64,000 bases of DNA, taken from the NCBI RefSeq assembly GCF_008017455.1, contig NZ_VRTY01000004.1, forward strand, positions 1 through 64,000, read 5' to 3'. A program made the position numbers and the translations under genes. How positions within the stretch are numbered: position 1 is the first letter of the stretch; every line of letters starts with the position of its first letter. Source of the DNA: Pontibacter qinzhouensis. Lineage in GTDB: Bacteria; Bacteroidota; Bacteroidia; Cytophagales; Hymenobacteraceae. Positions 1 to 64,000 of the stretch are shown piece after piece. The notes beneath the pieces are model-generated. The model was not told the origin of the DNA and did no database searches. It saw only the letters and a program-made list of their open reading frames with translations.

Positions 1-100
1 AATTACAAAAACCAGGTGATAATAATTCTAACCAGCTGAATATGTTTTAGTTATAGTTGGACACTAATGATGTCGTTTTTTTAATTCTTTATAATATATT

Positions 101-574
101 ATGATGCTAGAGCCTCTTAAGCAATTTATCTGCGACACATGCGGAAGTACTATTGAGAAACCTGAAGATGGTTGGGTAGAATGGTTATGTTATTATGATG
201 AGCAAAAAAGTAAGTTAATTAACAAGAGTTTTCGCATTTGCCACCATGAAACCAGATGCATGAAATTAGCAAATCATCGGCATGTTTCGGACAATCATTT
301 GAACAATATACTAGAAGATAACTCAATGGTTATTCAACTGTATGGTATGCTAGATCCTGGTCCTTTTATTAGTCCCAAGCACTATAAGGGGCCCGAAGTT
401 GAAGACATAAGAGAAGTGGTTGAGTTTCTACGAAGGCTAACACTGCCTTATTATGAGGAAGCAAAACAATATTGGCATGATGCTGATGCAGATGAATATT
501 TCTCGGGGTCTAATGAATTATCCAGTTATTTACCATACACACTGAAGAATATAATAGAAAGGTATGGTAACTAA
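101..574 (+). CDS. Hypothetical protein beside hsdS in a type I R-M locus
   Basis: I do not recognise this 157-residue protein. It is soluble, with no signal peptide or membrane segment. Two cysteine clusters stand out, CDTC near residues 12-15 and CHHETRC near residues 47-53, which could bind a metal; that is inference. It lies 23 bp upstream of hsdS in the same direction, so it is probably co-transcribed with the restriction-modification genes. The DNA is clearly more A+T-rich than the housekeeping genes of the window, as is usual for accessory cargo of such loci. Two ATG codons are adjacent at the start (101 and 104), and either could be used. It could be an immunity, anti-restriction or unrelated accessory protein; the sequence does not decide. 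Confidence 0.6.
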   Translation: MMLEPLKQFICDTCGSTIEKPEDGWVEWLCYYDEQKSKLINKSFRICHHETRCMKLANHRHVSDNHLNNILEDNSMVIQLYGMLDPGPFISPKHYKGPEVEDIREVVEFLRRLTLPYYEEAKQYWHDADADEYFSGSNELSSYLPYTLKNIIERYGN

Positions 575-597
575 TAATACAGAAACTGATACAGCAA

Positions 598-1809
598 ATG
601 ACCAACTGGAAAACCTGTAAAATCGGTGAAGTAGTAGAACTTAGCCAAGGTCTTGCAATTAATAGCAAGACAAAACACTTATTAGTGCCAAAAAGTACTT
701 TACCTCTTCTTAAAATAAGAAACCTTATCAATGGTATAGAAGAAGAATACGTTGATGAAGATAAAGTATCAACTAAGTGTATAGCTATACCTGAAGACAT
801 TATTTATACAAGAACAGGGCAAGTGGGATTAGTATATACAGGTAAGATAGGTGTAGTTCATAACAATTGCTTTAAGGTTATACCTAATCAGGAGATAGAT
901 AGAATGTTCCTGTACTGGTTGCTGAAGCAAACTGAAATTATAGAAATTGCTAACAGTATAGCTTCAGGTTCAGTACAGAAAGACCTGAATCACACTGCTT
1001 TCAAAAGTATAGATATTTCATTTCCTGAAGACCTCCCTACCCAACGCCGCATAGCCGAAATTTTATCTGCACTGGATGATAAAATTGAGATGAACCGCCG
1101 CATGAACAAAACGCTGGAGCAAATGGCGCAAACGCTCTTCCGGCAGTATTTCGTGGATGGTATTGATAAAGAGAATCTGTCAAAGGGATGGCAAGAAGGG
1201 AAATTGAGCGATTTAGTTGATGTGAAAGGCGGCACAACACCTAGCACAAAACAGCGTGAGTTCTGGGATGGAAATATAAACTGGACTTCGCCTAAAGATT
1301 TATCATCAGTAAGATTTCCTGTCTTACTCAACACTGAAAAGAAAATTACAGCAGCCGGACTAAAGAAGATAAGCTCCGGTTTATTACCTGTTGGCACTTT
1401 GCTTCTTTCATCAAGAGCGCCAATAGGTTATTTGGCCATTACACAAATACCAGTAGCTATCAATCAAGGATACATTGCAATACTTTGCGAGAAAGGTTAT
1501 TCAAACTATTTCATGCTTTACTGGCTGAAAGAGAACATGAGCACCATCATACAAAACGCAAACGGCTCTACTTTCCTTGAGATCAGCAAATCAGTTTTTA
1601 AAAATATAGCTCTAAGTATACCACCTATAGAGCTGGTAAAGGAGTTTGACGCCAAAGTTGATGCGCTTTTCCAAAAGTTAGTGCTTAACGAAAAGGAAAT
1701 CAGTACACTTACTACTCTCCGCGACACCCTTCTTCCCAAACTCATGTCAGGAGAAATTGATGTCATGCAAACCAAACCAGCAGCGCTTTATGAGCCAGTA
1801 CTTAGCTGA
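598..1809 (+). CDS. hsdS: Type I restriction-modification specificity subunit HsdS
   Basis: HsdS is the DNA-recognition subunit that directs the HsdM methylase and HsdR translocase to a bipartite target. The 403 residues have the family layout: target recognition domain 1 (about 1-147), a conserved helical spacer beginning PTQRRIAEILSALDDKIEMN (about 148-190), target recognition domain 2 (about 195-350), and a second helical repeat ending TLRDTLLPKLMSGEIDV (about 350-390). The recognition domains are A+T-rich and the spacer less so, as expected when these domains are exchanged by recombination. The 3' end overlaps the likely hsdR start at 1790 by 20 bp, so the two are probably translationally coupled. 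No hsdM is visible; it should lie left of position 1. Confidence 0.95.
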   Translation: MTNWKTCKIGEVVELSQGLAINSKTKHLLVPKSTLPLLKIRNLINGIEEEYVDEDKVSTKCIAIPEDIIYTRTGQVGLVYTGKIGVVHNNCFKVIPNQEIDRMFLYWLLKQTEIIEIANSIASGSVQKDLNHTAFKSIDISFPEDLPTQRRIAEILSALDDKIEMNRRMNKTLEQMAQTLFRQYFVDGIDKENLSKGWQEGKLSDLVDVKGGTTPSTKQREFWDGNINWTSPKDLSSVRFPVLLNTEKKITAAGLKKISSGLLPVGTLLLSSRAPIGYLAITQIPVAINQGYIAILCEKGYSNYFMLYWLKENMSTIIQNANGSTFLEISKSVFKNIALSIPPIELVKEFDAKVDALFQKLVLNEKEISTLTTLRDTLLPKLMSGEIDVMQTKPAALYEPVLS

Positions 1810-4800
1810 AGAAGCCATAGAGCAGGCGGCCATTGCCTGGCTGCGCGAGCAGGAGCCCTATACCTACCAACACGGCTCCGAGATAAAGCGCGACCTGAGC
1901 AAGGCCGTGCTCGAAGACGTATTCGAGGACTTTCTGCAGCGCCGCTACCCGCAGGTGCCGCAAAAGGTGCTGGCCGAGCTGAAGCAGGAGTTCCTCTACA
2001 ACTCTGGCGCCGATCTGCACCAGCGCAACCACGCCTTCCACCTCAAGCTCAGCAAAGGCATCAGCAAAAGCTGGAAAGACGATACCGGCCGGCAGCACTT
2101 CGGTCACTTCTACCCTATTGATTACGAGGACGTTCACCAGAACGAATTTCTGGTGGTCAACCAGTTCACCATTATCGGCAAAAGCAAGCGCATCCCCGAC
2201 CTCATTATTTTCGTGAACGGCCTGCCGCTGGTGCTCTTTGAGTTCAAAAACCTATTCAACCAGGACGCTACCGTAGAAGCTGCCTACAACCAGGTGCAGC
2301 ACTATACCTACCAGATTCCGCAGCTCTTCGAGTACAACGCCCTCACGGTAGTCAGCGATGGCCAGACCACCCTGCACGGCATGTACAGCAGCGGTCTGGA
2401 GTGGTTCGCCGCCTGGAAAAGTATAGACGGTCGCGAAGTAGTGAACAACGGTTTTGCGCTGGAAACGCTCATTAAAGGTCTGCTCGTACCGGAGCGCCTG
2501 TTAGCTTACGTGCGCCACTACATCTTCCATGAGCTAGACAAGGGCCAGCTGGTAAAGAAAGGCGCCAAGTACCACCAGTTCTTCGGCATACAATACGCCC
2601 TGCAGGAAACGCTTAAGTCGGTGCGCCCTTATGGCGACGGCCGCATTGGCGTGGTATGGCACACCACCCGCTCCGGCAAAAGCATTACCATGGCCATTTA
2701 CACCGGCATCCTGCGCCAGTTGCCCGAACTCAAGAACCCGACCATTGTGGTGCAGGTAGACCGCTTCGACCTCAACCGCCAGCTCTTCGACGATTTTGTG
2801 GCCGCCAAAGACCTGGTAGGCGACGTACAGATTGCCAACACCACCGACGAACTGCGTGCCCTCTTGAGCGGCGATGGAGGTGGCGTGGTGTTCAGCACCG
2901 TGCAGAAGTTCAACCTGAAAGACAACGCCAGCGGCCGCGAGCTGGAGCACCCCGTGCTGAGCACGCGCGACAACATCATCGTGATTGCCGACGAGTGCCA
3001 CCGCACGCAGTACGGCCTCGTGCAGGGTTTTGCCAACAATCTGCGCCGCGCCCTGCCGCAGGCAAGTTTCATCGGCTTCACCGGCACGCCCGTCGACAGC
3101 AAAGACGCCGACACCGTAGCCGTGTTCGGCGACATCATCCATACCTACGACATCCGCCAGGCCACCGAAGACAAAGCCGTGGTGCCGATCTACTACGAGC
3201 CGCGTCTGGCCAAGCTGCACCTGGGCAATGCGCAGCTCGAAGAGGAAGCCGAAGAGATAACGGGCGGTCTGGAAGAAAGCGACAAGAACAAGATACTCTG
3301 GACTGCGATGGAAGACGCCGCCGGAGCCAAAGAGCGTGTAGAAGCCATTGCCCGCGACATCCTGCAGCATTATATTTCCCGCGCAGAAAAAGGCGCGAGT
3401 ATAGAAGGCAAAGCCATGATCGTGTGCATGAGCCGCCGCAACTGCGTGAAGCTTTATGATGCTCTCACCGCACTGGAGGGCTGCCCCGAGGTAGCGATAA
3501 TTATGACCACCAACATCGCCAAAGACCCGTATACGTGGCATCCGCATGTACGTGGTAAAGAGCAAATGGAGGCCGTGAAAGCCCGTTTCAAAGACCCGAA
3601 CGATCCGCTCAAACTCGTAATTGTGCGCGACATGTGGCTCACCGGCTTCGACAACCCGGCCATGCATACCTTGTATGTCGACAAAGTGATGAGCGGCCAC
3701 AACCTCATACAAGCAGTTAACCGCGTCGCCACCGTTTTCCGCGACAAGCCCAACGGCCTGATCGTCGACTACATCGGCATAGGTGACAAATTACGTGAGG
3801 CTACGAAGAAGTATACCTCCGCAGGTGGAGAGGGCAAAGTAGCGTTTGATATGGAAGAGGCGTTTGAGCTGGCGAGGGAGACCGTTAACCTGTTGCGAGC
3901 GATGTTGCCAGGTGGATGCTCCTACAGCAACTGGCCTGCCATGAACGCGGAGGAGCGAAGAGAACTGGCGCTTACGGTCCTGAATCATATGGTGGCAGAC
4001 GATGACCGGTCCAATCGGTTTCTTTTGAATGAGAAGAAATTGAGCAGCCTTGTGCCCATCGTCAAGAGTCATGCAACCATACAGGAAATCGCCAACGATT
4101 ATATTTTTTTTCAGAACATCGGTGTGATTGTTCGGAAAGCCAAAAACCCGGTCAGCAACATCCGTAAAAAGGAAGACCAGGTTAAAAACCTGATTCACCG
4201 AAGCATCGGAAGCGATAACGTGATTGATGTTTTTGAAATGGCCGGCATTGAGAGATTTGATATCTCTATTATTACCGATGCTTTTTTGGCGACAGCCAAA
4301 GAGAAGAAGTCCGGCAACGAATTAAAGCTGGAACTGATCAGGCAGCTCCTTAACAACGAGATTAAATTACGCTCCAGCAAAAACCTGGTGAAGTATAAAA
4401 AGCTGAAAGAATCGCTTGAAAAAATAATTCAGGATTATCATAACAACTTTTTCGATAACCTGGTAGCGCTGGAAAAACTCCGGCAGGAAGTGGCAAAGCC
4501 TCTGCAGGAAGAAGACCAACGCCGGAATCAGCTCGGATTAACTGATGAAGAAGAAGCGTTTTACGAAATACTGGCTAATCACCCGAACGCTTTGCAGGAC
4601 TTTGACCTAATTAAAGACCTGGTGCAGAAGATATTGGCAGAGGTAAAAAGAAGTGCCCAACAACCCGACTGGTATAAAAAAGAAGACACCAAAGCCCAAT
4701 TGATGCTGGCGGTAAAAAAGGTGCTGCGATTTAAAGTAAAGGCCGAGTTGCAGGAGATTCTGGAAGAAGTAATGGAACAAGCCGAGGCCCGATACAAACA

Positions 4801-4822
4801 GTATAATGTACATGCCGCGTAG
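1790..4822 (+). CDS. hsdR: Type I restriction endonuclease/translocase subunit HsdR
   Basis: HsdR cleaves DNA after ATP-driven translocation in the HsdRMS complex. I chose the ATG at 1790, giving MSQYLAEEAIEQAAIAWLRE, over upstream TTG/ATG codons inside hsdS. The N-terminal nuclease motif is visible as PDLIIFVNG followed by LFEFKN. Helicase motifs follow: motif I in WHTTRSGKS, motif II DECH, motif III GFTGTP, motif V LTGFDNP, motif VI region QAVNRVATVFRDK. Two positions differ from the forms I know best (HTQGSGKS and ARVNRVFRDK): a glycine before SGKS is Arg, and the second motif VI arginine is Thr. Length (1011 residues from this start) is normal. Codons are strongly G+C-rich up to about 3790 and much less so after it, which suggests a mosaic gene. 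Its stop codon abuts a 20-bp palindrome. Confidence 0.93.
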   Translation: MSQYLAEEAIEQAAIAWLREQEPYTYQHGSEIKRDLSKAVLEDVFEDFLQRRYPQVPQKVLAELKQEFLYNSGADLHQRNHAFHLKLSKGISKSWKDDTGRQHFGHFYPIDYEDVHQNEFLVVNQFTIIGKSKRIPDLIIFVNGLPLVLFEFKNLFNQDATVEAAYNQVQHYTYQIPQLFEYNALTVVSDGQTTLHGMYSSGLEWFAAWKSIDGREVVNNGFALETLIKGLLVPERLLAYVRHYIFHELDKGQLVKKGAKYHQFFGIQYALQETLKSVRPYGDGRIGVVWHTTRSGKSITMAIYTGILRQLPELKNPTIVVQVDRFDLNRQLFDDFVAAKDLVGDVQIANTTDELRALLSGDGGGVVFSTVQKFNLKDNASGRELEHPVLSTRDNIIVIADECHRTQYGLVQGFANNLRRALPQASFIGFTGTPVDSKDADTVAVFGDIIHTYDIRQATEDKAVVPIYYEPRLAKLHLGNAQLEEEAEEITGGLEESDKNKILWTAMEDAAGAKERVEAIARDILQHYISRAEKGASIEGKAMIVCMSRRNCVKLYDALTALEGCPEVAIIMTTNIAKDPYTWHPHVRGKEQMEAVKARFKDPNDPLKLVIVRDMWLTGFDNPAMHTLYVDKVMSGHNLIQAVNRVATVFRDKPNGLIVDYIGIGDKLREATKKYTSAGGEGKVAFDMEEAFELARETVNLLRAMLPGGCSYSNWPAMNAEERRELALTVLNHMVADDDRSNRFLLNEKKLSSLVPIVKSHATIQEIANDYIFFQNIGVIVRKAKNPVSNIRKKEDQVKNLIHRSIGSDNVIDVFEMAGIERFDISIITDAFLATAKEKKSGNELKLELIRQLLNNEIKLRSSKNLVKYKKLKESLEKIIQDYHNNFFDNLVALEKLRQEVAKPLQEEDQRRNQLGLTDEEEAFYEILANHPNALQDFDLIKDLVQKILAEVKRSAQQPDWYKKEDTKAQLMLAVKKVLRFKVKAELQEILEEVMEQAEARYKQYNVHAA

Positions 4823-4842
4823 GGACAGGTCGCGACCTGTCC
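4823..4842. repeat. Dispersed 20-bp perfect palindrome, copy 1
   Basis: GGACAGGTCGCGACCTGTCC is its own reverse complement. It begins immediately after the hsdR stop codon, and the TAG is part of a GTAGGGACAGG head shared with related palindromes. The same 20 bases recur at 5004-5023 and 16539-16558. A REP-like sequence mobilised by an absent RAYT-type transposase is a reasonable inference. Confidence 0.9.
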
Positions 4843-4943
4843 AATCGTTCCCGAAAATCGTTCCCAATCGTTCCCGAAAATCGTTCCCAAACGTTACCGA
4901 AAATCATTCCCGAAAAAAATAATCCCCTAATCGTTCCACAAAA
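4843..4943. repeat. Short tandem repeat array of an AATCGTTCCCGAA-type unit
   Basis: Six to seven degenerate copies of a 10-13-bp unit, AATCGTTCCCGAA or shortened AATCGTTCCC, run head to tail, decaying to AACGTTACCGAA, AATCATTCCCGAA and AATCGTTCC. The array starts directly after palindrome copy 1 and lies between two copies of that palindrome. It encodes nothing evident. Confidence 0.85.
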
Positions 4944-5003
4944 ATTATTTCCTTTCCTTTCTGCTCCTGATGATGCTTTTGATTTGTTGATCGGGTTGGC
5001 TTG

Positions 5004-5023
5004 GGACAGGTCGCGACCTGTCC
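5004..5023. repeat. Dispersed 20-bp perfect palindrome, copy 2
   Basis: Identical to the palindrome at 4823-4842 (GGACAGGTCGCGACCTGTCC) and followed by GTAC. With copy 1 it brackets the tandem-repeat array between hsdR and purL. Confidence 0.9.
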
Positions 5024-5050
5024 GTACGAGGTTTGGGGGCTTGGGCATAA

Positions 5051-5093
5051 AAAAGGCTCCTGCTTTCGCGGTGTGCGTTTGCAGGAGCCTTTT
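5051..5093. terminator. Bidirectional intrinsic terminator between hsdR and purL
   Basis: A perfect 13-bp stem pairs AAAAGGCTCCTGC (5051-5063) with GCAGGAGCCTTTT (5081-5093). The A-run and T-run make it functional in both directions. It sits between the convergent ends of hsdR and purL. Confidence 0.88.
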
Positions 5094-5116
5094 CTTTGTT
5101 TAAATCTCTGAAAGTT

Positions 5117-8100
5117 CTATTTCCCAACTGTTTCCAGCCACTTTCTTGCATTCACGAAAGCCTCCATCCACGGCGACACTTCATCCTGACGACCTTTCGG
5201 GTAATTGGCCCACTGCCATTGCAGCAGCGAACGCTCAATGTGCGGCATCATGACCAGGTGACGGCCAGTTTCGTCGCAAATCATGGCCGTATTATAGTCG
5301 GAGCCGTTCGGACACGCCGGGTAGGTTTCGTAGGCATACTTTGCCACGATCTGGTACTTATCTTCTAACATTGGCAGGCTAAAGCGGCCTTCGCCATGCG
5401 ATACCCAAACACCCAGCGTGCTGCCAGCCAGGCTGGATAGCATAACCGATTTGTTTTCGCGGATGGTTAAAGACGTAAAGATGCTTTCGTGTTTCTGGCT
5501 CACGTTGTGCAGCATTTTAGGCTTCTTGTCATGGTCCAAGTTGATCAGGCCCAGCTCTACGAACAGCTGGCAGCCATTACAGATACCTACCGATAAGGTG
5601 TCTTCGCGCTTGAAGAAGTTCTCCAGGGCTAGTTTGGCCTTTTCGTTATATAAAAAGGCTCCTGCCCAACCTTTGGCAGAACCAAGTACATCGGAGTTAG
5701 AAAAGCCGCCGACAGCACCAATAAACTGAATATCTTCCAGCGTTTCTCTGCCACTGATCAGGTCGGTCATGTGCACGTCTTTTACATCGAAGCCGGCCAG
5801 GTACATGGCGTTAGCCATTTCACGTTCCGAATTGCTGCCTTTTTCGCGAATAATGGCTGCCTTTATTTTTGGCTTAGAGCTGTCAATCGCCGGCTTCTTC
5901 CCATCAAAATTCTCAGGGAACCGGTAGATCAGTTCGTGCTTCTTGTAGTTGTCGTAACGCTCTTTGGCACTCTTCTCACCACTTTGCCTGATATCGAGCA
6001 GATAAGAGGTTTTAAACCAGGTATCCCGAAGTTGTGCCACATCAAAAGTGTAACTCTCTGTTCCGTTTTGCAGCTCAAGTGTAGCTGTTGCAGTACTTAC
6101 ACCTAATTTGTGGAATGGAACCGCGTTCGCCTGCAGCGTAGCTTCTACATCGGCAGTCGCCTGAAATACGACACCAATGTTTTCAGCAAATAGCACTTTT
6201 ATGCTGTCTGCCTCACCAAGCGAGGTCAGGTCGATGTTTGCACCAAGATTGTTATCGGCAAAACACATTTCGAGCAGCGTGGTAATAAGGCCGCCACTGC
6301 CAATATCGTGGCCTGCTGCTATTTTACCTTCTTTAATAAGCTGTTGCAACGTATTAAAGCTGTTCGTAAACAGTTCCGCATCGGTCACATCAGGCGTTTC
6401 GTTGCCTATTTTATTTACAATCTGCGCAAAAGAAGAGCCACCAAGTTTATAAGCGTCGTTGGAGAGGTTGATGTAGTAGATATTGCCACCATCTCGTTGC
6501 AACACGGGCTCTACCACTTGCCGTACATTACTGCAATTTCCGCCAGCCGATATAATGACCGTTCCGGGTGCTATCACATCCTCGTCTTTATACTTCTGCT
6601 TCATAGAAAGCGAGTCTTTACCGGTCGGGATGTTGATGCCCAGCGCAATAGCGAACTCAGAACAGGCTTCTACGGCTTTGTATAAACGGGCGTCTTCTCC
6701 AGGGTTTTTGGAGGCCCACATCCAGTTAGCCGAAAGTGAAACGCTTTTTAAACCATCTTTCAAAGGAGCCCAAACAATGTTAGAAAGCGCCTCACCAATG
6801 GCATTTCGGCTACCTGCTGCAGGATCAATTAAAGCCGAAACAGGTGCATGACCAACTGAGGTGGCAATACCTTCTTTCCCCTGAAAATCGAGTGCCATTA
6901 CTCCGCAATTGTTCAGCGGTAACTGCAGCGGACCAGCACATTGCTGTTTAGCCACACGGCCACCCACGCAACGGTCTACTTTGTTTGTAAGCCAGTCTTT
7001 GCAGGCTACAGCTTCTAATTGCAGTACCTGCTCCAGGTAGTCATGCAGCTGGCTTTTATCGTAGGTTACCGGCTGGTAGGTTCTGGCAACTGTTTTGTCG
7101 GCCATCACTACTTTAGGTGAACTGCCGAACATATCGCTTAACTCCAAATCCATTGGTTTTGCACCACTGGATGCAGACTCAAAGGTAAAGCGATGGTCGC
7201 CGGTTACCTCTCCTACTGTGTACATCGGAGCACGCTCACGATCTGCTATTTTTTGCAAGGTGGCAATATCGTTCTCGCCTATCACCAGCCCCATCCGCTC
7301 CTGCGACTCGTTACCAATAATTTCTTTAGCCGAAAGCGTCGGGTCGCCAACCGGCAGTTTATCGAGGTCTATTTTACCGCCTGTTTCCTCTACTAATTCC
7401 GAAAGGCAGTTTAAGTGGCCCCCTGCACCATGGTCGTGAATAGAAACAATGGCATTGTGCTCGCTTTCTACCATACCACGAATAGCGTTGGCTGCGCGTT
7501 TCTGCATTTCGGGGTTGGAGCGCTGAATAGCATTTAATTCTATGCCGGAGCCATGCTGGCCTGTATCGGCAGACGATACGGCTGCACCGCCCATACCGAT
7601 ACGATAGTTTTCACCGCCCAGGATTACAATTTTATCGCCGGTTTGCGGCTGCTGCTTCTGTGCCTGGCTGGCTTTGCCATAGCCAACACCACCGGCCAGC
7701 ATTATTACTTTGTCGTATCCTAACTTTCTGGGAGCTTCCAGGGCATCTGCTTTTTCGTCGTGTTCAAACGTTAAAACAGAACCTGAGATAAGCGGCTGTC
7801 CAAACTTATTGCCAAAATCGGTGGCACCGTTCGAGGCTTTTATCAGGATGTCCATCGGCGTTTGGTAAAGCCACTGTCTTTCCTGTGTTGCTTTTTCCCA
7901 GGGGCGGTCTTTCTCCAGCCGCGATAAGGCCGTCATGTACACAGCCGTTCCGGCCAGTGGCAATGCTCCCTGGCCACCTGCCAGCCTGTCTCTTATCTCT
8001 CCTCCTGAACCGGTTGCGGCCCCGTTAAATGGCTCAACTGTTGTCGGGAAGTTATGCGTTTCCGCTTTAATGGATATTACCGATTCGAAATCGCTTACCT

Positions 8101-8800
8101 GGTAGAAATCAGGTTCATCGGCTCGTTTTGGGGCAAACTGTTGCACCACCGGGCCTTTTATAAAAGCTACGTTATCTTTGTAAGCCGAAACAATGTCGTT
8201 CGGATGCGTTTCAGAAGTTTTGCGGATTAATTTGAAAAGTGAGCTTGGCTTCTCCTCGCCATCTATTACAAATTTGCCGTTGAAGATCTTGTGGCGGCAG
8301 TGCTCGGAGTTCACCTGCGAAAATCCGAACACTTCTGAGTCGGTAAGCGGGCGGCCTAACCTGTCGGCAAGCTGATTTAAGTAAGCCACTTCTTCGTCGC
8401 TGAGCGAGAGCCCCTCCTGCTTGTTGTAAGCAGCAATATCAGTTACCGGCACAATCGGCTCCGGCTGTATATGAATGGTGAAAATATCCTGATCGAGGCC
8501 CTGGTACTTTTGAGAAAGCATCGGGTCGAAATCATTAAAATCTTCTGCTACTACTTTAAACTCCTCTATCCGGATGATTCCCTGAATGTCCATGTTCTGG
8601 GTAATTTCCACGGCGTTGGTACTCCAAGGGGTGATCATGGCAGCACGGGGGCCAACAAAAAAGCCATGGAGCGTGGGTTCCTGTTTGCGAGTGGCATCTC
8701 CGAAAAGCCATTCAAGTTTTGAGATATCGGTAGAGGTTAATTCTCGCTCTGTCTGGATGGCGAAAACTGTTTCAGGCTGACTAAAAAAGAAGTGAAGCAT
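5117..8800 (-). CDS. purL: Phosphoribosylformylglycinamidine synthase, single-chain PurL
   Basis: PurL makes FGAM from FGAR, glutamine and ATP in cytosolic purine biosynthesis. At 1227 residues this is the large one-chain form that joins the synthase and glutaminase halves. Visible signatures are the linker motif GFSQVNSEHCRHKIFNG (about 159-175), the FGAR/ATP-binding segment KAETHNFPTTVEPFNGAATG (about 246-265), and a C-terminal class I amidotransferase domain. The glutaminase nucleophile is the Cys in VGICNGCQLF, and the catalytic His and Glu lie in PHIERSLL near the C-terminus. The ATG at 8800 follows a TAACTTTG promoter box by about 20 bp. It is monocistronic here: the next gene upstream is 327 bp away and the downstream side ends in a terminator. 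Confidence 0.97.
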   Translation of the reverse strand: MLHFFFSQPETVFAIQTERELTSTDISKLEWLFGDATRKQEPTLHGFFVGPRAAMITPWSTNAVEITQNMDIQGIIRIEEFKVVAEDFNDFDPMLSQKYQGLDQDIFTIHIQPEPIVPVTDIAAYNKQEGLSLSDEEVAYLNQLADRLGRPLTDSEVFGFSQVNSEHCRHKIFNGKFVIDGEEKPSSLFKLIRKTSETHPNDIVSAYKDNVAFIKGPVVQQFAPKRADEPDFYQVSDFESVISIKAETHNFPTTVEPFNGAATGSGGEIRDRLAGGQGALPLAGTAVYMTALSRLEKDRPWEKATQERQWLYQTPMDILIKASNGATDFGNKFGQPLISGSVLTFEHDEKADALEAPRKLGYDKVIMLAGGVGYGKASQAQKQQPQTGDKIVILGGENYRIGMGGAAVSSADTGQHGSGIELNAIQRSNPEMQKRAANAIRGMVESEHNAIVSIHDHGAGGHLNCLSELVEETGGKIDLDKLPVGDPTLSAKEIIGNESQERMGLVIGENDIATLQKIADRERAPMYTVGEVTGDHRFTFESASSGAKPMDLELSDMFGSSPKVVMADKTVARTYQPVTYDKSQLHDYLEQVLQLEAVACKDWLTNKVDRCVGGRVAKQQCAGPLQLPLNNCGVMALDFQGKEGIATSVGHAPVSALIDPAAGSRNAIGEALSNIVWAPLKDGLKSVSLSANWMWASKNPGEDARLYKAVEACSEFAIALGINIPTGKDSLSMKQKYKDEDVIAPGTVIISAGGNCSNVRQVVEPVLQRDGGNIYYINLSNDAYKLGGSSFAQIVNKIGNETPDVTDAELFTNSFNTLQQLIKEGKIAAGHDIGSGGLITTLLEMCFADNNLGANIDLTSLGEADSIKVLFAENIGVVFQATADVEATLQANAVPFHKLGVSTATATLELQNGTESYTFDVAQLRDTWFKTSYLLDIRQSGEKSAKERYDNYKKHELIYRFPENFDGKKPAIDSSKPKIKAAIIREKGSNSEREMANAMYLAGFDVKDVHMTDLISGRETLEDIQFIGAVGGFSNSDVLGSAKGWAGAFLYNEKAKLALENFFKREDTLSVGICNGCQLFVELGLINLDHDKKPKMLHNVSQKHESIFTSLTIRENKSVMLSSLAGSTLGVWVSHGEGRFSLPMLEDKYQIVAKYAYETYPACPNGSDYNTAMICDETGRHLVMMPHIERSLLQWQWANYPKGRQDEVSPWMEAFVNARKWLETVGK

Positions 8801-8820
8801 GCTTAGTTTTTTTCAAGCCA

Positions 8821-8828
8821 CAAAGTTA
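8821..8828 (-). promoter_or_regulatory. Bacteroidota-type -7 box for purL
   Basis: On the minus strand this reads TAACTTTG, an exact match to TAnnTTTG. It lies 20 bp upstream of the purL ATG, implying a very short leader. I see no clear -33 TTTG box at the expected distance. Confidence 0.55.
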
Positions 8829-8989
8829 GGATTTAAATTTTGAAAATCGGACATATGGGCTTCAGGTATCCGGACATTTCTGTGGGTGCTGCCTCACCGG
8901 TAGTATTGTCTTCGGGTTCTGCCTAAGGAAAGGCTTCAGAAACCAGGTTTATCTGCAGACAACTTCTGTAGCCATGGAAATAACCTATG

Positions 8990-9046
8990 CCCTTGGCAAA
9001 ATTCTGATCAGAAACCTTCTGGAGGGCATTTTCATTTGAATAATTT
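8990..9046 (+). repeat. 57-nt dispersed element, copy 1
   Basis: It begins CCCTTGGCAAAATTC, has the core ACCTTCTGGAGG, and ends TTTTCATTTGAATAATTT. All 57 positions align without gaps to the other copies. It is close to the family consensus and lies between the PAS-LuxR gene and purL. Confidence 0.9.
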
Positions 9047-9127
9047 AAAATTTGTGAACAAAACCAGCTGGCTGGTTTATGTAAGTTACCAGTTCAAATG
9101 ATGGTAAAGTAGCGACAAACACCCAAG

Positions 9128-9949
9128 CTAAACCAGACCCTGCGAAACAGCATACTGCACCAGCCCACCCGTGTTGTGTGTATTTGTTTTCTCCATAATT
9201 TTCTGACGGTGAGTATTAACCGTGTGGAAACTGATGAAAAGTTTATCAGCAATTAATTTGCTGCTATACCCTTCCGACATCAGTTTAACAATCTCCAATT
9301 CCCGCTTGCTCAGGCTTTTAATCGTGCTGCCCGCCTTGTTGTCTTCCACGGAAGTGAAGTGGTACACGCTAGTGCCAGAAGAGATAAAGGAGGTCGCTAC
9401 ATCGGAATGCTTCTTTAAGTGAGAAATATCAGAATAAACTATAAGCACATGCGTAATATTGCCATGGCTATCTGTTTGCAGCACCGAGTTTTGGGCCAGC
9501 ACTCGCACCACTTTACCGCAGGGTTTAACAATCCTGAAATCATAGGAAAATTTATACTGCACCTGTTCTGCTAAGGGAACATGTAAAATAAAGTCCCAGA
9601 TTTTCTTTATGAGCTTCCAGGAGTGCTGCAAATCTTCCGGATGGGCAATGGTGTTACTAAACGACAAACCATGTTGCAGGAATTCATTTTTGGAATACCC
9701 AAACAACTCGAATACATTGTCGCTTACAAACTCATACTGCTGTGTGCACAAATTAAGTACTTTAATTACACACGGCGAACTATTCAGCATGGCCAGCAGC
9801 AAAGGAGAATCCTGAAAAACATCTCCGTAGTTACCCGGAACTGAGGCACAGTTCCTGTTTCTCCAAACATTCACTAAGGACCTGTACTCTTCAGGTTCTG
9901 GCGTGGCATGTAACATAGTTGCGGATAATCCTTCTGCTAGTGCTTGCAT
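9128..9949 (-). CDS. PAS domain LuxR-type transcriptional regulator
   Basis: This 273-residue protein joins a PAS-type sensory fold to a LuxR/GerE DNA-binding domain. The PAS region spans about residues 50-180; YEFVSDNVFELFGYSKNEF and IVYSDIS are typical PAS and PAC stretches. The helix-turn-helix is at about 208-270: LSKRELEIVKLMSEGYSSKL, then FISFHTVNTHRQKIMEK, the usual GerE recognition pattern. There is no receiver domain and no membrane segment, so the signal is probably a cytosolic ligand or partner. It stands alone, with neighbours over 300 bp away on both sides, and no target can be read from context. Proteins of this build are common in Cytophagales as orphan regulators. Confidence 0.85.
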   Translation of the reverse strand: MQALAEGLSATMLHATPEPEEYRSLVNVWRNRNCASVPGNYGDVFQDSPLLLAMLNSSPCVIKVLNLCTQQYEFVSDNVFELFGYSKNEFLQHGLSFSNTIAHPEDLQHSWKLIKKIWDFILHVPLAEQVQYKFSYDFRIVKPCGKVVRVLAQNSVLQTDSHGNITHVLIVYSDISHLKKHSDVATSFISSGTSVYHFTSVEDNKAGSTIKSLSKRELEIVKLMSEGYSSKLIADKLFISFHTVNTHRQKIMEKTNTHNTGGLVQYAVSQGLV

Positions 9950-10391
9950 GGCTTTTCAGTTATGTCTTCTATAGGAACTGTAGGGTTAGGAAACTTCAAG
10001 TTTTAAATTAGCTGTTAATGCACCTGGTAAAAGGAGTTTTTAGTCTCTCCAAAGCAGTACTTATGCCATTCTGCTACTGAATAATTGTCTTTTACTTCAG
10101 ATAATAAAATATAAATAAAAATACATTTTTTATAACTAAAACAAAAGGAATATTCTTCACCAAAAGTAACATAATACTTTTATTCAAAATAATCTATAAA
10201 TAATTATTAAATTATTATTACTCAAGCTATTAGGGGTTTAGAAGAGATTTATTTGCATTATAAACGATTCAAAGTAACACGGCAGGTCAAGCTCTAAATC
10301 GCAATAGAGAAAGTTATTGTATCCAGCGCACTAATTACCTAATGCTGCGTAAAACATTTTTATTTAAAATGAACAATCAAAACTCCTCTCT
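9950..10391. other. A+T-rich divergent intergenic region, no gene seen
   Basis: It lies between the divergent PAS-LuxR regulator and the lipoprotein gene. The middle (about 10,080-10,240) is very A+T-rich. I see no TAnnTTTG box, operator-like palindrome or copy of the dispersed element. Confidence 0.5.
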
Positions 10392-11012
10392 ATGAAAACA
10401 AATTTGTTTAAGATTCCCCGTGGATTTTTTTGGTGTATGCTCCTGCTCCTATTGGGCTGTAACAGGGATGAAGAAGCAACTGAAACGTTTATCCAGAAGG
10501 TTGATGGAGAACCTTACAAAGGAACTGCTTCTATACAAGTTAACACTGGTAAAGGACCAGGTAACACAATTGAGGGGACAACGAGTTTCCAGTTGATGGA
10601 TGTGAAAGGAGATTCGGCTACGATTGCCATTACAACGAAGCTTCCCAACAACAACACTCTCAATTTAAAAATAAAAGGAAAACAAGATGGTCAGGCATGG
10701 CAATCGGGCGAGAAGGAACTTACCTTTCATGTTTCTGCGCAAGGCATCATTAGCGGCGAAACAACTACTCCGCAGGAGAAATTTAAATTTGATGGCAGCC
10801 TTTCTGAAACAAATTTAGTCTTGAAAACACATATTGTGCAACTTGTACAGGTAGATGAATTTCCGGCGGGAACTGAACTGATGATAATGCACAATGCCCA
10901 GCGGGAACTGAAGCAAGGTGGCAATGGGTCGAGTGGCGGCTGTAACTTGGTATTACGTCCTATTTCCACACCTACGGGCCTAGTGATGGGGATGGTGCCC
11001 GAATGCGACTAA
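10392..11012 (+). CDS. Hypothetical lipoprotein
   Basis: The 206-residue product has a lipoprotein signal: a basic N-terminus, a hydrophobic stretch WCMLLLLLG and a lipobox LLLGC, so the mature protein would start at Cys near residue 20. The rest looks beta-rich, with alternating polar and hydrophobic residues and many Thr/Ser/Gly, and carries two late cysteines (GGCNLVLRP and the terminal PECD) that might pair. I recognise no family. It is a single gene with a strong hairpin downstream at 11155-11184. It is probably a small lipoprotein of the cell envelope; its function is unknown. Confidence 0.75.
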   Translation: MKTNLFKIPRGFFWCMLLLLLGCNRDEEATETFIQKVDGEPYKGTASIQVNTGKGPGNTIEGTTSFQLMDVKGDSATIAITTKLPNNNTLNLKIKGKQDGQAWQSGEKELTFHVSAQGIISGETTTPQEKFKFDGSLSETNLVLKTHIVQLVQVDEFPAGTELMIMHNAQRELKQGGNGSSGGCNLVLRPISTPTGLVMGMVPECD

Positions 11013-11154
11013 TTGAGTTGTATCTGTTATTAATCTTTCAACCGACAGGGGCGCAGGCTACGGTAGTAAGTTTTTTTTAAGTTCTTCTGATTTTTATAAG
11101 TTCAAGACTTATCCGGACAAGTACAGAGGGTTATGAAAGGCCGTTTCACACTAG

Positions 11155-11188
11155 CGGGCTGAAAGGGTTGAATCTTTCAGCCCGTTTT
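11155..11188. terminator. Intrinsic terminator between convergent small envelope genes
   Basis: A perfect 11-bp stem pairs CGGGCTGAAAG (11155-11165) with CTTTCAGCCCG (11174-11184) across an 8-nt loop and is followed by TTTT. It serves the lipoprotein gene on the plus strand and possibly the convergent gene ending at 11192. Confidence 0.85.
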
Positions 11189-11191
11189 GCT

Positions 11192-11521
11192 TTACCACTT
11201 TGCCAGCCTATCGTCTGGCAGAGTATTTTTAAAATACTGACCAGCAATTACCGTATTGCTGCTGACGTGCGCCAGGGTCTTGTTGAGCATTTTCCTTGTT
11301 TTAGCCTTGGTTACATCCAGGTAAACTCCCTGTAGTTTCTCTTCGTAAATCTGTTGGCCGTGCTGGTTGTAGAACCTGACGATAGAATAGTTTTTCTGGG
11401 TGAGGTTGGTTTCTACAACCCAACTTCCTTTACCCGGCTCTGGTGCCTGCGCCTTGGCAGACATGCCTGTTCCAAGCACAATGCTTAGGGCACAGACAGT
11501 TTTGGTTATTGCGTTTTTCAT
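11192..11521 (-). CDS. Small secreted hypothetical protein
   Basis: The 109-residue product begins with a Sec signal peptide, MKNAITKTVCALSIVLGTG, with likely cleavage after MSAKAQA near residue 25. The mature domain of about 84 residues contains NYSIVRFYNQHGQQIYEEKL, a beta-hairpin-like stretch of the kind found in small periplasmic or secreted Bacteroidota proteins. I do not recognise a named family. It is transcribed alone towards the terminator at 11155-11188. Confidence 0.75.
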   Translation of the reverse strand: MKNAITKTVCALSIVLGTGMSAKAQAPEPGKGSWVVETNLTQKNYSIVRFYNQHGQQIYEEKLQGVYLDVTKAKTRKMLNKTLAHVSSNTVIAGQYFKNTLPDDRLAKW

Positions 11522-11972
11522 AGTTTTTAGGCTTGTACATACTTAAAAGTTTATAAAAATAAACATAACATTTATAACCTTTTCAATTTTTAGACAAAGG
11601 CTCCTAAAACCTGTCTATACAGGTAAAGAAAATCGATAAACCTATTTTTTCTGCCTAACAACTGATAGCTGCTATGGCACCATATTCCCGATTGCCAAAG
11701 AGGCAAATTAGCGTTGAACAATAAATTATTCAAATGAAAATGCTCTTCCAACGGAATTTTGGAGAATTATTGCCAAGGGTAAAAGTTGTTTACGCGTAGC
11801 CACAGTTGCCGCAGTACTTTCTGTTTGTCTTTCTGCGACAAAAAGCTTCTAAAACTACCCGAGTTCTTTTCTTTAGATAAGGAGAGTAACGCTGCTTGTG
11901 TTTGTTTCAGGTTTGAGTACCCTTATGTCCAGAACTCAAAGCGACAGCCAATAGGTGGGAGTAACAGAATGA
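11522..11972. other. Intergenic region with one dispersed element
   Basis: Contains copy 2 of the 57-nt element (11723-11779). A short open frame at about 11786-11986 on the plus strand has no coding character. Nothing else is evident. Confidence 0.5.
11723..11779 (-). repeat. 57-nt dispersed element, copy 2
   Basis: Read on the minus strand it starts CCCTTGGCAATAATTC, has the core TCCGTTGGAAGAG, and ends TTTTCATTTGAATAATTT. Its length is exactly 57 nt. Confidence 0.88.
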
Positions 11973-12545
11973 TTAGAAGAGTCTGAAAATTTTACCCACT
12001 ACAAACATGGCAATGGTTAAGCCCAGAAAAACGTTGAACCAGATCCAGGCGGTACTGATTTTTTGCTCTTTCTCCAGTTCCTGAATTAAGAAGCGGTGGG
12101 CTAGCTGCTCTTTACTTAGCGTCTGCTGTAATGCTTTGTAGCGCTTGTTGGCTACTTCGAGGGCAGCGGTTCGGGCTTCTGTTGTCTGTTTTAGGGCTGC
12201 AATGGTTTCGTTATAAAAAGCTACTTCCGGGCATTTTACTTCAGACTTAACCCGAATAACTTTAGCAGGAACAGGAGCAACTTGTTGAGCCAGAGTATCT
12301 TTTGGAGCAGGAACAGGTACATGCACAGTTTCGGTTACACGAACGGTATCCCTGATCACTGTTTCAGTCTCTGTGGCTGGGTACCATGCTTTAAACTTTT
12401 CAGCCACCAGTTCCTCATGTTGCTCTTTTAGCCGGTCCTGTGTCTTTTCTGCGCGCTCTCTGTTTTTGGTGGCACGCTCTATCGACCTGTCTACGGAGCA
12501 GTTTATAAGCAGCAGAAAGAGAAACAGGTAGTAAAGTGGTTTCAT
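11973..12545 (-). CDS. Hypothetical lipoprotein with coiled coil and C-terminal membrane segment
   Basis: I take the ATG at 12545 as the start, because MKPLYYLFLFLLLINCSVDR is then a lipoprotein signal with the lipobox LLINC. That gives 190 residues. After the lipidated Cys comes a charged helical stretch rich in Arg, Glu and Lys, a Pro/Val-rich linker with ETVHVPVPAPKDT, a second helical region (about 115-165), and a C-terminal membrane helix WIWFNVFLGLTIAMFVVGKI. A protein anchored at both ends, by lipid and by a membrane helix, could span the periplasm. This resembles phage spanin-type or tail-operon accessory proteins in outline only; no other phage gene is nearby. The function is unknown. 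Confidence 0.7.
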   Translation of the reverse strand: MKPLYYLFLFLLLINCSVDRSIERATKNRERAEKTQDRLKEQHEELVAEKFKAWYPATETETVIRDTVRVTETVHVPVPAPKDTLAQQVAPVPAKVIRVKSEVKCPEVAFYNETIAALKQTTEARTAALEVANKRYKALQQTLSKEQLAHRFLIQELEKEQKISTAWIWFNVFLGLTIAMFVVGKIFRLF

Positions 12546-13117
12546 AAAACAGGAAGATGCTAGGCGAAGTCGGCACTGGTTACCCATGAATGAGTGGTTT
12601 ATTTTCCTGATAGAAGCTGTTCTGATAACGGCTACAGTGGCGTTGCTTGTATCATGTTTTCAAATTACTCATACCTACGTAAACTACCAATTTTCTTTGC
12701 ATCTAAGGCAACAATCCATAACTTTCACATACTTTGGTTTTGATGCACAAGCGTTTATAAGTCACTTCATAACCTCCTGAGTTTTAAATTTGTGTAAGTG
12801 ATGGAGCACGCGAACAAAGTAAGTATGTAAACTTTACCCTTGGCAGAATTCAGACGAAAAACCTTTTGAAGGCAGTTTTCATGTAAATAATTTGTAATCT
12901 ATAGACAAAATGGTAGCCTATCTATAGATTCTACCTTACCAATCGGAATTTGAAATTGCACTGCCTCCTGTTAGAAGACACAAGACACAAGAATATCCAT
13001 TATCCTGTTAAAACGTAAAAATCAACTGTTGATTTCCGATAAGTTGTGTCTCTACCTACAATATTAGAGCTTGCTAATGATAACGCGGTTCTTCCACACC
13101 TCCAGCCTTAGCTATGG
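12546..13117. other. Intergenic region with one dispersed element
   Basis: Contains copy 3 of the 57-nt element (12837-12893). An open frame at 12586-12780 with one hydrophobic stretch is not convincing. No terminator is visible downstream of spoVR. Confidence 0.5.
12837..12893 (+). repeat. 57-nt dispersed element, copy 3
   Basis: It begins CCCTTGGCAGAATTC, has the core ACCTTTTGAAGG, and ends TTTTCATGTAAATAATTT. It is gapless to the family and lies downstream of spoVR. Confidence 0.88.
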
Positions 13118-14632
13118 CTACTTTATGTCAAATGTACTCTCATTAATGCCCAGCTTATTTTTTGAGTGCAGTTCTACCGGAAAGCCCCATAAGTGGCGGA
13201 TATGTTTCAGGGTGGTTCTGGCAGTTTCAGCATCTAAGCGCCTATCGTTTTGAATGGTGTGGGTCAGGTACAATTTGCTTGTCTGGTGCAAGTCTACTTT
13301 GGTGACTTGTATGTTGGGCACATGCACCGACCTGTCATATTGGTTGCTTAGCTGTTCCCGCACCTTTTTGTAGCCACGCTCGTTGTGTATGGCTCCTATT
13401 TCGTAACTCGATTCCAGTTCGTTATCTACAATAGTAAACAGCCGCATGTCGCGCATAACCTTCGGCGACAGGTACTGCAGAATAAAACTGTCGTCGCGGA
13501 AGTTCTCCATCACATAATGCACCTGCTCCAGCCAGTCTTTACCGATCAGGTTCGGAAACCATTGCTTGTCTTCGGCGGTTGGCTCCTGGCAGATGCGTTT
13601 AATATCCATAAAAATATTGAACCCGAGGGTGTAAGGGTTCAGGCCAGAATAGTACTTGCTGTTGTACTCCGGCTGATACAACACCCCACTGTGGCTTTTA
13701 ATAAACTCCAGCATAAAGCCATCGCTCACGTAGCCGTCTTCGAACATTTTATTAATTATGTGGTAATGCGTAAACGTGGCAAAGCCTTCGTTCATCACCT
13801 TAGTGGCTCCCTGCGGATAAAAATACTGTGCCACCTTCCGCACGATCCTGATAATTTCCCTTTTCCAGACAGGAAGTGCAGGAGCATATTTTTCGATAAA
13901 GTACAGGATGTTCTCTTCCGGCTCTTTCGGGAACCGCTGTTCTTCTTTGCTGCCTGGTTCCGGTAAATCAGCGGCTGCAGGTAAGGTTCTCCAGAGTTCG
14001 TTGTAATTTTCGCGCTTAATCGAAGTTAGTTTTTTCAGCCGCTCGTTCTCTGCCTTAGCCGATACTTTAGATGGCTTTTTGTATTTGTCTACGGCATGGT
14101 TCATGAGCGCATGGCAGGCATCGAGCACCTTTTCTACTTCTTCTTCACCAAATTCTTCTTCGCACTTCAGAATATATTCTCTGGCAAACACCATATAGTC
14201 TACAATAGAGTCGGCGGAGGTCCAGTCGAGGAACATGTAGTTGTTGGCGAAAAAGGCATTGTGGCCCTGGCAGGCATGGGCAATTACCAGCAACATCATG
14301 CAGGTAGAGTTGTTCTCCATGTTGTAGCTGATGCAGGGGTTCGAATTAATTACCAGCTCATAAGACAAGCCCATTCGCCCTTTGGTGTAGTTATTCTGGT
14401 TGAGCACAAAATCCTTCCCGAATTTCCAGTGCGGGTACGAGGTAGGCAAACCTGTAAGGGCGTAAGCATCGAGCATCTGCTCAGAAGTCACGATCTCGAT
14501 TTGGTTCGGGTATGTTTTCAGCTTCAGGTACTCCCGCCCTATTCTGCCGATCACCTCATCTGCCGCCTCCAGCGTTTCGTAGTCCCAGTTCGGGTTACTG
14601 AAAAGCGCTTTGTATTTATCTTTGTCTGTCAT
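13118..14632 (-). CDS. SpoVR family protein
   Basis: The 504-residue product (start taken at MTDKDKYKALF) matches the SpoVR/YcgB family along its length. Recognisable stretches are ADEVIGRIGREYLKL near the N-terminus, VIAHACQGHNAFFANNYMF, and the core GATKVMNEGFATFTHYH followed by GFMLEFIKSHSGV. SpoVR is needed for spore cortex formation in Bacillus, and its relatives in non-sporulating bacteria, such as E. coli YcgB, belong to the general stress response; the biochemical activity is unknown. It follows yeaH and prkA on the same strand, the usual conserved trio. The gap to yeaH is 589 bp and holds a 57-nt element, so it may have its own promoter. Confidence 0.93.
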   Translation of the reverse strand: MTDKDKYKALFSNPNWDYETLEAADEVIGRIGREYLKLKTYPNQIEIVTSEQMLDAYALTGLPTSYPHWKFGKDFVLNQNNYTKGRMGLSYELVINSNPCISYNMENNSTCMMLLVIAHACQGHNAFFANNYMFLDWTSADSIVDYMVFAREYILKCEEEFGEEEVEKVLDACHALMNHAVDKYKKPSKVSAKAENERLKKLTSIKRENYNELWRTLPAAADLPEPGSKEEQRFPKEPEENILYFIEKYAPALPVWKREIIRIVRKVAQYFYPQGATKVMNEGFATFTHYHIINKMFEDGYVSDGFMLEFIKSHSGVLYQPEYNSKYYSGLNPYTLGFNIFMDIKRICQEPTAEDKQWFPNLIGKDWLEQVHYVMENFRDDSFILQYLSPKVMRDMRLFTIVDNELESSYEIGAIHNERGYKKVREQLSNQYDRSVHVPNIQVTKVDLHQTSKLYLTHTIQNDRRLDAETARTTLKHIRHLWGFPVELHSKNKLGINESTFDIK

Positions 14633-15221
14633 ATTTTTTTCCGTATCACGTATCAAGATACCCGTATCACGACACACGGTTTAAGTAGCACCACTCCTCT
14701 TAGCGATAAGGTCAATTGACAAAATGCAACCTGCTGTTCCAGATTTAAAACCTGCCCGCCAAAAGCTATTATTCTCGCTAAGTGGATTAAGAATTCACAT
14801 CATTCTTTTGCACCTCCAGCCTAAGTAAATTTTTCAAAAACATGCTGGCTAGACCCTTGGATAATTTTTAATCTAAAACCTTCCGGAGGCTGTTTTCATT
14901 AGAATAATTCAGAAGCTGATCCTAAATCCTAATAACTTATCTGGCAAAGCTTCCTTGCATGCAAATATTACACAACCAGGTTGTTACTTAAATAAGATCG
15001 GCTGTTTATTCTGTTGATGATTAGCTTGATAAGCTTAATTTCCAGTTTTGAATTTACCTACAGATGGCGACACAACATATCGAAAATCAACAGATGATTT
15101 TTTTAATATCAACGGAGAGATTGAAAAAAGTCCTGTGTCCTGCATCTAAAAGCTCTGCAATTTCGAATTCCGGAAAATTATGAAGCCGACTTTAGGCACC
15201 AGTGGCCTTGTGCAATATACC
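14633..15221. other. Intergenic region between yeaH and spoVR
   Basis: An unusually wide gap inside what is normally a tight three-gene module. It holds copy 4 of the 57-nt element at 14854-14910. No other gene or clear hairpin is seen. Confidence 0.5.
14854..14910 (+). repeat. 57-nt dispersed element, copy 4
   Basis: It begins CCCTTGGATAATTTT, has the core ACCTTCCGGAGGC, and ends TTTTCATTAGAATAATTC. It is inserted between yeaH and spoVR. Confidence 0.88.
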
Positions 15222-16481
15222 TTATGCTTCACTCCTTTTCCGAAAGAGTCCCTGGAAAACCGGCCATATCTCGTAAACTTCGTTGATGTGCCTGATGGAG
15301 AACTCATCGTCGTTGCTGATTCTGTTGTAGGCTTGCCAAAGGTCGCTTTCGCGGCTCTTGTTATTAATTTCGATGTAGGCCATGTACTGAATGGCAGGAA
15401 GAATGGTCTCGAGTACCAGGTTCTTACACTCCCGGGCATCCTCTTTTGACCACACATCACCATCAGAAGCCTGACAGCAGTAAATGTTCCAGTTATCGTC
15501 GTACCGCTCCCGAATAATTTTGTCCATGAGTTTAAGTGAAGGGGCCACTACTGTACCGCCACTTTCCCGCGAGTTAAAAAACTCTTCTTCCTCCACTTCT
15601 TTGGCCTCCGTATGGTGCCGTATAAACACCAGTTCCACATTTTTGTAAAGCCTGGTCAGGAAAATATACAGCAAAGTAAAAAATCGTTTGGCAATGTCTT
15701 TTTCGTGGTAGCCCATAGAAGCCGAGACATCCATAATACAAAACATGACCGCAGAGGTAACCGGCACCGGCACGCGCTCAAAGTTGTTGTACCGCAGGTC
15801 TATATCTTCGAAAAAAGGAATGGTGGCTGCCTGTCGTTTTACCTTCTCCAGTTCCAGCGCCAGTGTGGCACGCTCCTCTGGGTCAGAAACAGCTGCCAGT
15901 TGCTCTTCCAGCTTCTTCAGTTTCACATCGAAAACTCCTTTCAAGGCCAGCCGCCTCCCCAGCGATTGCTGAAAACTGCTCTTCACGTTTAACCGCGAAG
16001 GCACACTGTCGCGGGTATAGCCGGCGCGTTTCATCTCGAAGGTCTCGGTGCTGTTCATGAGTTTCTTCACCATGTTGGGCAGCGCCAGGTCATCAAAAAA
16101 ATATTGCAGAAACTCCTCCCGCGACAGCACCACCGTAAACTCATCTTCCGTTACCTCGGGGCTATTAGAGCCTTTGCCACCACCGCTGCCGCCCCCGCCT
16201 CCTTTTGGTTTCGGAATGCGGTCGCCCTGGTTATAGCGGTCGTTGCCTGGCTTCACGATCTGCTTTCGGCCCGTTTTGGGGTCGTGCCTGAACATCGGTT
16301 CTTCCAGCCCCCGCACAGGCACTTTTACGCTCCCGCCAGTTTTGCTGTCTTTTATGCTCTCCTGGCTCATGATATCAGGAATCGCTTTCTTTATCTGGCT
16401 TTCGACCCGCTTCAGAAATTTTTGCCGGTTCCCCGTCGATTTCCCTTTATCATTTTTCCTTCTGTCAACGATATGGCTCAT
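15222..16481 (-). CDS. YeaH/YhbH family protein (DUF444), von Willebrand A-like
   Basis: The 419-residue protein belongs to the DUF444 family (E. coli YeaH, Bacillus YhbH), partners of the PrkA kinase. The start is taken at MSHIVDRRKNDKGKSTGNRQ, which is the family N-terminus; the open frame continues upstream across a repeat palindrome, but that part is not coding. After a glycine-rich linker (PKGGGGGSGGGKG, about 95-107) comes a von Willebrand factor A-like domain with a metal-site motif DVSASMGYHEKD, then RESGGTVVAPSLKLM and ASDGDVW. YhbH and YeaH act with PrkA in sporulation and nutrient-stress control. The gap to prkA is 82 bp and contains a dispersed palindrome. Confidence 0.93.
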   Translation of the reverse strand: MSHIVDRRKNDKGKSTGNRQKFLKRVESQIKKAIPDIMSQESIKDSKTGGSVKVPVRGLEEPMFRHDPKTGRKQIVKPGNDRYNQGDRIPKPKGGGGGSGGGKGSNSPEVTEDEFTVVLSREEFLQYFFDDLALPNMVKKLMNSTETFEMKRAGYTRDSVPSRLNVKSSFQQSLGRRLALKGVFDVKLKKLEEQLAAVSDPEERATLALELEKVKRQAATIPFFEDIDLRYNNFERVPVPVTSAVMFCIMDVSASMGYHEKDIAKRFFTLLYIFLTRLYKNVELVFIRHHTEAKEVEEEEFFNSRESGGTVVAPSLKLMDKIIRERYDDNWNIYCCQASDGDVWSKEDARECKNLVLETILPAIQYMAYIEINNKSRESDLWQAYNRISNDDEFSIRHINEVYEIWPVFQGLFRKRSEA

Positions 16482-16538
16482 GGTGCTTGAATTGAATTGT
16501 TGAAAAAATCTGCCGATCGTACGGATAGGTCGCAGTAC

Positions 16539-16558
16539 GGACAGGTCGCGACCTGTCC
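16539..16558. repeat. Dispersed 20-bp perfect palindrome, copy 3
   Basis: Identical to the copies at 4823 and 5004. It lies between prkA and yeaH. A degenerate half copy, GTACGGATAGGTCGCA (16519-16534), sits just to its left, so this may be a decayed pair. Confidence 0.9.
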
Positions 16559-16563
16559 CTGCA

Positions 16564-18492
16564 TCAGGCCATTGTTTTCCGAACCCGCATAAACCAATCA
16601 ACCAAAATCCTGATTTGCTTTTCGGTGTAGCCTCTGTCTTTCATCCTTCTGGTAAAATCCCTGTGCTTCTTCTCGTCTTCTTCGTTGGTTTTTACAGTAA
16701 AGGTCACTACAGGCAGCAGATCCTCGGTATTGGTGAAAATCTTCTTCTCAATTACATTCTTAATCTTTTCATAAGAGTCCCAGCGCGGACTTTTGCCACC
16801 GTGGTTGGCTTTGTGGCGCAGAAAGAAGTTTGTAACCTCGGCACGAAAATCTTTCGGATTGGCAATACCGGCTGGCTTCTCAATTTTCTCCAGCTCATCG
16901 TTTAAAATACTTCTATCGAAGATTTCGCCTGAATCCGGGTCGCGGTAATCGTTGTTCTGCATCCAGTGGTCGGCGTACACCACGTACTTCTCAAAAATGT
17001 TTTGCCCATACGAGCTGTACGATTCTATGTAGGCTTTCTGGATCTCATCAGAAATAAACTCGGCGTATTTGCTCACCAATACCGATTTAATCAGGTGCAG
17101 GTACTTGGTTTCGGTTTCTGGCGGAAGCATCATTTTAATAACCTCCTGCTCCAGCACATACAGCAGGTGCACGGGGTTAGCCGCAATCTCTTCGCTATCG
17201 AAGTTAAACACCTTCGAGAGTATTTTAAAAGCAAACCTGGTGGAGATACCTTGCATACCTTCATTTATACCGGCATCGTCGCGGTACTCTTGAATTGATT
17301 TGGCATTCGGATCGGTTTCGCGCAGAGTTTCGCCATTATATACCCGCATTTTAGAATAGATATGCGAGTTCTCCGGCTCCTTTAGCCGCGACATCACCGA
17401 AAATTCGGCCAGCAGTTCAATCGTTTTTGGGGCGCAAGGGGCATTTTTTAGCGAACTTTCCCTAATCAGCTTTTCGTAAATTTTTATTTCCTCGCTCACG
17501 CGCAGGCAGTAAGGCACCTGCACCTTGTAAATACGGTCCAGAAAGGCTTCATTCTTCTTATCGTTCAGAAACTTAGCCCATTCCGATTCGTTTGAGTGCG
17601 CCAGAATAATACCATCAAACGGAATAGCGCCAATCGGTTCTGTACCTTTGTAGTTTTTTTCCTGTGTGGCAGTGAGGAGCGGGTTCAGTACTTTTATAGG
17701 CGCTTTAAACATCTCCACAAACTCCAGCAAACCCTGGTTTGCCAGGCAGAGGCCACCGGTGTAGGAATAGGCATCTGGGTCGCTCTGCTGATACTCGGCC
17801 AGTTTCCGGATGTCTACTTTACCGACAAGTGTCGAAATATCCTGGTTATTTTCGTCGCCAGGTTCTGTTTTAGAAATGGCGATTTGCTCCTGAATAGAAG
17901 GATAAAGCTTTACGACTTTAAACTTGTTTATATCGCCGTCGAACTCGCGCAGCCTTTTAGAAGCCCAGGGGCTCATGCAGCCAGGCACATACCGGCCCGG
18001 AATATTATACTCCTCCTCCAGTTCTTCGGTATAATCGGCGAACAGCCCCAGCGGACTTTCAAACACCGGGCTGATCTGATCGCCGGCTTTAAGTGCGTAA
18101 ATAGGGTGTTGCTGCATCAGGTGCTTCAGCTTTTCTGCCAAAGAACTTTTGCCGCCCCCAACTGGTCCCATCAGGTACAGTATCTGCTTCTTCTCCTCAA
18201 GCCCCTGCGCCGAGTGCCTGAAGTAAGACACGATTTGCTCAATGGTACTTTCCATGCCATAAAAATCTTTAAAGGCAGGGTATATCTTAATTCGCTTGTT
18301 AGAGAAAATTCTGCTCAGGACCGGGTCCTGCCGGGTATCCAGCACCTCCGGCTCCCCGATGGCATCGAGTATTCGCTCTGCTGGCTTGGCATACACTTTT
18401 GGGTCCTTCTTACACTCCTCAAGATAGGCAGCTACTGTCATCTCATTCATGGAGGCACTGTAATTAGTCTTGATCTTTTCTAAAATGTTCAT
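16564..18492 (-). CDS. prkA: PrkA family serine protein kinase (YeaG-like)
   Basis: The 642-residue protein is a PrkA/YeaG homologue, an AAA+-related protein kinase (or ATP-driven protease-like factor) in stress adaptation. The Walker A motif is MGPVGGGKSSLAEKL near residue 110, after KDFYGMESTIEQIVSYFRHS, which is typical of the family. The AAA-type part covers about 75-430, with GIILAHSNESEWAKF and STRFAFKILSKVFNF characteristic, and the kinase-like PrkA domain follows to the C-terminus (RMKDRGYTEKQIRILVDWFM). Length agrees with E. coli YeaG (about 644). It is the first gene of the prkA-yeaH-spoVR group. The 824-bp upstream region is shared with a divergent VLRF1 gene. Confidence 0.95.
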   Translation of the reverse strand: MNILEKIKTNYSASMNEMTVAAYLEECKKDPKVYAKPAERILDAIGEPEVLDTRQDPVLSRIFSNKRIKIYPAFKDFYGMESTIEQIVSYFRHSAQGLEEKKQILYLMGPVGGGKSSLAEKLKHLMQQHPIYALKAGDQISPVFESPLGLFADYTEELEEEYNIPGRYVPGCMSPWASKRLREFDGDINKFKVVKLYPSIQEQIAISKTEPGDENNQDISTLVGKVDIRKLAEYQQSDPDAYSYTGGLCLANQGLLEFVEMFKAPIKVLNPLLTATQEKNYKGTEPIGAIPFDGIILAHSNESEWAKFLNDKKNEAFLDRIYKVQVPYCLRVSEEIKIYEKLIRESSLKNAPCAPKTIELLAEFSVMSRLKEPENSHIYSKMRVYNGETLRETDPNAKSIQEYRDDAGINEGMQGISTRFAFKILSKVFNFDSEEIAANPVHLLYVLEQEVIKMMLPPETETKYLHLIKSVLVSKYAEFISDEIQKAYIESYSSYGQNIFEKYVVYADHWMQNNDYRDPDSGEIFDRSILNDELEKIEKPAGIANPKDFRAEVTNFFLRHKANHGGKSPRWDSYEKIKNVIEKKIFTNTEDLLPVVTFTVKTNEEDEKKHRDFTRRMKDRGYTEKQIRILVDWFMRVRKTMA

Positions 18493-19316
18493 AGGGTGCG
18501 TGGTCTTAACATTGTCAGAATTATTTTGTCAGAGAGCAGAAGCGGAATCTCAACCTGGGCCGTGAGTTTGGGCAACTGCTACGGAACGCATATAACAAAG
18601 GAAATGAAGCGGACGCCTTGCTGCGGCTCTGCTTCTACAACAGAAAATGGGATACTTTTGTGTACGGCGCCTGTCTTAGAGGATCAATGTCCTGAGGTCC
18701 CTGCTTTTCTGTCCGTCGGCGTCTGGTAATTACCTGTATAAGTGGCTGCCTGTAACAGCTCCTATAACGAAGTTATATTGTTTCTCATTGTAAGTGGCGA
18801 GTACAAACCTTTTAGAATGGCCCGCCAGCATTTATGCTATGCCATACCAACATCTGCACAAGGGCAACACACTATACCCTATGTTACTGCAAACGCATAA
18901 ATTAGTTGCTTACCACCCTCAGTATTATAAAGTAGTGCAAAAATTTCTGGGTTAAAATTTTTAAGATAAGCTGCGCGGCTCTTTTAGAACACAATTCAAA
19001 TATTTTAAATTCAAAATTGATAATATTTATTCTTCTTTTTCTAATGCTAATCTGAATAAGACATATTAGCATCTTCATCACTCATGCTGAAAACCTAAAA
19101 AACATTGCCGTTTGATTTCTGAAGTAGAAAAGGATGAACATCTTAGCCTACAACTTCTATGAACTACTATTGTCATTAAAAATTAAGGAGTCGATTTCAG
19201 AAAGTTGTATCGCAGTTTATAAGTTACAAAAAATTGTTGAGTTGCTAAACAGGATGTTGTAAAAATTAACACACCTTTTGTTAACTTTCAGAGGCAACTT
19301 GGCAGCACCAGAATTT
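18493..19316. other. Long divergent intergenic region between prkA and the VLRF1 gene
   Basis: The region runs over 800 bp between divergent genes and becomes A+T-rich from about 18,950. I see no exact TAnnTTTG box in either direction, no copy of either repeat family and no convincing small gene. An open frame at 18496-18729 lacks coding character. It should hold promoters for both flanking genes. Confidence 0.45.
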
Positions 19317-20075
19317 ATGAACCGTTTAGTACCCCAGGAAACAGCTTTGCAGGTGCTCCAGAAGCTATTGGCTGAAGGTTACGACCTTCGCTACCAGCCC
19401 GACAAGCACCGCACCACCGTACTCGACCCGGCCGGAAACGAACTGCTGCACTTCAGGCTTCCGCTTCTGCTGCCACCGCCTTCTATGCTTGGTCAGGTTA
19501 CGCGCTGGGATATGCATTACATCATCCTGCTAATTCAGTCGGGCAGCTGTGCTGTTGGTTACTTTGAAAATGGTCAGAACCTCGACCACAAGGTTTTCAG
19601 GTCGTATATGGTGCGTAAAAAACAAGGCAAGAGCCAGGTAAAGTATTTAAAAACCAAAGGCAAGTCGAGGGCAGGCTCCAGGGTCCGGCTGGGCGAAACG
19701 CAGGAGTTTTTCGAAAATATTAATGAGCGGCTGCAGGAATATTTCGAGGAACACGAGATACACCGCATCGCCATGAGCTGCTCCAAAATCCTGATCCCGT
19801 ACCTTTTCGATTCCAAAGTAGCTACTCCTTTTAACAAAAAGGACGAACGCCTCCTCAAAATTCCGAAGCACATTCACACGCCTATCTATGAGGTGCTACT
19901 GAACACGCATAAATTTCTTCTGAAAGGAGAACTGATCTACGACGTAAGCCAGCAACCACTAATCGACAGCTTATTACCTCCTCCTGAAACTGCTGCCTCA
20001 GACACCGACTGGGAATTTGAGGAGGAGGAAGCGGAGTATGAAAATGATGAGGAATTTGAAGACGAGGAAGAATAG
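19317..20075 (+). CDS. Bacteroidetes VLRF1-type (Vms1/ANKZF1-like) release factor
   Basis: I read this 252-residue protein as a Vms1-like release factor 1 (VLRF1) domain protein. The segment HKVFRSYMVRKKQGKSQVKY (about 91-110) matches the eukaryotic Vms1/ANKZF1 catalytic loop, where a Gln in a GxxQ motif is needed to cleave peptidyl-tRNA on stalled 60S subunits. Here the motif is GKSQ at about 104-107. RAGSRVRLGETQEFFENINE matches the following helix of that domain. The predicted role is release of nascent chains from jammed ribosomes. An acidic tail (EFEEEEAEYENDEEFEDEEE) ends the protein. The start is taken at the ATG at 19317; an in-frame TTG lies 39 bp upstream. It is monocistronic. The family assignment is by motif only. 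Confidence 0.75.
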   Translation: MNRLVPQETALQVLQKLLAEGYDLRYQPDKHRTTVLDPAGNELLHFRLPLLLPPPSMLGQVTRWDMHYIILLIQSGSCAVGYFENGQNLDHKVFRSYMVRKKQGKSQVKYLKTKGKSRAGSRVRLGETQEFFENINERLQEYFEEHEIHRIAMSCSKILIPYLFDSKVATPFNKKDERLLKIPKHIHTPIYEVLLNTHKFLLKGELIYDVSQQPLIDSLLPPPETAASDTDWEFEEEEAEYENDEEFEDEEE

Positions 20076-20158
20076 TTAGTTTTGAGTGGCAGATAAGTTG
20101 ATTTTCAACAGCTAGTAGCTAACCTTCAAGCTTAAGACGATTATTTTTCTGCAGCCAG

Positions 20159-20215
20159 CAATTATTCTAATGAAAACAGCTATCCAAAGCTTTTAAGGCC
20201 TTTTTTAGCTAAGGG
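20159..20215 (-). repeat. 57-nt dispersed element, copy 5, overlapping a gene end
   Basis: On the minus strand it starts CCCTTAGCTAAAAAAGG, has the core AGCTTTGGATAGC, and ends TTTTCATTAGAATAATTG. It is the only copy with CCCTTA. Its first seven bases overlap the 3' end of the neighbouring membrane-protein gene and supply that gene's TAG stop. Confidence 0.87.
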
Positions 20216-21450
20216 TTGTGTGGTCTGGTTCTTAAAAAGTGCTTGTACAGAAAATCGAAGAAGAGTAAGCAAAGACAAAGGAGCAAGTATAATTTGAAGA
20301 GTTGGTGTGGTGCATGTTTATCAGTGGGTACATAAACATAGCGCGTTACACAAACGCTTAGGAAGAAGCAAAGCAGTAAAAACCCCATATACAACCAATT
20401 CCGAAGAAAATGTTTCAGTATACTTAAGCTGTAGCGGTTTCTCCATTCCGCCTTCACTATTTTACCCAGTAGCGGCCATAAAAACAGCAAAGGCAATGCA
20501 TACAATCTCGATTCTACTGCCAAAGTAGTTGTTAGTACCACCGGCGTGTTTATAAAAAGTGTGATGAAAAAGGCTTTCAGCAAGCGTGTATCTTCCTTCC
20601 TCCTGTTATGGTTTTCTAAAAACCAATAGACCAGGTAGAGCTGTAGGCCCAGGGTTAAGAAAAAAGAAACAAATGTATTGACAGCGTGAGGAACACTCTG
20701 GAAGTTAAAACTGAAATGCAGCAAACGATCCCAGAAATCTATTTTTGAGCTTGGCCATATCTGCTGCTGCTGTATCAGGAAGTACAGGAAAATGATATAA
20801 ACAGCTATGGGTGTGAGTAACAAGGCAATTTGCTTCAGCACCAGCACCTGAGGCTTATTTGCGTATTTTAATTTGCTCAGGAACAAATACAGCAAACCAG
20901 GCAAAAGAAGTATACTACTCTCGCGCACCATCAAACTCAGGCTGAAACAGACGAAGAAGGACAAGTACTTTTCTTTAAAAAAAGCAATCAGGCTCAGTAG
21001 CAGAAAGAAATATTGAGCAGGCTCATCATACGTATAAATTGGTGGGAAAAAGATGAAAAGAATGGTGAAACTACCGAAAAAGAAAAGCATGCTGCCAATT
21101 GCCTCAGCACCTGTACAGCCAATACACCTGGCCAGAAAATAAACTAACAAAGCGCAGGCAAACAGCAGCAGAAAATTCACAAAGATGAAGGCTTCTCCCA
21201 GGCTTAGTGTTGCATGCTGGTGCACCGATTCAATTAAATAAGTGCTGACTGGCCTTCTGGCGAAAGCAGGATGCGCCTTATGATAAGCAACCGCAGCTGC
21301 CAGATGGCTCTCAGAAATTTTATCCTTTGCCAGGTTTATCTCCGGTGTTCTAAAATTAAGAATGCTCGGAAAACTATCGGTTAGGTGCAGGGCAAGGATA
21401 AGCAAGGTAGCTGCCAAGGCTATGACTGCTGCCAGAAAATTATTTTTCAT
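20209..21450 (-). CDS. Polytopic membrane protein, possibly GT-C glycosyltransferase-like
   Basis: The 413-residue product has about ten hydrophobic segments and an N-terminal signal-anchor (FLAAVIALAATLLILALHLT). A loop after it (about 28-70), containing AYHKAHPAFARRPVSTYLIE, would face the periplasm and resembles the first loop of GT-C glycosyltransferases or related polyprenyl-phosphate-sugar enzymes. I see no definite catalytic Asp-Glu pair; YTYDEPAQYF near residue 140 is a candidate. A role in transferring sugars at the membrane is inference only. The stop codon lies inside a dispersed element, and the last residues RPHNP are partly encoded by that element. It is transcribed separately from the telA operon upstream. 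Confidence 0.65.
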   Translation of the reverse strand: MKNNFLAAVIALAATLLILALHLTDSFPSILNFRTPEINLAKDKISESHLAAAVAYHKAHPAFARRPVSTYLIESVHQHATLSLGEAFIFVNFLLLFACALLVYFLARCIGCTGAEAIGSMLFFFGSFTILFIFFPPIYTYDEPAQYFFLLLSLIAFFKEKYLSFFVCFSLSLMVRESSILLLPGLLYLFLSKLKYANKPQVLVLKQIALLLTPIAVYIIFLYFLIQQQQIWPSSKIDFWDRLLHFSFNFQSVPHAVNTFVSFFLTLGLQLYLVYWFLENHNRRKEDTRLLKAFFITLFINTPVVLTTTLAVESRLYALPLLFLWPLLGKIVKAEWRNRYSLSILKHFLRNWLYMGFLLLCFFLSVCVTRYVYVPTDKHAPHQLFKLYLLLCLCLLFFDFLYKHFLRTRPHNP

Positions 21451-21486
21451 AAGTTAACTGAAAATCTGCAGCCAAGGCAATTGGCA

Positions 21487-21543
21487 CCCTTGGGCCTAAA
21501 CCAGGCAATTTCTTTTGGAAGACCGATTTCATCTGAAAAATTT
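21487..21543 (+). repeat. 57-nt dispersed element, copy 6 (divergent)
   Basis: It begins CCCTTGGGCCTAAACC, has the core TCTTTTGGAAGACC, and ends ATTTCATCTGAAAAATTT. It is more decayed than most copies but keeps the exact 57-nt spacing. Confidence 0.75.
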
Positions 21544-21566
21544 GATGCGTAAGCTAAACCGTAAGC

Positions 21567-22406
21567 TCATACACCTCCTCCACTTTCGCGGGCTAGAGTT
21601 ACCGGAAAAAGGCGGTAGTCTGTTAAATTGAGGGCATAATAGAAACCAACCCACCCGATAACCGGAAAATTGCCGGAGCTGCTGATGCCATCGCGGGCAG
21701 GCACTGAGAGCATGGCATTACCTGCATAAGAAAGGCCTTCTTTGCCAATGCCCAGCCTGCTGGCCACATGCTGCAAAAAGTCTGCTTTCTCCTGCTCCGA
21801 CACATGGTAGCCAATTGTTTTTGTAACCGGTCCTGTAGCAGAGCTCTCACGCGCATACACAATAGAGGCATATTTGTCGAGGCTGATGAGGGGCAGCACC
21901 ACCAGGGGCAACTCCTCGCTGGCAGCTACGGCACCAGCAGATTTCTCCCGCGCTTTTTTGGCAAGATCGGCAACATATTTTACCGGACCAGCCTGTTTTT
22001 GCTTTACCGTTTCGGGCTGCGGCCGCTTGGCGATGGGCTCAGGCGGTTGCTGCTCATGTGCTAGTGGCGCACCTGTTTCGTGCCGCTGGTGCACATCTAT
22101 AATAATGCTGTAAGTAGATATAAAATGATCGGTGTGCTGCAAATGAAACAGCTCCAGCTCATGCAGCCGTTTTTTAGAAACCAGGTAATTATGAATGCGC
22201 TTGGTCTTTTCGTGTATGGCTCTGAACTTAGGCTCCTGTGGTGTGCCTTTGTAGCGGTTCTGGAGGTTCAGCAGCATGGTTAGGCGCGTATTGGAGTCGC
22301 GGATGTACTGCGCCGCCTTAACGTCTACCTGCACCGGTTGCCCAACAACCATTCTGCTGCCAGACTCCCCCCTCATACCGAAAAGAGAACGCAACATGTC
22401 TATCAT
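21567..22406 (-). CDS. Hypothetical protein, last gene of the telA operon
   Basis: I do not recognise this 279-residue protein. The N-terminal half (about 1-110) looks helical with many charged residues (NLQNRYKGTPQEPKFRAIHE). A Pro/Lys/Gln-rich linker follows (about 115-165), then a C-terminal region (about 165-275) that looks like a compact alpha/beta domain ending VGFYYALNLTDYRLFPVTLA. No signal peptide or membrane helix is seen. Its ATG overlaps the stop of the preceding 59-codon gene in an ATGA arrangement, so it is translated from the same message as telA. A role linked to TelA is implied by the coupling, but no activity can be named. Confidence 0.75.
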   Translation of the reverse strand: MIDMLRSLFGMRGESGSRMVVGQPVQVDVKAAQYIRDSNTRLTMLLNLQNRYKGTPQEPKFRAIHEKTKRIHNYLVSKKRLHELELFHLQHTDHFISTYSIIIDVHQRHETGAPLAHEQQPPEPIAKRPQPETVKQKQAGPVKYVADLAKKAREKSAGAVAASEELPLVVLPLISLDKYASIVYARESSATGPVTKTIGYHVSEQEKADFLQHVASRLGIGKEGLSYAGNAMLSVPARDGISSSGNFPVIGWVGFYYALNLTDYRLFPVTLARESGGGV

Positions 22407-22582
22407 TTAGATAATATTTTTTTGAGGTGCAGCGTCTCTATCTCTACCTGCACTTTTTCAGATGCTTTTATTGATTCGAAAAAATGATCGAGGTGCTCCT
22501 GGTATAAATCCAGCAGCGCGTCCTGCTCCGCTGTCAGAACGCGCTGCTGCTCGTGGGTTTGCGTTTTGTCTTTACTCCGCAT
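22403..22582 (-). CDS. Small 59-residue coupled protein between telA and the next gene
   Basis: This short gene encodes 59 residues, beginning MRSKDKTQTHEQQRVLTAEQ and ending TLHLKKILSK. It looks wholly helical, with DALLDLYQEHLDHFFESIKA likely an amphipathic helix. Two overlaps argue strongly that it is real: its ATG overlaps the telA stop as TAATG, and its TGA overlaps the next start as ATGA. Small helical proteins in such positions often bind a neighbour's product, here perhaps TelA or the 279-residue protein; that is inference. Its length makes it easy to miss in automatic annotation. Confidence 0.82.
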   Translation of the reverse strand: MRSKDKTQTHEQQRVLTAEQDALLDLYQEHLDHFFESIKASEKVQVEIETLHLKKILSK

Positions 22583-23667
22583 TACTCTGTCTCGATCTGT
22601 TTAGACTTGCCAAACGACCCGATAATTTTACTGTTCAGCTCTTCCTGCACGGCGGCCAGCTCTTTTACAGCCTCTGCCCGCTTCTTGCTTCCTTCTTCCG
22701 ATATTTTCAAGACTGCATCCAGCGTCTCCACCATGTCGCGGTTTACCTTTTTCAGGGTTTCCACATCCACAATGCCTCGCTCATTCTCCTGGGCAGCCAC
22801 CACCACATTAGTTTTAAGCAGCTGCGAGTTCTTGAGCAGCATTTCGTTGGTGGTGTCAGTTACCTTTTTCTGAATCTCAAGGGCCTTTCGCTGCTTCTCC
22901 AGGCCTAGCGCAATGGCTACCTGCTGGCGCCACACCGGAATTACGGTAACAATGGAGTTCTGAATTTTCTGGGCCAGCACATCGTTCGTCGTCTGTATCA
23001 TCCGGATCTGCGGCATAGATTGCGTAGCAATGGTATGCGAGAGCGTGAAGTCGTGTACCTTTTTCTCCAGCCGCTCCTTAAAGGCAATCATGTCGCTCAG
23101 GCGCTGCACAGCCAGCTCGTCCTGGTCGCTGCTTTCTACTTCGGCCTGCAGTTTAGGTATGGTTACCGTTTCAATCTCCTCGATTTTCATTTTACCGGCC
23201 GCTATAACCGAACGAATTTCGTAGATGTACTCTACCGCCTGGTTAAACATAACCTCCAGGCTGGTGCTGTCTTTTAAAACGCTTTGCCTTGTCTTCTCCA
23301 GCTTCACCACCACATCATCCACATTCTCCGAAATAGAGTTGTACTGGCTGGCTATCCGCTTCGACTTGTCCACGAATTTCTTCATAAACGGTATGCGCGA
23401 GAGCATGCCGGGCTTTTCGGCCTCGTCTATCTTCACCATGTTTATCTGGTTCAGCAGCTCGTTTATGGCGGCACCGGCATCGCCAGAGTCTTTCACTTTA
23501 ACCTTGGTCAGGAGCTCGTTCGAGTAGTAGCCCAGCTTGCGCTGCGTTTCCACACCAAAATTGCTTAGCGACTCAGGTTTTGTCGGATCTATGGTTTTCG
23601 CCATTGCCAGGGCCTTCTGCTGTATCAGCTCCTTGTTTTCGGCAATCGATACGGGGGTTTTCTCCAT
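22582..23667 (-). CDS. telA: TelA family (toxic anion resistance) protein
   Basis: The 361-residue protein is a TelA homologue (family of Bacillus YceH and of TelA from the RK2 tellurite-resistance determinant). Family stretches are LLNQINMVKIDEAEKPGMLS, KKFVDKSKRIASQYNSISEN, FNQAVEYIYEIRSVIAAGKM, QSMPQIRMIQTTNDVLAQKI and VIPVWRQQVAIALGLEKQRK. The protein is cytosolic and almost all helical with long coiled coils. Tellurite resistance is the historic name; many chromosomal copies affect envelope stress and resistance to cell-wall-active compounds. It starts 12 bp after the upstream gene and overlaps the downstream gene by one base, within a four-gene operon. Confidence 0.92.
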   Translation of the reverse strand: MEKTPVSIAENKELIQQKALAMAKTIDPTKPESLSNFGVETQRKLGYYSNELLTKVKVKDSGDAGAAINELLNQINMVKIDEAEKPGMLSRIPFMKKFVDKSKRIASQYNSISENVDDVVVKLEKTRQSVLKDSTSLEVMFNQAVEYIYEIRSVIAAGKMKIEEIETVTIPKLQAEVESSDQDELAVQRLSDMIAFKERLEKKVHDFTLSHTIATQSMPQIRMIQTTNDVLAQKIQNSIVTVIPVWRQQVAIALGLEKQRKALEIQKKVTDTTNEMLLKNSQLLKTNVVVAAQENERGIVDVETLKKVNRDMVETLDAVLKISEEGSKKRAEAVKELAAVQEELNSKIIGSFGKSKQIETE

Positions 23668-23679
23668 CTTATTTTGTTT

Positions 23680-24114
23680 CTAAAGTAGGTTGTGGTGGGT
23701 TAGTGTTACGGAGTTCAGGTATTTTTTAATGTTTTCGTGGCGCTCGGTTACCTCATACCACTCTATTTCGTTTAGCGGCAGGTACTCGCCCAGGAGCCCG
23801 TGCACCTCTTTCAGCAGGGCATCACCTTTTTTGGTTCTGAAATCAGGGTTTTTATAAAAGGCGCTCAAATACTGCACCTTTACCTGCCCGTTCTGTGTCA
23901 CGGCCAGTTCCCTTATTTCCACCACCAGCTCCGACGATTTGTTGTTGTCCGTCACGATGGTGCGGTAAACGCCTTTGTTACCTTCTTCCAGTGCCGCAAT
24001 GCATTTTTGTTTTACATCTATAAGCGCTGATCGCAATCGCTGGTTTGGCCTGATGTGGTGCCCGTAAATATATCCCAGCACTAATGCTATTACAAACGTC
24101 AAAAAAATTGCCAT
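23680..24114 (-). CDS. Hypothetical protein with N-terminal membrane anchor, first gene of the telA operon
   Basis: The 144-residue product starts with one membrane helix, MAIFLTFVIALVLGYIYGHH, followed by a soluble domain of about 115 residues. That domain contains VVEIRELAVTQNGQVKVQYL and YKNPDFRTKKGDALLKEVHG, an alpha/beta pattern I cannot assign. It lies 12 bp upstream of telA, so the operon order is anchor protein, telA, 59-residue protein, 279-residue protein. Anchoring suggests it could recruit the soluble TelA to the inner membrane; that is inference. Confidence 0.75.
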   Translation of the reverse strand: MAIFLTFVIALVLGYIYGHHIRPNQRLRSALIDVKQKCIAALEEGNKGVYRTIVTDNNKSSELVVEIRELAVTQNGQVKVQYLSAFYKNPDFRTKKGDALLKEVHGLLGEYLPLNEIEWYEVTERHENIKKYLNSVTLTHHNLL

Positions 24115-24554
24115 CCTGTTTTAATTTTTACTTTTGAAATTGATCTTCCTGTATATACGCGGAACGCAGCCAGCCGGTCAGACATTGTTAGCGAAGAAGC
24201 AGAACTTATAAATATTGGGTATACTTGGACTTTTCTGCTGCATTTACTGTCCTTCTATTCTGATACAATATAATTATTTTTCACCACAAACCCGATGCAG
24301 TCGCTTAAATTAACCTTGAAAGCAGATTATAGCACAGCTTCTTCTAATAAAAAAATCGAAATCAACATCTGCTGCTATCACTGCTAAACAAGGGGCTATG
24401 CAAACTTGAACCCAGAGCTGCCACTGCTTTAGGATCTCACCCACAAGATGCCGAAGGGATGACAAAGTGGGGGCTGACGGAGAACTAATATGTATTTCGC
24501 TTTTGCCGCATAACTTGAATTAATAATAAAAAATTAAAAAAAAAGATTTCAAAC

Positions 24555-24574
24555 ATTTTGATACTTATCGAATT
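24555..24574. promoter_or_regulatory. Operator-like dyad upstream of arsR
   Basis: ATTTTGATACTTATCGAATT is an imperfect dyad (TTTGATA, CT, TATCGAA). A near-identical 20-mer lies at 24918-24937 in front of the next gene. This copy overlaps the probable -33 box (TTTTG, 24556-24560), an arrangement that suits autorepression by the ArsR-type protein. Confidence 0.72.
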
Positions 24575-24578
24575 GTCG

Positions 24579-24586
24579 TACCTTTG
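24579..24586 (+). promoter_or_regulatory. Bacteroidota-type -7 box for arsR
   Basis: TACCTTTG matches TAnnTTTG exactly and lies 18 bp after a TTTTG box at 24556-24560, close to the expected spacing. The start codon is only 16 bp downstream, so the leader would be very short. Confidence 0.7.
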
Positions 24587-24602
24587 AATTGAGTTCAGCG
24601 CC

Positions 24603-24902
24603 ATGACACACGATACCAAACGACTTACCCGCATCATGAAAGCCCTTGCTAATGAAAACAGGCTGGAGCTTTACCTGCAAATCAGGCGGCAGGAGGCGGT
24701 GGCAGTGGCTGTACCTACCGGCTGCGAATGTTTTGTGAGCGACATAGCGGCTAAAATGAAGATCGGGGCTCCTACTATTTCGCATCACATAAAAGAACTG
24801 GAGTCGGCAGAGCTGATAACAGTACAGAAAGTGGGCAAACAGATTACGGCAGCCATTAACGAAGAAACATTACGTTACCTGCAGACAATTTTCAAAGTTT
24901 AA
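24603..24902 (+). CDS. ArsR family winged-helix repressor
   Basis: The 99-residue protein has the ArsR/SmtB fold: RIMKALANENRLELYLQIRR (helices 1-2), a helix-turn-helix DIAAKMKIGAPTISHHIKEL, and a beta-wing AELITVQKVGKQITAAINEE. ArsR-type proteins repress their own promoter and release DNA when they bind a metal or another ligand. Here the stretch GCECF just before the recognition helices places two cysteines where ArsR has its ELCVCDL metal site, so thiol or metal sensing is possible. Two matching dyads, one over its promoter and one upstream of the metallo-beta-lactamase-fold gene, are likely its operators. Confidence 0.9.
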   Translation: MTHDTKRLTRIMKALANENRLELYLQIRRQEAVAVAVPTGCECFVSDIAAKMKIGAPTISHHIKELESAELITVQKVGKQITAAINEETLRYLQTIFKV

Positions 24903-24917
24903 AAAATTTACTTAAAC

Positions 24918-24937
24918 ATTTCGATACTTATCAAATT
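24918..24937. promoter_or_regulatory. Second copy of the arsR operator-like dyad
   Basis: ATTTCGATACTTATCAAATT differs from the 24555-24574 site at only two positions, and those two changes exchange the C/T and G/A bases between the two half-sites. It lies between arsR and the hydrolase gene, about 225 bp upstream of the latter. Confidence 0.7.
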
Positions 24938-25006
24938 ATTAAATTGAAACCTTACATAAACTTTACAGCTTCTGCAGCATCAAGAATCAACTGCCGGGTT
25001 CATGTC

Positions 25007-25063
25007 AAATTTTTCAAATAAAAATGGCCTTCCAAAGTAAAAACAGGCAAAAGTTGTCAAGGG
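25007..25063 (-). repeat. 57-nt dispersed element, copy 7
   Basis: On the minus strand it starts CCCTTGACAACTTTTGCC, has the core ACTTTGGAAGGCC, and ends TTTTTATTTGAAAAATTT. It lies between arsR and the hydrolase gene. Confidence 0.85.
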
Positions 25064-25162
25064 TCCGGAAGCACGAGTTAATAGAGATGCCAAAGTGCCA
25101 GCAGGTACCATAAAGCCTTTCTAGCAGTTATCATCCTGCCGTAAGTACCATAAAATAAAACT

Positions 25163-26302
25163 ATGCAATCACTAAAAAAAACATTAAAAATGATAGGAAT
25201 ACTAATTGGCAGCTTCTTCGGTGTTATCATTCTCGGAGGTGCTATTTTCATGAACGTGAGTCCTCAGTTTGGTGGCAAACCCACTACTGCTCAACAAGCT
25301 AGTTTTAAGGAGCTAAGCTATTACGACGATGGCAAATTCCAGAACCAGGTGCCTACCTCAATGGACATGAGCTTTGGAGAAACGGTTAGCACCATGCGCG
25401 ATTTTATAAAAGGAGACCCCAGTCGCCAGCCGAGCCACCAGTTGCCGGTACACAAACTAGACTCGCTGTCAATTGCAGACCGGTCTGCCGACGAAGCACG
25501 GCTAACCTGGTTTGGCCATTCGGCTTTTCTGCTGGAGCTGGAAGGAAAAAACATTCTGCTCGATCCGATGCTGGGCGAGTCGCCTTCGCCGGTCCCGTTC
25601 TTTGGCTCTAAACGCTATGCTGCTGATATACCCATAGATGTAGCTAAACTGCCACACATCGATGCAGTTATTATTTCGCACGACCACTACGACCACCTCG
25701 ACTACAGTTCTATACAGAAGCTGAAAGATAAGGTAGATGCGTTTTACACGCCCCTGGGCGTTGGCGCTCACCTGGCAGCATGGGGTATTGACGAAAAGAA
25801 GATTCATGAAATGAAGTGGGGCGACGAGGCGACACATGGTGGCTTCACCTTTATCTGTACACCAGCCAGGCACTTTTCAGGCAGAGGCCTTTTCGACCGC
25901 TTCTCAACCTTATGGGCATCGTGGGTTATAAAATCTGGTAGCAAGAACCTGTACTTTAGTGGCGACAGTGGCTATGGCCCTCACTTTAAAGAAATCGGTG
26001 AGAAATACGGACCTTTCGACATTGCCATGATGGAATGCGGCCAATACAACGAGCGCTGGGAGAACATCCATATGTTTCCGGAGCAGACGGTGCAGGCGTT
26101 TCTGGACGTGCAGGGCAAGCTGCTGATGCCCATCCATTGGGGAGCATTTTCACTGGCCCTCCACTCCTGGACCGACCCTATAGAGCGTGCAAGTGCCAAA
26201 GCAAAGGAGCTGAACGTAAACATGGCCACACCCCGCATCGGAGAAACCATCGACCTGAACCAAACCGCCTCCTATACCACCCGCTGGTGGGAACAGCAAT
26301 AA
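25163..26302 (+). CDS. Membrane-anchored MBL-fold hydrolase, NAPE-PLD-like
   Basis: The 379-residue protein has an N-terminal membrane helix (MIGILIGSFFGVIILGGAIF, about 10-29) and a metallo-beta-lactamase fold. Metal ligands are visible: the HxHxDH motif within SHDHYDHLDY, a His in TPARHFSGRG, an Asp in FSGDSGYG, and a His in MPIHWGAF. The order and spacing resemble the UlaG/NAPE-hydrolysing phospholipase D branch (TWFGHSAFLLELEGKNILLD, YNERWENIHMFPEQ). The substrate is probably a lipid or phosphoester at the membrane surface; the exact reaction is unknown. It follows an ArsR-type gene and has a matching operator dyad upstream, so it is probably part of that regulon. Confidence 0.9.
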   Translation: MQSLKKTLKMIGILIGSFFGVIILGGAIFMNVSPQFGGKPTTAQQASFKELSYYDDGKFQNQVPTSMDMSFGETVSTMRDFIKGDPSRQPSHQLPVHKLDSLSIADRSADEARLTWFGHSAFLLELEGKNILLDPMLGESPSPVPFFGSKRYAADIPIDVAKLPHIDAVIISHDHYDHLDYSSIQKLKDKVDAFYTPLGVGAHLAAWGIDEKKIHEMKWGDEATHGGFTFICTPARHFSGRGLFDRFSTLWASWVIKSGSKNLYFSGDSGYGPHFKEIGEKYGPFDIAMMECGQYNERWENIHMFPEQTVQAFLDVQGKLLMPIHWGAFSLALHSWTDPIERASAKAKELNVNMATPRIGETIDLNQTASYTTRWWEQQ

Positions 26303-26688
26303 CACTGGAAGAAGGACCCCGCAACTAAATTATTGGCATAAAAAAGGCCTCTGGAAGCTTTTTAAAGAAAATTTAGCCAAGGGTCCTTAAACAGTTAGCT
26401 ACTTTTAGCTCTTTCATGACTTGCTAAATTTTCAGATTGTACTGCTTTGAGAAACAGGAAAAGCGATGACGAAATTCGTATCACGACCTAATATTTTTTC
26501 CTGCTGTTTGAATTATTTTGGAGAACTGGACGGCCAAGACCTCGCAGCGTGCGCAGCTCCTGCGAGCGTCTGAAGGAACAATTGCAGGTTCCTGAAACGA
26601 AAAACTTACGGCAACTGGAGCAGTAGTAAATTTTGAAATGTGGCGGTGCAGTTTAGACACAGTGGCATCGGTAATTACGTTGAAGTAG
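26303..26688. other. Intergenic region between convergent genes with one dispersed element
   Basis: Contains copy 8 of the 57-nt element (26327-26383). No classical stem-and-T-run terminator is visible for either neighbour. A small open frame at 26481-26705 was not accepted. Confidence 0.5.
26327..26383 (-). repeat. 57-nt dispersed element, copy 8
   Basis: On the minus strand it starts CCCTTGGCTAAATTTTC, has the core AGCTTCCAGAGGCC, and ends TTTTTTATGCCAATAATTT. It begins 24 bp after the stop of the MBL-fold gene. Confidence 0.82.
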
Positions 26689-27585
26689 TTACCGGTGCTG
26701 TTCATAGGTATTAGCCTGCAACGCGCTACGCAGCTTTTGAACCTGCTCCTCTGTCAGGTCATCAGCTGCAGCTACCTGTATTGCCTCCTGCAGCTGCTTT
26801 TGCGTTCGGATACCTACCACTGCCGAGGTAATAGCCGGGTGGTGCAACACAAAACGGGCTGCCACCTCTGCCTCACTCCGCTCCTGCCCTGCCACCTCCG
26901 CAACAGCCGCAGCAGCTGCAGTAACCTGCCCTCCGGAATACCCCAGGTATGGCTTCGGAGATTTGCCCAGCAGCAAGCCTTGTGCATAACTGCCCCTTGC
27001 CAGCACACCTACTCCATTTTCCTGCAACAGCGCCAGGCTTTCCTCTTCAGGCCGACGGTCCAGGAGGCTGTACTGCATCATCACGCTTACCAGCTTCGAG
27101 CGCTGCACATACTCCCGAATTACATTTGGCCTGATGGAGGAAATACCATAATACCTGATTTTGCCTTGCTGCTGCAGCATTTCGAAAGCTTCTATAGTTT
27201 CGTCGATGGGATCCTCTAAAGTGCCTCCGTGCAGTTGGTAAAGGTCGATGTAATCTGTCTGGAGCCGCTTCAGGCTTTTTTCAACCGCTTGTAAAATGTA
27301 AGCTTTGGTCGGGTTCCAGTCCCAGCCATTGCCATCGAGGCGCATCTGGTTACCTACTTTTGTGGCCAGCACGACCTTATCGCGCATGCCTTTAAAGGCA
27401 TTTCCAACAAGTGCCTCGTTCTGGCCGTTCTGGTACAGGTCAGCGGTATCGAAAAAATTAATACCTTGATCCAGCGCTTTGTGGAGTAAGGCTTTGCCGG
27501 CTTTATCGTCATCACCTAACGACATGCAACCAAAGCTAATTTCACTTACCTGCAGGTCCGATTTACCGAGCAATTTGTAGTTCAT
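26689..27585 (-). CDS. Aldo/keto reductase
   Basis: The 298-residue protein is an NADPH-dependent aldo/keto reductase of the TIM-barrel family. The catalytic tetrad is recognisable: Asp and Tyr in FFDTADLYQNG (about 44-54), Lys in VLATKVGN, His in DLYQLHGG. The signature LQTDYIDLYQLH and the C-terminal cofactor region PAITSAVVGIRTQKQLQEAI are typical. The substrate cannot be told from sequence; relatives reduce aldehydes or sugars in stress detoxification. The start MNYKLLGKSDLQVSEISFGC is the family N-terminus. The nearest gene upstream on this strand, ndh, is 120 bp away. Confidence 0.93.
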   Translation of the reverse strand: MNYKLLGKSDLQVSEISFGCMSLGDDDKAGKALLHKALDQGINFFDTADLYQNGQNEALVGNAFKGMRDKVVLATKVGNQMRLDGNGWDWNPTKAYILQAVEKSLKRLQTDYIDLYQLHGGTLEDPIDETIEAFEMLQQQGKIRYYGISSIRPNVIREYVQRSKLVSVMMQYSLLDRRPEEESLALLQENGVGVLARGSYAQGLLLGKSPKPYLGYSGGQVTAAAAAVAEVAGQERSEAEVAARFVLHHPAITSAVVGIRTQKQLQEAIQVAAADDLTEEQVQKLRSALQANTYEQHR

Positions 27586-27705
27586 GCTGCTATTTTTTAG
27601 ATAGTTTGTAAAAAGAGGAGGGAAAAAACCTGTTGGCTCCTTCCCTCCTACAATGGGCAGGCAGTATTTACCTGCTGCTTTTTCAGTTTTTGTTTCTATA
27701 GTTTC

Positions 27706-29055
27706 CTAAGAATCCGGGTTATATTTTTTAAAGAAATCGCGGGCACTCTTGTCACCTTTGCGCACAAAAGGCCTGATAATAAGGCGCGTGCCACGCTCAA
27801 AGGTAAAGAACCTGTACATCCAGTTACTGATAACTACGAGCTTGTTCCGGAAACCGACCAGGTACATGATGTGCACAAATAACCAGATAATCCAGGCGAA
27901 GAAACCACTCAGGTGCAGGTTACCCGGCAGGTCGGCTACAGCACGGTTACGGCCAATAATAGCCAGCGAGCCTTTGTCGAGGTACTCGAAGGGCTCCAGC
28001 TTCTCGCCCTTTATTAGCCGTCTCAGGTTTTTAGCGAGCAATTTACCTTGCTGCATGGCAGGCTGTGCCACCCCCGGATGCCCACGCGGGTACTTCTCGG
28101 TTTTCATAAAAGCAATATCGCCTATGGCGAAAATATTATTGAAGCCAATTACCTGGCTAAAAGGGTTCACCAGAATACGGCCACGCTCCACCGATTCAGC
28201 AGGTAAACCATCGACCAAGGCTCCTGATACACCGGCAGCCCAGATCAGCGTATGCGCTTTTATCTGTTCGCCTCCCTTCAGCATTACCGTGAGCCCGTCA
28301 TAAGACTCCACCAATGTGCTCAGCTTTACAACAATGCCAAGCTTTTCGAGGTAACGGTGTGTTTTCTCACTCGATTTGGGGTCCATGGGCGGTAACACCC
28401 TGTCCAGACCTTCGATCAGGTAAATATTCATTTTACTGAAATCAAGGCCGGGATAATCGGTTGGTAAAATGTGTGTCCGCATTTCTGCCAGCGCACCAGC
28501 CAGTTCCACACCGGTAGGCCCTCCTCCTACTATCACAAAGTTTAGCAGGCTGTGCCGTATTTCCTGGTCTTTGGTCATGCTGGCCTGTTCGAAACACTGC
28601 AGCAGTTGGCTACGCAGGTTCAGGGCATCCGGAATGTGCTTAAGCGGAAAAGAATACCGCTGAATTTGCTCATTACCGAAAAAGTTAGGCTTGGTGCCGG
28701 TGGCTATTACCAGGTAATCGTACTGCAGGTCGCCGATGAGCGTGGCAACCGTGTTGGTAGCATGGTAAATACCTGTTACGCGCACCAGCCGGAAATGAAA
28801 ATCCTCATAATCGTCGGAGCCGAACATTTTACGAAGTGGTTCTGCAATAGCATCTGGTTCGAGGCCGGCCGTAGCCACCTGGTAGAGCAGAGGCCAGAAA
28901 CCATGGTAATTCTGTTTATCGAACATCACTACCTGAAAATGTTTGCCCGAAAGCTTTTTGGCGAGGTTAATCCCACCAAATCCACCACCAATTATTACAA
29001 CTCTGGGCTTGGTTGTGTCTGGTATGTTTAAGGAGAGCTTGTCGAAATTGAGCAT
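27706..29055 (-). CDS. ndh: Type II NADH dehydrogenase (NDH-2)
   Basis: The 449-residue flavoprotein passes electrons from NADH to quinone at the inner membrane face without pumping protons. It has an N-terminal FAD-binding motif VVIIGGGFGGINLAKKL (about 20-36), a second dinucleotide motif FVIVGGGPTGVELAGALAEM (about 172-191), and an FAD-binding segment FAIGDIAFM. Near the C-terminus LSGFFAWIIWLFVHIMYLVG forms a membrane-anchoring helix, typical of bacterial NDH-2. The start falls about 19 residues before the first glycine motif. It is transcribed alone, with 397 bp upstream that contain a dispersed element. Confidence 0.93.
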   Translation of the reverse strand: MLNFDKLSLNIPDTTKPRVVIIGGGFGGINLAKKLSGKHFQVVMFDKQNYHGFWPLLYQVATAGLEPDAIAEPLRKMFGSDDYEDFHFRLVRVTGIYHATNTVATLIGDLQYDYLVIATGTKPNFFGNEQIQRYSFPLKHIPDALNLRSQLLQCFEQASMTKDQEIRHSLLNFVIVGGGPTGVELAGALAEMRTHILPTDYPGLDFSKMNIYLIEGLDRVLPPMDPKSSEKTHRYLEKLGIVVKLSTLVESYDGLTVMLKGGEQIKAHTLIWAAGVSGALVDGLPAESVERGRILVNPFSQVIGFNNIFAIGDIAFMKTEKYPRGHPGVAQPAMQQGKLLAKNLRRLIKGEKLEPFEYLDKGSLAIIGRNRAVADLPGNLHLSGFFAWIIWLFVHIMYLVGFRNKLVVISNWMYRFFTFERGTRLIIRPFVRKGDKSARDFFKKYNPDS

Positions 29056-29452
29056 AGGTTGTACGGTATATTTTTGGCTGAAAACAGCTGCAGTTTATAT
29101 GGGGTCTGCAACTTTTCAGGTGTTTACGGTAAATGGCAACAAAGATTTATTTTACCCGATCAAATATTAATTTTTTCTGCTATTACAGCCCCATTGGCGG
29201 CACTCCGGCCTTAGGAGTGAGTGAGTGAGAGGGTCTTTTGTTTTATCCTGTTATGTTGCATGAAACCTCATAAAGATCATCCTGCTAACCTGGAGCTATA
29301 AATTTTTCTTGTTTTCTCACATACTCACTTATTCTCACCTCCAAAAGTCTGCGCCTTACTTGTTTCATGGAAGCGCTGCGTTAACAGATTATTCTAATGA
29401 AAATGGCCTCCGGAGAAGAAAAGGCCTAAAAGTATCCAAGGGTCAGGGGCCT
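29056..29452. other. Intergenic region upstream of ndh
   Basis: Contains copy 9 of the 57-nt element (29386-29442), ending 10 bp before the end of the ene-reductase gene. I see no exact promoter box for ndh. Confidence 0.5.
29386..29442 (-). repeat. 57-nt dispersed element, copy 9
   Basis: On the minus strand it starts CCCTTGGATACTTTTAGG, has the core TTCTCCGGAGGCC, and ends TTTTCATTAGAATAATCT. Confidence 0.88.
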
Positions 29453-30523
29453 TTATCTAGGTTTGGCGCGCTCGTATTGCAGCGGCCACTGAGGGCTAGC
29501 TTGCAACTCATGAGCGGCGTGTAGCGGGAAGTAAGGATCTCGCAGAAACTCCCGGGCCAGTAACACCAGGTCAGCTTTACCGTCGGCAATAATTCTCTCC
29601 GCCTGCTTTGCATCAGTTATCAGGCCGACAGCACCTGTTCGTACGCCCGCTTCTTTTTTAATGCGTTCGGCAAACGGAACCTGGTAGCCCGGCTCCACCG
29701 GAATTTTAGCTGCTGGCACGTTACCGCCGGTAGAGCAGTCAATTAAATCTACACCGTTCTCCTGCAGCACCTTTGCCAGCCTTACAGAGTCTTCTGCAGT
29801 CCAGCCGCCCTCTGTCCAGTCGGTAGCCGATAACCTTACAAACAGCGGAAACTCCTCCGGCCAGACGCAGCGAATCGCCAGTGTCACTTCTGTTATAAGC
29901 CGGATGCGGTTTTCGAAGGAGCCGCCGTAGTCGTCGGTGCGGGTGTTGCTCAGTGGCGACAGAAACTCGTGCAGCAGGTACCCATGCGCCCCATGAATTT
30001 CTAGCACCTGAAACCCTGCTTCCAGAGCACGACTGGCAGCTGCTTTAAAACTGGTAATAACCTGCTGTATTTCCGTTACCGTTAAGGCATGTGGCGCAGG
30101 CTCTTGTTCTGAAAAAGGTATGGCGCTGGGCGCTACTGTTTCCCAACCGTTTTGCTCTGCGACAGGTATGGCTGCTCCACCTTTCCAGGGGCTTTGGTGG
30201 CTGGCTTTCCGGCCGGCATGGGCTAGCTGTATGCCCGGAACGGCACCGTGCTGCTTCATAAACCCGCTAATTTTGCGCAACCCTTCTATGTGTTCATCCT
30301 TCCAGATACCCAGGTCATCGGGCGTAATTCTGCCCTCCGGGGCTACTGCTGTCGCCTCCACCAGAATTAAACCGGCACCTCCTACTGCCCTGCTACCATA
30401 GTGTACAAAATGCCAATCGTTTACAAACCCATCCTCGCTGCTGTACATGCACATCGGCGACATGGCAATTCTGTTCTTTAAAGTTACTTCTCGTATAGTA
30501 AGTGGCTGAAATAATGCTGACAT
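29453..30523 (-). CDS. namA: Old yellow enzyme family NADPH dehydrogenase (YqjM/NamA-like)
   Basis: The 356-residue protein is an FMN-dependent ene-reductase of the YqjM class. Visible are the N-terminal MSPMCMYSSEDGFVNDWH, whose Cys tunes the FMN in YqjM, GIQLAHAGRKA with the Gln/His/Arg contacts, the catalytic segment EIHGAHGYLLHEFLSP, the motif TDDYGGSFENR, and the FMN phosphate region ADLVLLAREFLRDPYF. It reduces activated C=C bonds of enals, enones or maleimides; the natural role is probably detoxification of electrophiles. Length (356 against about 338) is normal. Confidence 0.93.
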   Translation of the reverse strand: MSALFQPLTIREVTLKNRIAMSPMCMYSSEDGFVNDWHFVHYGSRAVGGAGLILVEATAVAPEGRITPDDLGIWKDEHIEGLRKISGFMKQHGAVPGIQLAHAGRKASHQSPWKGGAAIPVAEQNGWETVAPSAIPFSEQEPAPHALTVTEIQQVITSFKAAASRALEAGFQVLEIHGAHGYLLHEFLSPLSNTRTDDYGGSFENRIRLITEVTLAIRCVWPEEFPLFVRLSATDWTEGGWTAEDSVRLAKVLQENGVDLIDCSTGGNVPAAKIPVEPGYQVPFAERIKKEAGVRTGAVGLITDAKQAERIIADGKADLVLLAREFLRDPYFPLHAAHELQASPQWPLQYERAKPR

Positions 30524-30761
30524 ATCTTCATTTTTATTTTGACTGCTACTTTAGGCCGGCTCCGGCAGCTGTTAGTAAGCATACGGCAAATCTAGCAAAT
30601 CAATTACATGTATATACATTATTTGTATAGAAAATTTTCCGACTGCCTTTCAACTTTATACTGCCAACAGTTATAGAAAGGAGGTTTGCCACTTTATGGC
30701 TGTTATGGGAGAAGCAGTAGCTGGAGTTTGCAGGCAGTTATACCTTTTAAAGCAGGTCATA

Positions 30762-30818
30762 CCCTTGGCAGAAAACAGGCAAAAACTCTTCCGAAGGCTA
30801 TTTTTATTCGAATAAATT
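30762..30818 (+). repeat. 57-nt dispersed element, copy 10
   Basis: It begins CCCTTGGCAGAAAACAGG, has the core CTCTTCCGAAGGC, and ends TTTTTATTCGAATAAATT. Confidence 0.86.
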
Positions 30819-30898
30819 GAGTCTGGCAGTTTCTGTTCACCTAACATCATAAAAATTGACTTCATAAACCAGCTAAAGGAACAGCCCTAAAAACAAAA

Positions 30899-30925
30899 AG
30901 GCTTCCCGGAAAAACCGGGAAGCCT
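30899..30925 (-). terminator. Intrinsic terminator of xylA
   Basis: A perfect 11-bp stem pairs AGGCTTCCCGG (30899-30909) with CCGGGAAGCCT (30915-30925) across a 5-nt loop. Read on the minus strand it is followed by a T-rich run. It lies 22 bp after the xylA stop. Confidence 0.88.
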
Positions 30926-30947
30926 CTGAACTAGCTTTGTGTTGTGA

Positions 30948-32279
30948 TTATATGTATCGGTTGATCAGGTTTTCGAGGTACTCTTGTTTGCCGCTGCGCG
31001 TCTCCGGCTCACCGTGCTCTATGGCATAGGCCCGCAGATCTTCCAGGCTCAGTTTACCTTCCTCAAATGCTTTGCCTTTACCGCTGTCGAAAGAGGCGTA
31101 TCGCTCTTCTCTTATTTTCTTATAATCTGATTTCTGCAGAATATTATCGGCTGTTACAAGTGCTCTTGCAAAGGCATCGGCACCACCAATGTGCGCGTAG
31201 AACAGGTCGGCAGGGTCGGTGGAGTTTCTTCTGATTTTGGCATCGAAATTAATACCGCCTCCTTTAAAGCCACCAGCCTGCAAAATTATCAGCATCGCCT
31301 CTGTAAGTTCGTTTATGTTTACCGGGAACTGGTCGGTATCCCAGCCGTTCTGATAGTCACCACGGTTGGCATCTATAGAACCTAACAAGCCAGCATCTAC
31401 AGCTACCTGCAGCTCGTGCTCAAAGGTATGGCCGGCCAGGGTGGCATGGTTCACTTCCAGGTTCAGGCTGAAATCGTTGAGCAGGTCGTGCTGGCGCAGG
31501 AAACCAATTACTGTTTCCGCATCAAAATCATATTGGTGCTTCGATGGCTCGGCTGGTTTCGGCTCAATAAAGAACTGGCCTTTAAACCCTTGCTTGCGGG
31601 CATAGTCTTTGGCCGCGTGCAGGAACTGGGCAAAGTGCTCTTTCTCGCGTTTCATGTTGGTGTTGAGCAGGGTCATGTAACCTTCTCTTCCTCCCCAGAA
31701 CACGTAGTTCTCGCCATTTAAGGCAATAGTCGCATCAAGGGCAGCTTTTACCTGGGCTGCACCATGCGCCAGCACATGAAAATCTGGGTTTGTAGAAGCT
31801 CCGTTCATGTACCTGCTGTGCGAGAACAGGTTGGCTGTGCCCCATAAAAGCTTCATGCCGCTTTCTTTTTGCTTCTGTTGCGCGTACTCCACCAGGGTCT
31901 GCAGCCGGCGCTCGTTCTCTACCACATCATTGCCGTAATCCACCACATCCACATCATGGAAACAGTAGTATGGCATGTTGATTTTGGTCATAAACTCAAA
32001 AGCGGCATCCATCTTGTCTTTCGCTCTTTCTACAGCATCCGATTTTTCATCCCATGGGAAAACATGCGTAGCGCCGCCAAAAGGGTCGGAGCCGTTGCCG
32101 TTAAATGAGTGCCAGTAAGCTACTGCAAAGCGCAGGTGCTCTTTCATGGTTTTGCCTGCTACCACGCGGTTCTCGTCGTACCAGCGGTAAGCCAGCGGAT
32201 TATCAGACTCAAGGCCTTCGAACTGAATCTGGCCAATTCCTTTAAAAAACTCTTTGTCGCCTAAAACTATGTTTGCCAT
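30948..32279 (-). CDS. xylA: Xylose isomerase
   Basis: XylA converts D-xylose to D-xylulose in the cytosol, using divalent metal. The 443 residues match the class II enzyme in length. Catalytic and metal motifs are visible: CFHDVDVV (about 104-111), [34 protein letters not shown] and [16 protein letters not shown], followed by [20 protein letters not shown]. It lies 33 bp downstream of xylB in the same direction and is closed by a terminator, so xylB-xylA is a two-gene operon controlled from the divergent LacI-type region. No xylose transporter is present here. Confidence 0.97.
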
Positions 32280-32312
32280 GTTGTTTTGTGTTTTCTACTG
32301 TTGATGTGATAA

Positions 32313-33797
32313 TTAAATTCTGGTTAGTTTATCTTGCAGAAGCGTTTTCCACTCCTGGTATACCGGCTCGTATTGTGCGGCCGTCTGGGGTTCTATTAAC
32401 TGCAAAGGGTGTGTGTTACTGAAAGCTTCGTCGCCGGAGGCATAGGTTTTTGCCCCAATTCCTGCACCCAAAGCTGCGCCAACGCTACCATCGCTTGGGT
32501 ATAGCTCCACCGGCACGTTGGTGGCATTAACAAACGCTTCGGTAAACAGCGGGCTTAAAAACATATTAGCTCTGCCTGCCCTGATAACCGTAGGATTCAT
32601 GCCGTTTTCGCGCATAATATCGAGGCCATACCGGAAGGCAAATGCAATGCCTTCCTGCACCGCCCTGAAAATGTGCGGCTGCGTGTGCTTGTAAAGGTCG
32701 ATGTTCTCGAAATGAGCACCTATTATTTTGTTGTTGAGCATGCGCTCTGCACCGTTGCCAAAAGGCAGCACCCGCAGCCCATCGCTGCCGATAGCCACCT
32801 GGCTGCCGAGGCTGTTCATGTCGGCGTAGCTGATGCTGGAACCGATCATATCTTTTGTCCAGCGGTTCAGAATGCCGGTGCCGTTAATGCATAGCAGCAC
32901 CCCTACCCGCTTCTCATGGCTGGCATAGTTAACGTGCGCAAATGTGTTTACCCGCGACTGCGGATCATATACCAGTTGGTCGCTTACGCCATAAATTACG
33001 CCTGATGTTCCTGCCGTGGCAGCGACTTCGCCTGGTTTCAGCACGTTTAACGAAAGCGCGTTGTTCGGCTGATCACCTGATTTATACGTTACCGGAATTC
33101 CTTCTGAAAGGCCTAAAGTTGCCGCGATCTCACGCTTCAGCTGCCCATGCTCCGAAAACACTGGTTTGATCTCCGGAATCAGCGCCTTGTCGAAGCCAAA
33201 GTACCCGAGCACATCTTCCGAGAGCTGGTCCTCCTGAAAATCCCAGAAAACTCCTTCCGAAAGCGCAGAAATACTGGTAGTGATCTCGCCTGTGAGTTTC
33301 ATGGAAATAAAATCGCCGGGAAGCATGGCTTTATATATCTGCTCGTATTTTTCAGGTTCGTTTTGCTTTACCCAGGCCAATTTAGATGCCGTGAAGTTTC
33401 CTGGCGAGTTGAGCAGGTGCGCCAGGCTTCGCTCTTCGCCGATGGCTTGCAGGGCTCCCTCGCCTATGGCCACAGCCCGGCTGTCGCACCAGATAATGGA
33501 ATCGCGGATTACACGCTGCTCCCGGTCTACCACTACCAGTCCGTGCATTTGGTAGGCAATGCCAATGGAGCCTATGTCTGCAGGATTAAACCCGGCGTTT
33601 GCATTCACTTTTTTTATGGCGGCCTGCACATGCTCCCACCACATATCGGGCGACTGCTCTGCCCACCCCGCCTGGTGCGCGATAATGCCTGACTCTACTT
33701 CAGGATATTGTGCCGAAGCCACACACTGCTGGGTGGCAGCATCTACTACCGACACTTTAATGGACGAAGTGCCAACATCTATTCCTAATAGGAGCAT
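32313..33797 (-). CDS. xylB: Xylulokinase
   Basis: XylB phosphorylates D-xylulose with ATP to xylulose 5-phosphate, feeding the pentose phosphate pathway. The 494-residue protein starts MLLLGIDVGTSSIKVSVVDA, the phosphate-binding motif of the FGGY carbohydrate kinases. It has YQMHGLVVVD (about 108), LPGDFISMKLTGEI and the ATP-binding region TAGTSGVIYG. The C-terminal FGGY segment is GAALGAGIGAKTY. It is the first gene of xylBA, and the 30-bp palindromic operator lies about 75 bp upstream of its start. Confidence 0.96.
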   Translation of the reverse strand: MLLLGIDVGTSSIKVSVVDAATQQCVASAQYPEVESGIIAHQAGWAEQSPDMWWEHVQAAIKKVNANAGFNPADIGSIGIAYQMHGLVVVDREQRVIRDSIIWCDSRAVAIGEGALQAIGEERSLAHLLNSPGNFTASKLAWVKQNEPEKYEQIYKAMLPGDFISMKLTGEITTSISALSEGVFWDFQEDQLSEDVLGYFGFDKALIPEIKPVFSEHGQLKREIAATLGLSEGIPVTYKSGDQPNNALSLNVLKPGEVAATAGTSGVIYGVSDQLVYDPQSRVNTFAHVNYASHEKRVGVLLCINGTGILNRWTKDMIGSSISYADMNSLGSQVAIGSDGLRVLPFGNGAERMLNNKIIGAHFENIDLYKHTQPHIFRAVQEGIAFAFRYGLDIMRENGMNPTVIRAGRANMFLSPLFTEAFVNATNVPVELYPSDGSVGAALGAGIGAKTYASGDEAFSNTHPLQLIEPQTAAQYEPVYQEWKTLLQDKLTRI

Positions 33798-33872
33798 ATT
33801 TTACGAATTTTTAACAGCTTAAATCAACCCATACTTTAGCAGGTTTATAACACTTTCCTGGGCTAATGCGCA

Positions 33873-33902
33873 TAAGTTTATGCCAACGTTGGCATAAACT
33901 TA
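33873..33902. promoter_or_regulatory. 30-bp perfect palindromic operator between xylB and the lacI-type gene
   Basis: The 30 bases are a perfect palindrome centred on the CG of TATGCCAACGTTGGCATA (33879-33896). A central CG with symmetric arms is the hallmark of LacI/GalR family operators. It lies between the divergent xylB and lacI-type genes, so it should govern both. A degenerate relative occurs upstream of galM (44662-44677). Confidence 0.9.
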
Positions 33903-33996
33903 AAAGAAAGTTTTGAAATCCAAAAATTTATCTGCAATTATGTTTAAATTATTTTTCTTTAACGATTAAACATGTAGAAGAAAGGCAACCTTCATC

Positions 33997-34004
33997 TACC
34001 TTTG
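33997..34004 (+). promoter_or_regulatory. Bacteroidota-type -7 box for the lacI-type gene
   Basis: TACCTTTG matches TAnnTTTG and lies 35 bp before the GTG start at 34039. The -33 box is not obvious. The operator palindrome ends about 95 bp upstream. Confidence 0.6.
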
Positions 34005-34038
34005 TAAAAGCGCCATAGCATAACCAAAAAGACAAAAA

Positions 34039-35055
34039 GTGCAGAAAGTAACCATCCATGATATTGCCCGCGAACTGAACATAACCTTTTCTACGGTGGC
34101 AAGAGCCCTAAACGACCACCCCGCCATTAGTGTAACCACCAAAGAGGCTGTGCGCGAAACTGCTAAACGACTCGGGTACCGGCAAAATAAAGTAGCCTCC
34201 TCCTTACGCTCCGGTCGCACCAATATTATAGGCGTGGTGGTGCCGAGCCTCGATGTCTCCTTCTTCAGCTCCGTAGTACACGGTATTGAGCGCGTTATGC
34301 ATGAGAATGGCTACAGTATCCTGCTCTACCAGTCTAACGAATCGCTGAAGCAGGAAACGAAAGGAATTGCCACTTTTCTGGCATCGCGGGTAGATGGTAT
34401 TATTGCCTCTGTAACGGCAGAAACTTTTCAGTACGAGCACTACACTGAAATAAAGAAACGGAATGTGCCCTTGCTCTTTTTCGACCGGACATTAGATGAA
34501 CTCCAGGTGCCATCCGTTACGATCAACGACTATAAAGGAGGGTTTATGGCCACAGAGCACCTGATCCGGAAAGGCTATAAACGCATTGTGCACATCTCTT
34601 CGGAGCGGAACCTGCCTATTTTTAGCGAACGGCTACGCGGCTACACTGATGCCCTGGCGTATTACGATCTGCCTTTTGATGAGAACCTGGTTTTCAGGGG
34701 AAACATATCGATGGAATATGGAAAGACCTGTGTGGATGCGCTACTGGAAAAGCAGGTACAGTTCGATGCCATTTTTGCACTCGAAGATTATATGGCCATG
34801 GGTGCCATACACCAGCTATTAGCGCATGGCATTACGGTACCCGACCAGGTGGGCGTTATTGGGTTTGCAAACGAAGCTTTTGGAGCCTACATCACTCCTA
34901 CCCTCTCAACTATAGATCAGCAAACCGTGAAAATGGGCGAGGAAGTAGCTAATTTATTTCTGAAGCTGTCAAAAAACAAAAAGTTTTATGAAGCAGAACC
35001 GGAACGTGTGGTGCTGGAACCTTTGCTCATGATCAGGCAATCTACAGCCAGGTAA
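34039..35055 (+). CDS. LacI/GalR family transcriptional regulator of the xylose genes
   Basis: The 338-residue protein has an N-terminal LacI helix-turn-helix and hinge, VTIHDIARELNITFSTVARA (about 4-23), followed by GYRQNKVASSLRSGRTNIIG, then a periplasmic-binding-protein-like effector domain with IIGVVVPSLDVSFFSSVVHG, FFDRTLDELQVPSV, GRGY-like IRKGYKRIVHI and IGFANEAFGAYITPTLSTID. The start codon is GTG at 34039, set by the family N-terminus. It is divergent from xylBA with a perfect palindromic operator in between, so it most likely represses (or controls) xylBA in response to xylose or a derivative. A similar site upstream of galM raises the possibility of wider sugar control. Confidence 0.93.
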   Translation: MQKVTIHDIARELNITFSTVARALNDHPAISVTTKEAVRETAKRLGYRQNKVASSLRSGRTNIIGVVVPSLDVSFFSSVVHGIERVMHENGYSILLYQSNESLKQETKGIATFLASRVDGIIASVTAETFQYEHYTEIKKRNVPLLFFDRTLDELQVPSVTINDYKGGFMATEHLIRKGYKRIVHISSERNLPIFSERLRGYTDALAYYDLPFDENLVFRGNISMEYGKTCVDALLEKQVQFDAIFALEDYMAMGAIHQLLAHGITVPDQVGVIGFANEAFGAYITPTLSTIDQQTVKMGEEVANLFLKLSKNKKFYEAEPERVVLEPLLMIRQSTAR

Positions 35056-36003
35056 GTACAATAAAGGTTTATTACCGGAAAGCAGTAGTGTTTAAATGAC
35101 GTGCAAATGGCTATACAACTAATTACTAATGTTACGCACTAATTTTTTTGTCTCCTTTGAAAACTCATTTTACAGGGAAAAATCCAGCACTTAGTGCAAA
35201 GTGTTTTTCGCTAGTGCAGGCTTACAGGTCGTAACATTATCCCGAAAACTCTGGGTAAAATCAGGTTAGGGCAAGCTGACTCTTTACAATCTATAACTAA
35301 ACGCGTCTCTTATTTCATCTATTTTACACCAGCGGCCTACGAGCCGTTAAGTGCATGCAATAAAAAATATATCGGGCAGACCCTTGGCAAAATTCGGACG
35401 AAAATCCTTTGGAAGGTTATTTTCATTCGAATAATTTGAGAGCATAACATATTACGAGCTATTGTTATAGCTATTTTTCTATGTATACCGCAAGTTTAGG
35501 CGCAGCCGCAACTAGTGGGAGAAATGAGGCAAGTTATCAACTTGCGCAAAAGTGAAAGCAGGAGGTATTCGCTAGTTTTGAAAACTTGCCATTATGTTAA
35601 ACCACAAGTTACGTTACGCTAAACTTTCAGCATAGATAGTTATTACTACCCCTGCATATGTTATACACTCCGATTATTTGAATTCTCTAAATGAACTCAA
35701 ATTTAATCTATCCGGTAAATTTTAGTTGCATGCACTTAGCATGTTGTACCCAATTTGCACCAGAGTGGCCTGCAATCCGCTAGTCTTTTCAGGCAGCTCA
35801 AGACTGCGGTATAAGAGCCAAGTCCGAGGACGCTCACGCCATGTTATATTAGTGCTATGCCGTGGCACCGCAACAATAATTAGGCAGATAGAAGAGTGCT
35901 ACTTATAGAACTTTACTGTTCACTTAATTTTTGGCAGCCTGCTGATGGCCACAGCAATGCGTAGCTCTAAAAGAGGTTCCTCCTGTTTTACCTTTACTTA
36001 AGC
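35056..36003. other. 948-bp intergenic region, one dispersed element
   Basis: Between convergent genes. It contains copy 11 of the 57-nt element (35381-35437). Elsewhere the DNA is A+T-rich without a convincing gene. An open frame at 35726-35908 shows no family resemblance or start signal. No terminator hairpin was found. Confidence 0.5.
35381..35437 (+). repeat. 57-nt dispersed element, copy 11
   Basis: It begins CCCTTGGCAAAATTCGG, has the core TCCTTTGGAAGG, and ends TTTTCATTCGAATAATTT. It is the copy closest to the family consensus. Confidence 0.9.
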
Positions 36004-36468
36004 TTAACAAATTACTACGGCTATACTTGCCTGCACACACACCGATAGCAAAAGTACCAAGCAGTAGTTAGCTTTATATTGTGCCAGCCAGTCGAGGGCG
36101 GCTCTTTTATCGGTAAACATGCGGCTCGGGTTTTTAGGTTTGTTAACGGCTATGTAAAAATTAGCCATCATACGGAGTACAGGAGAGGTAACCAGCAAGG
36201 CAGTGGCTGTAACCAGTTCGTTTCCTTCTTTTGCTATAAAATCGCGTGCTTCTTTGGTGGTGTTCCGGACTTTGGTGATGTCAAAAAAGCTGGGGTATGC
36301 TGTGCCTGCAATAAGTTCCAACCTATCCTGTACACATTTTTGTGCTATTTCAAGATTCAGTAGCTCAATTTTTTTAAAGTTGCATAGAAAAATGCCGTTA
36401 TCAATTGACATAACAATATAATCCGTTTCTTTGGACTTACTGTCGCTATTTTTGTCAATATTTGTCAT
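36004..36468 (-). CDS. SpoIIAA/STAS-like small protein
   Basis: The 154-residue protein resembles a family of small STAS/SpoIIAA-like proteins common in Bacteroidota. The core IAGTAYPSFFDITKVRNTTK followed by EARDFIAKEGNELVTATALL, then RMMANFYIAVNKPKNPSRMF and TDKRAALDWLAQYK, is the conserved pattern. The C-terminal 20 residues (NYCLVLLLSVCVQASIAVVI) are hydrophobic and unusual for the family; they could be a tail anchor or a frame extension past the normal stop. Such proteins may bind lipid or act as regulatory switches. It is divergent from the synthase fusion gene with 63 bp between starts, so the two may be co-regulated. Confidence 0.7.
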   Translation of the reverse strand: MTNIDKNSDSKSKETDYIVMSIDNGIFLCNFKKIELLNLEIAQKCVQDRLELIAGTAYPSFFDITKVRNTTKEARDFIAKEGNELVTATALLVTSPVLRMMANFYIAVNKPKNPSRMFTDKRAALDWLAQYKANYCLVLLLSVCVQASIAVVIC

Positions 36469-36531
36469 AAGTTTTGAATTAATCTGACCCCGCGGTGTTA
36501 CACTAGTAACCTAAGCAAATGTACTAATTAT

Positions 36532-38970
36532 ATGGCTAAAATCAGGCATAACAATATGCTCGATACAGTTGACTCTGTACTAAACGTTTCAAAGAAAAAA
36601 GGCATCATTCACCTTCATGCCGAAGACGAAACCCTTAATGGAAAAACCCTCACCTTAAACGGCCGGCAGGTTCTGCACTTTGGAACCTGCGGATATCTGG
36701 GGCTGGAGCACCACCCGGAAATAAAGAAAGGCGCCATAGATGCCATAGAACGCTTTGGCACACAATTCCCGATGTCCAGAACCTACATCTCTAATCCATT
36801 ATACAGAGAATTAGAAAATTTGATACAGGAAATGTACCATGCACCTGTTGTTATTTCTAAAAATTGTACACTTTCTCATCTCACCACCATCCCTAGTATT
36901 ATCAGGCAGACGGACTTGGTTATACTTGACCACCAGGTGCATGCCAGCGTGCAGGAAGCGGTAAAGAAAATGCTGAGCCAGGGTATTACTGTGGAGATGA
37001 TCCGGCACAATAACCTGGAGATGCTGGAAGAACGCATAAAGAAGCAGCGAAGCAAGTTCGACAGAATCTGGTATATGGCTGATGGTGTGTATTCTATGTA
37101 CGGAGATTTTGCACCTATCAAAGAAATGATAGCCTTAGCAGAAAAGTACGAGCAATTGCACTTATACGTAGACGATGCCCATGGCATGAGCTGGGCAGGC
37201 CAACATGGCACCGGTTATGTAATGAGCCAGATGGAAGGCGGACTCTACCGAAAAATGATTCTGACCGCGAACCTTGGCAAAGGCTTTGGGGCCTGCGGAG
37301 GTCTGTCGCTGTTCCCGAACGAAGAATGGTACAACAAGGTCAATAACTTTGGTGGCCCGCTCACGTTTTCGGTTCAGATAGAGCCTGCGACCCTAGGCGC
37401 TGCCCTTGCCTCTGCCAAAATACACATGAGCGATGAACTCGTAGGTTACCAGCAGGAACTACAGGATAAGATTGCCTATTTCAACGAGTTACTAAAGCAG
37501 ACAAACCTGCCGCTTGTACACGAATGCAACAGCCCGATATTCTTTATCGGCACCGGCACCATGGACATGGGCAACCACCTGGTACAGCAATTGCTAAACG
37601 ATGGCATTTACGTTAACCTTGCTACTTTTCCAGCTGTACCCGCCAAAAACATCGGCATCCGGATTACCATATCGCGGAGCAACTCTTACGAAGACATAGC
37701 TGAGCTGGTGGCAAAGCTACAGTTGCATTTTAACGAAGCACTGGCTGAAACAAACCAGACGGTAGACAAAATAAGGAAGGCTTTTAAAATGGCCCCGCTG
37801 CCGGAAAGCCAATCGCAGGTGAAACTCGTATCGGATGGCACTTTACGCTTAAAAAGCTACAACTCCATAACCGAACTCAATGAAGCCACCTGGAACACCT
37901 ATCTGGGTAAAAATGCCTTGTTCGATTGGGCTGGACTTAAATTTTTAGAGAATTCCTTTACTGGCAATCATCAAAAAGAAAACAACTGGGATTTCAGGTA
38001 TTATGTAGTTGAGGGTCCGGAAGGCAATATCGTGCTCATGACCTTTGTAGTAATCGCGCTCCAGAAAGACGACATGTTCTCGGAAGCATCTATATCGAAA
38101 GCCATGGAAGAAGAGCGGTTGCTGAACCCCTATTACCTCACCTCCACCGGTATATTAATGGGCTCTCAGTTCACCGAAGGCAACCACATGTACCTCGACC
38201 GGCAAAGTCCTTACTGGAAAAGTGCACTGAAGGCACTGATAGCTGAACTGTATCAGGAACAGGAAAAGACAAACGCCAGTAACATTCTGCTTCGGGATTT
38301 AAATGCAACCGACCCCGAAATGGACGAGTTTATGGTAGAGCACGACTTCGTTAAAATTGACCTGCCGGAATCTTGTGTTGTTGAAAATCTGGACTGGAAA
38401 TCGGAACAGGAGTTCCTAAGCACACTTTCCAGGAAAAACCGGAAAAACTTTGTGCAGAAGGTTAAGCGGAACGAACCTTTTTATACCGTTGAAATCAAAA
38501 GTAAGCTCACGCCGGAGGAGCTTGCCTATACAATTGAGCTCTATAAAAATGTAAAAAACAATAACTTTGGCATCAATAACTTTGTTTACCCTGCAAATGT
38601 GTTCCAGCAGATGAACGAAGACAGTGCCTGGGAATTTGTAGTGCTATATTTAAAAGAGGAAATCACAGACAACAGACTACCTGTTTCTGTTTGCATGTGC
38701 CACCTCAACCACGACCAAATTTACAGCCCTGCCCTAATTGGTATGGATTACGCCTACCTGCTGGAGTACGGTGTTTACAGGCAGACCCTGTGGCAGGTAG
38801 TAAAACGAGCCAATGCACTTGAGTGTAGAAAAATTAATTTTGGCATCTCAGCTTCCATCGAAAAGAAGAAGTTTGGAGCCAAACTTTATCCAAAAGTAGG
38901 GTACTACCAAGCCAAAGATAATTTTACAATGGAAATGATGCAGGCCACCATTGCCATTGAACAAGAATAA
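36532..38970 (+). CDS. Alpha-oxoamine synthase / GNAT-type acyltransferase fusion
   Basis: The 812-residue protein joins two enzymes. Residues about 1-410 are a PLP-dependent alpha-oxoamine synthase (relatives: serine palmitoyltransferase, AONS, KBL). YVDDAHGMSWAGQHGTG holds the PLP-binding Asp/His (about 212-228), and the catalytic Lys is at about 250 in TANLGKGFGACGG. Residues about 430-805 look like a GNAT/FemAB-type acyltransferase region (RKNRKNFVQKVKRNEPFYTV, ECRKINFGISASIEKKKFGA). An oxoamine synthase condenses an amino acid with an acyl-CoA, and an attached acyltransferase could then N-acylate the product. This suggests synthesis of a sphingolipid- or sulfonolipid-like molecule, which is inference. 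It is a monocistronic gene; an inverted repeat follows it. Confidence 0.85.
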   Translation: MAKIRHNNMLDTVDSVLNVSKKKGIIHLHAEDETLNGKTLTLNGRQVLHFGTCGYLGLEHHPEIKKGAIDAIERFGTQFPMSRTYISNPLYRELENLIQEMYHAPVVISKNCTLSHLTTIPSIIRQTDLVILDHQVHASVQEAVKKMLSQGITVEMIRHNNLEMLEERIKKQRSKFDRIWYMADGVYSMYGDFAPIKEMIALAEKYEQLHLYVDDAHGMSWAGQHGTGYVMSQMEGGLYRKMILTANLGKGFGACGGLSLFPNEEWYNKVNNFGGPLTFSVQIEPATLGAALASAKIHMSDELVGYQQELQDKIAYFNELLKQTNLPLVHECNSPIFFIGTGTMDMGNHLVQQLLNDGIYVNLATFPAVPAKNIGIRITISRSNSYEDIAELVAKLQLHFNEALAETNQTVDKIRKAFKMAPLPESQSQVKLVSDGTLRLKSYNSITELNEATWNTYLGKNALFDWAGLKFLENSFTGNHQKENNWDFRYYVVEGPEGNIVLMTFVVIALQKDDMFSEASISKAMEEERLLNPYYLTSTGILMGSQFTEGNHMYLDRQSPYWKSALKALIAELYQEQEKTNASNILLRDLNATDPEMDEFMVEHDFVKIDLPESCVVENLDWKSEQEFLSTLSRKNRKNFVQKVKRNEPFYTVEIKSKLTPEELAYTIELYKNVKNNNFGINNFVYPANVFQQMNEDSAWEFVVLYLKEEITDNRLPVSVCMCHLNHDQIYSPALIGMDYAYLLEYGVYRQTLWQVVKRANALECRKINFGISASIEKKKFGAKLYPKVGYYQAKDNFTMEMMQATIAIEQE

Positions 38971-39016
38971 CCACCTGTTTAGGTTGGCGTAAGTTAAGGC
39001 AAATTAAACACCAGTT

Positions 39017-39077
39017 CCGCTACTGAAATTTTCAGCATCTAATTAGTTTATTTAGAGCCCGAAAATTTCAGTAGCGG
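39017..39077. terminator. Inverted repeat downstream of the synthase fusion gene
   Basis: A perfect 17-bp stem pairs CCGCTACTGAAATTTTC (39017-39033) with GAAAATTTCAGTAGCGG (39061-39077) across a 27-nt loop. No T-run follows directly, so termination is likely but not certain. Confidence 0.6.
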
Positions 39078-39177
39078 ACCGGCTTTAAGTATTTGCCAAT
39101 TTATTTGAAACTGTGTAACAGATAAATTTACATCTGATTTTTTAATGCACTTCACGAACAGTATTCTAATTATTTAA

Positions 39178-40866
39178 GTGAAAGTTCTGAAAGAAAGAAT
39201 AGAAGATATAATCTCGCTCATTGCAGAAGTAGCCAACGGAAACTTCGATTACCAGATAGAGGCGACTGAAACTGGTGATGAACTGGATGCCATTATTTCT
39301 GGGATAAGCATGCTGGGTCAGGAGCTGAAGAGCTCTACAGTTTCCCGCGACTTTATGCAAAGCATATACCAGGGTGTGGTGGACATGTTAGTTATATTAA
39401 ACCCGGATCTTACGGTACGCGCTGTAAACGAGGCCTTCGAGGAACTGCTGGACCTAAAGGAGGAAGAAGTGGCGGGCCAGCAATTAGCAGATTTGGTACA
39501 CCCTAACGATGCCCTTAGGTTACAGGCTGCCTACACCAAGTTTAAGGCAGAAGGCAAATGCCTGAACGTGGAATTGCTGCTGCAGCCCCGACACCGCCAA
39601 AACCCTTTGCCAGTTTCCTGCTCTTTTTCTTATCTAAAGAACAGCCAGAAGGAAATTGATGGCATCCTGATAATTGCCAAAGACATAACCGAAATTAAAC
39701 GAACGGAGCAGGAACTGAAAGAAGCCAAGAACAAAGCCGAAGCAGCGAACGAGGCCAAAAGCAATTTCCTGTCCAGCATGAGTCACGAGATCAGGACGCC
39801 ACTGAATGGGATAATGGGCTTTACCGACCTGCTCATGCAAACCGACCTGAACAAGTCTCAGAAACAGTACCTGAACCTGATAAAAACCTCCGGCTCCACC
39901 CTCACCAAGCTCCTCAGCGACATACTGGACCTGCACCGGATAGAGCAGGACAAAATATCGTTGGAGCTGATACCTTTCGACTTAAGAACTACTGCTTCAG
40001 CCAACCTGGAGCCCTACAAACACCTGGCGCAAGCTAAGAAAGTAGCTTTTAGCTACACATTTGATGAAGCCATTCCGGAAATCGTTATCGGAGATCCAAA
40101 CCGCATAAACCAGGTTCTCATAAACCTGGTGAGCAACGCCATAAAATTTACCGAAAACGGAGCCATTACCATTCATCACCGGGTAGATAAAATTGACCAG
40201 GAGAACCTGTTGCTCACCTGCACGGTAACCGATACCGGCGTAGGCATTCCGGCTGCCAAACAAGCTATAATTTTCGATTCCTTTACGCAGTCAGACCAAT
40301 CTACCTCGCGCCGTTACGGTGGTTTCGGACTCGGACTGACCATCAGTAAAAAGCTTGTTGCTATTCTGGATGGTGAGTTAGGAGTTGTTAGTCCACCGCC
40401 GGGGAAGCAGCAGGGCTCTTCTTTCTGGTTTACTGTGAAACTACAAGCAGCCAACAATCAGCCTGAAGATACTTCCGCTGACCTGGTGGAGCTGGACTTT
40501 AGACTAGAGAAGGAAAAGAAGATATTGGTGGTTGACGATAATGAAATAAATATCTTCCTGATGCAGGATATTCTGGAAAATTTTGGTGCTACCGTCACCA
40601 CGGCCCTAAGTGGCGAAGAAGCCATTACATTAGCGCATGACACACCCTTCGATATCATATTTATGGATATACAAATGCCGGATATTGATGGATTGGAAGC
40701 CACAGCCGAACTCCGGAAAGCAGGTTTTACAGGAACCATTATTGCCTTTTCGGCCAACGCTTATAAAGATGATATTTACAAAAGCCTGGCCGCCGGCATG
40801 AATGACCACCTCTGCAAACCATTCACCCAGGAAGATCTGATTGCCCTGTTAACCAAATGGGGCTGA
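39178..40866 (+). CDS. Hybrid histidine kinase with PAS, HisKA, HATPase and receiver domains
   Basis: The 562-residue protein is a soluble hybrid sensor kinase. A HAMP-like helix region (about 1-50) is followed by a PAS domain (about 58-175), HisKA with the phospho-acceptor His in SSMSHEIRTPLNGIMGFTDL (H at about 203), an HATPase domain with the N box NQVLINLVSNAIKFTENGAI and G boxes DTGVGIP and GGFGLGLTISKKL, and a receiver domain with the acceptor Asp in IIFMDIQMPDIDG. There is no membrane helix, so it senses a cytosolic signal or works with a partner. The start is GTG at 39178, after a long hairpin. No DNA-binding output lies beside it. Confidence 0.92.
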   Translation: MKVLKERIEDIISLIAEVANGNFDYQIEATETGDELDAIISGISMLGQELKSSTVSRDFMQSIYQGVVDMLVILNPDLTVRAVNEAFEELLDLKEEEVAGQQLADLVHPNDALRLQAAYTKFKAEGKCLNVELLLQPRHRQNPLPVSCSFSYLKNSQKEIDGILIIAKDITEIKRTEQELKEAKNKAEAANEAKSNFLSSMSHEIRTPLNGIMGFTDLLMQTDLNKSQKQYLNLIKTSGSTLTKLLSDILDLHRIEQDKISLELIPFDLRTTASANLEPYKHLAQAKKVAFSYTFDEAIPEIVIGDPNRINQVLINLVSNAIKFTENGAITIHHRVDKIDQENLLLTCTVTDTGVGIPAAKQAIIFDSFTQSDQSTSRRYGGFGLGLTISKKLVAILDGELGVVSPPPGKQQGSSFWFTVKLQAANNQPEDTSADLVELDFRLEKEKKILVVDDNEINIFLMQDILENFGATVTTALSGEEAITLAHDTPFDIIFMDIQMPDIDGLEATAELRKAGFTGTIIAFSANAYKDDIYKSLAAGMNDHLCKPFTQEDLIALLTKWG

Positions 40867-40884
40867 TCCTGTTTCTACAAAACG

Positions 40885-40937
40885 ACTCAAACCAGCAGCG
40901 GCCACTCAACTGAAGAGTGGCCGCTGCTGGTTTGAGT
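40885..40937. terminator. Long perfect hairpin between convergent kinase and galT genes
   Basis: A perfect 23-bp stem (40885-40907 with 40915-40937) encloses a 7-nt loop, AACTGAA. The arms include CAGCAGCGGCCACTC and its complement. No T-run follows, but it lies exactly between two convergent genes and probably serves both. Confidence 0.8.
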
Positions 40938-40953
40938 ACAGAAACTTGGAGGT

Positions 40954-41979
40954 TTAAACCAGATTTCTTAATCTGTCTGCACTGGCTTCCGGGGTAATAT
41001 CGCGTTGCGGATCACCTAACATTTCGTAGCCTACCATAAATTTTTTAACGGAGGCAGACCGCAGCAGTGGCGGGTAAAAGTGCATGTGGAAATGCCAGCC
41101 TGTATGAGCCTGCCCATCCGTTGGGCTTTGATGTATACCAGCCGAATAAGGGAAAGAAATATTAAATACTCTGTCGTAGGCCATCGTCAACTTTTTAATG
41201 GCATCGGCAAAAGCATCTTTCTCGTTACTGTCCATCTGCGCGATGTGCTGAAAATGGCGCTTGCTGATGATGATAGTCTCGAAAGGCCAAACAGCCCAGA
41301 ATGGTACCAAAACTGCAAAATGCTCATTCTGATATACCACACGTTGCTTCTCCTCCAGTTCCAGCTGCACATAATCGAATAGTAAGCTCCGCCCATGCTC
41401 CTGAAAGTAAGCCTCCTGCTGCACCGTTTCTTTTGCCGGCTCACCTGGCACCGAACTCTGTGCCCAGATCTGGCCATGCGGGTGCGGATTACTACAGCCC
41501 ATTACCTGGCCTTTGTTTTCGAAAATCTGCACGTAATTAATAAAGTCGAGTTTGCCAAGCTCCAGGTACTGCTCCTCCCACAGATCCACTACCTTTCGGA
41601 TGTCAGCTACCTCCATATCGGGGAGGGTAAGGTCGTGGCGCGGCGAAAAACAGATAACCTTGCTAATGCCCCGTTCACTTTCTGCCTGCAGCAAACCTCC
41701 TTTAGAAAATGAGCCAGCTGGCGTATCGGCTTGCAAGGCTCCAAAATCGTTTTGAAAAATAAATGTTGCCTCGTAGGCCGGGTTCTGCTCACCGTTAACG
41801 CGCGTGTTGCCGGGGCACAGGTAGCAGGTGGGGTCGTATGCCGGTCTGGCCTCTTTCTCTACAGCCTCCTGCTGCCCTTGCCAGGGCCTTTTTGCCCGGT
41901 GCGGCGATACCAGCACCCATTCTCCTTTTAAAGGGTTGTAGCGCCGGTGTGGGTGCTCTTCTAAATCAAATGCACTCAT
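40954..41979 (-). CDS. galT: Galactose-1-phosphate uridylyltransferase
   Basis: GalT exchanges UMP between UDP-glucose and galactose 1-phosphate in the Leloir pathway. In the 341 residues the active-site His-Pro-His is seen in [15 protein letters not shown] (about 153-167), with the N-terminal [20 protein letters not shown], a metal-site Cys pair in [15 protein letters not shown], and the C-terminal [20 protein letters not shown]. It is the last gene of the galM-galK-galT group: 69 bp after galK, ending at a perfect hairpin. Confidence 0.96.
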
Positions 41980-42048
41980 ATAGTTATATTATTTATTGCC
42001 GCCTCTAAGCGACATACGTTCAGAAAATCAGGTAAAATAGCAACGCAG

Positions 42049-43197
42049 TTAAGAGATCTGGCTGCTGCCATCCACAATCTGGGCTACATATACTTTAGGT
42101 TCCCGCCCGAAATGTTCCTGGTAAGCCGTACTTGCCTGCTGGGTATACTCCTCTATTTTATTGGCGTGCACAATATTAATGGTGCAACCGCCAAAGCCAC
42201 CGCCCATCATGCGGGCTCCCAGAACAGCTTGGTTCTTGCGCGCCTGCTCTACCAGAAAATCAAGTTCGGGGCAACTTACCTCGTACTGGTGCTGCAAACC
42301 TTCGTGCGAGGCGTACATTTTTTCACCGAAGCCTTTCAGATTGCCCTGCGCCAGGTCCTGGCAAGCTTCTAATACTCTGTTATTCTCCTGCACCACATAC
42401 AGGCAACGTTTATAAGTAACCGGTTCAAATTCCTGCTCATGCTTCTCCAGCATCTCCACCGTTACGTCGCGGAGGCTGTTAACCTGGGGGTAGTGCTGCC
42501 GGAGCAAAGCTACGCCTGCCTCACATTCCTGCCGGCGGGTGTTGTATTCCGATGAGGCTAGCGAGTGCTTTACCTGCGTGTCGAGCAACACAATGCGGTA
42601 TTCGTCCAGGTCAGAGGTAAAGTATTCGTATTCCAATGAGCGACAATCCAGCTTCACGACATGCCCGCTTTTGCCGAACATGCTGGCGAACTGGTCCATG
42701 ATACCGCACATAACGCCAGCATATTCATGCTCGGCTTTCTGCGCCATCTTTACCAGATCAAATTTTTCTACTCCTAACCCATAGATCTGGTTTAACGCAA
42801 ACGCCAAGCCACACTCTACTGCCGCCGAAGAAGACAAGCCTGCTCCGATAGGAATATTGCCGCCAAACACCAGGTCGAAACCGGGAATGTGGTGACCAGC
42901 CTTCTGAAACTGCGCTACTACGCCCAGCAGGTAATTAGCCCAACCCAGCTGGCTTGGCTGCACCTCCGTCAGGTCGAAGGTGGCACTTTCGTCCATATCG
43001 TAGGAGTAGGCCCGGAAGGCTTGGGTGCCGTTGGGCGCTACCGCAAAGTAAATCTCTTTGTTGATGGCAGCCGGCAGTACAAAGCCTTCGTTATAATCGG
43101 TGTGCTCGCCTATCAGGTTTACGCGGCCCGGAGACCGGAACAATAAAGGCTCCTGCTGATACAGTGAAAAAAATTTGTCTTTAATTTGATCTATCAT
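42049..43197 (-). CDS. galK: Galactokinase
   Basis: GalK phosphorylates alpha-D-galactose with ATP, the entry to the Leloir pathway. The 382-residue GHMP kinase carries the galactokinase signature GRVNLIGEHTDYNEGFVLPA (about 24-43), the ATP loop IPIGAGLSSSAAVECGLAFA (about 115-134) and the C-terminal motif GARMMGGGFGGCTINIV. The catalytic Asp lies in CGIMDQFASMFGKSG. It is 69 bp upstream of galT. The 287-bp gap to galM upstream holds a dispersed element. Confidence 0.97.
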   Translation of the reverse strand: MIDQIKDKFFSLYQQEPLLFRSPGRVNLIGEHTDYNEGFVLPAAINKEIYFAVAPNGTQAFRAYSYDMDESATFDLTEVQPSQLGWANYLLGVVAQFQKAGHHIPGFDLVFGGNIPIGAGLSSSAAVECGLAFALNQIYGLGVEKFDLVKMAQKAEHEYAGVMCGIMDQFASMFGKSGHVVKLDCRSLEYEYFTSDLDEYRIVLLDTQVKHSLASSEYNTRRQECEAGVALLRQHYPQVNSLRDVTVEMLEKHEQEFEPVTYKRCLYVVQENNRVLEACQDLAQGNLKGFGEKMYASHEGLQHQYEVSCPELDFLVEQARKNQAVLGARMMGGGFGGCTINIVHANKIEEYTQQASTAYQEHFGREPKVYVAQIVDGSSQIS

Positions 43198-43270
43198 ATT
43201 GGTTGCTTTGAGAGCTGCCCGTTTTGCATTCGTTATAAATATACTTTTCAGGTTATGTATGGAGCCAGAC

Positions 43271-43327
43271 CAATTCTGCTAATGAAATTGGCCTTCCAAC
43301 GGAAATTTCACTATTTTTTGTCAAGGG
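43271..43327 (-). repeat. 57-nt dispersed element, copy 12, inside the gal gene group
   Basis: On the minus strand it starts CCCTTGACAAAAAATAG, has the core TCCGTTGGAAGGCC, and ends ATTTCATTAGCAGAATTG. It lies between galM and galK and accounts for part of an unusually wide gap. Confidence 0.82.
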
Positions 43328-43484
43328 TACAGCCTGTAAATATCGGCAAGCCTTAAGCCCTTTAACGCTAAAGCGGCTATTTAAGAGGTTAGGTACACGA
43401 CACATGCCGGTGAGAGTTTGCGGCATGGGCTGGCACATTATGTTCATAAAAGCGATACACTTTTGTTATGCACCCACCTACTGC

Positions 43485-44534
43485 TTAAGCACCTTTTTTT
43501 ACCGAAAATTTGTAAATGGTAGTGTGGTCATAGGTTTCGCCAGGTTGCAGAATAGCCGACGGAAACTCTTCGTGATTTGGAGCATCGGGGAAGTGCTGTG
43601 TTTCGAGGCAAAGCGCACACTGCTTAACAAATACTTTTCCGTGCTTGTCTTTTACGCTGCCATCGAGTGCATTGCCTGTATAAAACTGCACGCCGGGCAT
43701 GGTTGTAAATACTTCCATAAACCGCTTGCTTTCCGGGTCCAGTACTGAGGCCACGTATTTAATTGATCCATCGGCTTGTGGTACAATATAGTTGTGGTCG
43801 TAACCGCCAGGAACCTGCGCAATTCGCTCCCCTATCACATGCTGCTCCCTGAAGTCCATAGGAGTTCCTTCAACCTGCTGTACCTCACCGGTTGGCACTT
43901 GTGTATCATCCACGAGCGTATAGGCATCAGAAGCGATCTGCACCACATGGTCCAGAATCAACTCCGATTTGCCTGCGGTCAGGTTGAAGTAACTATGGTT
44001 GGTCAGGTTAACAGGCGTAGCTTTATCAGTTGTAGCCTGGTATCGTATGGTCAGTTCGTTATCGTCGGTCAGGCTGTAAGTAATGGTCGTTTCCAGATTG
44101 CCCGGATACCCTTCTTCGCCATCAGGGCTTGTATAGGTCAGCTTCAGGCCATTCAGGGCGGGCAGTTCTTCGGCCTGCCACACTTTTTTATCGAACCCAG
44201 ATAAGCCGCCGTGTATGTGGTTTGGAGCTTTGTTAGCGGCCAGTTCGTACTCCTGACCGTTAATAGAAAACCTGGCATTTTTAATGCGGTTGGCGAAACG
44301 CCCCACTACAGAGCCAAAGTAAGGCTGCTTCTGCAGGTATCCTTCCAGGTCCTCAAAACCCAGGGCTACCTCTCCTGCCTCACCGTTTTTATCGGGGGTA
44401 ACAATGGAGGTAATTATGGCGCCATAGTTTGTAATTTTCACTACCATACCTGCGGCGTTGGTTAACCTATAGAGGCTAACCTCCTGCCCACCAGGCAAGG
44501 TGCCAAAAGGCTCTTTTTTAATATCTGCTCTCAT
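43485..44534 (-). CDS. galM: Aldose 1-epimerase (mutarotase)
   Basis: GalM interconverts the alpha and beta anomers of galactose ahead of galactokinase. The 349-residue protein has VTPDKNGEAGEVALGFEDLE and GSVVGRFANRIKNARFSING near the N-terminus, the catalytic His in NHIHGGLSGFDKKVW and in NLTNHSYFNLTAG, and the general-base Glu/Gln region MPGVQFYTGNALDG. No signal peptide is seen, so it acts in the cytosol. It is the first gene of the gal group. A LacI-type operator-like site lies about 130 bp upstream (44662-44677). Confidence 0.95.
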   Translation of the reverse strand: MRADIKKEPFGTLPGGQEVSLYRLTNAAGMVVKITNYGAIITSIVTPDKNGEAGEVALGFEDLEGYLQKQPYFGSVVGRFANRIKNARFSINGQEYELAANKAPNHIHGGLSGFDKKVWQAEELPALNGLKLTYTSPDGEEGYPGNLETTITYSLTDDNELTIRYQATTDKATPVNLTNHSYFNLTAGKSELILDHVVQIASDAYTLVDDTQVPTGEVQQVEGTPMDFREQHVIGERIAQVPGGYDHNYIVPQADGSIKYVASVLDPESKRFMEVFTTMPGVQFYTGNALDGSVKDKHGKVFVKQCALCLETQHFPDAPNHEEFPSAILQPGETYDHTTIYKFSVKKGA

Positions 44535-45194
44535 GAATGTTCGTTATCGGAATTTCGGAAAAGTTGTTTTTCTACTGTTCGAAACAACTAATTAAGTTAG
44601 TTCTGCTATAACTCCCAAATCATGCAGACAATAATTAACGTATCTATATTATTATTTATAAATACCAACGTTTGCATAAGCGCTTTGTGCTATTCTTCGG
44701 TTCAGTACATGTTGCTCCGATTGCTCCTTCAGTCTGACATTTGCCAGCACAAGATTTGTTTTAGAACAGAAAGTATGTGAGCACCTGCTGCTGCTCTTTT
44801 AAAAAATAAATTTTCTTCGGAGCAGGTATACACAGCAACTGAGTAAAATTACGCTGCTCCGAAACGGCTTAACCAAAACTGCATTTCATAAGTTATTTGT
44901 AATGAATAATTTAATAGTAACTAAACTAAAAATAGAGCCTCTGCTGAACATTAAGTAAAATTGCTTGTTTTTGAAAGGAGAAAATAAAATTTGACCTGCG
45001 TTTTTTGAAGGCTAAAATAGAAAAACCTTACTTGCTGGCCCTTGCAGCCCTAAATTTTGGAGGCACTTCTGCAGCAGATGGATGGCATGTATATATTTTA
45101 CCAGATAAATACCGGGTTAATTTCATTTTATGACATTTTTACATAATTTCGCTCTTACTAGAGATTCAACCACGGACAAATAAAAAACTCACTC
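44535..45194. other. Divergent intergenic region, galM and gltA
   Basis: It holds the operator-like site at 44662-44677 and a short inverted repeat AACTAA...TTAGTT near 44,587. It is A+T-rich, especially at 44,620-44,660 and 44,880-44,960. No exact TAnnTTTG box was found for gltA. Confidence 0.5.
44662..44677. promoter_or_regulatory. LacI-type operator-like site upstream of galM
   Basis: ATACCAACGTTTGCAT shares the CCAACGTT centre and the GCATAA flank with the perfect 30-bp palindrome upstream of xylB. It is an imperfect dyad about 130 bp before the galM start. Binding by the same regulator is inference. Confidence 0.5.
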
Positions 45195-46481
45195 ATGTCA
45201 GATTTCGCTGAACTAATACTTGAAGGTAAATCCTACAAGCTACCGGTAGTAGTAGGTACTGAAGATGAAAAAGCAATCGATATTTCTTCTTTAAGAGCAG
45301 AATCAGGATATGTTACCCTCGATTCGGGCTATAAGAATACAGGTGCCACCACCAGTGCCATCACTTTCCTGGATGGTGAGGAAGGTATCCTCAGCTACAG
45401 AGGTTATCCGATCGAGGAGCTGGCAGAAAAATCAAGCTTTATAGAGGTTTCCTATTTATTGATTTACGGAGCACTTCCTACCACAGAAGAGCTTGCTGCT
45501 TTCAGTAACAGAATTAAGCGCCATACCCTGGTGAACGAAGATATGCGTAAGATTTTAGACGGTTTCCCGTCTGCGGCTCACCCGATGGGTATCCTGTCTG
45601 CGCTTGTAAGCTCACTTACTGCTTTCTATCCGGAGTCGCTAAAATCGAACCAGACAAAAGATGAGATGGACCTGTCCATTATCCGCCTGATGGCCAAACT
45701 CTCCACCATCGCTGCCTGGTCTTACAAGAACTCTGTTGGGCACCGGGTTAACTATCCTAAAAACAGCCTCGACTATTGCTCCAATTTCCTGCACATGATG
45801 TTTTCGTACCAAACCGAAGACTATGAGGTAAATCCGGTGGTGGTTGATGCACTGAACAAACTGCTTATCCTGCACGCCGACCATGAGCAGAACTGCTCTA
45901 CTTCTACAGTGCGTTTGGTTGGTTCGGCACACGCCAGCCTATACTCTTCTGTTTCGGCAGGTATTAGCGCACTCTGGGGCCCGCTGCATGGTGGCGCCAA
46001 CCAGGCCGTTATCGAGATGCTGGAGCAGATTAAAGCAGACGGTGGCGACTCGCAGAAGTTTATTGCCAAAGCAAAAGACAAAAACGATCCTTTCCGTTTA
46101 ATGGGTTTCGGACACAGAGTATACAAAAACTTTGACCCTCGTGCCAAGATCATTAAAAAGACGGCCGATGATGTGCTCTCCGCGCTTGGCATTAAAGACC
46201 CGATCCTGAATATTGCCAAAGAACTGGAGCAGGCTGCTCTTACGGACTCTTATTTTATAGAGCGCAAACTTTACCCGAACGTAGACTTCTATTCCGGCAT
46301 TATCTACCGTGCACTTGGCATTCCTACTGAGATGTTTACTGTGATGTTCGCCTTAGGCCGCCTGCCAGGATGGATCGCTCAATGGAAAGAGATGCGTGAG
46401 CAGAAAGAGCCAATCGGCCGTCCGCGCCAGATTTATGTTGGCGAAAACACCCGCACTTACGTTCCGATAGAGGAAAGATAG
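45195..46481 (+). CDS. gltA: Citrate synthase
   Basis: GltA condenses acetyl-CoA and oxaloacetate to citrate, the entry to the TCA cycle. The 428-residue length fits the hexameric type II enzyme of Gram-negative bacteria. Catalytic residues are seen: His in GPLHGGANQAVIEML (about 269), His in LMGFGHRVYKNFDPRAKI (about 310), Asp in LYPNVDFYSGIIYRALGIP (about 365), with the C-terminal RLPGWIAQWKEM and RPRQIYVG. It is monocistronic, with 660 bp upstream and a terminator downstream. Confidence 0.97.
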   Translation: MSDFAELILEGKSYKLPVVVGTEDEKAIDISSLRAESGYVTLDSGYKNTGATTSAITFLDGEEGILSYRGYPIEELAEKSSFIEVSYLLIYGALPTTEELAAFSNRIKRHTLVNEDMRKILDGFPSAAHPMGILSALVSSLTAFYPESLKSNQTKDEMDLSIIRLMAKLSTIAAWSYKNSVGHRVNYPKNSLDYCSNFLHMMFSYQTEDYEVNPVVVDALNKLLILHADHEQNCSTSTVRLVGSAHASLYSSVSAGISALWGPLHGGANQAVIEMLEQIKADGGDSQKFIAKAKDKNDPFRLMGFGHRVYKNFDPRAKIIKKTADDVLSALGIKDPILNIAKELEQAALTDSYFIERKLYPNVDFYSGIIYRALGIPTEMFTVMFALGRLPGWIAQWKEMREQKEPIGRPRQIYVGENTRTYVPIEER

Positions 46482-46522
46482 TATCTCCTGAATTACTCGC
46501 CTTACAGCGATTTTATAATAAC

Positions 46523-46569
46523 AAAGCCTGCAGAGCCTTCTCCTGAAAAAGAAGTTCTTTGCGGGCTTT
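46523..46569 (+). terminator. Probable intrinsic terminator of gltA
   Basis: AAAGCCTGCAGAG (46523-46535) pairs with CTTTGCGGGCTTT (46557-46569) with one T-G pair and one mismatch. It lies 41 bp after the gltA stop. Confidence 0.75.
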
Positions 46570-46867
46570 GCTGCTTTACCAACCCGGTTGGTTTGCTGAT
46601 TGATTGTTTATTGTTGTTTGTTAATTGTTGATTGCTAAATCATTATAAGTTTAGCATTTTGCATTCCGCCTCCGTGTGCTTTCACCTTTCAGCGCACTTT
46701 ATGAGGCTTAAAGAAGTTACATGCTGCAAACGAAGGTTCTGCCAGGGAACAGAACCGGGAGATAAAGACAAATTTTGTACTAATCAGGAGTCTTGAATGG
46801 CTTTAAAAGTACAAATGAGTTAAAGGAATTCTGAAAATTAGGATTTATCAATACTAGGCTTTTACTA

Positions 46868-46924
46868 CCCTTGGATTCAAAATCAAGGAAAAGCTTCTGA
46901 AGGTTAAATTCATTAGCATAATTC
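46868..46924 (+). repeat. 57-nt dispersed element, copy 13 (first of a tandem pair)
   Basis: It begins CCCTTGGATTCAAAATC, has the core AGCTTCTGAAGG, and ends ATTCATTAGCATAATTC. A second copy in the same orientation starts 78 nt downstream. Confidence 0.86.
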
Positions 46925-47002
46925 AGACTCTTACCAAAACCCAACACTTTCTAAAAGCTCTCAGCATACTTATTCCCTGATTCTCTTTTCTATAAAGAAA
47001 CA

Positions 47003-47059
47003 CCCTTGACACTTAAAATCAAAAAAACCTTTTGGAGGACCTTTTCATTAGCATAATTG
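47003..47059 (+). repeat. 57-nt dispersed element, copy 14 (second of a tandem pair)
   Basis: It begins CCCTTGACACTTAAAATC, has the core ACCTTTTGGAGGACC, and ends TTTTCATTAGCATAATTG. Both members of the pair share CATTAGCATAATT, so they may derive from one another. Confidence 0.87.
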
Positions 47060-47084
47060 AAGCAAGTGCAAAAGAGATAGCCAA

Positions 47085-49013
47085 TTACAGAATTTTCATC
47101 TCAATCCTGCGGTTCAGGCTGCGGTTTTCTTCGGTGGTGTTGGGTTGTTTCGGCTTTGTTTCGCCGTAACCCTTAGAGCGCAACCTGTCTCTGCTGATGC
47201 CTTGCCCTGCCAGATGATCGGCTACCGATTTGGCTCTTTTCTCTGATAAAACCTGATTGGCATCATCTGAACCAATATCGTCGGTGTGGCCGGCTATCTC
47301 AATTCTTATTTCTTTGTTAAGCTGCAGAAAGCTGATCAGCTTGTTCAGTTCGGTTTTGGAATCCTGCTGCAAGGCATACTCACCGGTATCAAAAAAGAGG
47401 TTGTTCAGCACCACGGCAGCTCCGGTTTTTATCGGGTCGAGGTACACATCCAGTGCCAGCGGTGTCAGGGCTTTGGCCGAGGTGTAGTCGAAGCTCAGGC
47501 TGTTCATCATATAGGCAGGGGCACTCACGTAGAGCGCATATTTCTTTCCTTCTGCCAAAACAGCGGTATATTCACCAGAAACCTGGTCGGAGCTTACCTG
47601 CTGCACCAGCGAGTCGGCGCGCACATCATAGAGTTGTATGGTGGCTTTCAGTGGCTTTTTGGTAACATTATCGAAAACGCGGCCCTGGGCATAGGTACTT
47701 TTTTCGCTGCTTTTCCAGACCTCCGGCACCTCAAAACTGTACAATAATATAGAAGGAGCACCTGTATCTGTTATAACTTTGCGGGAGTAGAAACCGGTTT
47801 TGTTGTCGGGAGTAATGAACATAGAACCTTCATCAGCATGCGTATTTAAGGGGTAGCCCATGTTCTGCGGCTCTTCCCACTTATGGTCTGGCTTCAGAGC
47901 GGTTTTAAACACATCGAGGCCACCTAAGCCCTGGTGCCCATCGCTTACGAAATAAAGCGTAGACCCACTGGCATGAATAAACGGGGCCATGTCGCGGCCA
48001 GGCGTGTTAATGGGAGCTCCCACATTTACAGGCTTTTCCCAGCTGCTGTCCTGGCGCATGTGTGTTACCCAAATGTCTTCTTTGCCTTTGCCTCCACTTC
48101 TGTTGGAGGTAAAGTACAAGGTTCTGCCATCGGCTGAAAGGCTTGGCTGCGACTCCCAGGCCCTGGAATTAACGGTGCTGCCCATGTTTTTTGGCTTGCT
48201 CCATTCGTTTCCTGTTCTGAAAGAAATGTACAGGTCGCAGTCGCCCTGGCTATCGGCCCGGTTACATGAAGTGAACACCAGCGTTTTGCCATCGCCTGAT
48301 ATGGTGGCCGCCCCCTCGTTTGCCGGTGAGTTAATAGCATCCGATATAGAAACAGGGTCCTGCCACTCCCCATTCCGCCACTGGCTTACATAAATATTTT
48401 CGTCCTGGTCGGGGCGTGCGCTAATGCGGCCGGTATAAATGAGGTGCCGCTGGTCGGCGGTGGTAGACGGAAAATATTGCAAGCCAAACCGATTGATAAC
48501 CCCCGGCAGCTGCACCGGGTTAAATTCTACCGGGTTCAGCATGGCTTGCATAGCATACTCGCTGGTTTTGAACTGCTGCCGTGCCAGATCCACTAGTTTA
48601 GGGTTCCGTGGTTTCGATTTCAGAAAGGCTTCGTAATTCTGTTTTGCCTGCTCGTAATTGCCACGCTCAAAATAAAGCTCGGCCAGGTCGAAATAGCTGT
48701 TCTGCAGCGCCGGATTGAACGGCACAAGCGAGAGACCTTTTTCGAGATAAGTAAAAGTCGCAGCTTTATCGCCCAGCGACCGGGTCAGGCTGGCCGCTTT
48801 CAGGTAAGCTTCTGCAAACCGGGGGTCTTTGTCGGTAGCATCGTCTAAGGCCTGTAAGGCTTTCTGGAAATTCCGCGCCTTGGCATACTCATCGGCTTTA
48901 TGGTACAGGCTCAGTGCTTTCTTGTTGGTGGTGCTAAGCGGTGCCGTTTGGGCACAGGTACTGTAACAGATGCAGGAAAGCAAGCATAAAGTGATGAGCA
49001 GAATCTTGTACAT
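47085..49013 (-). CDS. PorE-like TPR / beta-propeller / CRD / OmpA-domain protein
   Basis: From the ATG at 49013 the product has 642 residues and begins with a signal peptide (MYKILLITLCLLSCICYSTC; cleavage or lipidation near residue 20). Domains follow in order: TPR repeats (about 30-150, e.g. ARNFQKALQALDDATDKDPR), a PD40/WD40-like propeller (about 180-400, repeated TLYFTSNRSGGKGKEDIW patterns), a carboxypeptidase-regulatory-like domain (about 435-520), and a C-terminal OmpA peptidoglycan-binding domain (IRIEIAGHTDDIGSDDANQV, LSEKRAKSVADHL). This is the architecture of PorE, a periplasmic part of the type IX secretion system, but paralogues with this layout are common in Bacteroidota. It lies 8 bp after queE, so both are probably in one transcript. 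Confidence 0.85.
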   Translation of the reverse strand: MYKILLITLCLLSCICYSTCAQTAPLSTTNKKALSLYHKADEYAKARNFQKALQALDDATDKDPRFAEAYLKAASLTRSLGDKAATFTYLEKGLSLVPFNPALQNSYFDLAELYFERGNYEQAKQNYEAFLKSKPRNPKLVDLARQQFKTSEYAMQAMLNPVEFNPVQLPGVINRFGLQYFPSTTADQRHLIYTGRISARPDQDENIYVSQWRNGEWQDPVSISDAINSPANEGAATISGDGKTLVFTSCNRADSQGDCDLYISFRTGNEWSKPKNMGSTVNSRAWESQPSLSADGRTLYFTSNRSGGKGKEDIWVTHMRQDSSWEKPVNVGAPINTPGRDMAPFIHASGSTLYFVSDGHQGLGGLDVFKTALKPDHKWEEPQNMGYPLNTHADEGSMFITPDNKTGFYSRKVITDTGAPSILLYSFEVPEVWKSSEKSTYAQGRVFDNVTKKPLKATIQLYDVRADSLVQQVSSDQVSGEYTAVLAEGKKYALYVSAPAYMMNSLSFDYTSAKALTPLALDVYLDPIKTGAAVVLNNLFFDTGEYALQQDSKTELNKLISFLQLNKEIRIEIAGHTDDIGSDDANQVLSEKRAKSVADHLAGQGISRDRLRSKGYGETKPKQPNTTEENRSLNRRIEMKIL

Positions 49014-49021
49014 AGGGGGTG

Positions 49022-49696
49022 TTATGGAATGTCCATGTATTTGTGTGTCTGCAACGACACACGCCATTTCGGGTTATTTTTAACGTAATCCACGATCTGG
49101 GGCATCAGCTGTTCGGCCTTGCTCCATTCCGGCTGCAGATAAAGCCTGGTTTTAAGCCCTACCTTAGCAGCATGTTCCTCGGCCCAGGCAAAGTCGCTTT
49201 TGTTAAAGATAATTACTTTCAGCTCATCGGCAAAAGGGTAAACGGAGGCATCAGGGGCCTTAAACTTTTTAGGCGAAAGGCACACCCAGTCCCAGTAACC
49301 GCTCAGCGGGTAGGCTCCCGATGTTTCGATAAACGTCTGGATGCCCTGCTCCTGCAGCAAGGAGGTTAAGGGATTGAGGTTGTAAAGCAAAGGTTCTCCA
49401 CCTGTTACCACAACAGCTTTGCCCGGAAACTGTTCGGCTGTTCTCACAATTTCCTCTACCTGCGTCAGCGGGTGCAGCTCAGCATCCCACGACTCCTTCA
49501 CATCGCACCAGTGGCAGCCTACATCGCAGCCGCCCAGCCGTATAAAGTAAGCGGCACAACCTGTGTTTGCCCCCTCCCCTTGTATGGTATAAAAAGCTTC
49601 CATCAGGGGCAGGCTGCTGCCATCTTTTGGCACCTGGTGTATAGAGGCTGTCTTCAGTGGTTTAATGCTATCCAACATATTCAATTTTAAGCGCAA
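49022..49696 (-). CDS. queE: 7-carboxy-7-deazaguanine synthase QueE
   Basis: QueE is a radical SAM enzyme that contracts 6-carboxytetrahydropterin to 7-carboxy-7-deazaguanine for queuosine in tRNA. In the 224 residues (218 if the ATG at 49678 is used) are FYTIQGEGANTGCAAYFIRL, the cluster-binding CDVGCHWCD, the SAM motif VVTGGEPLLYN, FIETSGAYPLSG and a C-terminal SLQTHKYMDIP, all typical of the family. The cluster spacing is CxxxCxxC. It lies 8 bp upstream of the porE-like gene; the pairing has no obvious functional logic. Confidence 0.95.
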   Translation of the reverse strand: MRLKLNMLDSIKPLKTASIHQVPKDGSSLPLMEAFYTIQGEGANTGCAAYFIRLGGCDVGCHWCDVKESWDAELHPLTQVEEIVRTAEQFPGKAVVVTGGEPLLYNLNPLTSLLQEQGIQTFIETSGAYPLSGYWDWVCLSPKKFKAPDASVYPFADELKVIIFNKSDFAWAEEHAAKVGLKTRLYLQPEWSKAEQLMPQIVDYVKNNPKWRVSLQTHKYMDIP

Positions 49697-50154
49697 AACA
49701 TAGGCTGCTGCACCTTATTTCATCATTTATAAACTTTTTTTATGCTCCGAAAAAGCAGAACCTGCAATTTAGCATAATTATGCAACATACGGCGCAGGCG
49801 GTTCTGTTCCTGATTTTTGCGATAATACTAAGTAATTCTGCCCACGTGTTAGTATTTTTACAAGCATCAGGCCCGGTTTTTTTGCAATTGTTTAAATTAA
49901 TGTAGATATTGGCTGCTCAAAAAAAAATGAAAAATTCACGTAAAATATCCCTTAGCAGTGCCGGCACACCAATTGGTGCTTACGGTGGGTCGTTTGTTTC
50001 AGATGCTTTTTTCATCTACGGAACAGCGCCTGGCATTATTACCCGTTAGGGGGTTCACGTAAATACATCATCCATCCTGTTCGCCTTCCGGGCTACCTTA
50101 AGCTGATCTCAAGGCCTTTTAAAACATTACTTTCTAACATCAGAACCATAAACT
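49697..50154. other. Divergent intergenic region upstream of the threonine operon
   Basis: It contains a 40-codon open frame at 49927-50049 (listed separately). Two direct repeats of TTCACGTAAA occur near 49,934 and 50,055. A weak stem CCTT/AAGG before a T-run lies near 50,097-50,121. No clear riboswitch was recognised. Confidence 0.45.
49927..50049 (+). CDS. Possible 40-residue leader peptide or gene remnant upstream of the threonine operon
   Basis: The frame starts ATGAAAAATTCACGT and encodes 40 residues ending APGIITR. The last 13 residues contain three Ile and two Thr, which could suit an attenuator for an operon making threonine. In contrast, the middle, TPIGAYGGSF, looks like the N-terminal motif of thiolases (RTPIGSFGGSL), so it may be a remnant of such a gene. 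No convincing terminator/antiterminator pair follows. It could also be non-coding. Confidence 0.3.
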   Translation: MKNSRKISLSSAGTPIGAYGGSFVSDAFFIYGTAPGIITR

Positions 50155-51579
50155 ATGCTGGTTTTAAAATTTGGTGGAACATCCGTAGCCAACGCCAGGG
50201 CAATAAATCAAATCGCCTCTATTTTAAGCGATAAGCAAGATGCTACCCGCATGCTGGTCGTAGTGTCGGCTATGTCTGGCGTAACGGACATGCTTATCAG
50301 CTGTTTCCAGAAAGCTGCCGCACACGACGACTCTTACCAGGAAGTGCTGCAACTGCTGGAGACAAAACACATGGAAGCTATTGAGCAGTTGGTTCCGATT
50401 AACCTGCAGATTAACATTAAAGGCAAGATTAAATTACGGCTCCGCGAACTCGAAGACATGTGCAAAGGCGTGTACCTGCTCGATGAGATCAGCGACAGTA
50501 TTAAGGCCCGTGTCATGAGCTACGGCGAACTGCTTTCTTCTGCCATTGTTTCAGAGGCATTTCAATACAAAGGGCTGGCCAATACCCTGATCGACAGCCG
50601 CCATTTTATCTTTACAGATAATAATTACCTGAACGCGAAAGTAGACCTGAAAAAGACTTACGAGCAGATAAAGGAGCACCTCCCGGAGGCATCGCTTATT
50701 ATTGCACCGGGTTTTATATCCAGCTCCACTACCGGTAAAACCACTGTGTTGGGTCGTGGCGGTTCTGATTACAGTGCCTCGCTCTACGCAGCGGCCCTGA
50801 ACGCAGAAAAACTGGAGATCTGGTCTGATGTGGATGGCATGTACACCACCGATCCGCGTAAAGCCAAATCGGCCTACTCTATTCCGGAGCTGAGCTACGA
50901 GGAGGCGATGGAGCTGGCTTATTTTGGAGCTAAGGTGCTGTACCCGCCTACCATTTACCCGCTGGTGGCCGCCAAAATTCCGCTGCAGCTGAAAAATACG
51001 TTTAACCCAAGCCATAAGGGTACTTTAATTACGGAAAAAGCCACTCCCGGCAACCAGATTATTAAAGGCGTATCGTGCATCGACCATATTGCTATGCTTA
51101 CTTTAACAGGCAGTGGCATGGTAGGTGTGCCGGGCATAGCCATGCGCATGTTTAAGGCTGTTGCCACCGAGAGCATCAATATTTACTTTATCACGCAATC
51201 GTCGTCGGAGCACAGCATCACCATCGGCCTGACGCAAAGTGAGGGGGCGCACGCGCTGCATGCCCTGGAACACGAGTTTGCAGAAGATATCCGGACAGGA
51301 ATTCTGGATCCGTTGAACTTAGAAGCCCCGATGAGTATTATAGCTTTAGTAGGCAATGGTATGATAAAGCAACCGGGCATTGCCGGTACCACTTTCTCGC
51401 TTTTAGGCAGCAACGGCATTAACATCAGGGCCATAGCGCAGGGGGCAACCGAACGCAATATTTCTTTTGTGGTACAGGCCGAGGATGCGCAAAAAGCGGT
51501 AAACTTGCTGCACGACAGTTTTTTTCTCTCCAAACCAGACATGCCTGCGTTTGAGATGGCACAACAAGTAGAATCATGA
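50155..51579 (+). CDS. Aspartate kinase (monofunctional)
   Basis: It phosphorylates L-aspartate, the first step to threonine, methionine and lysine. The 474-residue protein starts MLVLKFGGTSVANARAINQI, with the kinase motif KFGGTS, then VVVSAMSGVTD and GRGGSDYSASLYAAALNAEK, the Asp-binding EIWSDVDGMYTTDPRK, and two C-terminal ACT domains (GIAMRMFKAVATESINIYFI and GIAGTTFSLLGSNGINIRAI). The sequence resembles the N-terminal half of bifunctional ThrA, but no homoserine dehydrogenase domain follows; the gene stops and overlaps thrB by ATGA. The dehydrogenase must be encoded elsewhere. ACT domains imply feedback control by an amino acid. Confidence 0.94.
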   Translation: MLVLKFGGTSVANARAINQIASILSDKQDATRMLVVVSAMSGVTDMLISCFQKAAAHDDSYQEVLQLLETKHMEAIEQLVPINLQINIKGKIKLRLRELEDMCKGVYLLDEISDSIKARVMSYGELLSSAIVSEAFQYKGLANTLIDSRHFIFTDNNYLNAKVDLKKTYEQIKEHLPEASLIIAPGFISSSTTGKTTVLGRGGSDYSASLYAAALNAEKLEIWSDVDGMYTTDPRKAKSAYSIPELSYEEAMELAYFGAKVLYPPTIYPLVAAKIPLQLKNTFNPSHKGTLITEKATPGNQIIKGVSCIDHIAMLTLTGSGMVGVPGIAMRMFKAVATESINIYFITQSSSEHSITIGLTQSEGAHALHALEHEFAEDIRTGILDPLNLEAPMSIIALVGNGMIKQPGIAGTTFSLLGSNGINIRAIAQGATERNISFVVQAEDAQKAVNLLHDSFFLSKPDMPAFEMAQQVES

Positions 51580-52538
51580 AGAATTCAGAATTTATAAAAG
51601 CATATGCACCGGCCACTGTAGCCAACGTTTGCTGTGGTTTCGATGTATTGGGCTTTGCCATGGAGCATCCGGGCGATGAGGTGTGGGCACGCAAAAAAGA
51701 AACTCCAGGCGTTACGATATCTGCAGTAACAGGTGTAACCGGACTTTCGCTCGACCCCACAGAAAATGTGATCGGGGTAGTGGCTCAGAAAATGCTTAGC
51801 GACCTTAAAATTGGCCATGGTGTGGAGCTACAGTTGCACAAGGGTTTGCCGGTAGGCAGCGGACTCGGCAGCAGCGCGGCAAGTTCGGCTGCTGCAGCCT
51901 ATGCCATGAACGAGCTGCTTGGCAAACCGTTTACTACTCAGGAGCTGGTGGTTTACGCCATGGAAGGTGAACGCAAAGCCTCCGGTTCAGCGCATGCCGA
52001 CAATGTGGCCCCTTCTTTATTAGGAGGTTTTGTATTGGTGCGCAGCTACGACCCGCTCGACATTGTACCGCTGGGCGTACCGGTAGAGCTGTATTGCACG
52101 GTGGTACATCCGCAGGTAGAGTTAAAAACCTCGCTCGCCCGCAGCATTCTTAAAAAAGATATTCCCTTGCAAAAAGGCATCCGGCAGTGGGGCAACCTGG
52201 CTGGCCTGATCACCGGCCTGCTCAAAGGCGATTACAGCCTGATCGGGCGTAGCCTCCACGACGAAATATTTGAGCCGGAGCGTTCCGTACTGATTCCGTT
52301 ATTTAACCAGGCCAAAGCAGCCGCCATTAGTGCAGGAGCCTTGGGTTGCGGCATTTCCGGCTCAGGGCCATCTATTTTTGCGCTTTCAGCTACCGAAGAG
52401 CAGGCAATGGCCGTGCAGCATGCCATGGAGCAGGTATACGGCAGCAGTGGCATCGAAGTAAAATCTTATGTAACGCAGGTGCCTGACCAGGGCGCACGGC
52501 TTATAGAACAAACCATATTACAACCCGCACAAGCATGA
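51576..52538 (+). CDS. thrB: Homoserine kinase
   Basis: ThrB phosphorylates homoserine with ATP. The 320-residue GHMP kinase has AYAPATVANVCCGFDVLGFA at the N-terminus, the ATP loop GLPVGSGLGSSAASSAAAAY (about 91-110), the segment ASGSAHADNVAPSLLGGFVL, and a C-terminal ALGCGISGSGPSIFA. Start and stop both overlap the neighbouring genes in ATGA arrangements, so thrB is translationally coupled to the aspartokinase gene and to thrC. Confidence 0.97.
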   Translation: MKNSEFIKAYAPATVANVCCGFDVLGFAMEHPGDEVWARKKETPGVTISAVTGVTGLSLDPTENVIGVVAQKMLSDLKIGHGVELQLHKGLPVGSGLGSSAASSAAAAYAMNELLGKPFTTQELVVYAMEGERKASGSAHADNVAPSLLGGFVLVRSYDPLDIVPLGVPVELYCTVVHPQVELKTSLARSILKKDIPLQKGIRQWGNLAGLITGLLKGDYSLIGRSLHDEIFEPERSVLIPLFNQAKAAAISAGALGCGISGSGPSIFALSATEEQAMAVQHAMEQVYGSSGIEVKSYVTQVPDQGARLIEQTILQPAQA

Positions 52539-53851
52539 CATTCTATAGTACCAACCGCCAGTCCGCAGACATGAGCTTCAGCGAGGCCGTAATAAAAGGC
52601 CTGCCACAGGACAAAGGTTTATTTTTCCCGAAAGAGATTCCGGTGCTGCCTGCGTCGTTTTTTGAGGCGCTGCCAGAGTTAACGCTCGCTGAAATTGCTT
52701 ACCAGGTGCTGAGCCCCTACACCACTCCTGATCTTACCGCTGATCAGCTAAAGACTATTTGCGAGGAGGTATTTACGTTTCCTATTCCGCTGGTAGAAGT
52801 CGAAGAAGGTATTTCGGCACTGGAGCTGTTCCATGGCCCGACCTGTGCTTTTAAAGATGTGGGTGCCCGATTTATGTCGCGCTGCCTGCAGGCTTTCTCT
52901 ACAAGCGGCAATCCTGTAACGGTACTGGTAGCCACATCCGGCGATACGGGAAGTGCTGTAGCAAATGGCTTTTTAGGCGTTGCCAATATTGAGGTGGTTA
53001 TTCTGTACCCCGAAGGCGGTGTAAGCGATATCCAGGAAATGCAGTTTACCACGCTGGGCCAGAACATTACCTCTGTAGCCGTAAAAGGCACGTTCGACGA
53101 TTGCCAGAGCCTGGTGAAGCAGGCTTTCTCAGATGAAGAGCTGTCAAAAGAAATGCAGCTGTCTTCCGCCAACTCTATTAATGTGGCTCGCTGGTTACCG
53201 CAAATGGTGTACTATTTCCATGCCTGGGGACAGTGGCGGAAGCAAAACCCCGCTGCGGATGCGTCTGCTGTAACGTTTGCAGTGCCTTCCGGGAACTTCG
53301 GAAACCTGGCTGCCGGTTTACTGGCCCGCCAGATGGGTTTACCAATTGCTAATTTTATAGCCGCAACTAACCGTAACAAAATCGTGCCGGATTACCTGGA
53401 GACAGGCATTTACGCTCCTGCCCCATCGGTAGCCACCATCGCCAACGCTATGGATGTTGGCGCACCGAACAATTTTCCAAGAATTCTGGAGCTGTTCGGG
53501 AACGATTTCGATGCACTGCTGCAGGTTGTGAAAGGTTATTGGACAGACGACGAGCCCATTAGATCGGTTATCAGGGAAGTAAATGCACAAGGAAATTACC
53601 TGATGGACCCACACGGAGCCATTGGCTATATGAGCCTGAAAAAGTACTTGCCTGAGTTCAAAACGGCTGGTATTTTCCTAGAGACAGCGCACCCTGCTAA
53701 ATTCCAACAGAGCATCGAAGCTATTATCGGCACCGATGTTGCCTTGCCGGAGCAGCTACAGGCCTTCCTGAACAAGCCGAAGCACTCTCTCAGCATCAAG
53801 AACGATTTCAGTGAACTTGCTGCTATATTACAGGAACAGGTTAAGCTTTAA
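52535..53851 (+). CDS. thrC: Threonine synthase
   Basis: ThrC converts O-phosphohomoserine to threonine with PLP. The 438-residue protein has the PLP Lys in ELFHGPTCAFKDVGARFMSR (Lys at about 109), VLVATSGDTGSAVANGF for phosphate binding, and FAVPSGNFGNLAAGLLARQM. Start MTFYSTNRQSADMSFSEAVI matches the family. It completes the operon aspartokinase-thrB-thrC and is followed by a strong terminator. Confidence 0.97.
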   Translation: MTFYSTNRQSADMSFSEAVIKGLPQDKGLFFPKEIPVLPASFFEALPELTLAEIAYQVLSPYTTPDLTADQLKTICEEVFTFPIPLVEVEEGISALELFHGPTCAFKDVGARFMSRCLQAFSTSGNPVTVLVATSGDTGSAVANGFLGVANIEVVILYPEGGVSDIQEMQFTTLGQNITSVAVKGTFDDCQSLVKQAFSDEELSKEMQLSSANSINVARWLPQMVYYFHAWGQWRKQNPAADASAVTFAVPSGNFGNLAAGLLARQMGLPIANFIAATNRNKIVPDYLETGIYAPAPSVATIANAMDVGAPNNFPRILELFGNDFDALLQVVKGYWTDDEPIRSVIREVNAQGNYLMDPHGAIGYMSLKKYLPEFKTAGIFLETAHPAKFQQSIEAIIGTDVALPEQLQAFLNKPKHSLSIKNDFSELAAILQEQVKL

Positions 53852-53870
53852 GTAGCAACTAACATAATTT

Positions 53871-53905
53871 AAAAGCCTCAGATGCGTGGTGCATCTGAGG
53901 CTTTT
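53871..53905 (+). terminator. Intrinsic terminator of the threonine operon
   Basis: A perfect 15-bp stem pairs AAAAGCCTCAGATGC (53871-53885) with GCATCTGAGGCTTTT (53891-53905) around a 5-nt loop, followed by more T. It works in both directions in principle. Confidence 0.92.
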
Positions 53906-53916
53906 TTATATGTGAA

Positions 53917-53973
53917 CCCTTGACTTAAAATAAGGCCAAAAGCTTTTGAAGGCAGTTTTTATTCGAATAATTG
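53917..53973 (+). repeat. 57-nt dispersed element, copy 15, with a partial inverted duplicate
   Basis: It begins CCCTTGACTTAAAATAAGG, has the core AGCTTTTGAAGGC, and ends TTTTTATTCGAATAATTG. Its core AAGCTTTTGAAGGCA (53940-53954) is repeated as a perfect inverted 15-mer at 53972-53986, so this copy alone can fold into a 15-bp hairpin. Confidence 0.88.
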
Positions 53974-54032
53974 CCTTCAAAAGCTTAGTTCAATATTAAA
54001 AGCTGAAAGGCATCTTTAGTAATCCAAAGATG

Positions 54033-54851
54033 TTACGCCTCCACGGGCACACCTTTATAAAAATCTGCTTCGTCTACCTCCACTTTATCCATGAGTAGGC
54101 TCAGCAGTCTTTCCCTGATAAGTTTGTACTCGGGCATACTGATAATGGCTTTTTTGTTGCGTGGGCGTGGCAGGTGCAGTTCTTCTATTTCGCGTATGGT
54201 GGCGGCTGGGCCATCTGTCATCACCACGATTCTGTCTGAAAGGAAAATGGCTTCTTCGATGTCGTGCGTTACCAGGATAATGGTTTTGCTGCGGTTGTCC
54301 AGGTTCCAGAGTTTCAGAAGTTCCAGTTGCATGTCGCCTTTGGTCAGGGCATCTAGGGCTCCGAAGGGTTCGTCCATGAGCAGCATGTCGGGGTTAATGG
54401 CGAAGGCGCGGGCAATGGCGACACGCTGTTTCATGCCACCCGAAATCTGCTGCGGTAGCTTCTCGCGGTGTGCCGACAGGTTTACCATCTTAATGTATTT
54501 CTCTACGATCTCCTTCTTCTCCTCCCGCGTCTTATTCTTCACAGCTGCATCTACTGCCTGAAAAATATTCTGGTACACCGTGAGCCAGGGTAGCAACGAG
54601 TAGTTCTGAAACACAATGCCCCTGTCTGGTCCGGGGCCTTTCACAGGAACTCCGTTAATGGTAACAGTGCCTTTGGTCGGTGTCAGCATTCCGGCTACGG
54701 CATTCATAATGGTAGATTTGCCACAGCCGGAGTGGCCGATAATTGAAACTATTTCGCCCTTCTTTACCTGAAGGTCTACATTCCGTACCGCCACAAATTT
54801 TCCTTTCGGCGTAGCAAAAGATATCTCTAAGTTATTTATTTCTAAGTACAT
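54033..54851 (-). CDS. Nitrate/nitrite ABC transporter ATP-binding protein (NrtD-like)
   Basis: The 272-residue ATPase energises nitrate uptake with NrtA and NrtB. It has Walker A IIGHSGCGKSTIMNAV (about 37-52), a Q-loop in VFQNYSLLPWLTVYQN, the signature QQISGGMKQRVAIARA, Walker B MLLMDEPFGALDAL and the H-loop LVTHDIEEAIFLSDR. It belongs to the nitrate/sulfonate/taurine (SsuB/NrtD) group; nitrate is inferred from the partners. It lies 150 bp downstream of nrtB, the last gene of the operon. Confidence 0.92.
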   Translation of the reverse strand: MYLEINNLEISFATPKGKFVAVRNVDLQVKKGEIVSIIGHSGCGKSTIMNAVAGMLTPTKGTVTINGVPVKGPGPDRGIVFQNYSLLPWLTVYQNIFQAVDAAVKNKTREEKKEIVEKYIKMVNLSAHREKLPQQISGGMKQRVAIARAFAINPDMLLMDEPFGALDALTKGDMQLELLKLWNLDNRSKTIILVTHDIEEAIFLSDRIVVMTDGPAATIREIEELHLPRPRNKKAIISMPEYKLIRERLLSLLMDKVEVDEADFYKGVPVEA

Positions 54852-55001
54852 GGCTTTTCTGAAGAAATGAGTGATGGTGTAAATTTTGAGTGAGTGAATA
54901 AGAATGGGTTTGCTTCAAGCAGCCTATTTTTGAGTTTGAGAAAGGTCGTCTGTTGCAGTAGCATTCTATTAATTTCTAATGTTTCAGTAGGCGATTCCCA
55001 C

Positions 55002-55862
55002 TTAGCTGGCATATGTAAACTTCTTTTCCAGCACGGCGAAAAACCTATCGAGCAGCAAGCCTACAATTCCGATTATCAGAATGGCGGCAATTACTTTTTC
55101 GAGGCTCAGGGCGTTCCAGCTATCCCACACAAAAAAACCGATACCCAGACCACCAGATAACATTTCGCCAGCCACAATTACGAGCCAGGCCACACTAATG
55201 CTTAAGCGCAAGCCAGTAATAATGTGCGGCAGGCTGTACGGAATCAGAATTTTGGTGATGTAGCGCCAGGTAGAGAAGCCGAATGCCTTAGCCACATTTT
55301 TATGGTCTTTCGGGATAGAACCCACTCCAAAAGCAGTGTTGATGAGCGTTGACCAAAGCGAGGTAATAAAAATGATAAAGATGGTAGCTGTTCCGGCATT
55401 CTGAAAAACTGCCAGCCCTATCGGGAACCAGGCCAGCGGCGATACCGGCTTCAGGATTTGCACAATCGGGTAAAACAGTTTGTTACAGAAGGAGTTGGCG
55501 CCCATTAAAATGCCTATCGGAATAGCTACCACCGACCCGAGCGCAAAACCGATAAATACTTTCCCAAGCGAACTGATAAGTTGCAGGGCAATGCCTTTGT
55601 CGTTGGGGCCGTAATCGTAGAACGGGTCCTTCAGCATTTCCCACAGCACAGTAAGTGTGGCAACAGGACCAGGTAACGCACCGGCAGTAAGCTTGCTGAG
55701 GAGGTACCACAAAACGAGCAGAATACCGAAGCCGCCAAGCGTATAAGCAGAGGCTTGCAGCGCACCTGACAACTTGTTCAGAAGTGGCTTCAGGGAGATT
55801 CGATCTGATAACGCAGCGGAAGAGGTAAGTTCTATAGCTGCAGAGTTTGTTTGAGCGTTCAT
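55002..55862 (-). CDS. nrtB: Nitrate ABC transporter permease (NrtB-like)
   Basis: The 286-residue inner-membrane permease has about six membrane segments, for example GGFGILLVLWYLLSKLTAGA and VFIGFALGSVVAIPIGILMG. The cytoplasmic coupling loop (EAA region) is visible in TLINTAFGVGSIPKDHKNVA followed by KAFGFSTWRYITKILIPYSL. It belongs to the NrtB/SsuC family. It is the third gene in the order barrel, nrtA, nrtB, ATPase. The 179-bp gap to nrtA contains a dispersed element. Confidence 0.92.
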   Translation of the reverse strand: MNAQTNSAAIELTSSAALSDRISLKPLLNKLSGALQASAYTLGGFGILLVLWYLLSKLTAGALPGPVATLTVLWEMLKDPFYDYGPNDKGIALQLISSLGKVFIGFALGSVVAIPIGILMGANSFCNKLFYPIVQILKPVSPLAWFPIGLAVFQNAGTATIFIIFITSLWSTLINTAFGVGSIPKDHKNVAKAFGFSTWRYITKILIPYSLPHIITGLRLSISVAWLVIVAGEMLSGGLGIGFFVWDSWNALSLEKVIAAILIIGIVGLLLDRFFAVLEKKFTYAS

Positions 55863-55948
55863 GTTAAAGTAAATTTTAAATGAAAGAGAGATTTAGTAGC
55901 GGAGCGCAGGCTGTTTCTGCTGCACTCCTGCACCTGTCATCGAAAACC

Positions 55949-56005
55949 AGATTATTTAAATGAAAATGGCCTCCGGAAGCAAAACAGCTTGATTTTGCTC
56001 AAGGG
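55949..56005 (-). repeat. 57-nt dispersed element, copy 16, inside the nitrate operon
   Basis: On the minus strand it starts CCCTTGAGCAAAATCAAGC, has the core GCTTCCGGAGGCC, and ends TTTTCATTTAAATAATCT. It lies between nrtA and nrtB, which need to be expressed together, so the element cannot be a complete terminator here. Confidence 0.88.
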
Positions 56006-56041
56006 TCAGGCCCTCGGCTTTTTTATAATTAGCGTAACTGC

Positions 56042-57304
56042 TTACTTCTTTGCCACCGGTGCTCCTGCCCCCGGGCTGTTCGGGTCGAAAGTAGATTTGT
56101 CAATATCGATGGTGAACGGTTGCATATCATCTTCTGGCACAGCAATGCCCATTTCTTTGGCTACTTCGGCATAGAGGTCCTGCAAAATAAGCTTATCGGC
56201 TATGGCTTTGTAGTCGGGGGCATCTTTGAGGTAGCCAAAGCGCACATACTGGTTCATATACCAGATGCCATAGGCTTTGCGCGGGAAATTCACCATGCCT
56301 TTGTTGTGGTAGAGCATGTAATCGTCTTTGTAAGTATACTTGCCAAAGTCGCAGCCCAGGTCGTACTCGCCCAACAGGCGCGCCTCAATTTCGTTTGCCG
56401 GTGCGTTCACATACGACTGCCTCCCGATAATCTCAGCAGCCTCTCCCCTGTTTTTCAAATCGTCGAGCCAGATAGAAGCTTCCAGCACGGCCTTCATCAC
56501 CAGCTTCAAGTCTTCGCGGCGGCCTTCGCTGAACTGCTTGTTCACAACCAGGGCTTTTTCCGGGTGGTTTTTCCAGATGTCTTGCGAGGCGAGGTGCGTG
56601 AAGCCGATGTTCTGCTTTACAGCCACTTGGTTCCAGGGCTCTCCTACACAAAAACCGTCCATGTTTCCTACTTTCATGTTAGCGACCATTTGTGGAGGCG
56701 GAATGGTAATAATGCGTACTTTCTGCTGGTCTACACCGGCAGCTGCCAGGTAATAGCGTAGCCAGATGTCGTGGGTGCCGCCAGGGTATGTCATGGCAAA
56801 CGTCAGTTCCTTTTTAGCTCCCATAGCCGAAACAGCTGCTGCCATACCATCCAGGTTCTGGAAACCAACCTTGCCACAGAAGTCATTCGATAGGGTAATG
56901 GCCTGGCCGTTGTTGTTCAGCATCATGGCGATCTGCATTTCAGAGCCTGCTTTGCCACTCACACCCGTGTAGACAGAGAAAGGCATTCCGAAAAGACAGT
57001 GAGCGCCATCCAGTTCACCGGTTAGCAGTTTATCACGCACATTGGCCCAGCTGGCTTCTTTCGATATTTCCACATTCAGGCCATATTTTTTAAAGATGCC
57101 TTTTTCGTGGGCAATTACGAGCGGGGCACAATCGGTGAGCGGAATAATGCCCAGTGTAATCTTTTTACCGGCAGGAGCATCTCCAGCCAGAGCAGTACCA
57201 TCTGCAGCCGTAGTGTTAGAGCTACAGGAGTTCAGGATCGTGACTACGCCCATTACCAGCAGCACCGCCAGCAACGAGGATAAAATGGAAAGAGGACGTT
57301 TCAT
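56042..57304 (-). CDS. nrtA: Nitrate-binding lipoprotein (NrtA/CmpA-like)
   Basis: The 420-residue protein captures nitrate for the ABC transporter. It has a lipoprotein signal with the lipobox ILNSC (Cys near residue 27), and a binding domain of the NrtA/CmpA family: LGIIPLTDCAPLVIAHEKGI, LDGAHCLFGMPFSVYTGVSG, MTYPGGTHDIWLRYYLAAAG, MKVGNMDGFCVGEPWNQVAV. NrtA and CmpA bind nitrate and bicarbonate respectively; the neighbouring NarX-like sensor favours nitrate. It is probably anchored in the inner-membrane outer leaflet. Confidence 0.92.
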   Translation of the reverse strand: MKRPLSILSSLLAVLLVMGVVTILNSCSSNTTAADGTALAGDAPAGKKITLGIIPLTDCAPLVIAHEKGIFKKYGLNVEISKEASWANVRDKLLTGELDGAHCLFGMPFSVYTGVSGKAGSEMQIAMMLNNNGQAITLSNDFCGKVGFQNLDGMAAAVSAMGAKKELTFAMTYPGGTHDIWLRYYLAAAGVDQQKVRIITIPPPQMVANMKVGNMDGFCVGEPWNQVAVKQNIGFTHLASQDIWKNHPEKALVVNKQFSEGRREDLKLVMKAVLEASIWLDDLKNRGEAAEIIGRQSYVNAPANEIEARLLGEYDLGCDFGKYTYKDDYMLYHNKGMVNFPRKAYGIWYMNQYVRFGYLKDAPDYKAIADKLILQDLYAEVAKEMGIAVPEDDMQPFTIDIDKSTFDPNSPGAGAPVAKK

Positions 57305-57404
57305 ATGTTTTTGTTATGATCTGTTAAGGAAAAATTTGGCAATAAGAAGACATGCAGCACCTGAGCAGCTGCTGAAAAGAAAGCAGAAAAGATAAATTGG
57401 TAAG

Positions 57405-58769
57405 TTACTTAGCCAGGAAATTTGGCTTGATATTGACCATCAGATAAGCCCAGTTGGCTTGCTTATCGGGGTTGGCTATGTTTTTAACGGCCGGAGAGGC
57501 GAGTGTAGCAGAACCGAACAAGGTAGAATAGCCAGCCTCCAGGCCAACTACTTTTGTAATGGCAGCGCTCAGCACCAGGTCCAGTTCTGTACCGAAGTTG
57601 CGGTCCAGGCTAACGCTTTCAGGACTCAGCACCTCGTTGGCAGCCATAAACTGATGTACATCGAGCGCTACAGAAAGCTTTTCGTTTACCTTGTACCGAG
57701 ACTTCAGGTAGTAATTCACCAGGCCATTTTTACCAAAACCATCAGCTACGTAAAAGTAGTCCATATAGCCCCAGAACTTGTGCGGTGTGCCGTAAAGCGG
57801 GTCGAACTGGCGGTTAACACCATCTGTGGCGGCCGGATTGTTACCAGAAGTATAATCTATACCGGGGCCAAAGCTAAACCTAGGCGACACCGTATAAGTA
57901 GCGGCGGCAGAAAGTAAGTGAGCAGCCAGTTTATTGCCGTCTTTGTCGTTGCCACGCTGCACATAGGCGCTGGCCGTAACCCCCACCCGCTCTAGCGGTG
58001 TAACCGTAACAAAAGCACCGCTGGTTAAACGGCTCCAGGCTCCTTGCCCCCATATGCGGTTTCCGCCCTCTGTCTGGTATTTGTTAAAGTCGTCTTTCAG
58101 GAACAGCAGCGAGGCACTACCTCTCTGGAATTTGCGGCCGGCATACAAAAATTGCATCGATTTGTACATAGTGCCAATGCCGTTGGTGCCCGCGCCATAA
58201 CCTGCCGGTATACCATTGTAAGGCGTTCCGATTTTGCGCTCCTGGTTCTGGTTGAATGCTACGCCGATGTGGCCCATCCAGCCCTGATGCTCCAGCTTCA
58301 GCAAAGCTACATCGTGGCGACGGCCCTGTTGCAGCCAGTCCAGATTGCCCAGCAGCCGCGAGTCGTCATATACCAGTTCCTGTCGCCCTATTTTAAGCGA
58401 GAAGTTATCTAGGGCAGAGGTAGTGTCGAGGAGCATGATTTCGCCCCAGGCTTCGTGCACCAACAAGCCGTTGTTGGCATCGAGGGTGATGCGGTTAATA
58501 CTGGAGGCATCCTGGCCCCACACACGGACATCTTGCACTGCAGCATGTAACTTAAAACGGTGCCCGGCATAGCCCATGTTCAGGCGGGTACGCTGCGAAG
58601 TGAAAAATGCTGGCTTTGCCCCCTCCGGCGATAACGTACCTTGCCCATCGCGTAACTCGGAGCGGGTTCGGAGCTGACCAGAAAGCGTGAATTGCGCCTG
58701 TGCCACCTGAGAGCACAGTAATCCCAGCACTAGCCCGCCTAAAAGTTGGCTGAGTAGCTTTTTTTTCAT
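57405..58769 (-). CDS. Outer-membrane beta-barrel, alginate-export (AlgE) family
   Basis: The 454-residue protein begins with a signal peptide (KLLSQLLGGLVLGLLCSQVA, cleavage after AQA) and looks like an outer-membrane barrel, with alternating hydrophobic/polar strands, many aromatic residues and no Cys in the mature part. The pattern FTLSGQLRTRSELRDGQGTL and ALDNFSLKIGRQELVYDDSR is typical of the alginate-export barrel family. The name is historical: here it heads a nitrate transport operon, so a porin for nitrate or another anion across the outer membrane is the likelier role. It lies 100 bp upstream of nrtA. Confidence 0.87.
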   Translation of the reverse strand: MKKKLLSQLLGGLVLGLLCSQVAQAQFTLSGQLRTRSELRDGQGTLSPEGAKPAFFTSQRTRLNMGYAGHRFKLHAAVQDVRVWGQDASSINRITLDANNGLLVHEAWGEIMLLDTTSALDNFSLKIGRQELVYDDSRLLGNLDWLQQGRRHDVALLKLEHQGWMGHIGVAFNQNQERKIGTPYNGIPAGYGAGTNGIGTMYKSMQFLYAGRKFQRGSASLLFLKDDFNKYQTEGGNRIWGQGAWSRLTSGAFVTVTPLERVGVTASAYVQRGNDKDGNKLAAHLLSAAATYTVSPRFSFGPGIDYTSGNNPAATDGVNRQFDPLYGTPHKFWGYMDYFYVADGFGKNGLVNYYLKSRYKVNEKLSVALDVHQFMAANEVLSPESVSLDRNFGTELDLVLSAAITKVVGLEAGYSTLFGSATLASPAVKNIANPDKQANWAYLMVNIKPNFLAK

Positions 58770-59282
58770 AAATTTGAATAGTTTTAAGTTAGAAATAATT
58801 TAGAATGAGCATTTATTACCTGCCCTGGGGATTGGCCGATCTTCCAGGGCTTTTTTATTCTAAGAAGGTAATCGAAACTAATTAATAACATCTGCAAAGT
58901 TTTGGATCACCGCAGGATGCTACAAGCAAACTAAACTGTTTGGTCCTTAGCTGGTAGATTTATAAATAAGTGGCATTTAAACCTTATATAAAATAAACCT
59001 GTTCCCCTTCAAGAACCAGGACGCTAGAATTTCCTCCTTCTGCTGAAATCGAAAAACCTTCCGTTGAATTATAGAAATTAAGTTGTACTCTATAACTGCA
59101 AAAACTTGTTCCGCTAAAGCATCTCTTCCTGCATCTGAGTTATATTCAATAAAACAAAAGGGTTTAAGCAAAACTCCCTCATATCATTTACACCCCCTTA
59201 CCTGAGTAATATTACTTATTTTTATTTAAACCACCTAAATTTTTAAACCATATTTTTAAAATAAATTATCTTTCTTTGCATA

Positions 59283-59304
59283 TACCCCCAAAAAACAATG
59301 GGGT
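59283..59304. promoter_or_regulatory. Possible NarL-type site, TACCCC...GGGGT dyad
   Basis: TACCCC (59283-59288) and GGGGT (59300-59304) form a short dyad with A-rich spacer. NarL-type regulators prefer TACYYMT heptamers, which these resemble. It lies in the region shared by the nitrate operon and the NarX/NarL-like genes. The assignment is tentative. Confidence 0.35.
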
Positions 59305-59746
59305 GTTTGAAAATTTTTTACTATTATAGAATATAGATTGCAGACTTCATAAAACACAAATGTTAGTTTAATTTCTATATTTATTCCGTCAAAACTATAA
59401 GGGCTGGCAACAGAATTTAAAGGCTTTTATTAGAATCAGCTGGTGTGGGCAGGTATTCTGACGCAGCACCATTTTTTTAAATTTCATTAGTTAAACAGTA
59501 GATTTTAAACAGGTTAAGTACCACACAGATTAATTCGAAACAAATACCAGTAGAGAATCGCCTATTATTTAAACATAAAAGCTTCTGATCAATCTAAAAC
59601 CACGCTTGAACTAAAAACGCTTGAAAATCGGGTGCTGCAGCCAGGATAGATTTTGTTAGTCAGCTAAGCGTGTTAAAATTCAGAAATTATAAGCTGCAGT
59701 TTAGAATAAAAACAAGTAGTTAGCTGAGGTTTAATCAGCCTCTTAC

Positions 59747-59802
59747 CCTTGACTAATTTTTAAGGAAATAGCGTCTGGAGGTCATTTTCATTTAAATAAT
59801 TT
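59747..59802 (+). repeat. 57-nt dispersed element, copy 17 (one base shorter)
   Basis: It begins CCCTTGACTAATTTTAAGG, has the core AGCGTCTGGAGGTC, and ends TTTTCATTTAAATAATTT. It is 56 nt long, the only copy with a length change. Confidence 0.86.
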
Positions 59803-59998
59803 ACTGGCAGTAGATTGAAGCAACAAGTACAAATACCTAGGTAATAGATAAATTAATTTAAACACAGGAGGTGCGCCATACCTCCTGCACCACGTTGGTA
59901 AGCTTCAGCATTACAATAGATATTGTTACCTGCTAAAGCATAAAAGAATACACCCTATTATAAGTAAGAATGTTGTACTCTGTCATTGATATCGCTAC

Positions 59999-61471
59999 AT
60001 GACCTATAGGAGCAAAAACGCTGACCCAAACATTGCCCGTAAAATAACGAGGCTCTACTTGCTGGCCCTCACGGCTGTAGCCCTGCTTTCTGTTGGGGGC
60101 CAGGTGCTGGTGCAGCGCTCCCTGCAAAGCCAACTCAGCGACTCGAAGGTTATAAATATAGCCGGCAGGCAACGTATGCTTAGCCAAAAGATCTGTAAAA
60201 CAGTGCTCCTGCTCGGCAACCACCCCGACAGCCTGAACATAAGCACCTACCTGGCCGACCTCGACGATGCCCTGGAACTGTGGAGCAAAAGTCACCAGGG
60301 GCTTAAAAATGGCTACCTCGACTACGTTGCCACTCCCGTTACAAACAGCGATACCATTGCTGAAATGTTTGCCCAAATCGATCCATATTTCAGGGCCATT
60401 CTGTTTAATACCATCCAAATTCGCGACTCTTACAAAGCTGGAACTCCGCTTGCCTCTGCAGCCAATATAAGCTCCGTTAACACAATTTTAGCCAACGAGC
60501 GGGCTTACCTGCAGGGCATGAACCAGATCGTGTTTCAGTATGATGCGGAGGCTAATCTTCGGGTGCACGATTCGCAGCAAATGGAAATGATTCTGCTGTT
60601 TTGCACCCTGGGGGTACTGCTGCTGGAGGGGCTGTTTATTTTCCGGCCGGCTGTTAACCAGATTCAGCATACCATCGGGCTTCTGATACAGTCGGAGCAG
60701 CGAACACAGCGTGTAAATGAAGAACTGGTGCATGTAAACAAATCGTTGGAAGAAACGAAAGAGGCCTTGGTAGAAGCCACTAGCCAGAAGTACCAGCAGG
60801 AAATGAGCGAACAGAAACTACGGTCGGCTTACCTGGTAGAGGGGCAGGAAGAAGAACGCAAACGCGTTGCCCGCGACATACACGATGGCCTGGGCCAGAT
60901 GCTGACCGCCCTTAAATTCGGCATCGAAAAAATTGGCGACTCGGTTACAGACACACCCACAGCTCAGCAAAACCTGGCCGACCTGCGCAACCTTGTCAGC
61001 CAGACGATTGCAGAGGCTCGCACCATTTCATTTAACCTGATGCCGGCCGTGCTCAGCGACTTCGGAATTTCTTCGGCCCTAAAATTACTAACTGCCCAGG
61101 TGGCTGCTAATGCTGGTATTCACGTAGCTTTTAAAACCAACTGGAACGGTGAAAGACTCGAAAAAAATATCGAAATCGGGCTGTACAGAGTGTGCCAGGA
61201 GGCCCTGCACAATGCTGTGAAGTATGCAGGTGCGAAAGAGGTAGCCGTTGAACTTCTGGGTAAAAAGAAATATATTCAACTTAAAATTGCGGATAAAGGG
61301 CGCGGTTTCGATTATAATAAACTAGTGGTGCAACCACACCAGGCAGGTCCGGCTCACGGCATCAGTAACATGAAGGCAAGAGTCGACATGATGAATGGCC
61401 AGATAAACATAACGGCCCGGCCCGGAAAAGGAACGCAGATACAGGTAAAAATTCCGCTGAATGATAACTAA
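59999..61471 (+). CDS. NarX-like nitrate-responsive sensor histidine kinase
   Basis: The 490-residue kinase has two membrane helices (about 19-36 and 198-218) that flank a periplasmic PilJ/NarX-type sensor domain. DSKVINIAGRQRMLSQKICK (about 48-67) matches the P-box of nitrate sensors (in NarX, KAGSLRMQSYRL). The cytosolic part is a HisKA_3 kinase: phospho-acceptor His in RKRVARDIHDGLGQMLTALK (about 293-312), N box GLYRVCQEALHNAVKYAG and G box DKGRGFDYN. The 3' end is 4 bp from the response-regulator start. Its place beside the nitrate operon supports nitrate or nitrite as the signal. Confidence 0.9.
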   Translation: MTYRSKNADPNIARKITRLYLLALTAVALLSVGGQVLVQRSLQSQLSDSKVINIAGRQRMLSQKICKTVLLLGNHPDSLNISTYLADLDDALELWSKSHQGLKNGYLDYVATPVTNSDTIAEMFAQIDPYFRAILFNTIQIRDSYKAGTPLASAANISSVNTILANERAYLQGMNQIVFQYDAEANLRVHDSQQMEMILLFCTLGVLLLEGLFIFRPAVNQIQHTIGLLIQSEQRTQRVNEELVHVNKSLEETKEALVEATSQKYQQEMSEQKLRSAYLVEGQEEERKRVARDIHDGLGQMLTALKFGIEKIGDSVTDTPTAQQNLADLRNLVSQTIAEARTISFNLMPAVLSDFGISSALKLLTAQVAANAGIHVAFKTNWNGERLEKNIEIGLYRVCQEALHNAVKYAGAKEVAVELLGKKKYIQLKIADKGRGFDYNKLVVQPHQAGPAHGISNMKARVDMMNGQINITARPGKGTQIQVKIPLNDN

Positions 61472-61475
61472 CAAC

Positions 61476-62126
61476 ATGAACAAAATAAAAGTATTGCTGG
61501 CCGATGATCATACCATTGTGCGAAACGGCATCAGGTCGTTGCTGGAAGATCTGGCAGATGTAGAGATTGTGGGAGAAGCGCAGGACGGTGCAGAGGCTAT
61601 AGAGAAAGTAAAAGAGCTGGCTCCTGATGTACTGATGATCGATATTGCCATGCCCGTAATGAATGGTATTGAAGCCGCTTCGCAAATTAGCAAGCAACAC
61701 CCTGGCACGAAATGCCTGATGCTCTCAATGCACAACAACGAAGACTACATTCTGAAATCGGTTGAGGCCGGTGCCTTCGGTTACCTTCTGAAAGACACTA
61801 CCCGCGATGAAATGGTGCGGGCACTACGAACAGTGGCCAGTGGTGAGAAGTACTACAGTCCATCGGTTTCCAACATTATTATAGCCTCTTACCTGCAAAA
61901 GGTAAACGATACCGAAAAATCTGCCTCTAAAAAGTCGAAGCTCTCGAAACAGGAAAAAGCGATTCTGAAGTTTATTGTAGATGGCTCGAACAGCCGCGAA
62001 ATAGCCGAAAAACTGAATCTCAGCGTCAGAACCGTCGATAACCACCGGGCCAGCATGATGAAGCGCCTCATGGTAAAGAATGCCGTAGAATTAGTCAGAA
62101 AGGCGCTGGATGAAAATTTGGTGTAG
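61476..62126 (+). CDS. NarL-like response regulator
   Basis: From the ATG at 61476 the product has 216 residues. The receiver domain has acidic residues in VLLADDHTIV (about 6-15), the phospho-acceptor Asp in DVLMIDIAMPVMNG (about 55) and a conserved Lys in GYLLKDTTRDE. The LuxR/NarL DNA-binding domain is at about 150-210: LSKQEKAILKFIVDGSNSRE, then LNLSVRTVDNHRASMMKRL. It pairs with the adjacent kinase and probably activates the divergent nitrate operon. An upstream ATG at 61461 would overlap the kinase gene by 11 bp. Confidence 0.92.
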   Translation: MNKIKVLLADDHTIVRNGIRSLLEDLADVEIVGEAQDGAEAIEKVKELAPDVLMIDIAMPVMNGIEAASQISKQHPGTKCLMLSMHNNEDYILKSVEAGAFGYLLKDTTRDEMVRALRTVASGEKYYSPSVSNIIIASYLQKVNDTEKSASKKSKLSKQEKAILKFIVDGSNSREIAEKLNLSVRTVDNHRASMMKRLMVKNAVELVRKALDENLV

Positions 62127-62157
62127 TTTCGTATTAGAGCTTTAAAACGTTTTATAG

Positions 62158-62214
62158 AAATTATTCAAATAAAAACACCCTTCCAACGCTTTTTTACACA
62201 TTTTGCTTCAAGGG
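62158..62214 (-). repeat. 57-nt dispersed element, copy 18
   Basis: On the minus strand it starts CCCTTGAAGCAAAATGTG, has the core AGCGTTGGAAGGG, and ends TTTTTATTTGAATAATTT. It lies between the convergent regulator and folD, next to a conventional terminator. Confidence 0.87.
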
Positions 62215-62223
62215 TATAATTAA

Positions 62224-62259
62224 AAAGCCTCCCGAATCCGTTGGAATTCGGGAGGCTTT
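62224..62259. terminator. Bidirectional intrinsic terminator between the NarL-like gene and folD
   Basis: A perfect 14-bp stem pairs AAAGCCTCCCGAAT (62224-62237) with ATTCGGGAGGCTTT (62246-62259) around an 8-nt loop, with A- and T-rich flanks. It lies between convergent genes. Confidence 0.9.
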
Positions 62260-62314
62260 ATTCAATGTAATGGCTGCTACCACGCCTGAGGGTTAGGAAT
62301 AGCAACGATTTAAT

Positions 62315-63196
62315 TTAGGCGTATACCTCTTTTTTAGCAGCTTTTAAAGTATTCTTCAGCAGCATAGCGATCGTGAGAGGACCAACACCACCTGGCACTG
62401 GCGTAATGTAGCTACACTTCGGAGCCACTTCCTCAAAATTCACATCGCCTTTTAGTCTGAAACCAGATTTACGGCTCTCGTCTGTAACGCGGGTAGTACC
62501 GACATCAATCACCACGGCACCTTCTTTTACCATATCGGCTGTTACAAACTCAGGTTTGCCGATGGCGGCAATAACAATATCGGCCTGGCGGGTATAAGAG
62601 GGCAGATCGACGGTGCGGCTATGGCAAACGGTAACGGTGCAGTTGCCAGGGTAAGCGCTTTTCGCCATCAGGATGCTCATGGGTGAGCCTACAATGTTGC
62701 TGCGGCCAATTACAACGCAATGCTTGCCGGATGTTTCGATCTGGTAACGCTCCAGCAACTGCAGGATGCCGGCAGGCGTGGCAGGCAGGTAAGCAGGCAA
62801 GCCCGCCACCATACGGCCCACATTCGTCGGATGGAAACCGTCCACATCTTTCATGGGGTTTACGGCCTCCAGCACCTTCTCCGCATCGATGTGCTTTGGC
62901 AGGGGCAGCTGCACTATAAAACCGTCAATAGCAGGGTCTTCGTTCAGTTCCCCTATCTTGTTTAACAACTCCACTTCTGTAATGGTGTCTTCGTATCGGA
63001 ACAGCGACGATTCGAAACCGACACGCTCGCAAGCCAGCACTTTGTTGTTAACATAAGTAACAGAGCCGCCATCGTTTCCTACCAGAATAGCAGCCAGATG
63101 AGGCACTTTGCCGCCTTTGGCCTTTATATCAGCTACCTCAGCAGCTATTTCGTTTTGTATGGCTTCAGAAGTTTTTTTACCGTCGAGCAGGGTCAT
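62315..63196 (-). CDS. folD: Bifunctional methylene-THF dehydrogenase/cyclohydrolase FolD
   Basis: FolD interconverts methylene-, methenyl- and formyl-tetrahydrofolate. The 293 residues include the catalytic Lys in [20 protein letters not shown] (about 56), the motif [13 protein letters not shown], the NADP-binding [16 protein letters not shown] and the C-terminal [20 protein letters not shown]. The start is [20 protein letters not shown]. The upstream gene ends 8 bp before it, and a terminator follows. Confidence 0.97.
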
Positions 63197-63204
63197 GTTG
63201 TTAG

Positions 63205-63582
63205 TTAAGAGTTAAGAGTTTTAAATGTATTTTTATTAAAAGCCTGCTTAAATCCAATAAAGCAGAGGCAGTTTATTGAAAATGATGTTACTAAAATCAT
63301 TCTGAAAATCCCTTGTTCCCCAAATCCTTGGTTTTCGTTCCAGTAGAGACCTACAGCAAAGGGTACAAAAAGTAAAAAGAATTTATTTATCCGATTCTGA
63401 TTATTTAATAACGCTGGAAGGGCTGAAAACCCGTTATACAAAATTGCAGGCAACAAAAATATCAACATAACAACTACAATCATTTCTCCATCACTTTCCA
63501 TAAGGCTAGTGTAAGTAAACAGACTTATAGTTTGCACGAAAATTATTAATAATACATAGAGTAATAAATTTATGCCCGGCAT
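63205..63582 (-). CDS. Small hypothetical membrane protein
   Basis: The 125-residue product has about four hydrophobic segments, beginning [20 protein letters not shown], with [20 protein letters not shown] and [14 protein letters not shown] later. I recognise no family. It is more A+T-rich than its neighbours folD and lepA, which suggests an accessory origin. It ends 8 bp before folD and starts downstream of the lepA hairpin, so it may share a transcript with folD. Confidence 0.6.
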
Positions 63583-63610
63583 TAGTATCTCCCAAATATA
63601 TCCTAAACCA

Positions 63611-63642
63611 CAAGCCCCAACATGCGGACATGTTAGGGCTTG
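63611..63642. terminator. Hairpin downstream of lepA
   Basis: CAAGCCCCAACATG (63611-63624) pairs with CATGTTAGGGCTTG (63629-63642), 13 of 14 pairs, around a 4-nt loop. It lies just after the lepA stop. The T-run is on the plus-strand side, but the stem should also end lepA transcripts. Confidence 0.75.
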
Positions 63643-63650
63643 TTTTGCTA

Positions 63651-64000
63651 TTAATCCAGTTTGAGCACAGCTAAGAAGGCTTCTTGCGGAATTTCTACGT
63701 TGCCAACCTGGCGCATGCGCTTTTTACCTTTTTTCTGTTTCTCAAGGAGCTTTCGCTTACGCGAAATGTCACCGCCGTAGCACTTGGCTAATACGTTTTT
63801 ACGCATGGCTTTCACAGTTTCGCGGGCAATAATCTTCTGCCCGATGGCGGCCTGAATAGCGATCTCGAACATCTGACGTGGCAGCAGCTCGCGTAGCTTT
63901 TCGCAGAGGCGCTTGCCCCAGTCGTAGGCTTTATCGCGGTGCACAATAGCTGAAAGGGCATCTACTTTCTCGCTGTTCAGCATTACGTCCAGTTTCACCA
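63651..64000 (-). CDS. lepA: Elongation factor 4 (LepA), C-terminal part; cut by window edge
   Basis: This is the C-terminus of LepA/EF4, a ribosome-associated GTPase that back-translocates or remodels stalled ribosomes. Only about 116 residues are visible; the GTPase domains lie beyond position 64000. The stretch [20 protein letters not shown] followed by [20 protein letters not shown] and [20 protein letters not shown] is the diagnostic C-terminal domain, ending with [19 protein letters not shown]. Confidence 0.96.

Follow-up and report, generated by a model that had tools for sequence, protein, structure and literature searches.

We found that the window (the whole 64,000-nucleotide stretch of Pontibacter qinzhouensis DNA analysed here) encodes an alpha-oxoamine synthase (AOS) fused to a FemAB-like tandem GNAT domain, and that the fusion gene is conserved together with a gene for a DUF7793 protein and a gene for a sensor with a HAMP-like and PAS input module. 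The linkage of the three genes is strong, and their products very probably act together. The company of a small regulatory protein and a sensor suggests a signal molecule, and not an ordinary membrane lipid, as the product of the fusion. We tentatively propose, with slightly less than even confidence, that the fusion serves as the synthase in a signalling cassette of three parts.

An AOS domain and a tandem GNAT domain on one chain

In the open reading frame listing, a single ATG-started frame encoding 812 amino acids occupies exactly positions 36532–38970 of the plus strand. It and its neighbours comprise the following features, given with the evidence for each.

36004–36468, minus strand: gene for a DUF7793 (PF25056) protein with a SpoIIAA/STAS fold, divergent to the fusion (Pfam, AlphaFold2)
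36469–36531, no strand: 63-bp divergent intergenic region, presumably with both promoters (position)
36532–37770, plus strand: AOS half of the fusion, residues 1–413 (profiles, alignment, tree)
37771–38970, plus strand: FemAB-like tandem GNAT half, residues 414–812, and stop codon (Pfam, AlphaFold2 model)
39178–40866, plus strand: cytosolic hybrid sensor with a GTG start; HAMP-like and PAS, HisKA, HATPase_c and receiver domains (Pfam, hydropathy)
39178–39738, plus strand: HAMP-like and PAS input module of that sensor, related to the modules of other cassette sensors (profiles, hhalign)

The best-scoring AOS model for the N-terminal half was NF005697 (PRK07505), an uncharacterised subfamily named 'hypothetical protein', which matched residues 7–398 with 299.3 bits (301.9 bits in a second search), under its cutoff of 342. 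AOS crystal structures align to residues ~36–391 of the fusion. The Pfam aminotransferase model PF00155 gave no report for the window protein and did report its 51% homologue. For the C-terminal half, Pfam model PF13480 was reached at 28 bits (cutoff 22) and PF04339 (FemAB_like) was not, at 24.4 bits (cutoff 27). An AlphaFold2 model of residues 414–812, built from 16 aligned sequences, had a pLDDT of 82 and showed a tandem GNAT arrangement. In structure comparisons, this model matched FemX (Z 21.5, rmsd 4.5, 306 aligned), Sba18 (Z 21.5, rmsd 3.2, 273 aligned), MprF (Z 17.8, rmsd 4.3, 270 aligned) and the N-myristoyltransferase 8fi4 (Z 16.6, rmsd 4.4, 294 aligned), with N-myristoyltransferases overall at Z 16–17. 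The GNAT half is thus closest in fold to FemX and aminoacyl-tRNA-dependent peptide synthases, at an identity of only 7–15% in these alignments. Since aminoacyl-transferring and acyl-transferring enzymes share the fold, the donor used by the GNAT half may be of either kind.

Alignment with E. coli BioF placed H137, D214, H217, K250 and R377 of the window protein opposite BioF H133, D204, H207, K236 and R361, which we take to be, in the same order, the stacking His, the Asp/His pair, the PLP-binding Lys and the conserved Arg of the PLP chemistry. On these residues, the fusion is a predicted member of the alpha-oxoamine synthase superfamily. The first-pass annotation had proposed a PLP-dependent AOS with a catalytic Lys at about residue 250, fused to a GNAT/FemAB-like domain; both parts of that description held, with K250 lying in the motif LGKGFG and the two domains sharing the one reading frame. 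The position of BioF Asn47, presumably near the substrate carboxylate, sets the fusions apart. Across the 58 alignment rows (ten Pontibacter near-duplicates, L039–L048, had been removed beforehand), this residue is Asn in the KBL, serine palmitoyltransferase (SPT), CapA and AONS rows, whereas almost every fusion, AOS-only or rhizobial row has Cys or Thr there, with Cys53 in the window protein. The exceptions are Tyr in fusion L105, Gly in rhizobial row L145, and fusion L098, which is without the segment. Replacement of an Asn near the carboxylate makes it likely, though unproven, that the amino-acid substrate differs from those of the Asn-bearing enzymes.

The fusion reading frame is kept at almost full length in other genomes, at 36–76% identity, indicating that the fusion is neither a chance product nor an assembly artefact. 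The protein has 16 named relatives, 15 recorded from Pontibacter and one from Botryobacter, which share 69–76% identity with it.

Family placement of the AOS half

We compared the AOS half with the characterised AOS families by profile scores and by a tree of 45 AOS domains. All profile scores were under the respective cutoffs: 149.5, 149 and 132.6 bits for the SPT models NF047600, NF047599 and NF047603 (cutoffs 640, 500 and 670), 130.6 bits for the KBL model TIGR01822 (cutoff 493), 172.4 bits for the AONS (bioF) model TIGR00858 (cutoff 426), and 88.6 bits for NF005526, the model for CqsA/LqsA-type alpha-hydroxyketone synthases (cutoff 428). Membership of the CqsA family was also rejected on a search of the fusion's own genome, in which the fusion gene ranked fifth of five AOS genes. 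In the tree, a branch with 100/100 support places the fusions, their AOS-only relatives and homologues from rhizobial plasmids on one side, and SPT, KBL, AONS and CapA (the cysteate C-acyltransferase CapA/SulA) on the other. The reference rows of this tree comprise SPT from Bacteroidota only and one CapA row, without CqsA, ALAS or proteobacterial SPT; long branches meet between the two main groups, CapA and AONS are themselves on long branches, and three rows have unusual composition. Thirteen of the 58 alignment rows were dropped before tree building (near-duplicates, L098 and L105, whose fusions are incompletely called, and the broken L115). The fusion label requires two changes on the tree, which could be a gain and then a loss in L106; this AOS-only gene is nested among the fusions and still has DUF7793 and sensor genes beside it.

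The first-pass annotation had read the fusion as part of the Bacteroidota route to sphingolipids or sulfonolipids, in which an amino acid is condensed with an acyl-CoA and the amine is then N-acylated, and had named clustering with KBL or AONS as evidence against this. The AOS half clusters with neither of those two families, so that this evidence against the reading did not appear; it also groups with neither SPT nor cysteate acyltransferase, the comparison that the annotation had proposed. A separate SPT gene is present in the genome (L002; 673.8 bits, cutoff 640), as is a gene, L004, that closely matches a solved cysteate-C-acyltransferase (28eh, at 544 bits; the match to 7u7h is 557 bits). 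Among the NCBIfam models, L004 scores highest with SPT, at 301 bits, which is under cutoff. The other AOS genes of the genome are a KBL (L003; 627.4 bits, cutoff 493) and an AONS-type gene on contig C90, assigned by the tree alone, where it groups with BioF at 93/85. Among 37 genomes of the genus, the fusion is found in 21 and an SPT-like gene (checked against the SPT model for L002 and L029 only) in 15, and the two are distributed independently (Fisher p = 0.50). A sphingolipid or sulfonolipid reading of the fusion is therefore disfavoured. Condensation followed by N-acylation on one chain is plausible.

A search of plasmid records with the AOS half alone matched 213 records, every one at <60% identity, and no plasmid-borne fusion was found at E≤1e-60. 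The rhizobial plasmid homologues (~31–34% identity) adjoin response-regulator genes in A. fabrum and R. acidisoli, and in S. meliloti pEmeLPU88b the homologue has no response-regulator gene beside it; we give this pattern little weight.

A divergent DUF7793 gene and a cytosolic sensor gene flank the fusion

The gene divergent to the fusion, placed 63 bp away by the first-pass annotation and described there as SpoIIAA-like, is at that distance and encodes a DUF7793 protein (139.8 bits, Pfam cutoff 26). Its AlphaFold2 model (pLDDT 87.6) matched the STAS structure 4xs5 (Z 12.9, rmsd 2.4, 115 aligned), with a further match to the DUF3478 protein 2q3l (E 6.5e-7), indicating a SpoIIAA/STAS fold. When the divergent intergenic regions of 17 loci were aligned, no clear palindrome emerged that might serve as a conserved operator. 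DUF7793 is not an exclusive marker of the fusion: G045, G047 and G050 have more distant DUF7793 genes (two of them in G047), as does G019 in the form of a second copy, and neither a fusion nor a sensor gene is among the genes listed around these (at most five on each side; one G047 contig begins one gene ahead of its DUF7793 gene).

The sensor gene on the other side of the fusion was overlooked in the first-pass annotation, and is a more informative neighbour than the SpoIIAA-like gene. Hydropathy revealed no transmembrane segment in its product (largest 19-residue mean, 1.11). Its input module consists of the first ~185 residues; the HAMP match is under the Pfam cutoff in the window sensor and above it in the sensor of L136. 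Related modules are joined to different output domains in different cassettes: HisKA-HATPase-REC in the window, L089 and L091, HisKA-HATPase in L094, PAS-HisKA_3 in L101, and AraC HTH in L108 and L114. In three further groups (c16, c27 and c53) the module stands alone, in proteins of 211–226 residues (284 in L104). A profile made from the kinase modules found the AraC group (E 8e-25 to 1e-15), c27 (1e-13 to 6e-8) and c16 (9e-10 to 1e-5), and hhalign comparisons between module groups gave probabilities of 92–99.5%. These similarities should be read with the knowledge that PAS is a vast superfamily and that the most distant modules (c16 and c53 versus the kinases) are only modestly similar. The c53 pair is the weakest link, being found by the c16 profile, which includes it, and in one of its two members by the c27 profile (3e-7). 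Among the fetched loci, the kinase-module profile also matched L050_2 (8e-29) and L098_14 (2e-6), indicating that the module also occurs outside the cassette.

The three genes are conserved together

We next consider the surroundings of 44 fusion loci, comprising the loci fetched in profile searches, the named loci and the window. The DUF7793 gene is divergent on the 5' side of the fusion in 40 of the 44, and a sensor-module gene lies within 5 kb in 39. (The scripted counts were 39/43 and 38/43, since the frameshifted L115 fell under the length limit; it is counted as a fusion here.) Four loci (L092, L093, L102 and L103) have neither partner within 5 kb, and in L059, a short contig, DUF7793 alone is seen. 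Both neighbours are beside the fusion in all 20 same-genus loci (L006–L025) and all 16 named loci (L035–L050), two sets that probably share organisms. At the level of families, six of the nine that hold the fusion have both partners (f1, f5, f9, f15, f19 and f26, not f2, f14 and f16). Only one of nine AOS-only loci, L106, has both. Depending on the lineage, the sensor gene is downstream on the same strand, downstream on the opposite strand, or behind DUF7793. Gene orders have thus changed while the neighbours were kept, indicating that the linkage outlives rearrangement; genes outside the trio differ between locus groups.

Profile searches found the fusion in 17 of 291 genomes of the order sample (25 matched at E≤1e-70, 8 of them AOS-only) and in 8 of 395 genomes of the phylum sample (9 matched at E≤1e-90, 1 of them AOS-only; the 8 include its own genome and one frameshifted copy). 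Surroundings were taken for every such locus apart from the partial match G243 and the locus of G019, which is the one examined as L006.

Presence and absence of the genes point the same way. Among 25 genomes of the genus (G000–G024), DUF7793 is present in 15, in single copy except for two copies in G019. A first look for the sensor module returned 22–67 candidates per genome; with a threshold of E≤1e-25, the module is present in the same 15 genomes, once in each, and absent from the other 10. The fusion is present in 13 genomes, all among those 15. The corresponding Fisher p values are 2e-5 and 3e-7, which are too optimistic because the genomes are related and independence is overstated. In G038, a genome from outside the genus, a sensor-module match adjoins two other receiver-domain genes, and neither DUF7793 nor the fusion is present; G045, G047 and G050, likewise outside it, have the distant DUF7793 genes without a fusion. 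We rejected a chance neighbourhood on conservation across altered gene orders together with phyletic co-occurrence.

Two genomes of the genus, G011 and G013, have kept DUF7793 and a sensor with all its domains and have lost the synthase. Remnants of fusion residues 2–60 and 769–811 are retained in G013, whose neighbouring genes match those of Pontibacter chinhatensis (L045); nothing recognisable was found in G011 (best fusion match, E 0.83). The flanking genes of the two genomes differ, so the losses look separate. On the G013 sensor branch we counted 28 synonymous and 14 non-synonymous changes, with 41 sites ambiguous, giving a pN/pS of 0.15 versus 0.09 in the synthase-bearing L045; the values for DUF7793 were 0.30 and 0.27, and those for G011 were 0.21 and 0.25. 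Because these branches include time before the loss, the ratios are weak evidence for continued use of the partners. Retention of a receiver after loss of the synthase fits signalling better than it fits a regulator with the synthase as its only target.

A possible signalling cassette and its alternatives

In the mechanism that we propose, the AOS half would condense an amino acid with an acyl-CoA or acyl-ACP to yield a long-chain alpha-amino-ketone and CO2, and the FemAB/GNAT half would transfer an acyl (or aminoacyl) group to the amine of the amino-ketone on the same chain. The resulting small lipid may be read in the cytoplasm by the HAMP-like and PAS module encoded alongside, with the histidine kinase and its receiver domain as the output in this genome; the DUF7793 STAS-fold protein could be an accessory regulator of either sensor or synthase. 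That the product of the synthase is the ligand of the sensor we infer from gene context, and we regard it as possible at a little short of even probability.

In favour of signalling we counted the conserved neighbourhood, the pairing of one input with several outputs, the phyletic linkage, the retention of partners after synthase loss, the separate AOS clade, and the established precedent of AOS-type synthases beside sensor kinases (CqsA/CqsS, LqsA/LqsS and JqsA/JqsS). Against it we counted that synteny fits equally a sensor that merely controls synthase expression; that the retained sensors may be recent leftovers on their way out; that the sensor has no transmembrane part, unlike CqsS and LqsS; that 4 of 44 fusion loci have neither partner and one of nine AOS-only relatives has both; and that the module occurs without DUF7793 or fusion in G038 and outside the cassette in L050_2 and L098_14.

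In a different account, the product of the fusion would be an accessory membrane lipid, either an N-acylated amino-ketone or a ceramide-like one, and the sensor and DUF7793 would do no more than adjust expression of the fusion to an unrelated cue. We consider this account rather doubtful, but a serious contender: local regulators are common next to the genes they control, the AOS and GNAT domains suit a ceramide-like product, and DUF7793 has the fold of regulatory STAS proteins. However, two lineages retain sensor and DUF7793 without the synthase, one input module is common to several different output domains, SPT and CapA-like enzymes have dedicated genes of their own in the genome, and the distribution of the fusion within the order is patchy. 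It is improbable that the FemAB half uses aminoacyl-tRNA, as FemX and MprF do, to attach an amino acid to the amine that the AOS half produces. Its best structural neighbours, Sba18, FemX and MprF, are aminoacyl-tRNA-dependent, but the same fold is found in the acyl-CoA enzymes represented by 8fi4 and does not fix the donor, and the identities in the structural alignments are low. We consider very improbable the original proposal of a one-protein sphingolipid or sulfonolipid synthase. The origin in Bacteroidota and the presence of an AOS and an N-acyltransferase-type domain on one chain would suit such an enzyme; set against this are the position of the AOS half outside SPT and CapA, its low score against NF047600, the dedicated genes elsewhere in the genome, and the lack of association with the SPT-like gene.

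Carried beyond this locus, the signalling proposal would mean that Bacteroidota hold an undescribed family of chemical signalling systems, in which a fusion-made N-substituted amino-ketone lipid acts on an intracellular HAMP-like and PAS receptor; the output joined to the receptor would vary by lineage (phosphorelay kinase, HisKA_3 kinase, AraC-type factor or stand-alone adaptor), the STAS protein would be the third fixed part, and lineages without a synthase would eavesdrop on their neighbours. We think this generalisation somewhat unlikely. We know of no established endogenous small-molecule quorum-sensing synthase in Bacteroidota. If the product is the ligand, the phylum gains a testable one, with receptor and accessory protein in hand, and oxoamine-synthase signalling widens past CqsA and LqsA to a fused enzyme with a cytosolic PAS receptor. 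Should the product prove to be a structural lipid, the cassette still connects DUF7793 and one particular sensor module with a divergent oxoamine synthase, giving context to families of unknown function. The cassette is not described in the titles and abstract beginnings returned by literature searches for the fusion, or for oxoamine synthases with kinases or in Bacteroidetes.

Comparison with known systems

Among lipid-forming enzymes, SPT and CapA/SulA share the AOS superfamily and the PLP residues with the fusion, which differs in its separate clade and in having mostly Cys or Thr at the BioF N47 position; both enzymes are also encoded elsewhere in the genome. PRK07505/NF005697 is the closest AOS model by score, but its 405 positions describe an AOS alone, with no GNAT half, and the fusion is under its cutoff. 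The aminoacyl-tRNA transferases FemX/FemA, MprF and Sba18/Sbb17 resemble the modelled C-terminal half in overall fold, a FemABX-type tandem GNAT, whereas their identity to it is 7–15% and the window GNAT is fused to an AOS.

In gene arrangement, the parallel is with quorum sensing. According to PMC3376566, it is typical of quorum-sensing pairs that the genes for synthase and sensor lie next to each other and are kept as one cassette, and PMC3376566 and PMC3566124 describe PLP-dependent synthases beside sensor kinases in CqsA/CqsS, LqsA/LqsS and JqsA/JqsS. The window synthase likewise adjoins a sensor histidine kinase (39178–40866), an arrangement kept in the genus, and this kinase, like CqsS (PMC3376566, PMC3566124), is a hybrid with a receiver domain. 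By contrast, the window sensor is cytosolic with a HAMP-like and PAS input where CqsS and LqsS have six-helix membrane sensors, and the window synthase differs from CqsA in being fused to a GNAT domain, in having an additional STAS-fold gene, and in missing the NF005526 cutoff. As judged by architecture, the cassette is an analogue of CqsA/CqsS and not a member of that system.

Genomic setting of the cassette

The fusion gene, its divergent DUF7793 neighbor and the sensor gene lie between two sets of sugar genes, named provisionally from their sequences:

30948-35055, xylose genes (xylA, xylB and a LacI-type regulator), on one flank of the cassette
40954-44534, galactose genes (galT, galK, galM), on the other flank

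We observed the same xylose/galactose setting at L036, the locus from P. beigongshangensis, and a LacI-type regulator is visible within the short flank of the fetched locus L007. The setting is absent from the remaining named loci (L035-L050). The DUF7793 protein of the window is 154 aa long, as compared to 128-137 aa in 15 of the 16 named relatives and 153 aa in L036. It carries a hydrophobic C-terminal tail of ~20 residues (36004-36072), which possibly contacts a membrane or a partner, or possibly reflects read-through once the usual stop was lost.

Variant cassettes and synthase relatives

The cassettes of the class-level genomes (family f26; L108-L115) have two further neighbors, an RteC-type gene (cluster c14; n=6 among loci) and a MauE-domain gene (c8; n=8). 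At one of these loci, in genome G379, a stop and a frame change interrupt the fusion gene (L115:8934-11361), and the adjoining DUF7793 and AraC-type sensor genes are both open, perhaps representing a third case of synthase loss. L097 has only one fusion, but sensor-module genes are present twice and DUF7793 genes three times around it, an arrangement resembling a merger of two cassettes.

In G360, a relative of the synthase that lacks the GNAT half (L116:7652-10574) is followed immediately, in the same orientation, by a histidine kinase gene (HisKA, HATPase_c), with both the cassette sensor module and DUF7793 absent from the locus. Among rhizobial plasmid genes related to the synthase half, that on S. 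meliloti pEmeLPU88b has no adjoining response-regulator gene; those of A. fabrum pAt (L143:5879-9194) and R. acidisoli (L145:6995-10122) adjoin response-regulator genes.
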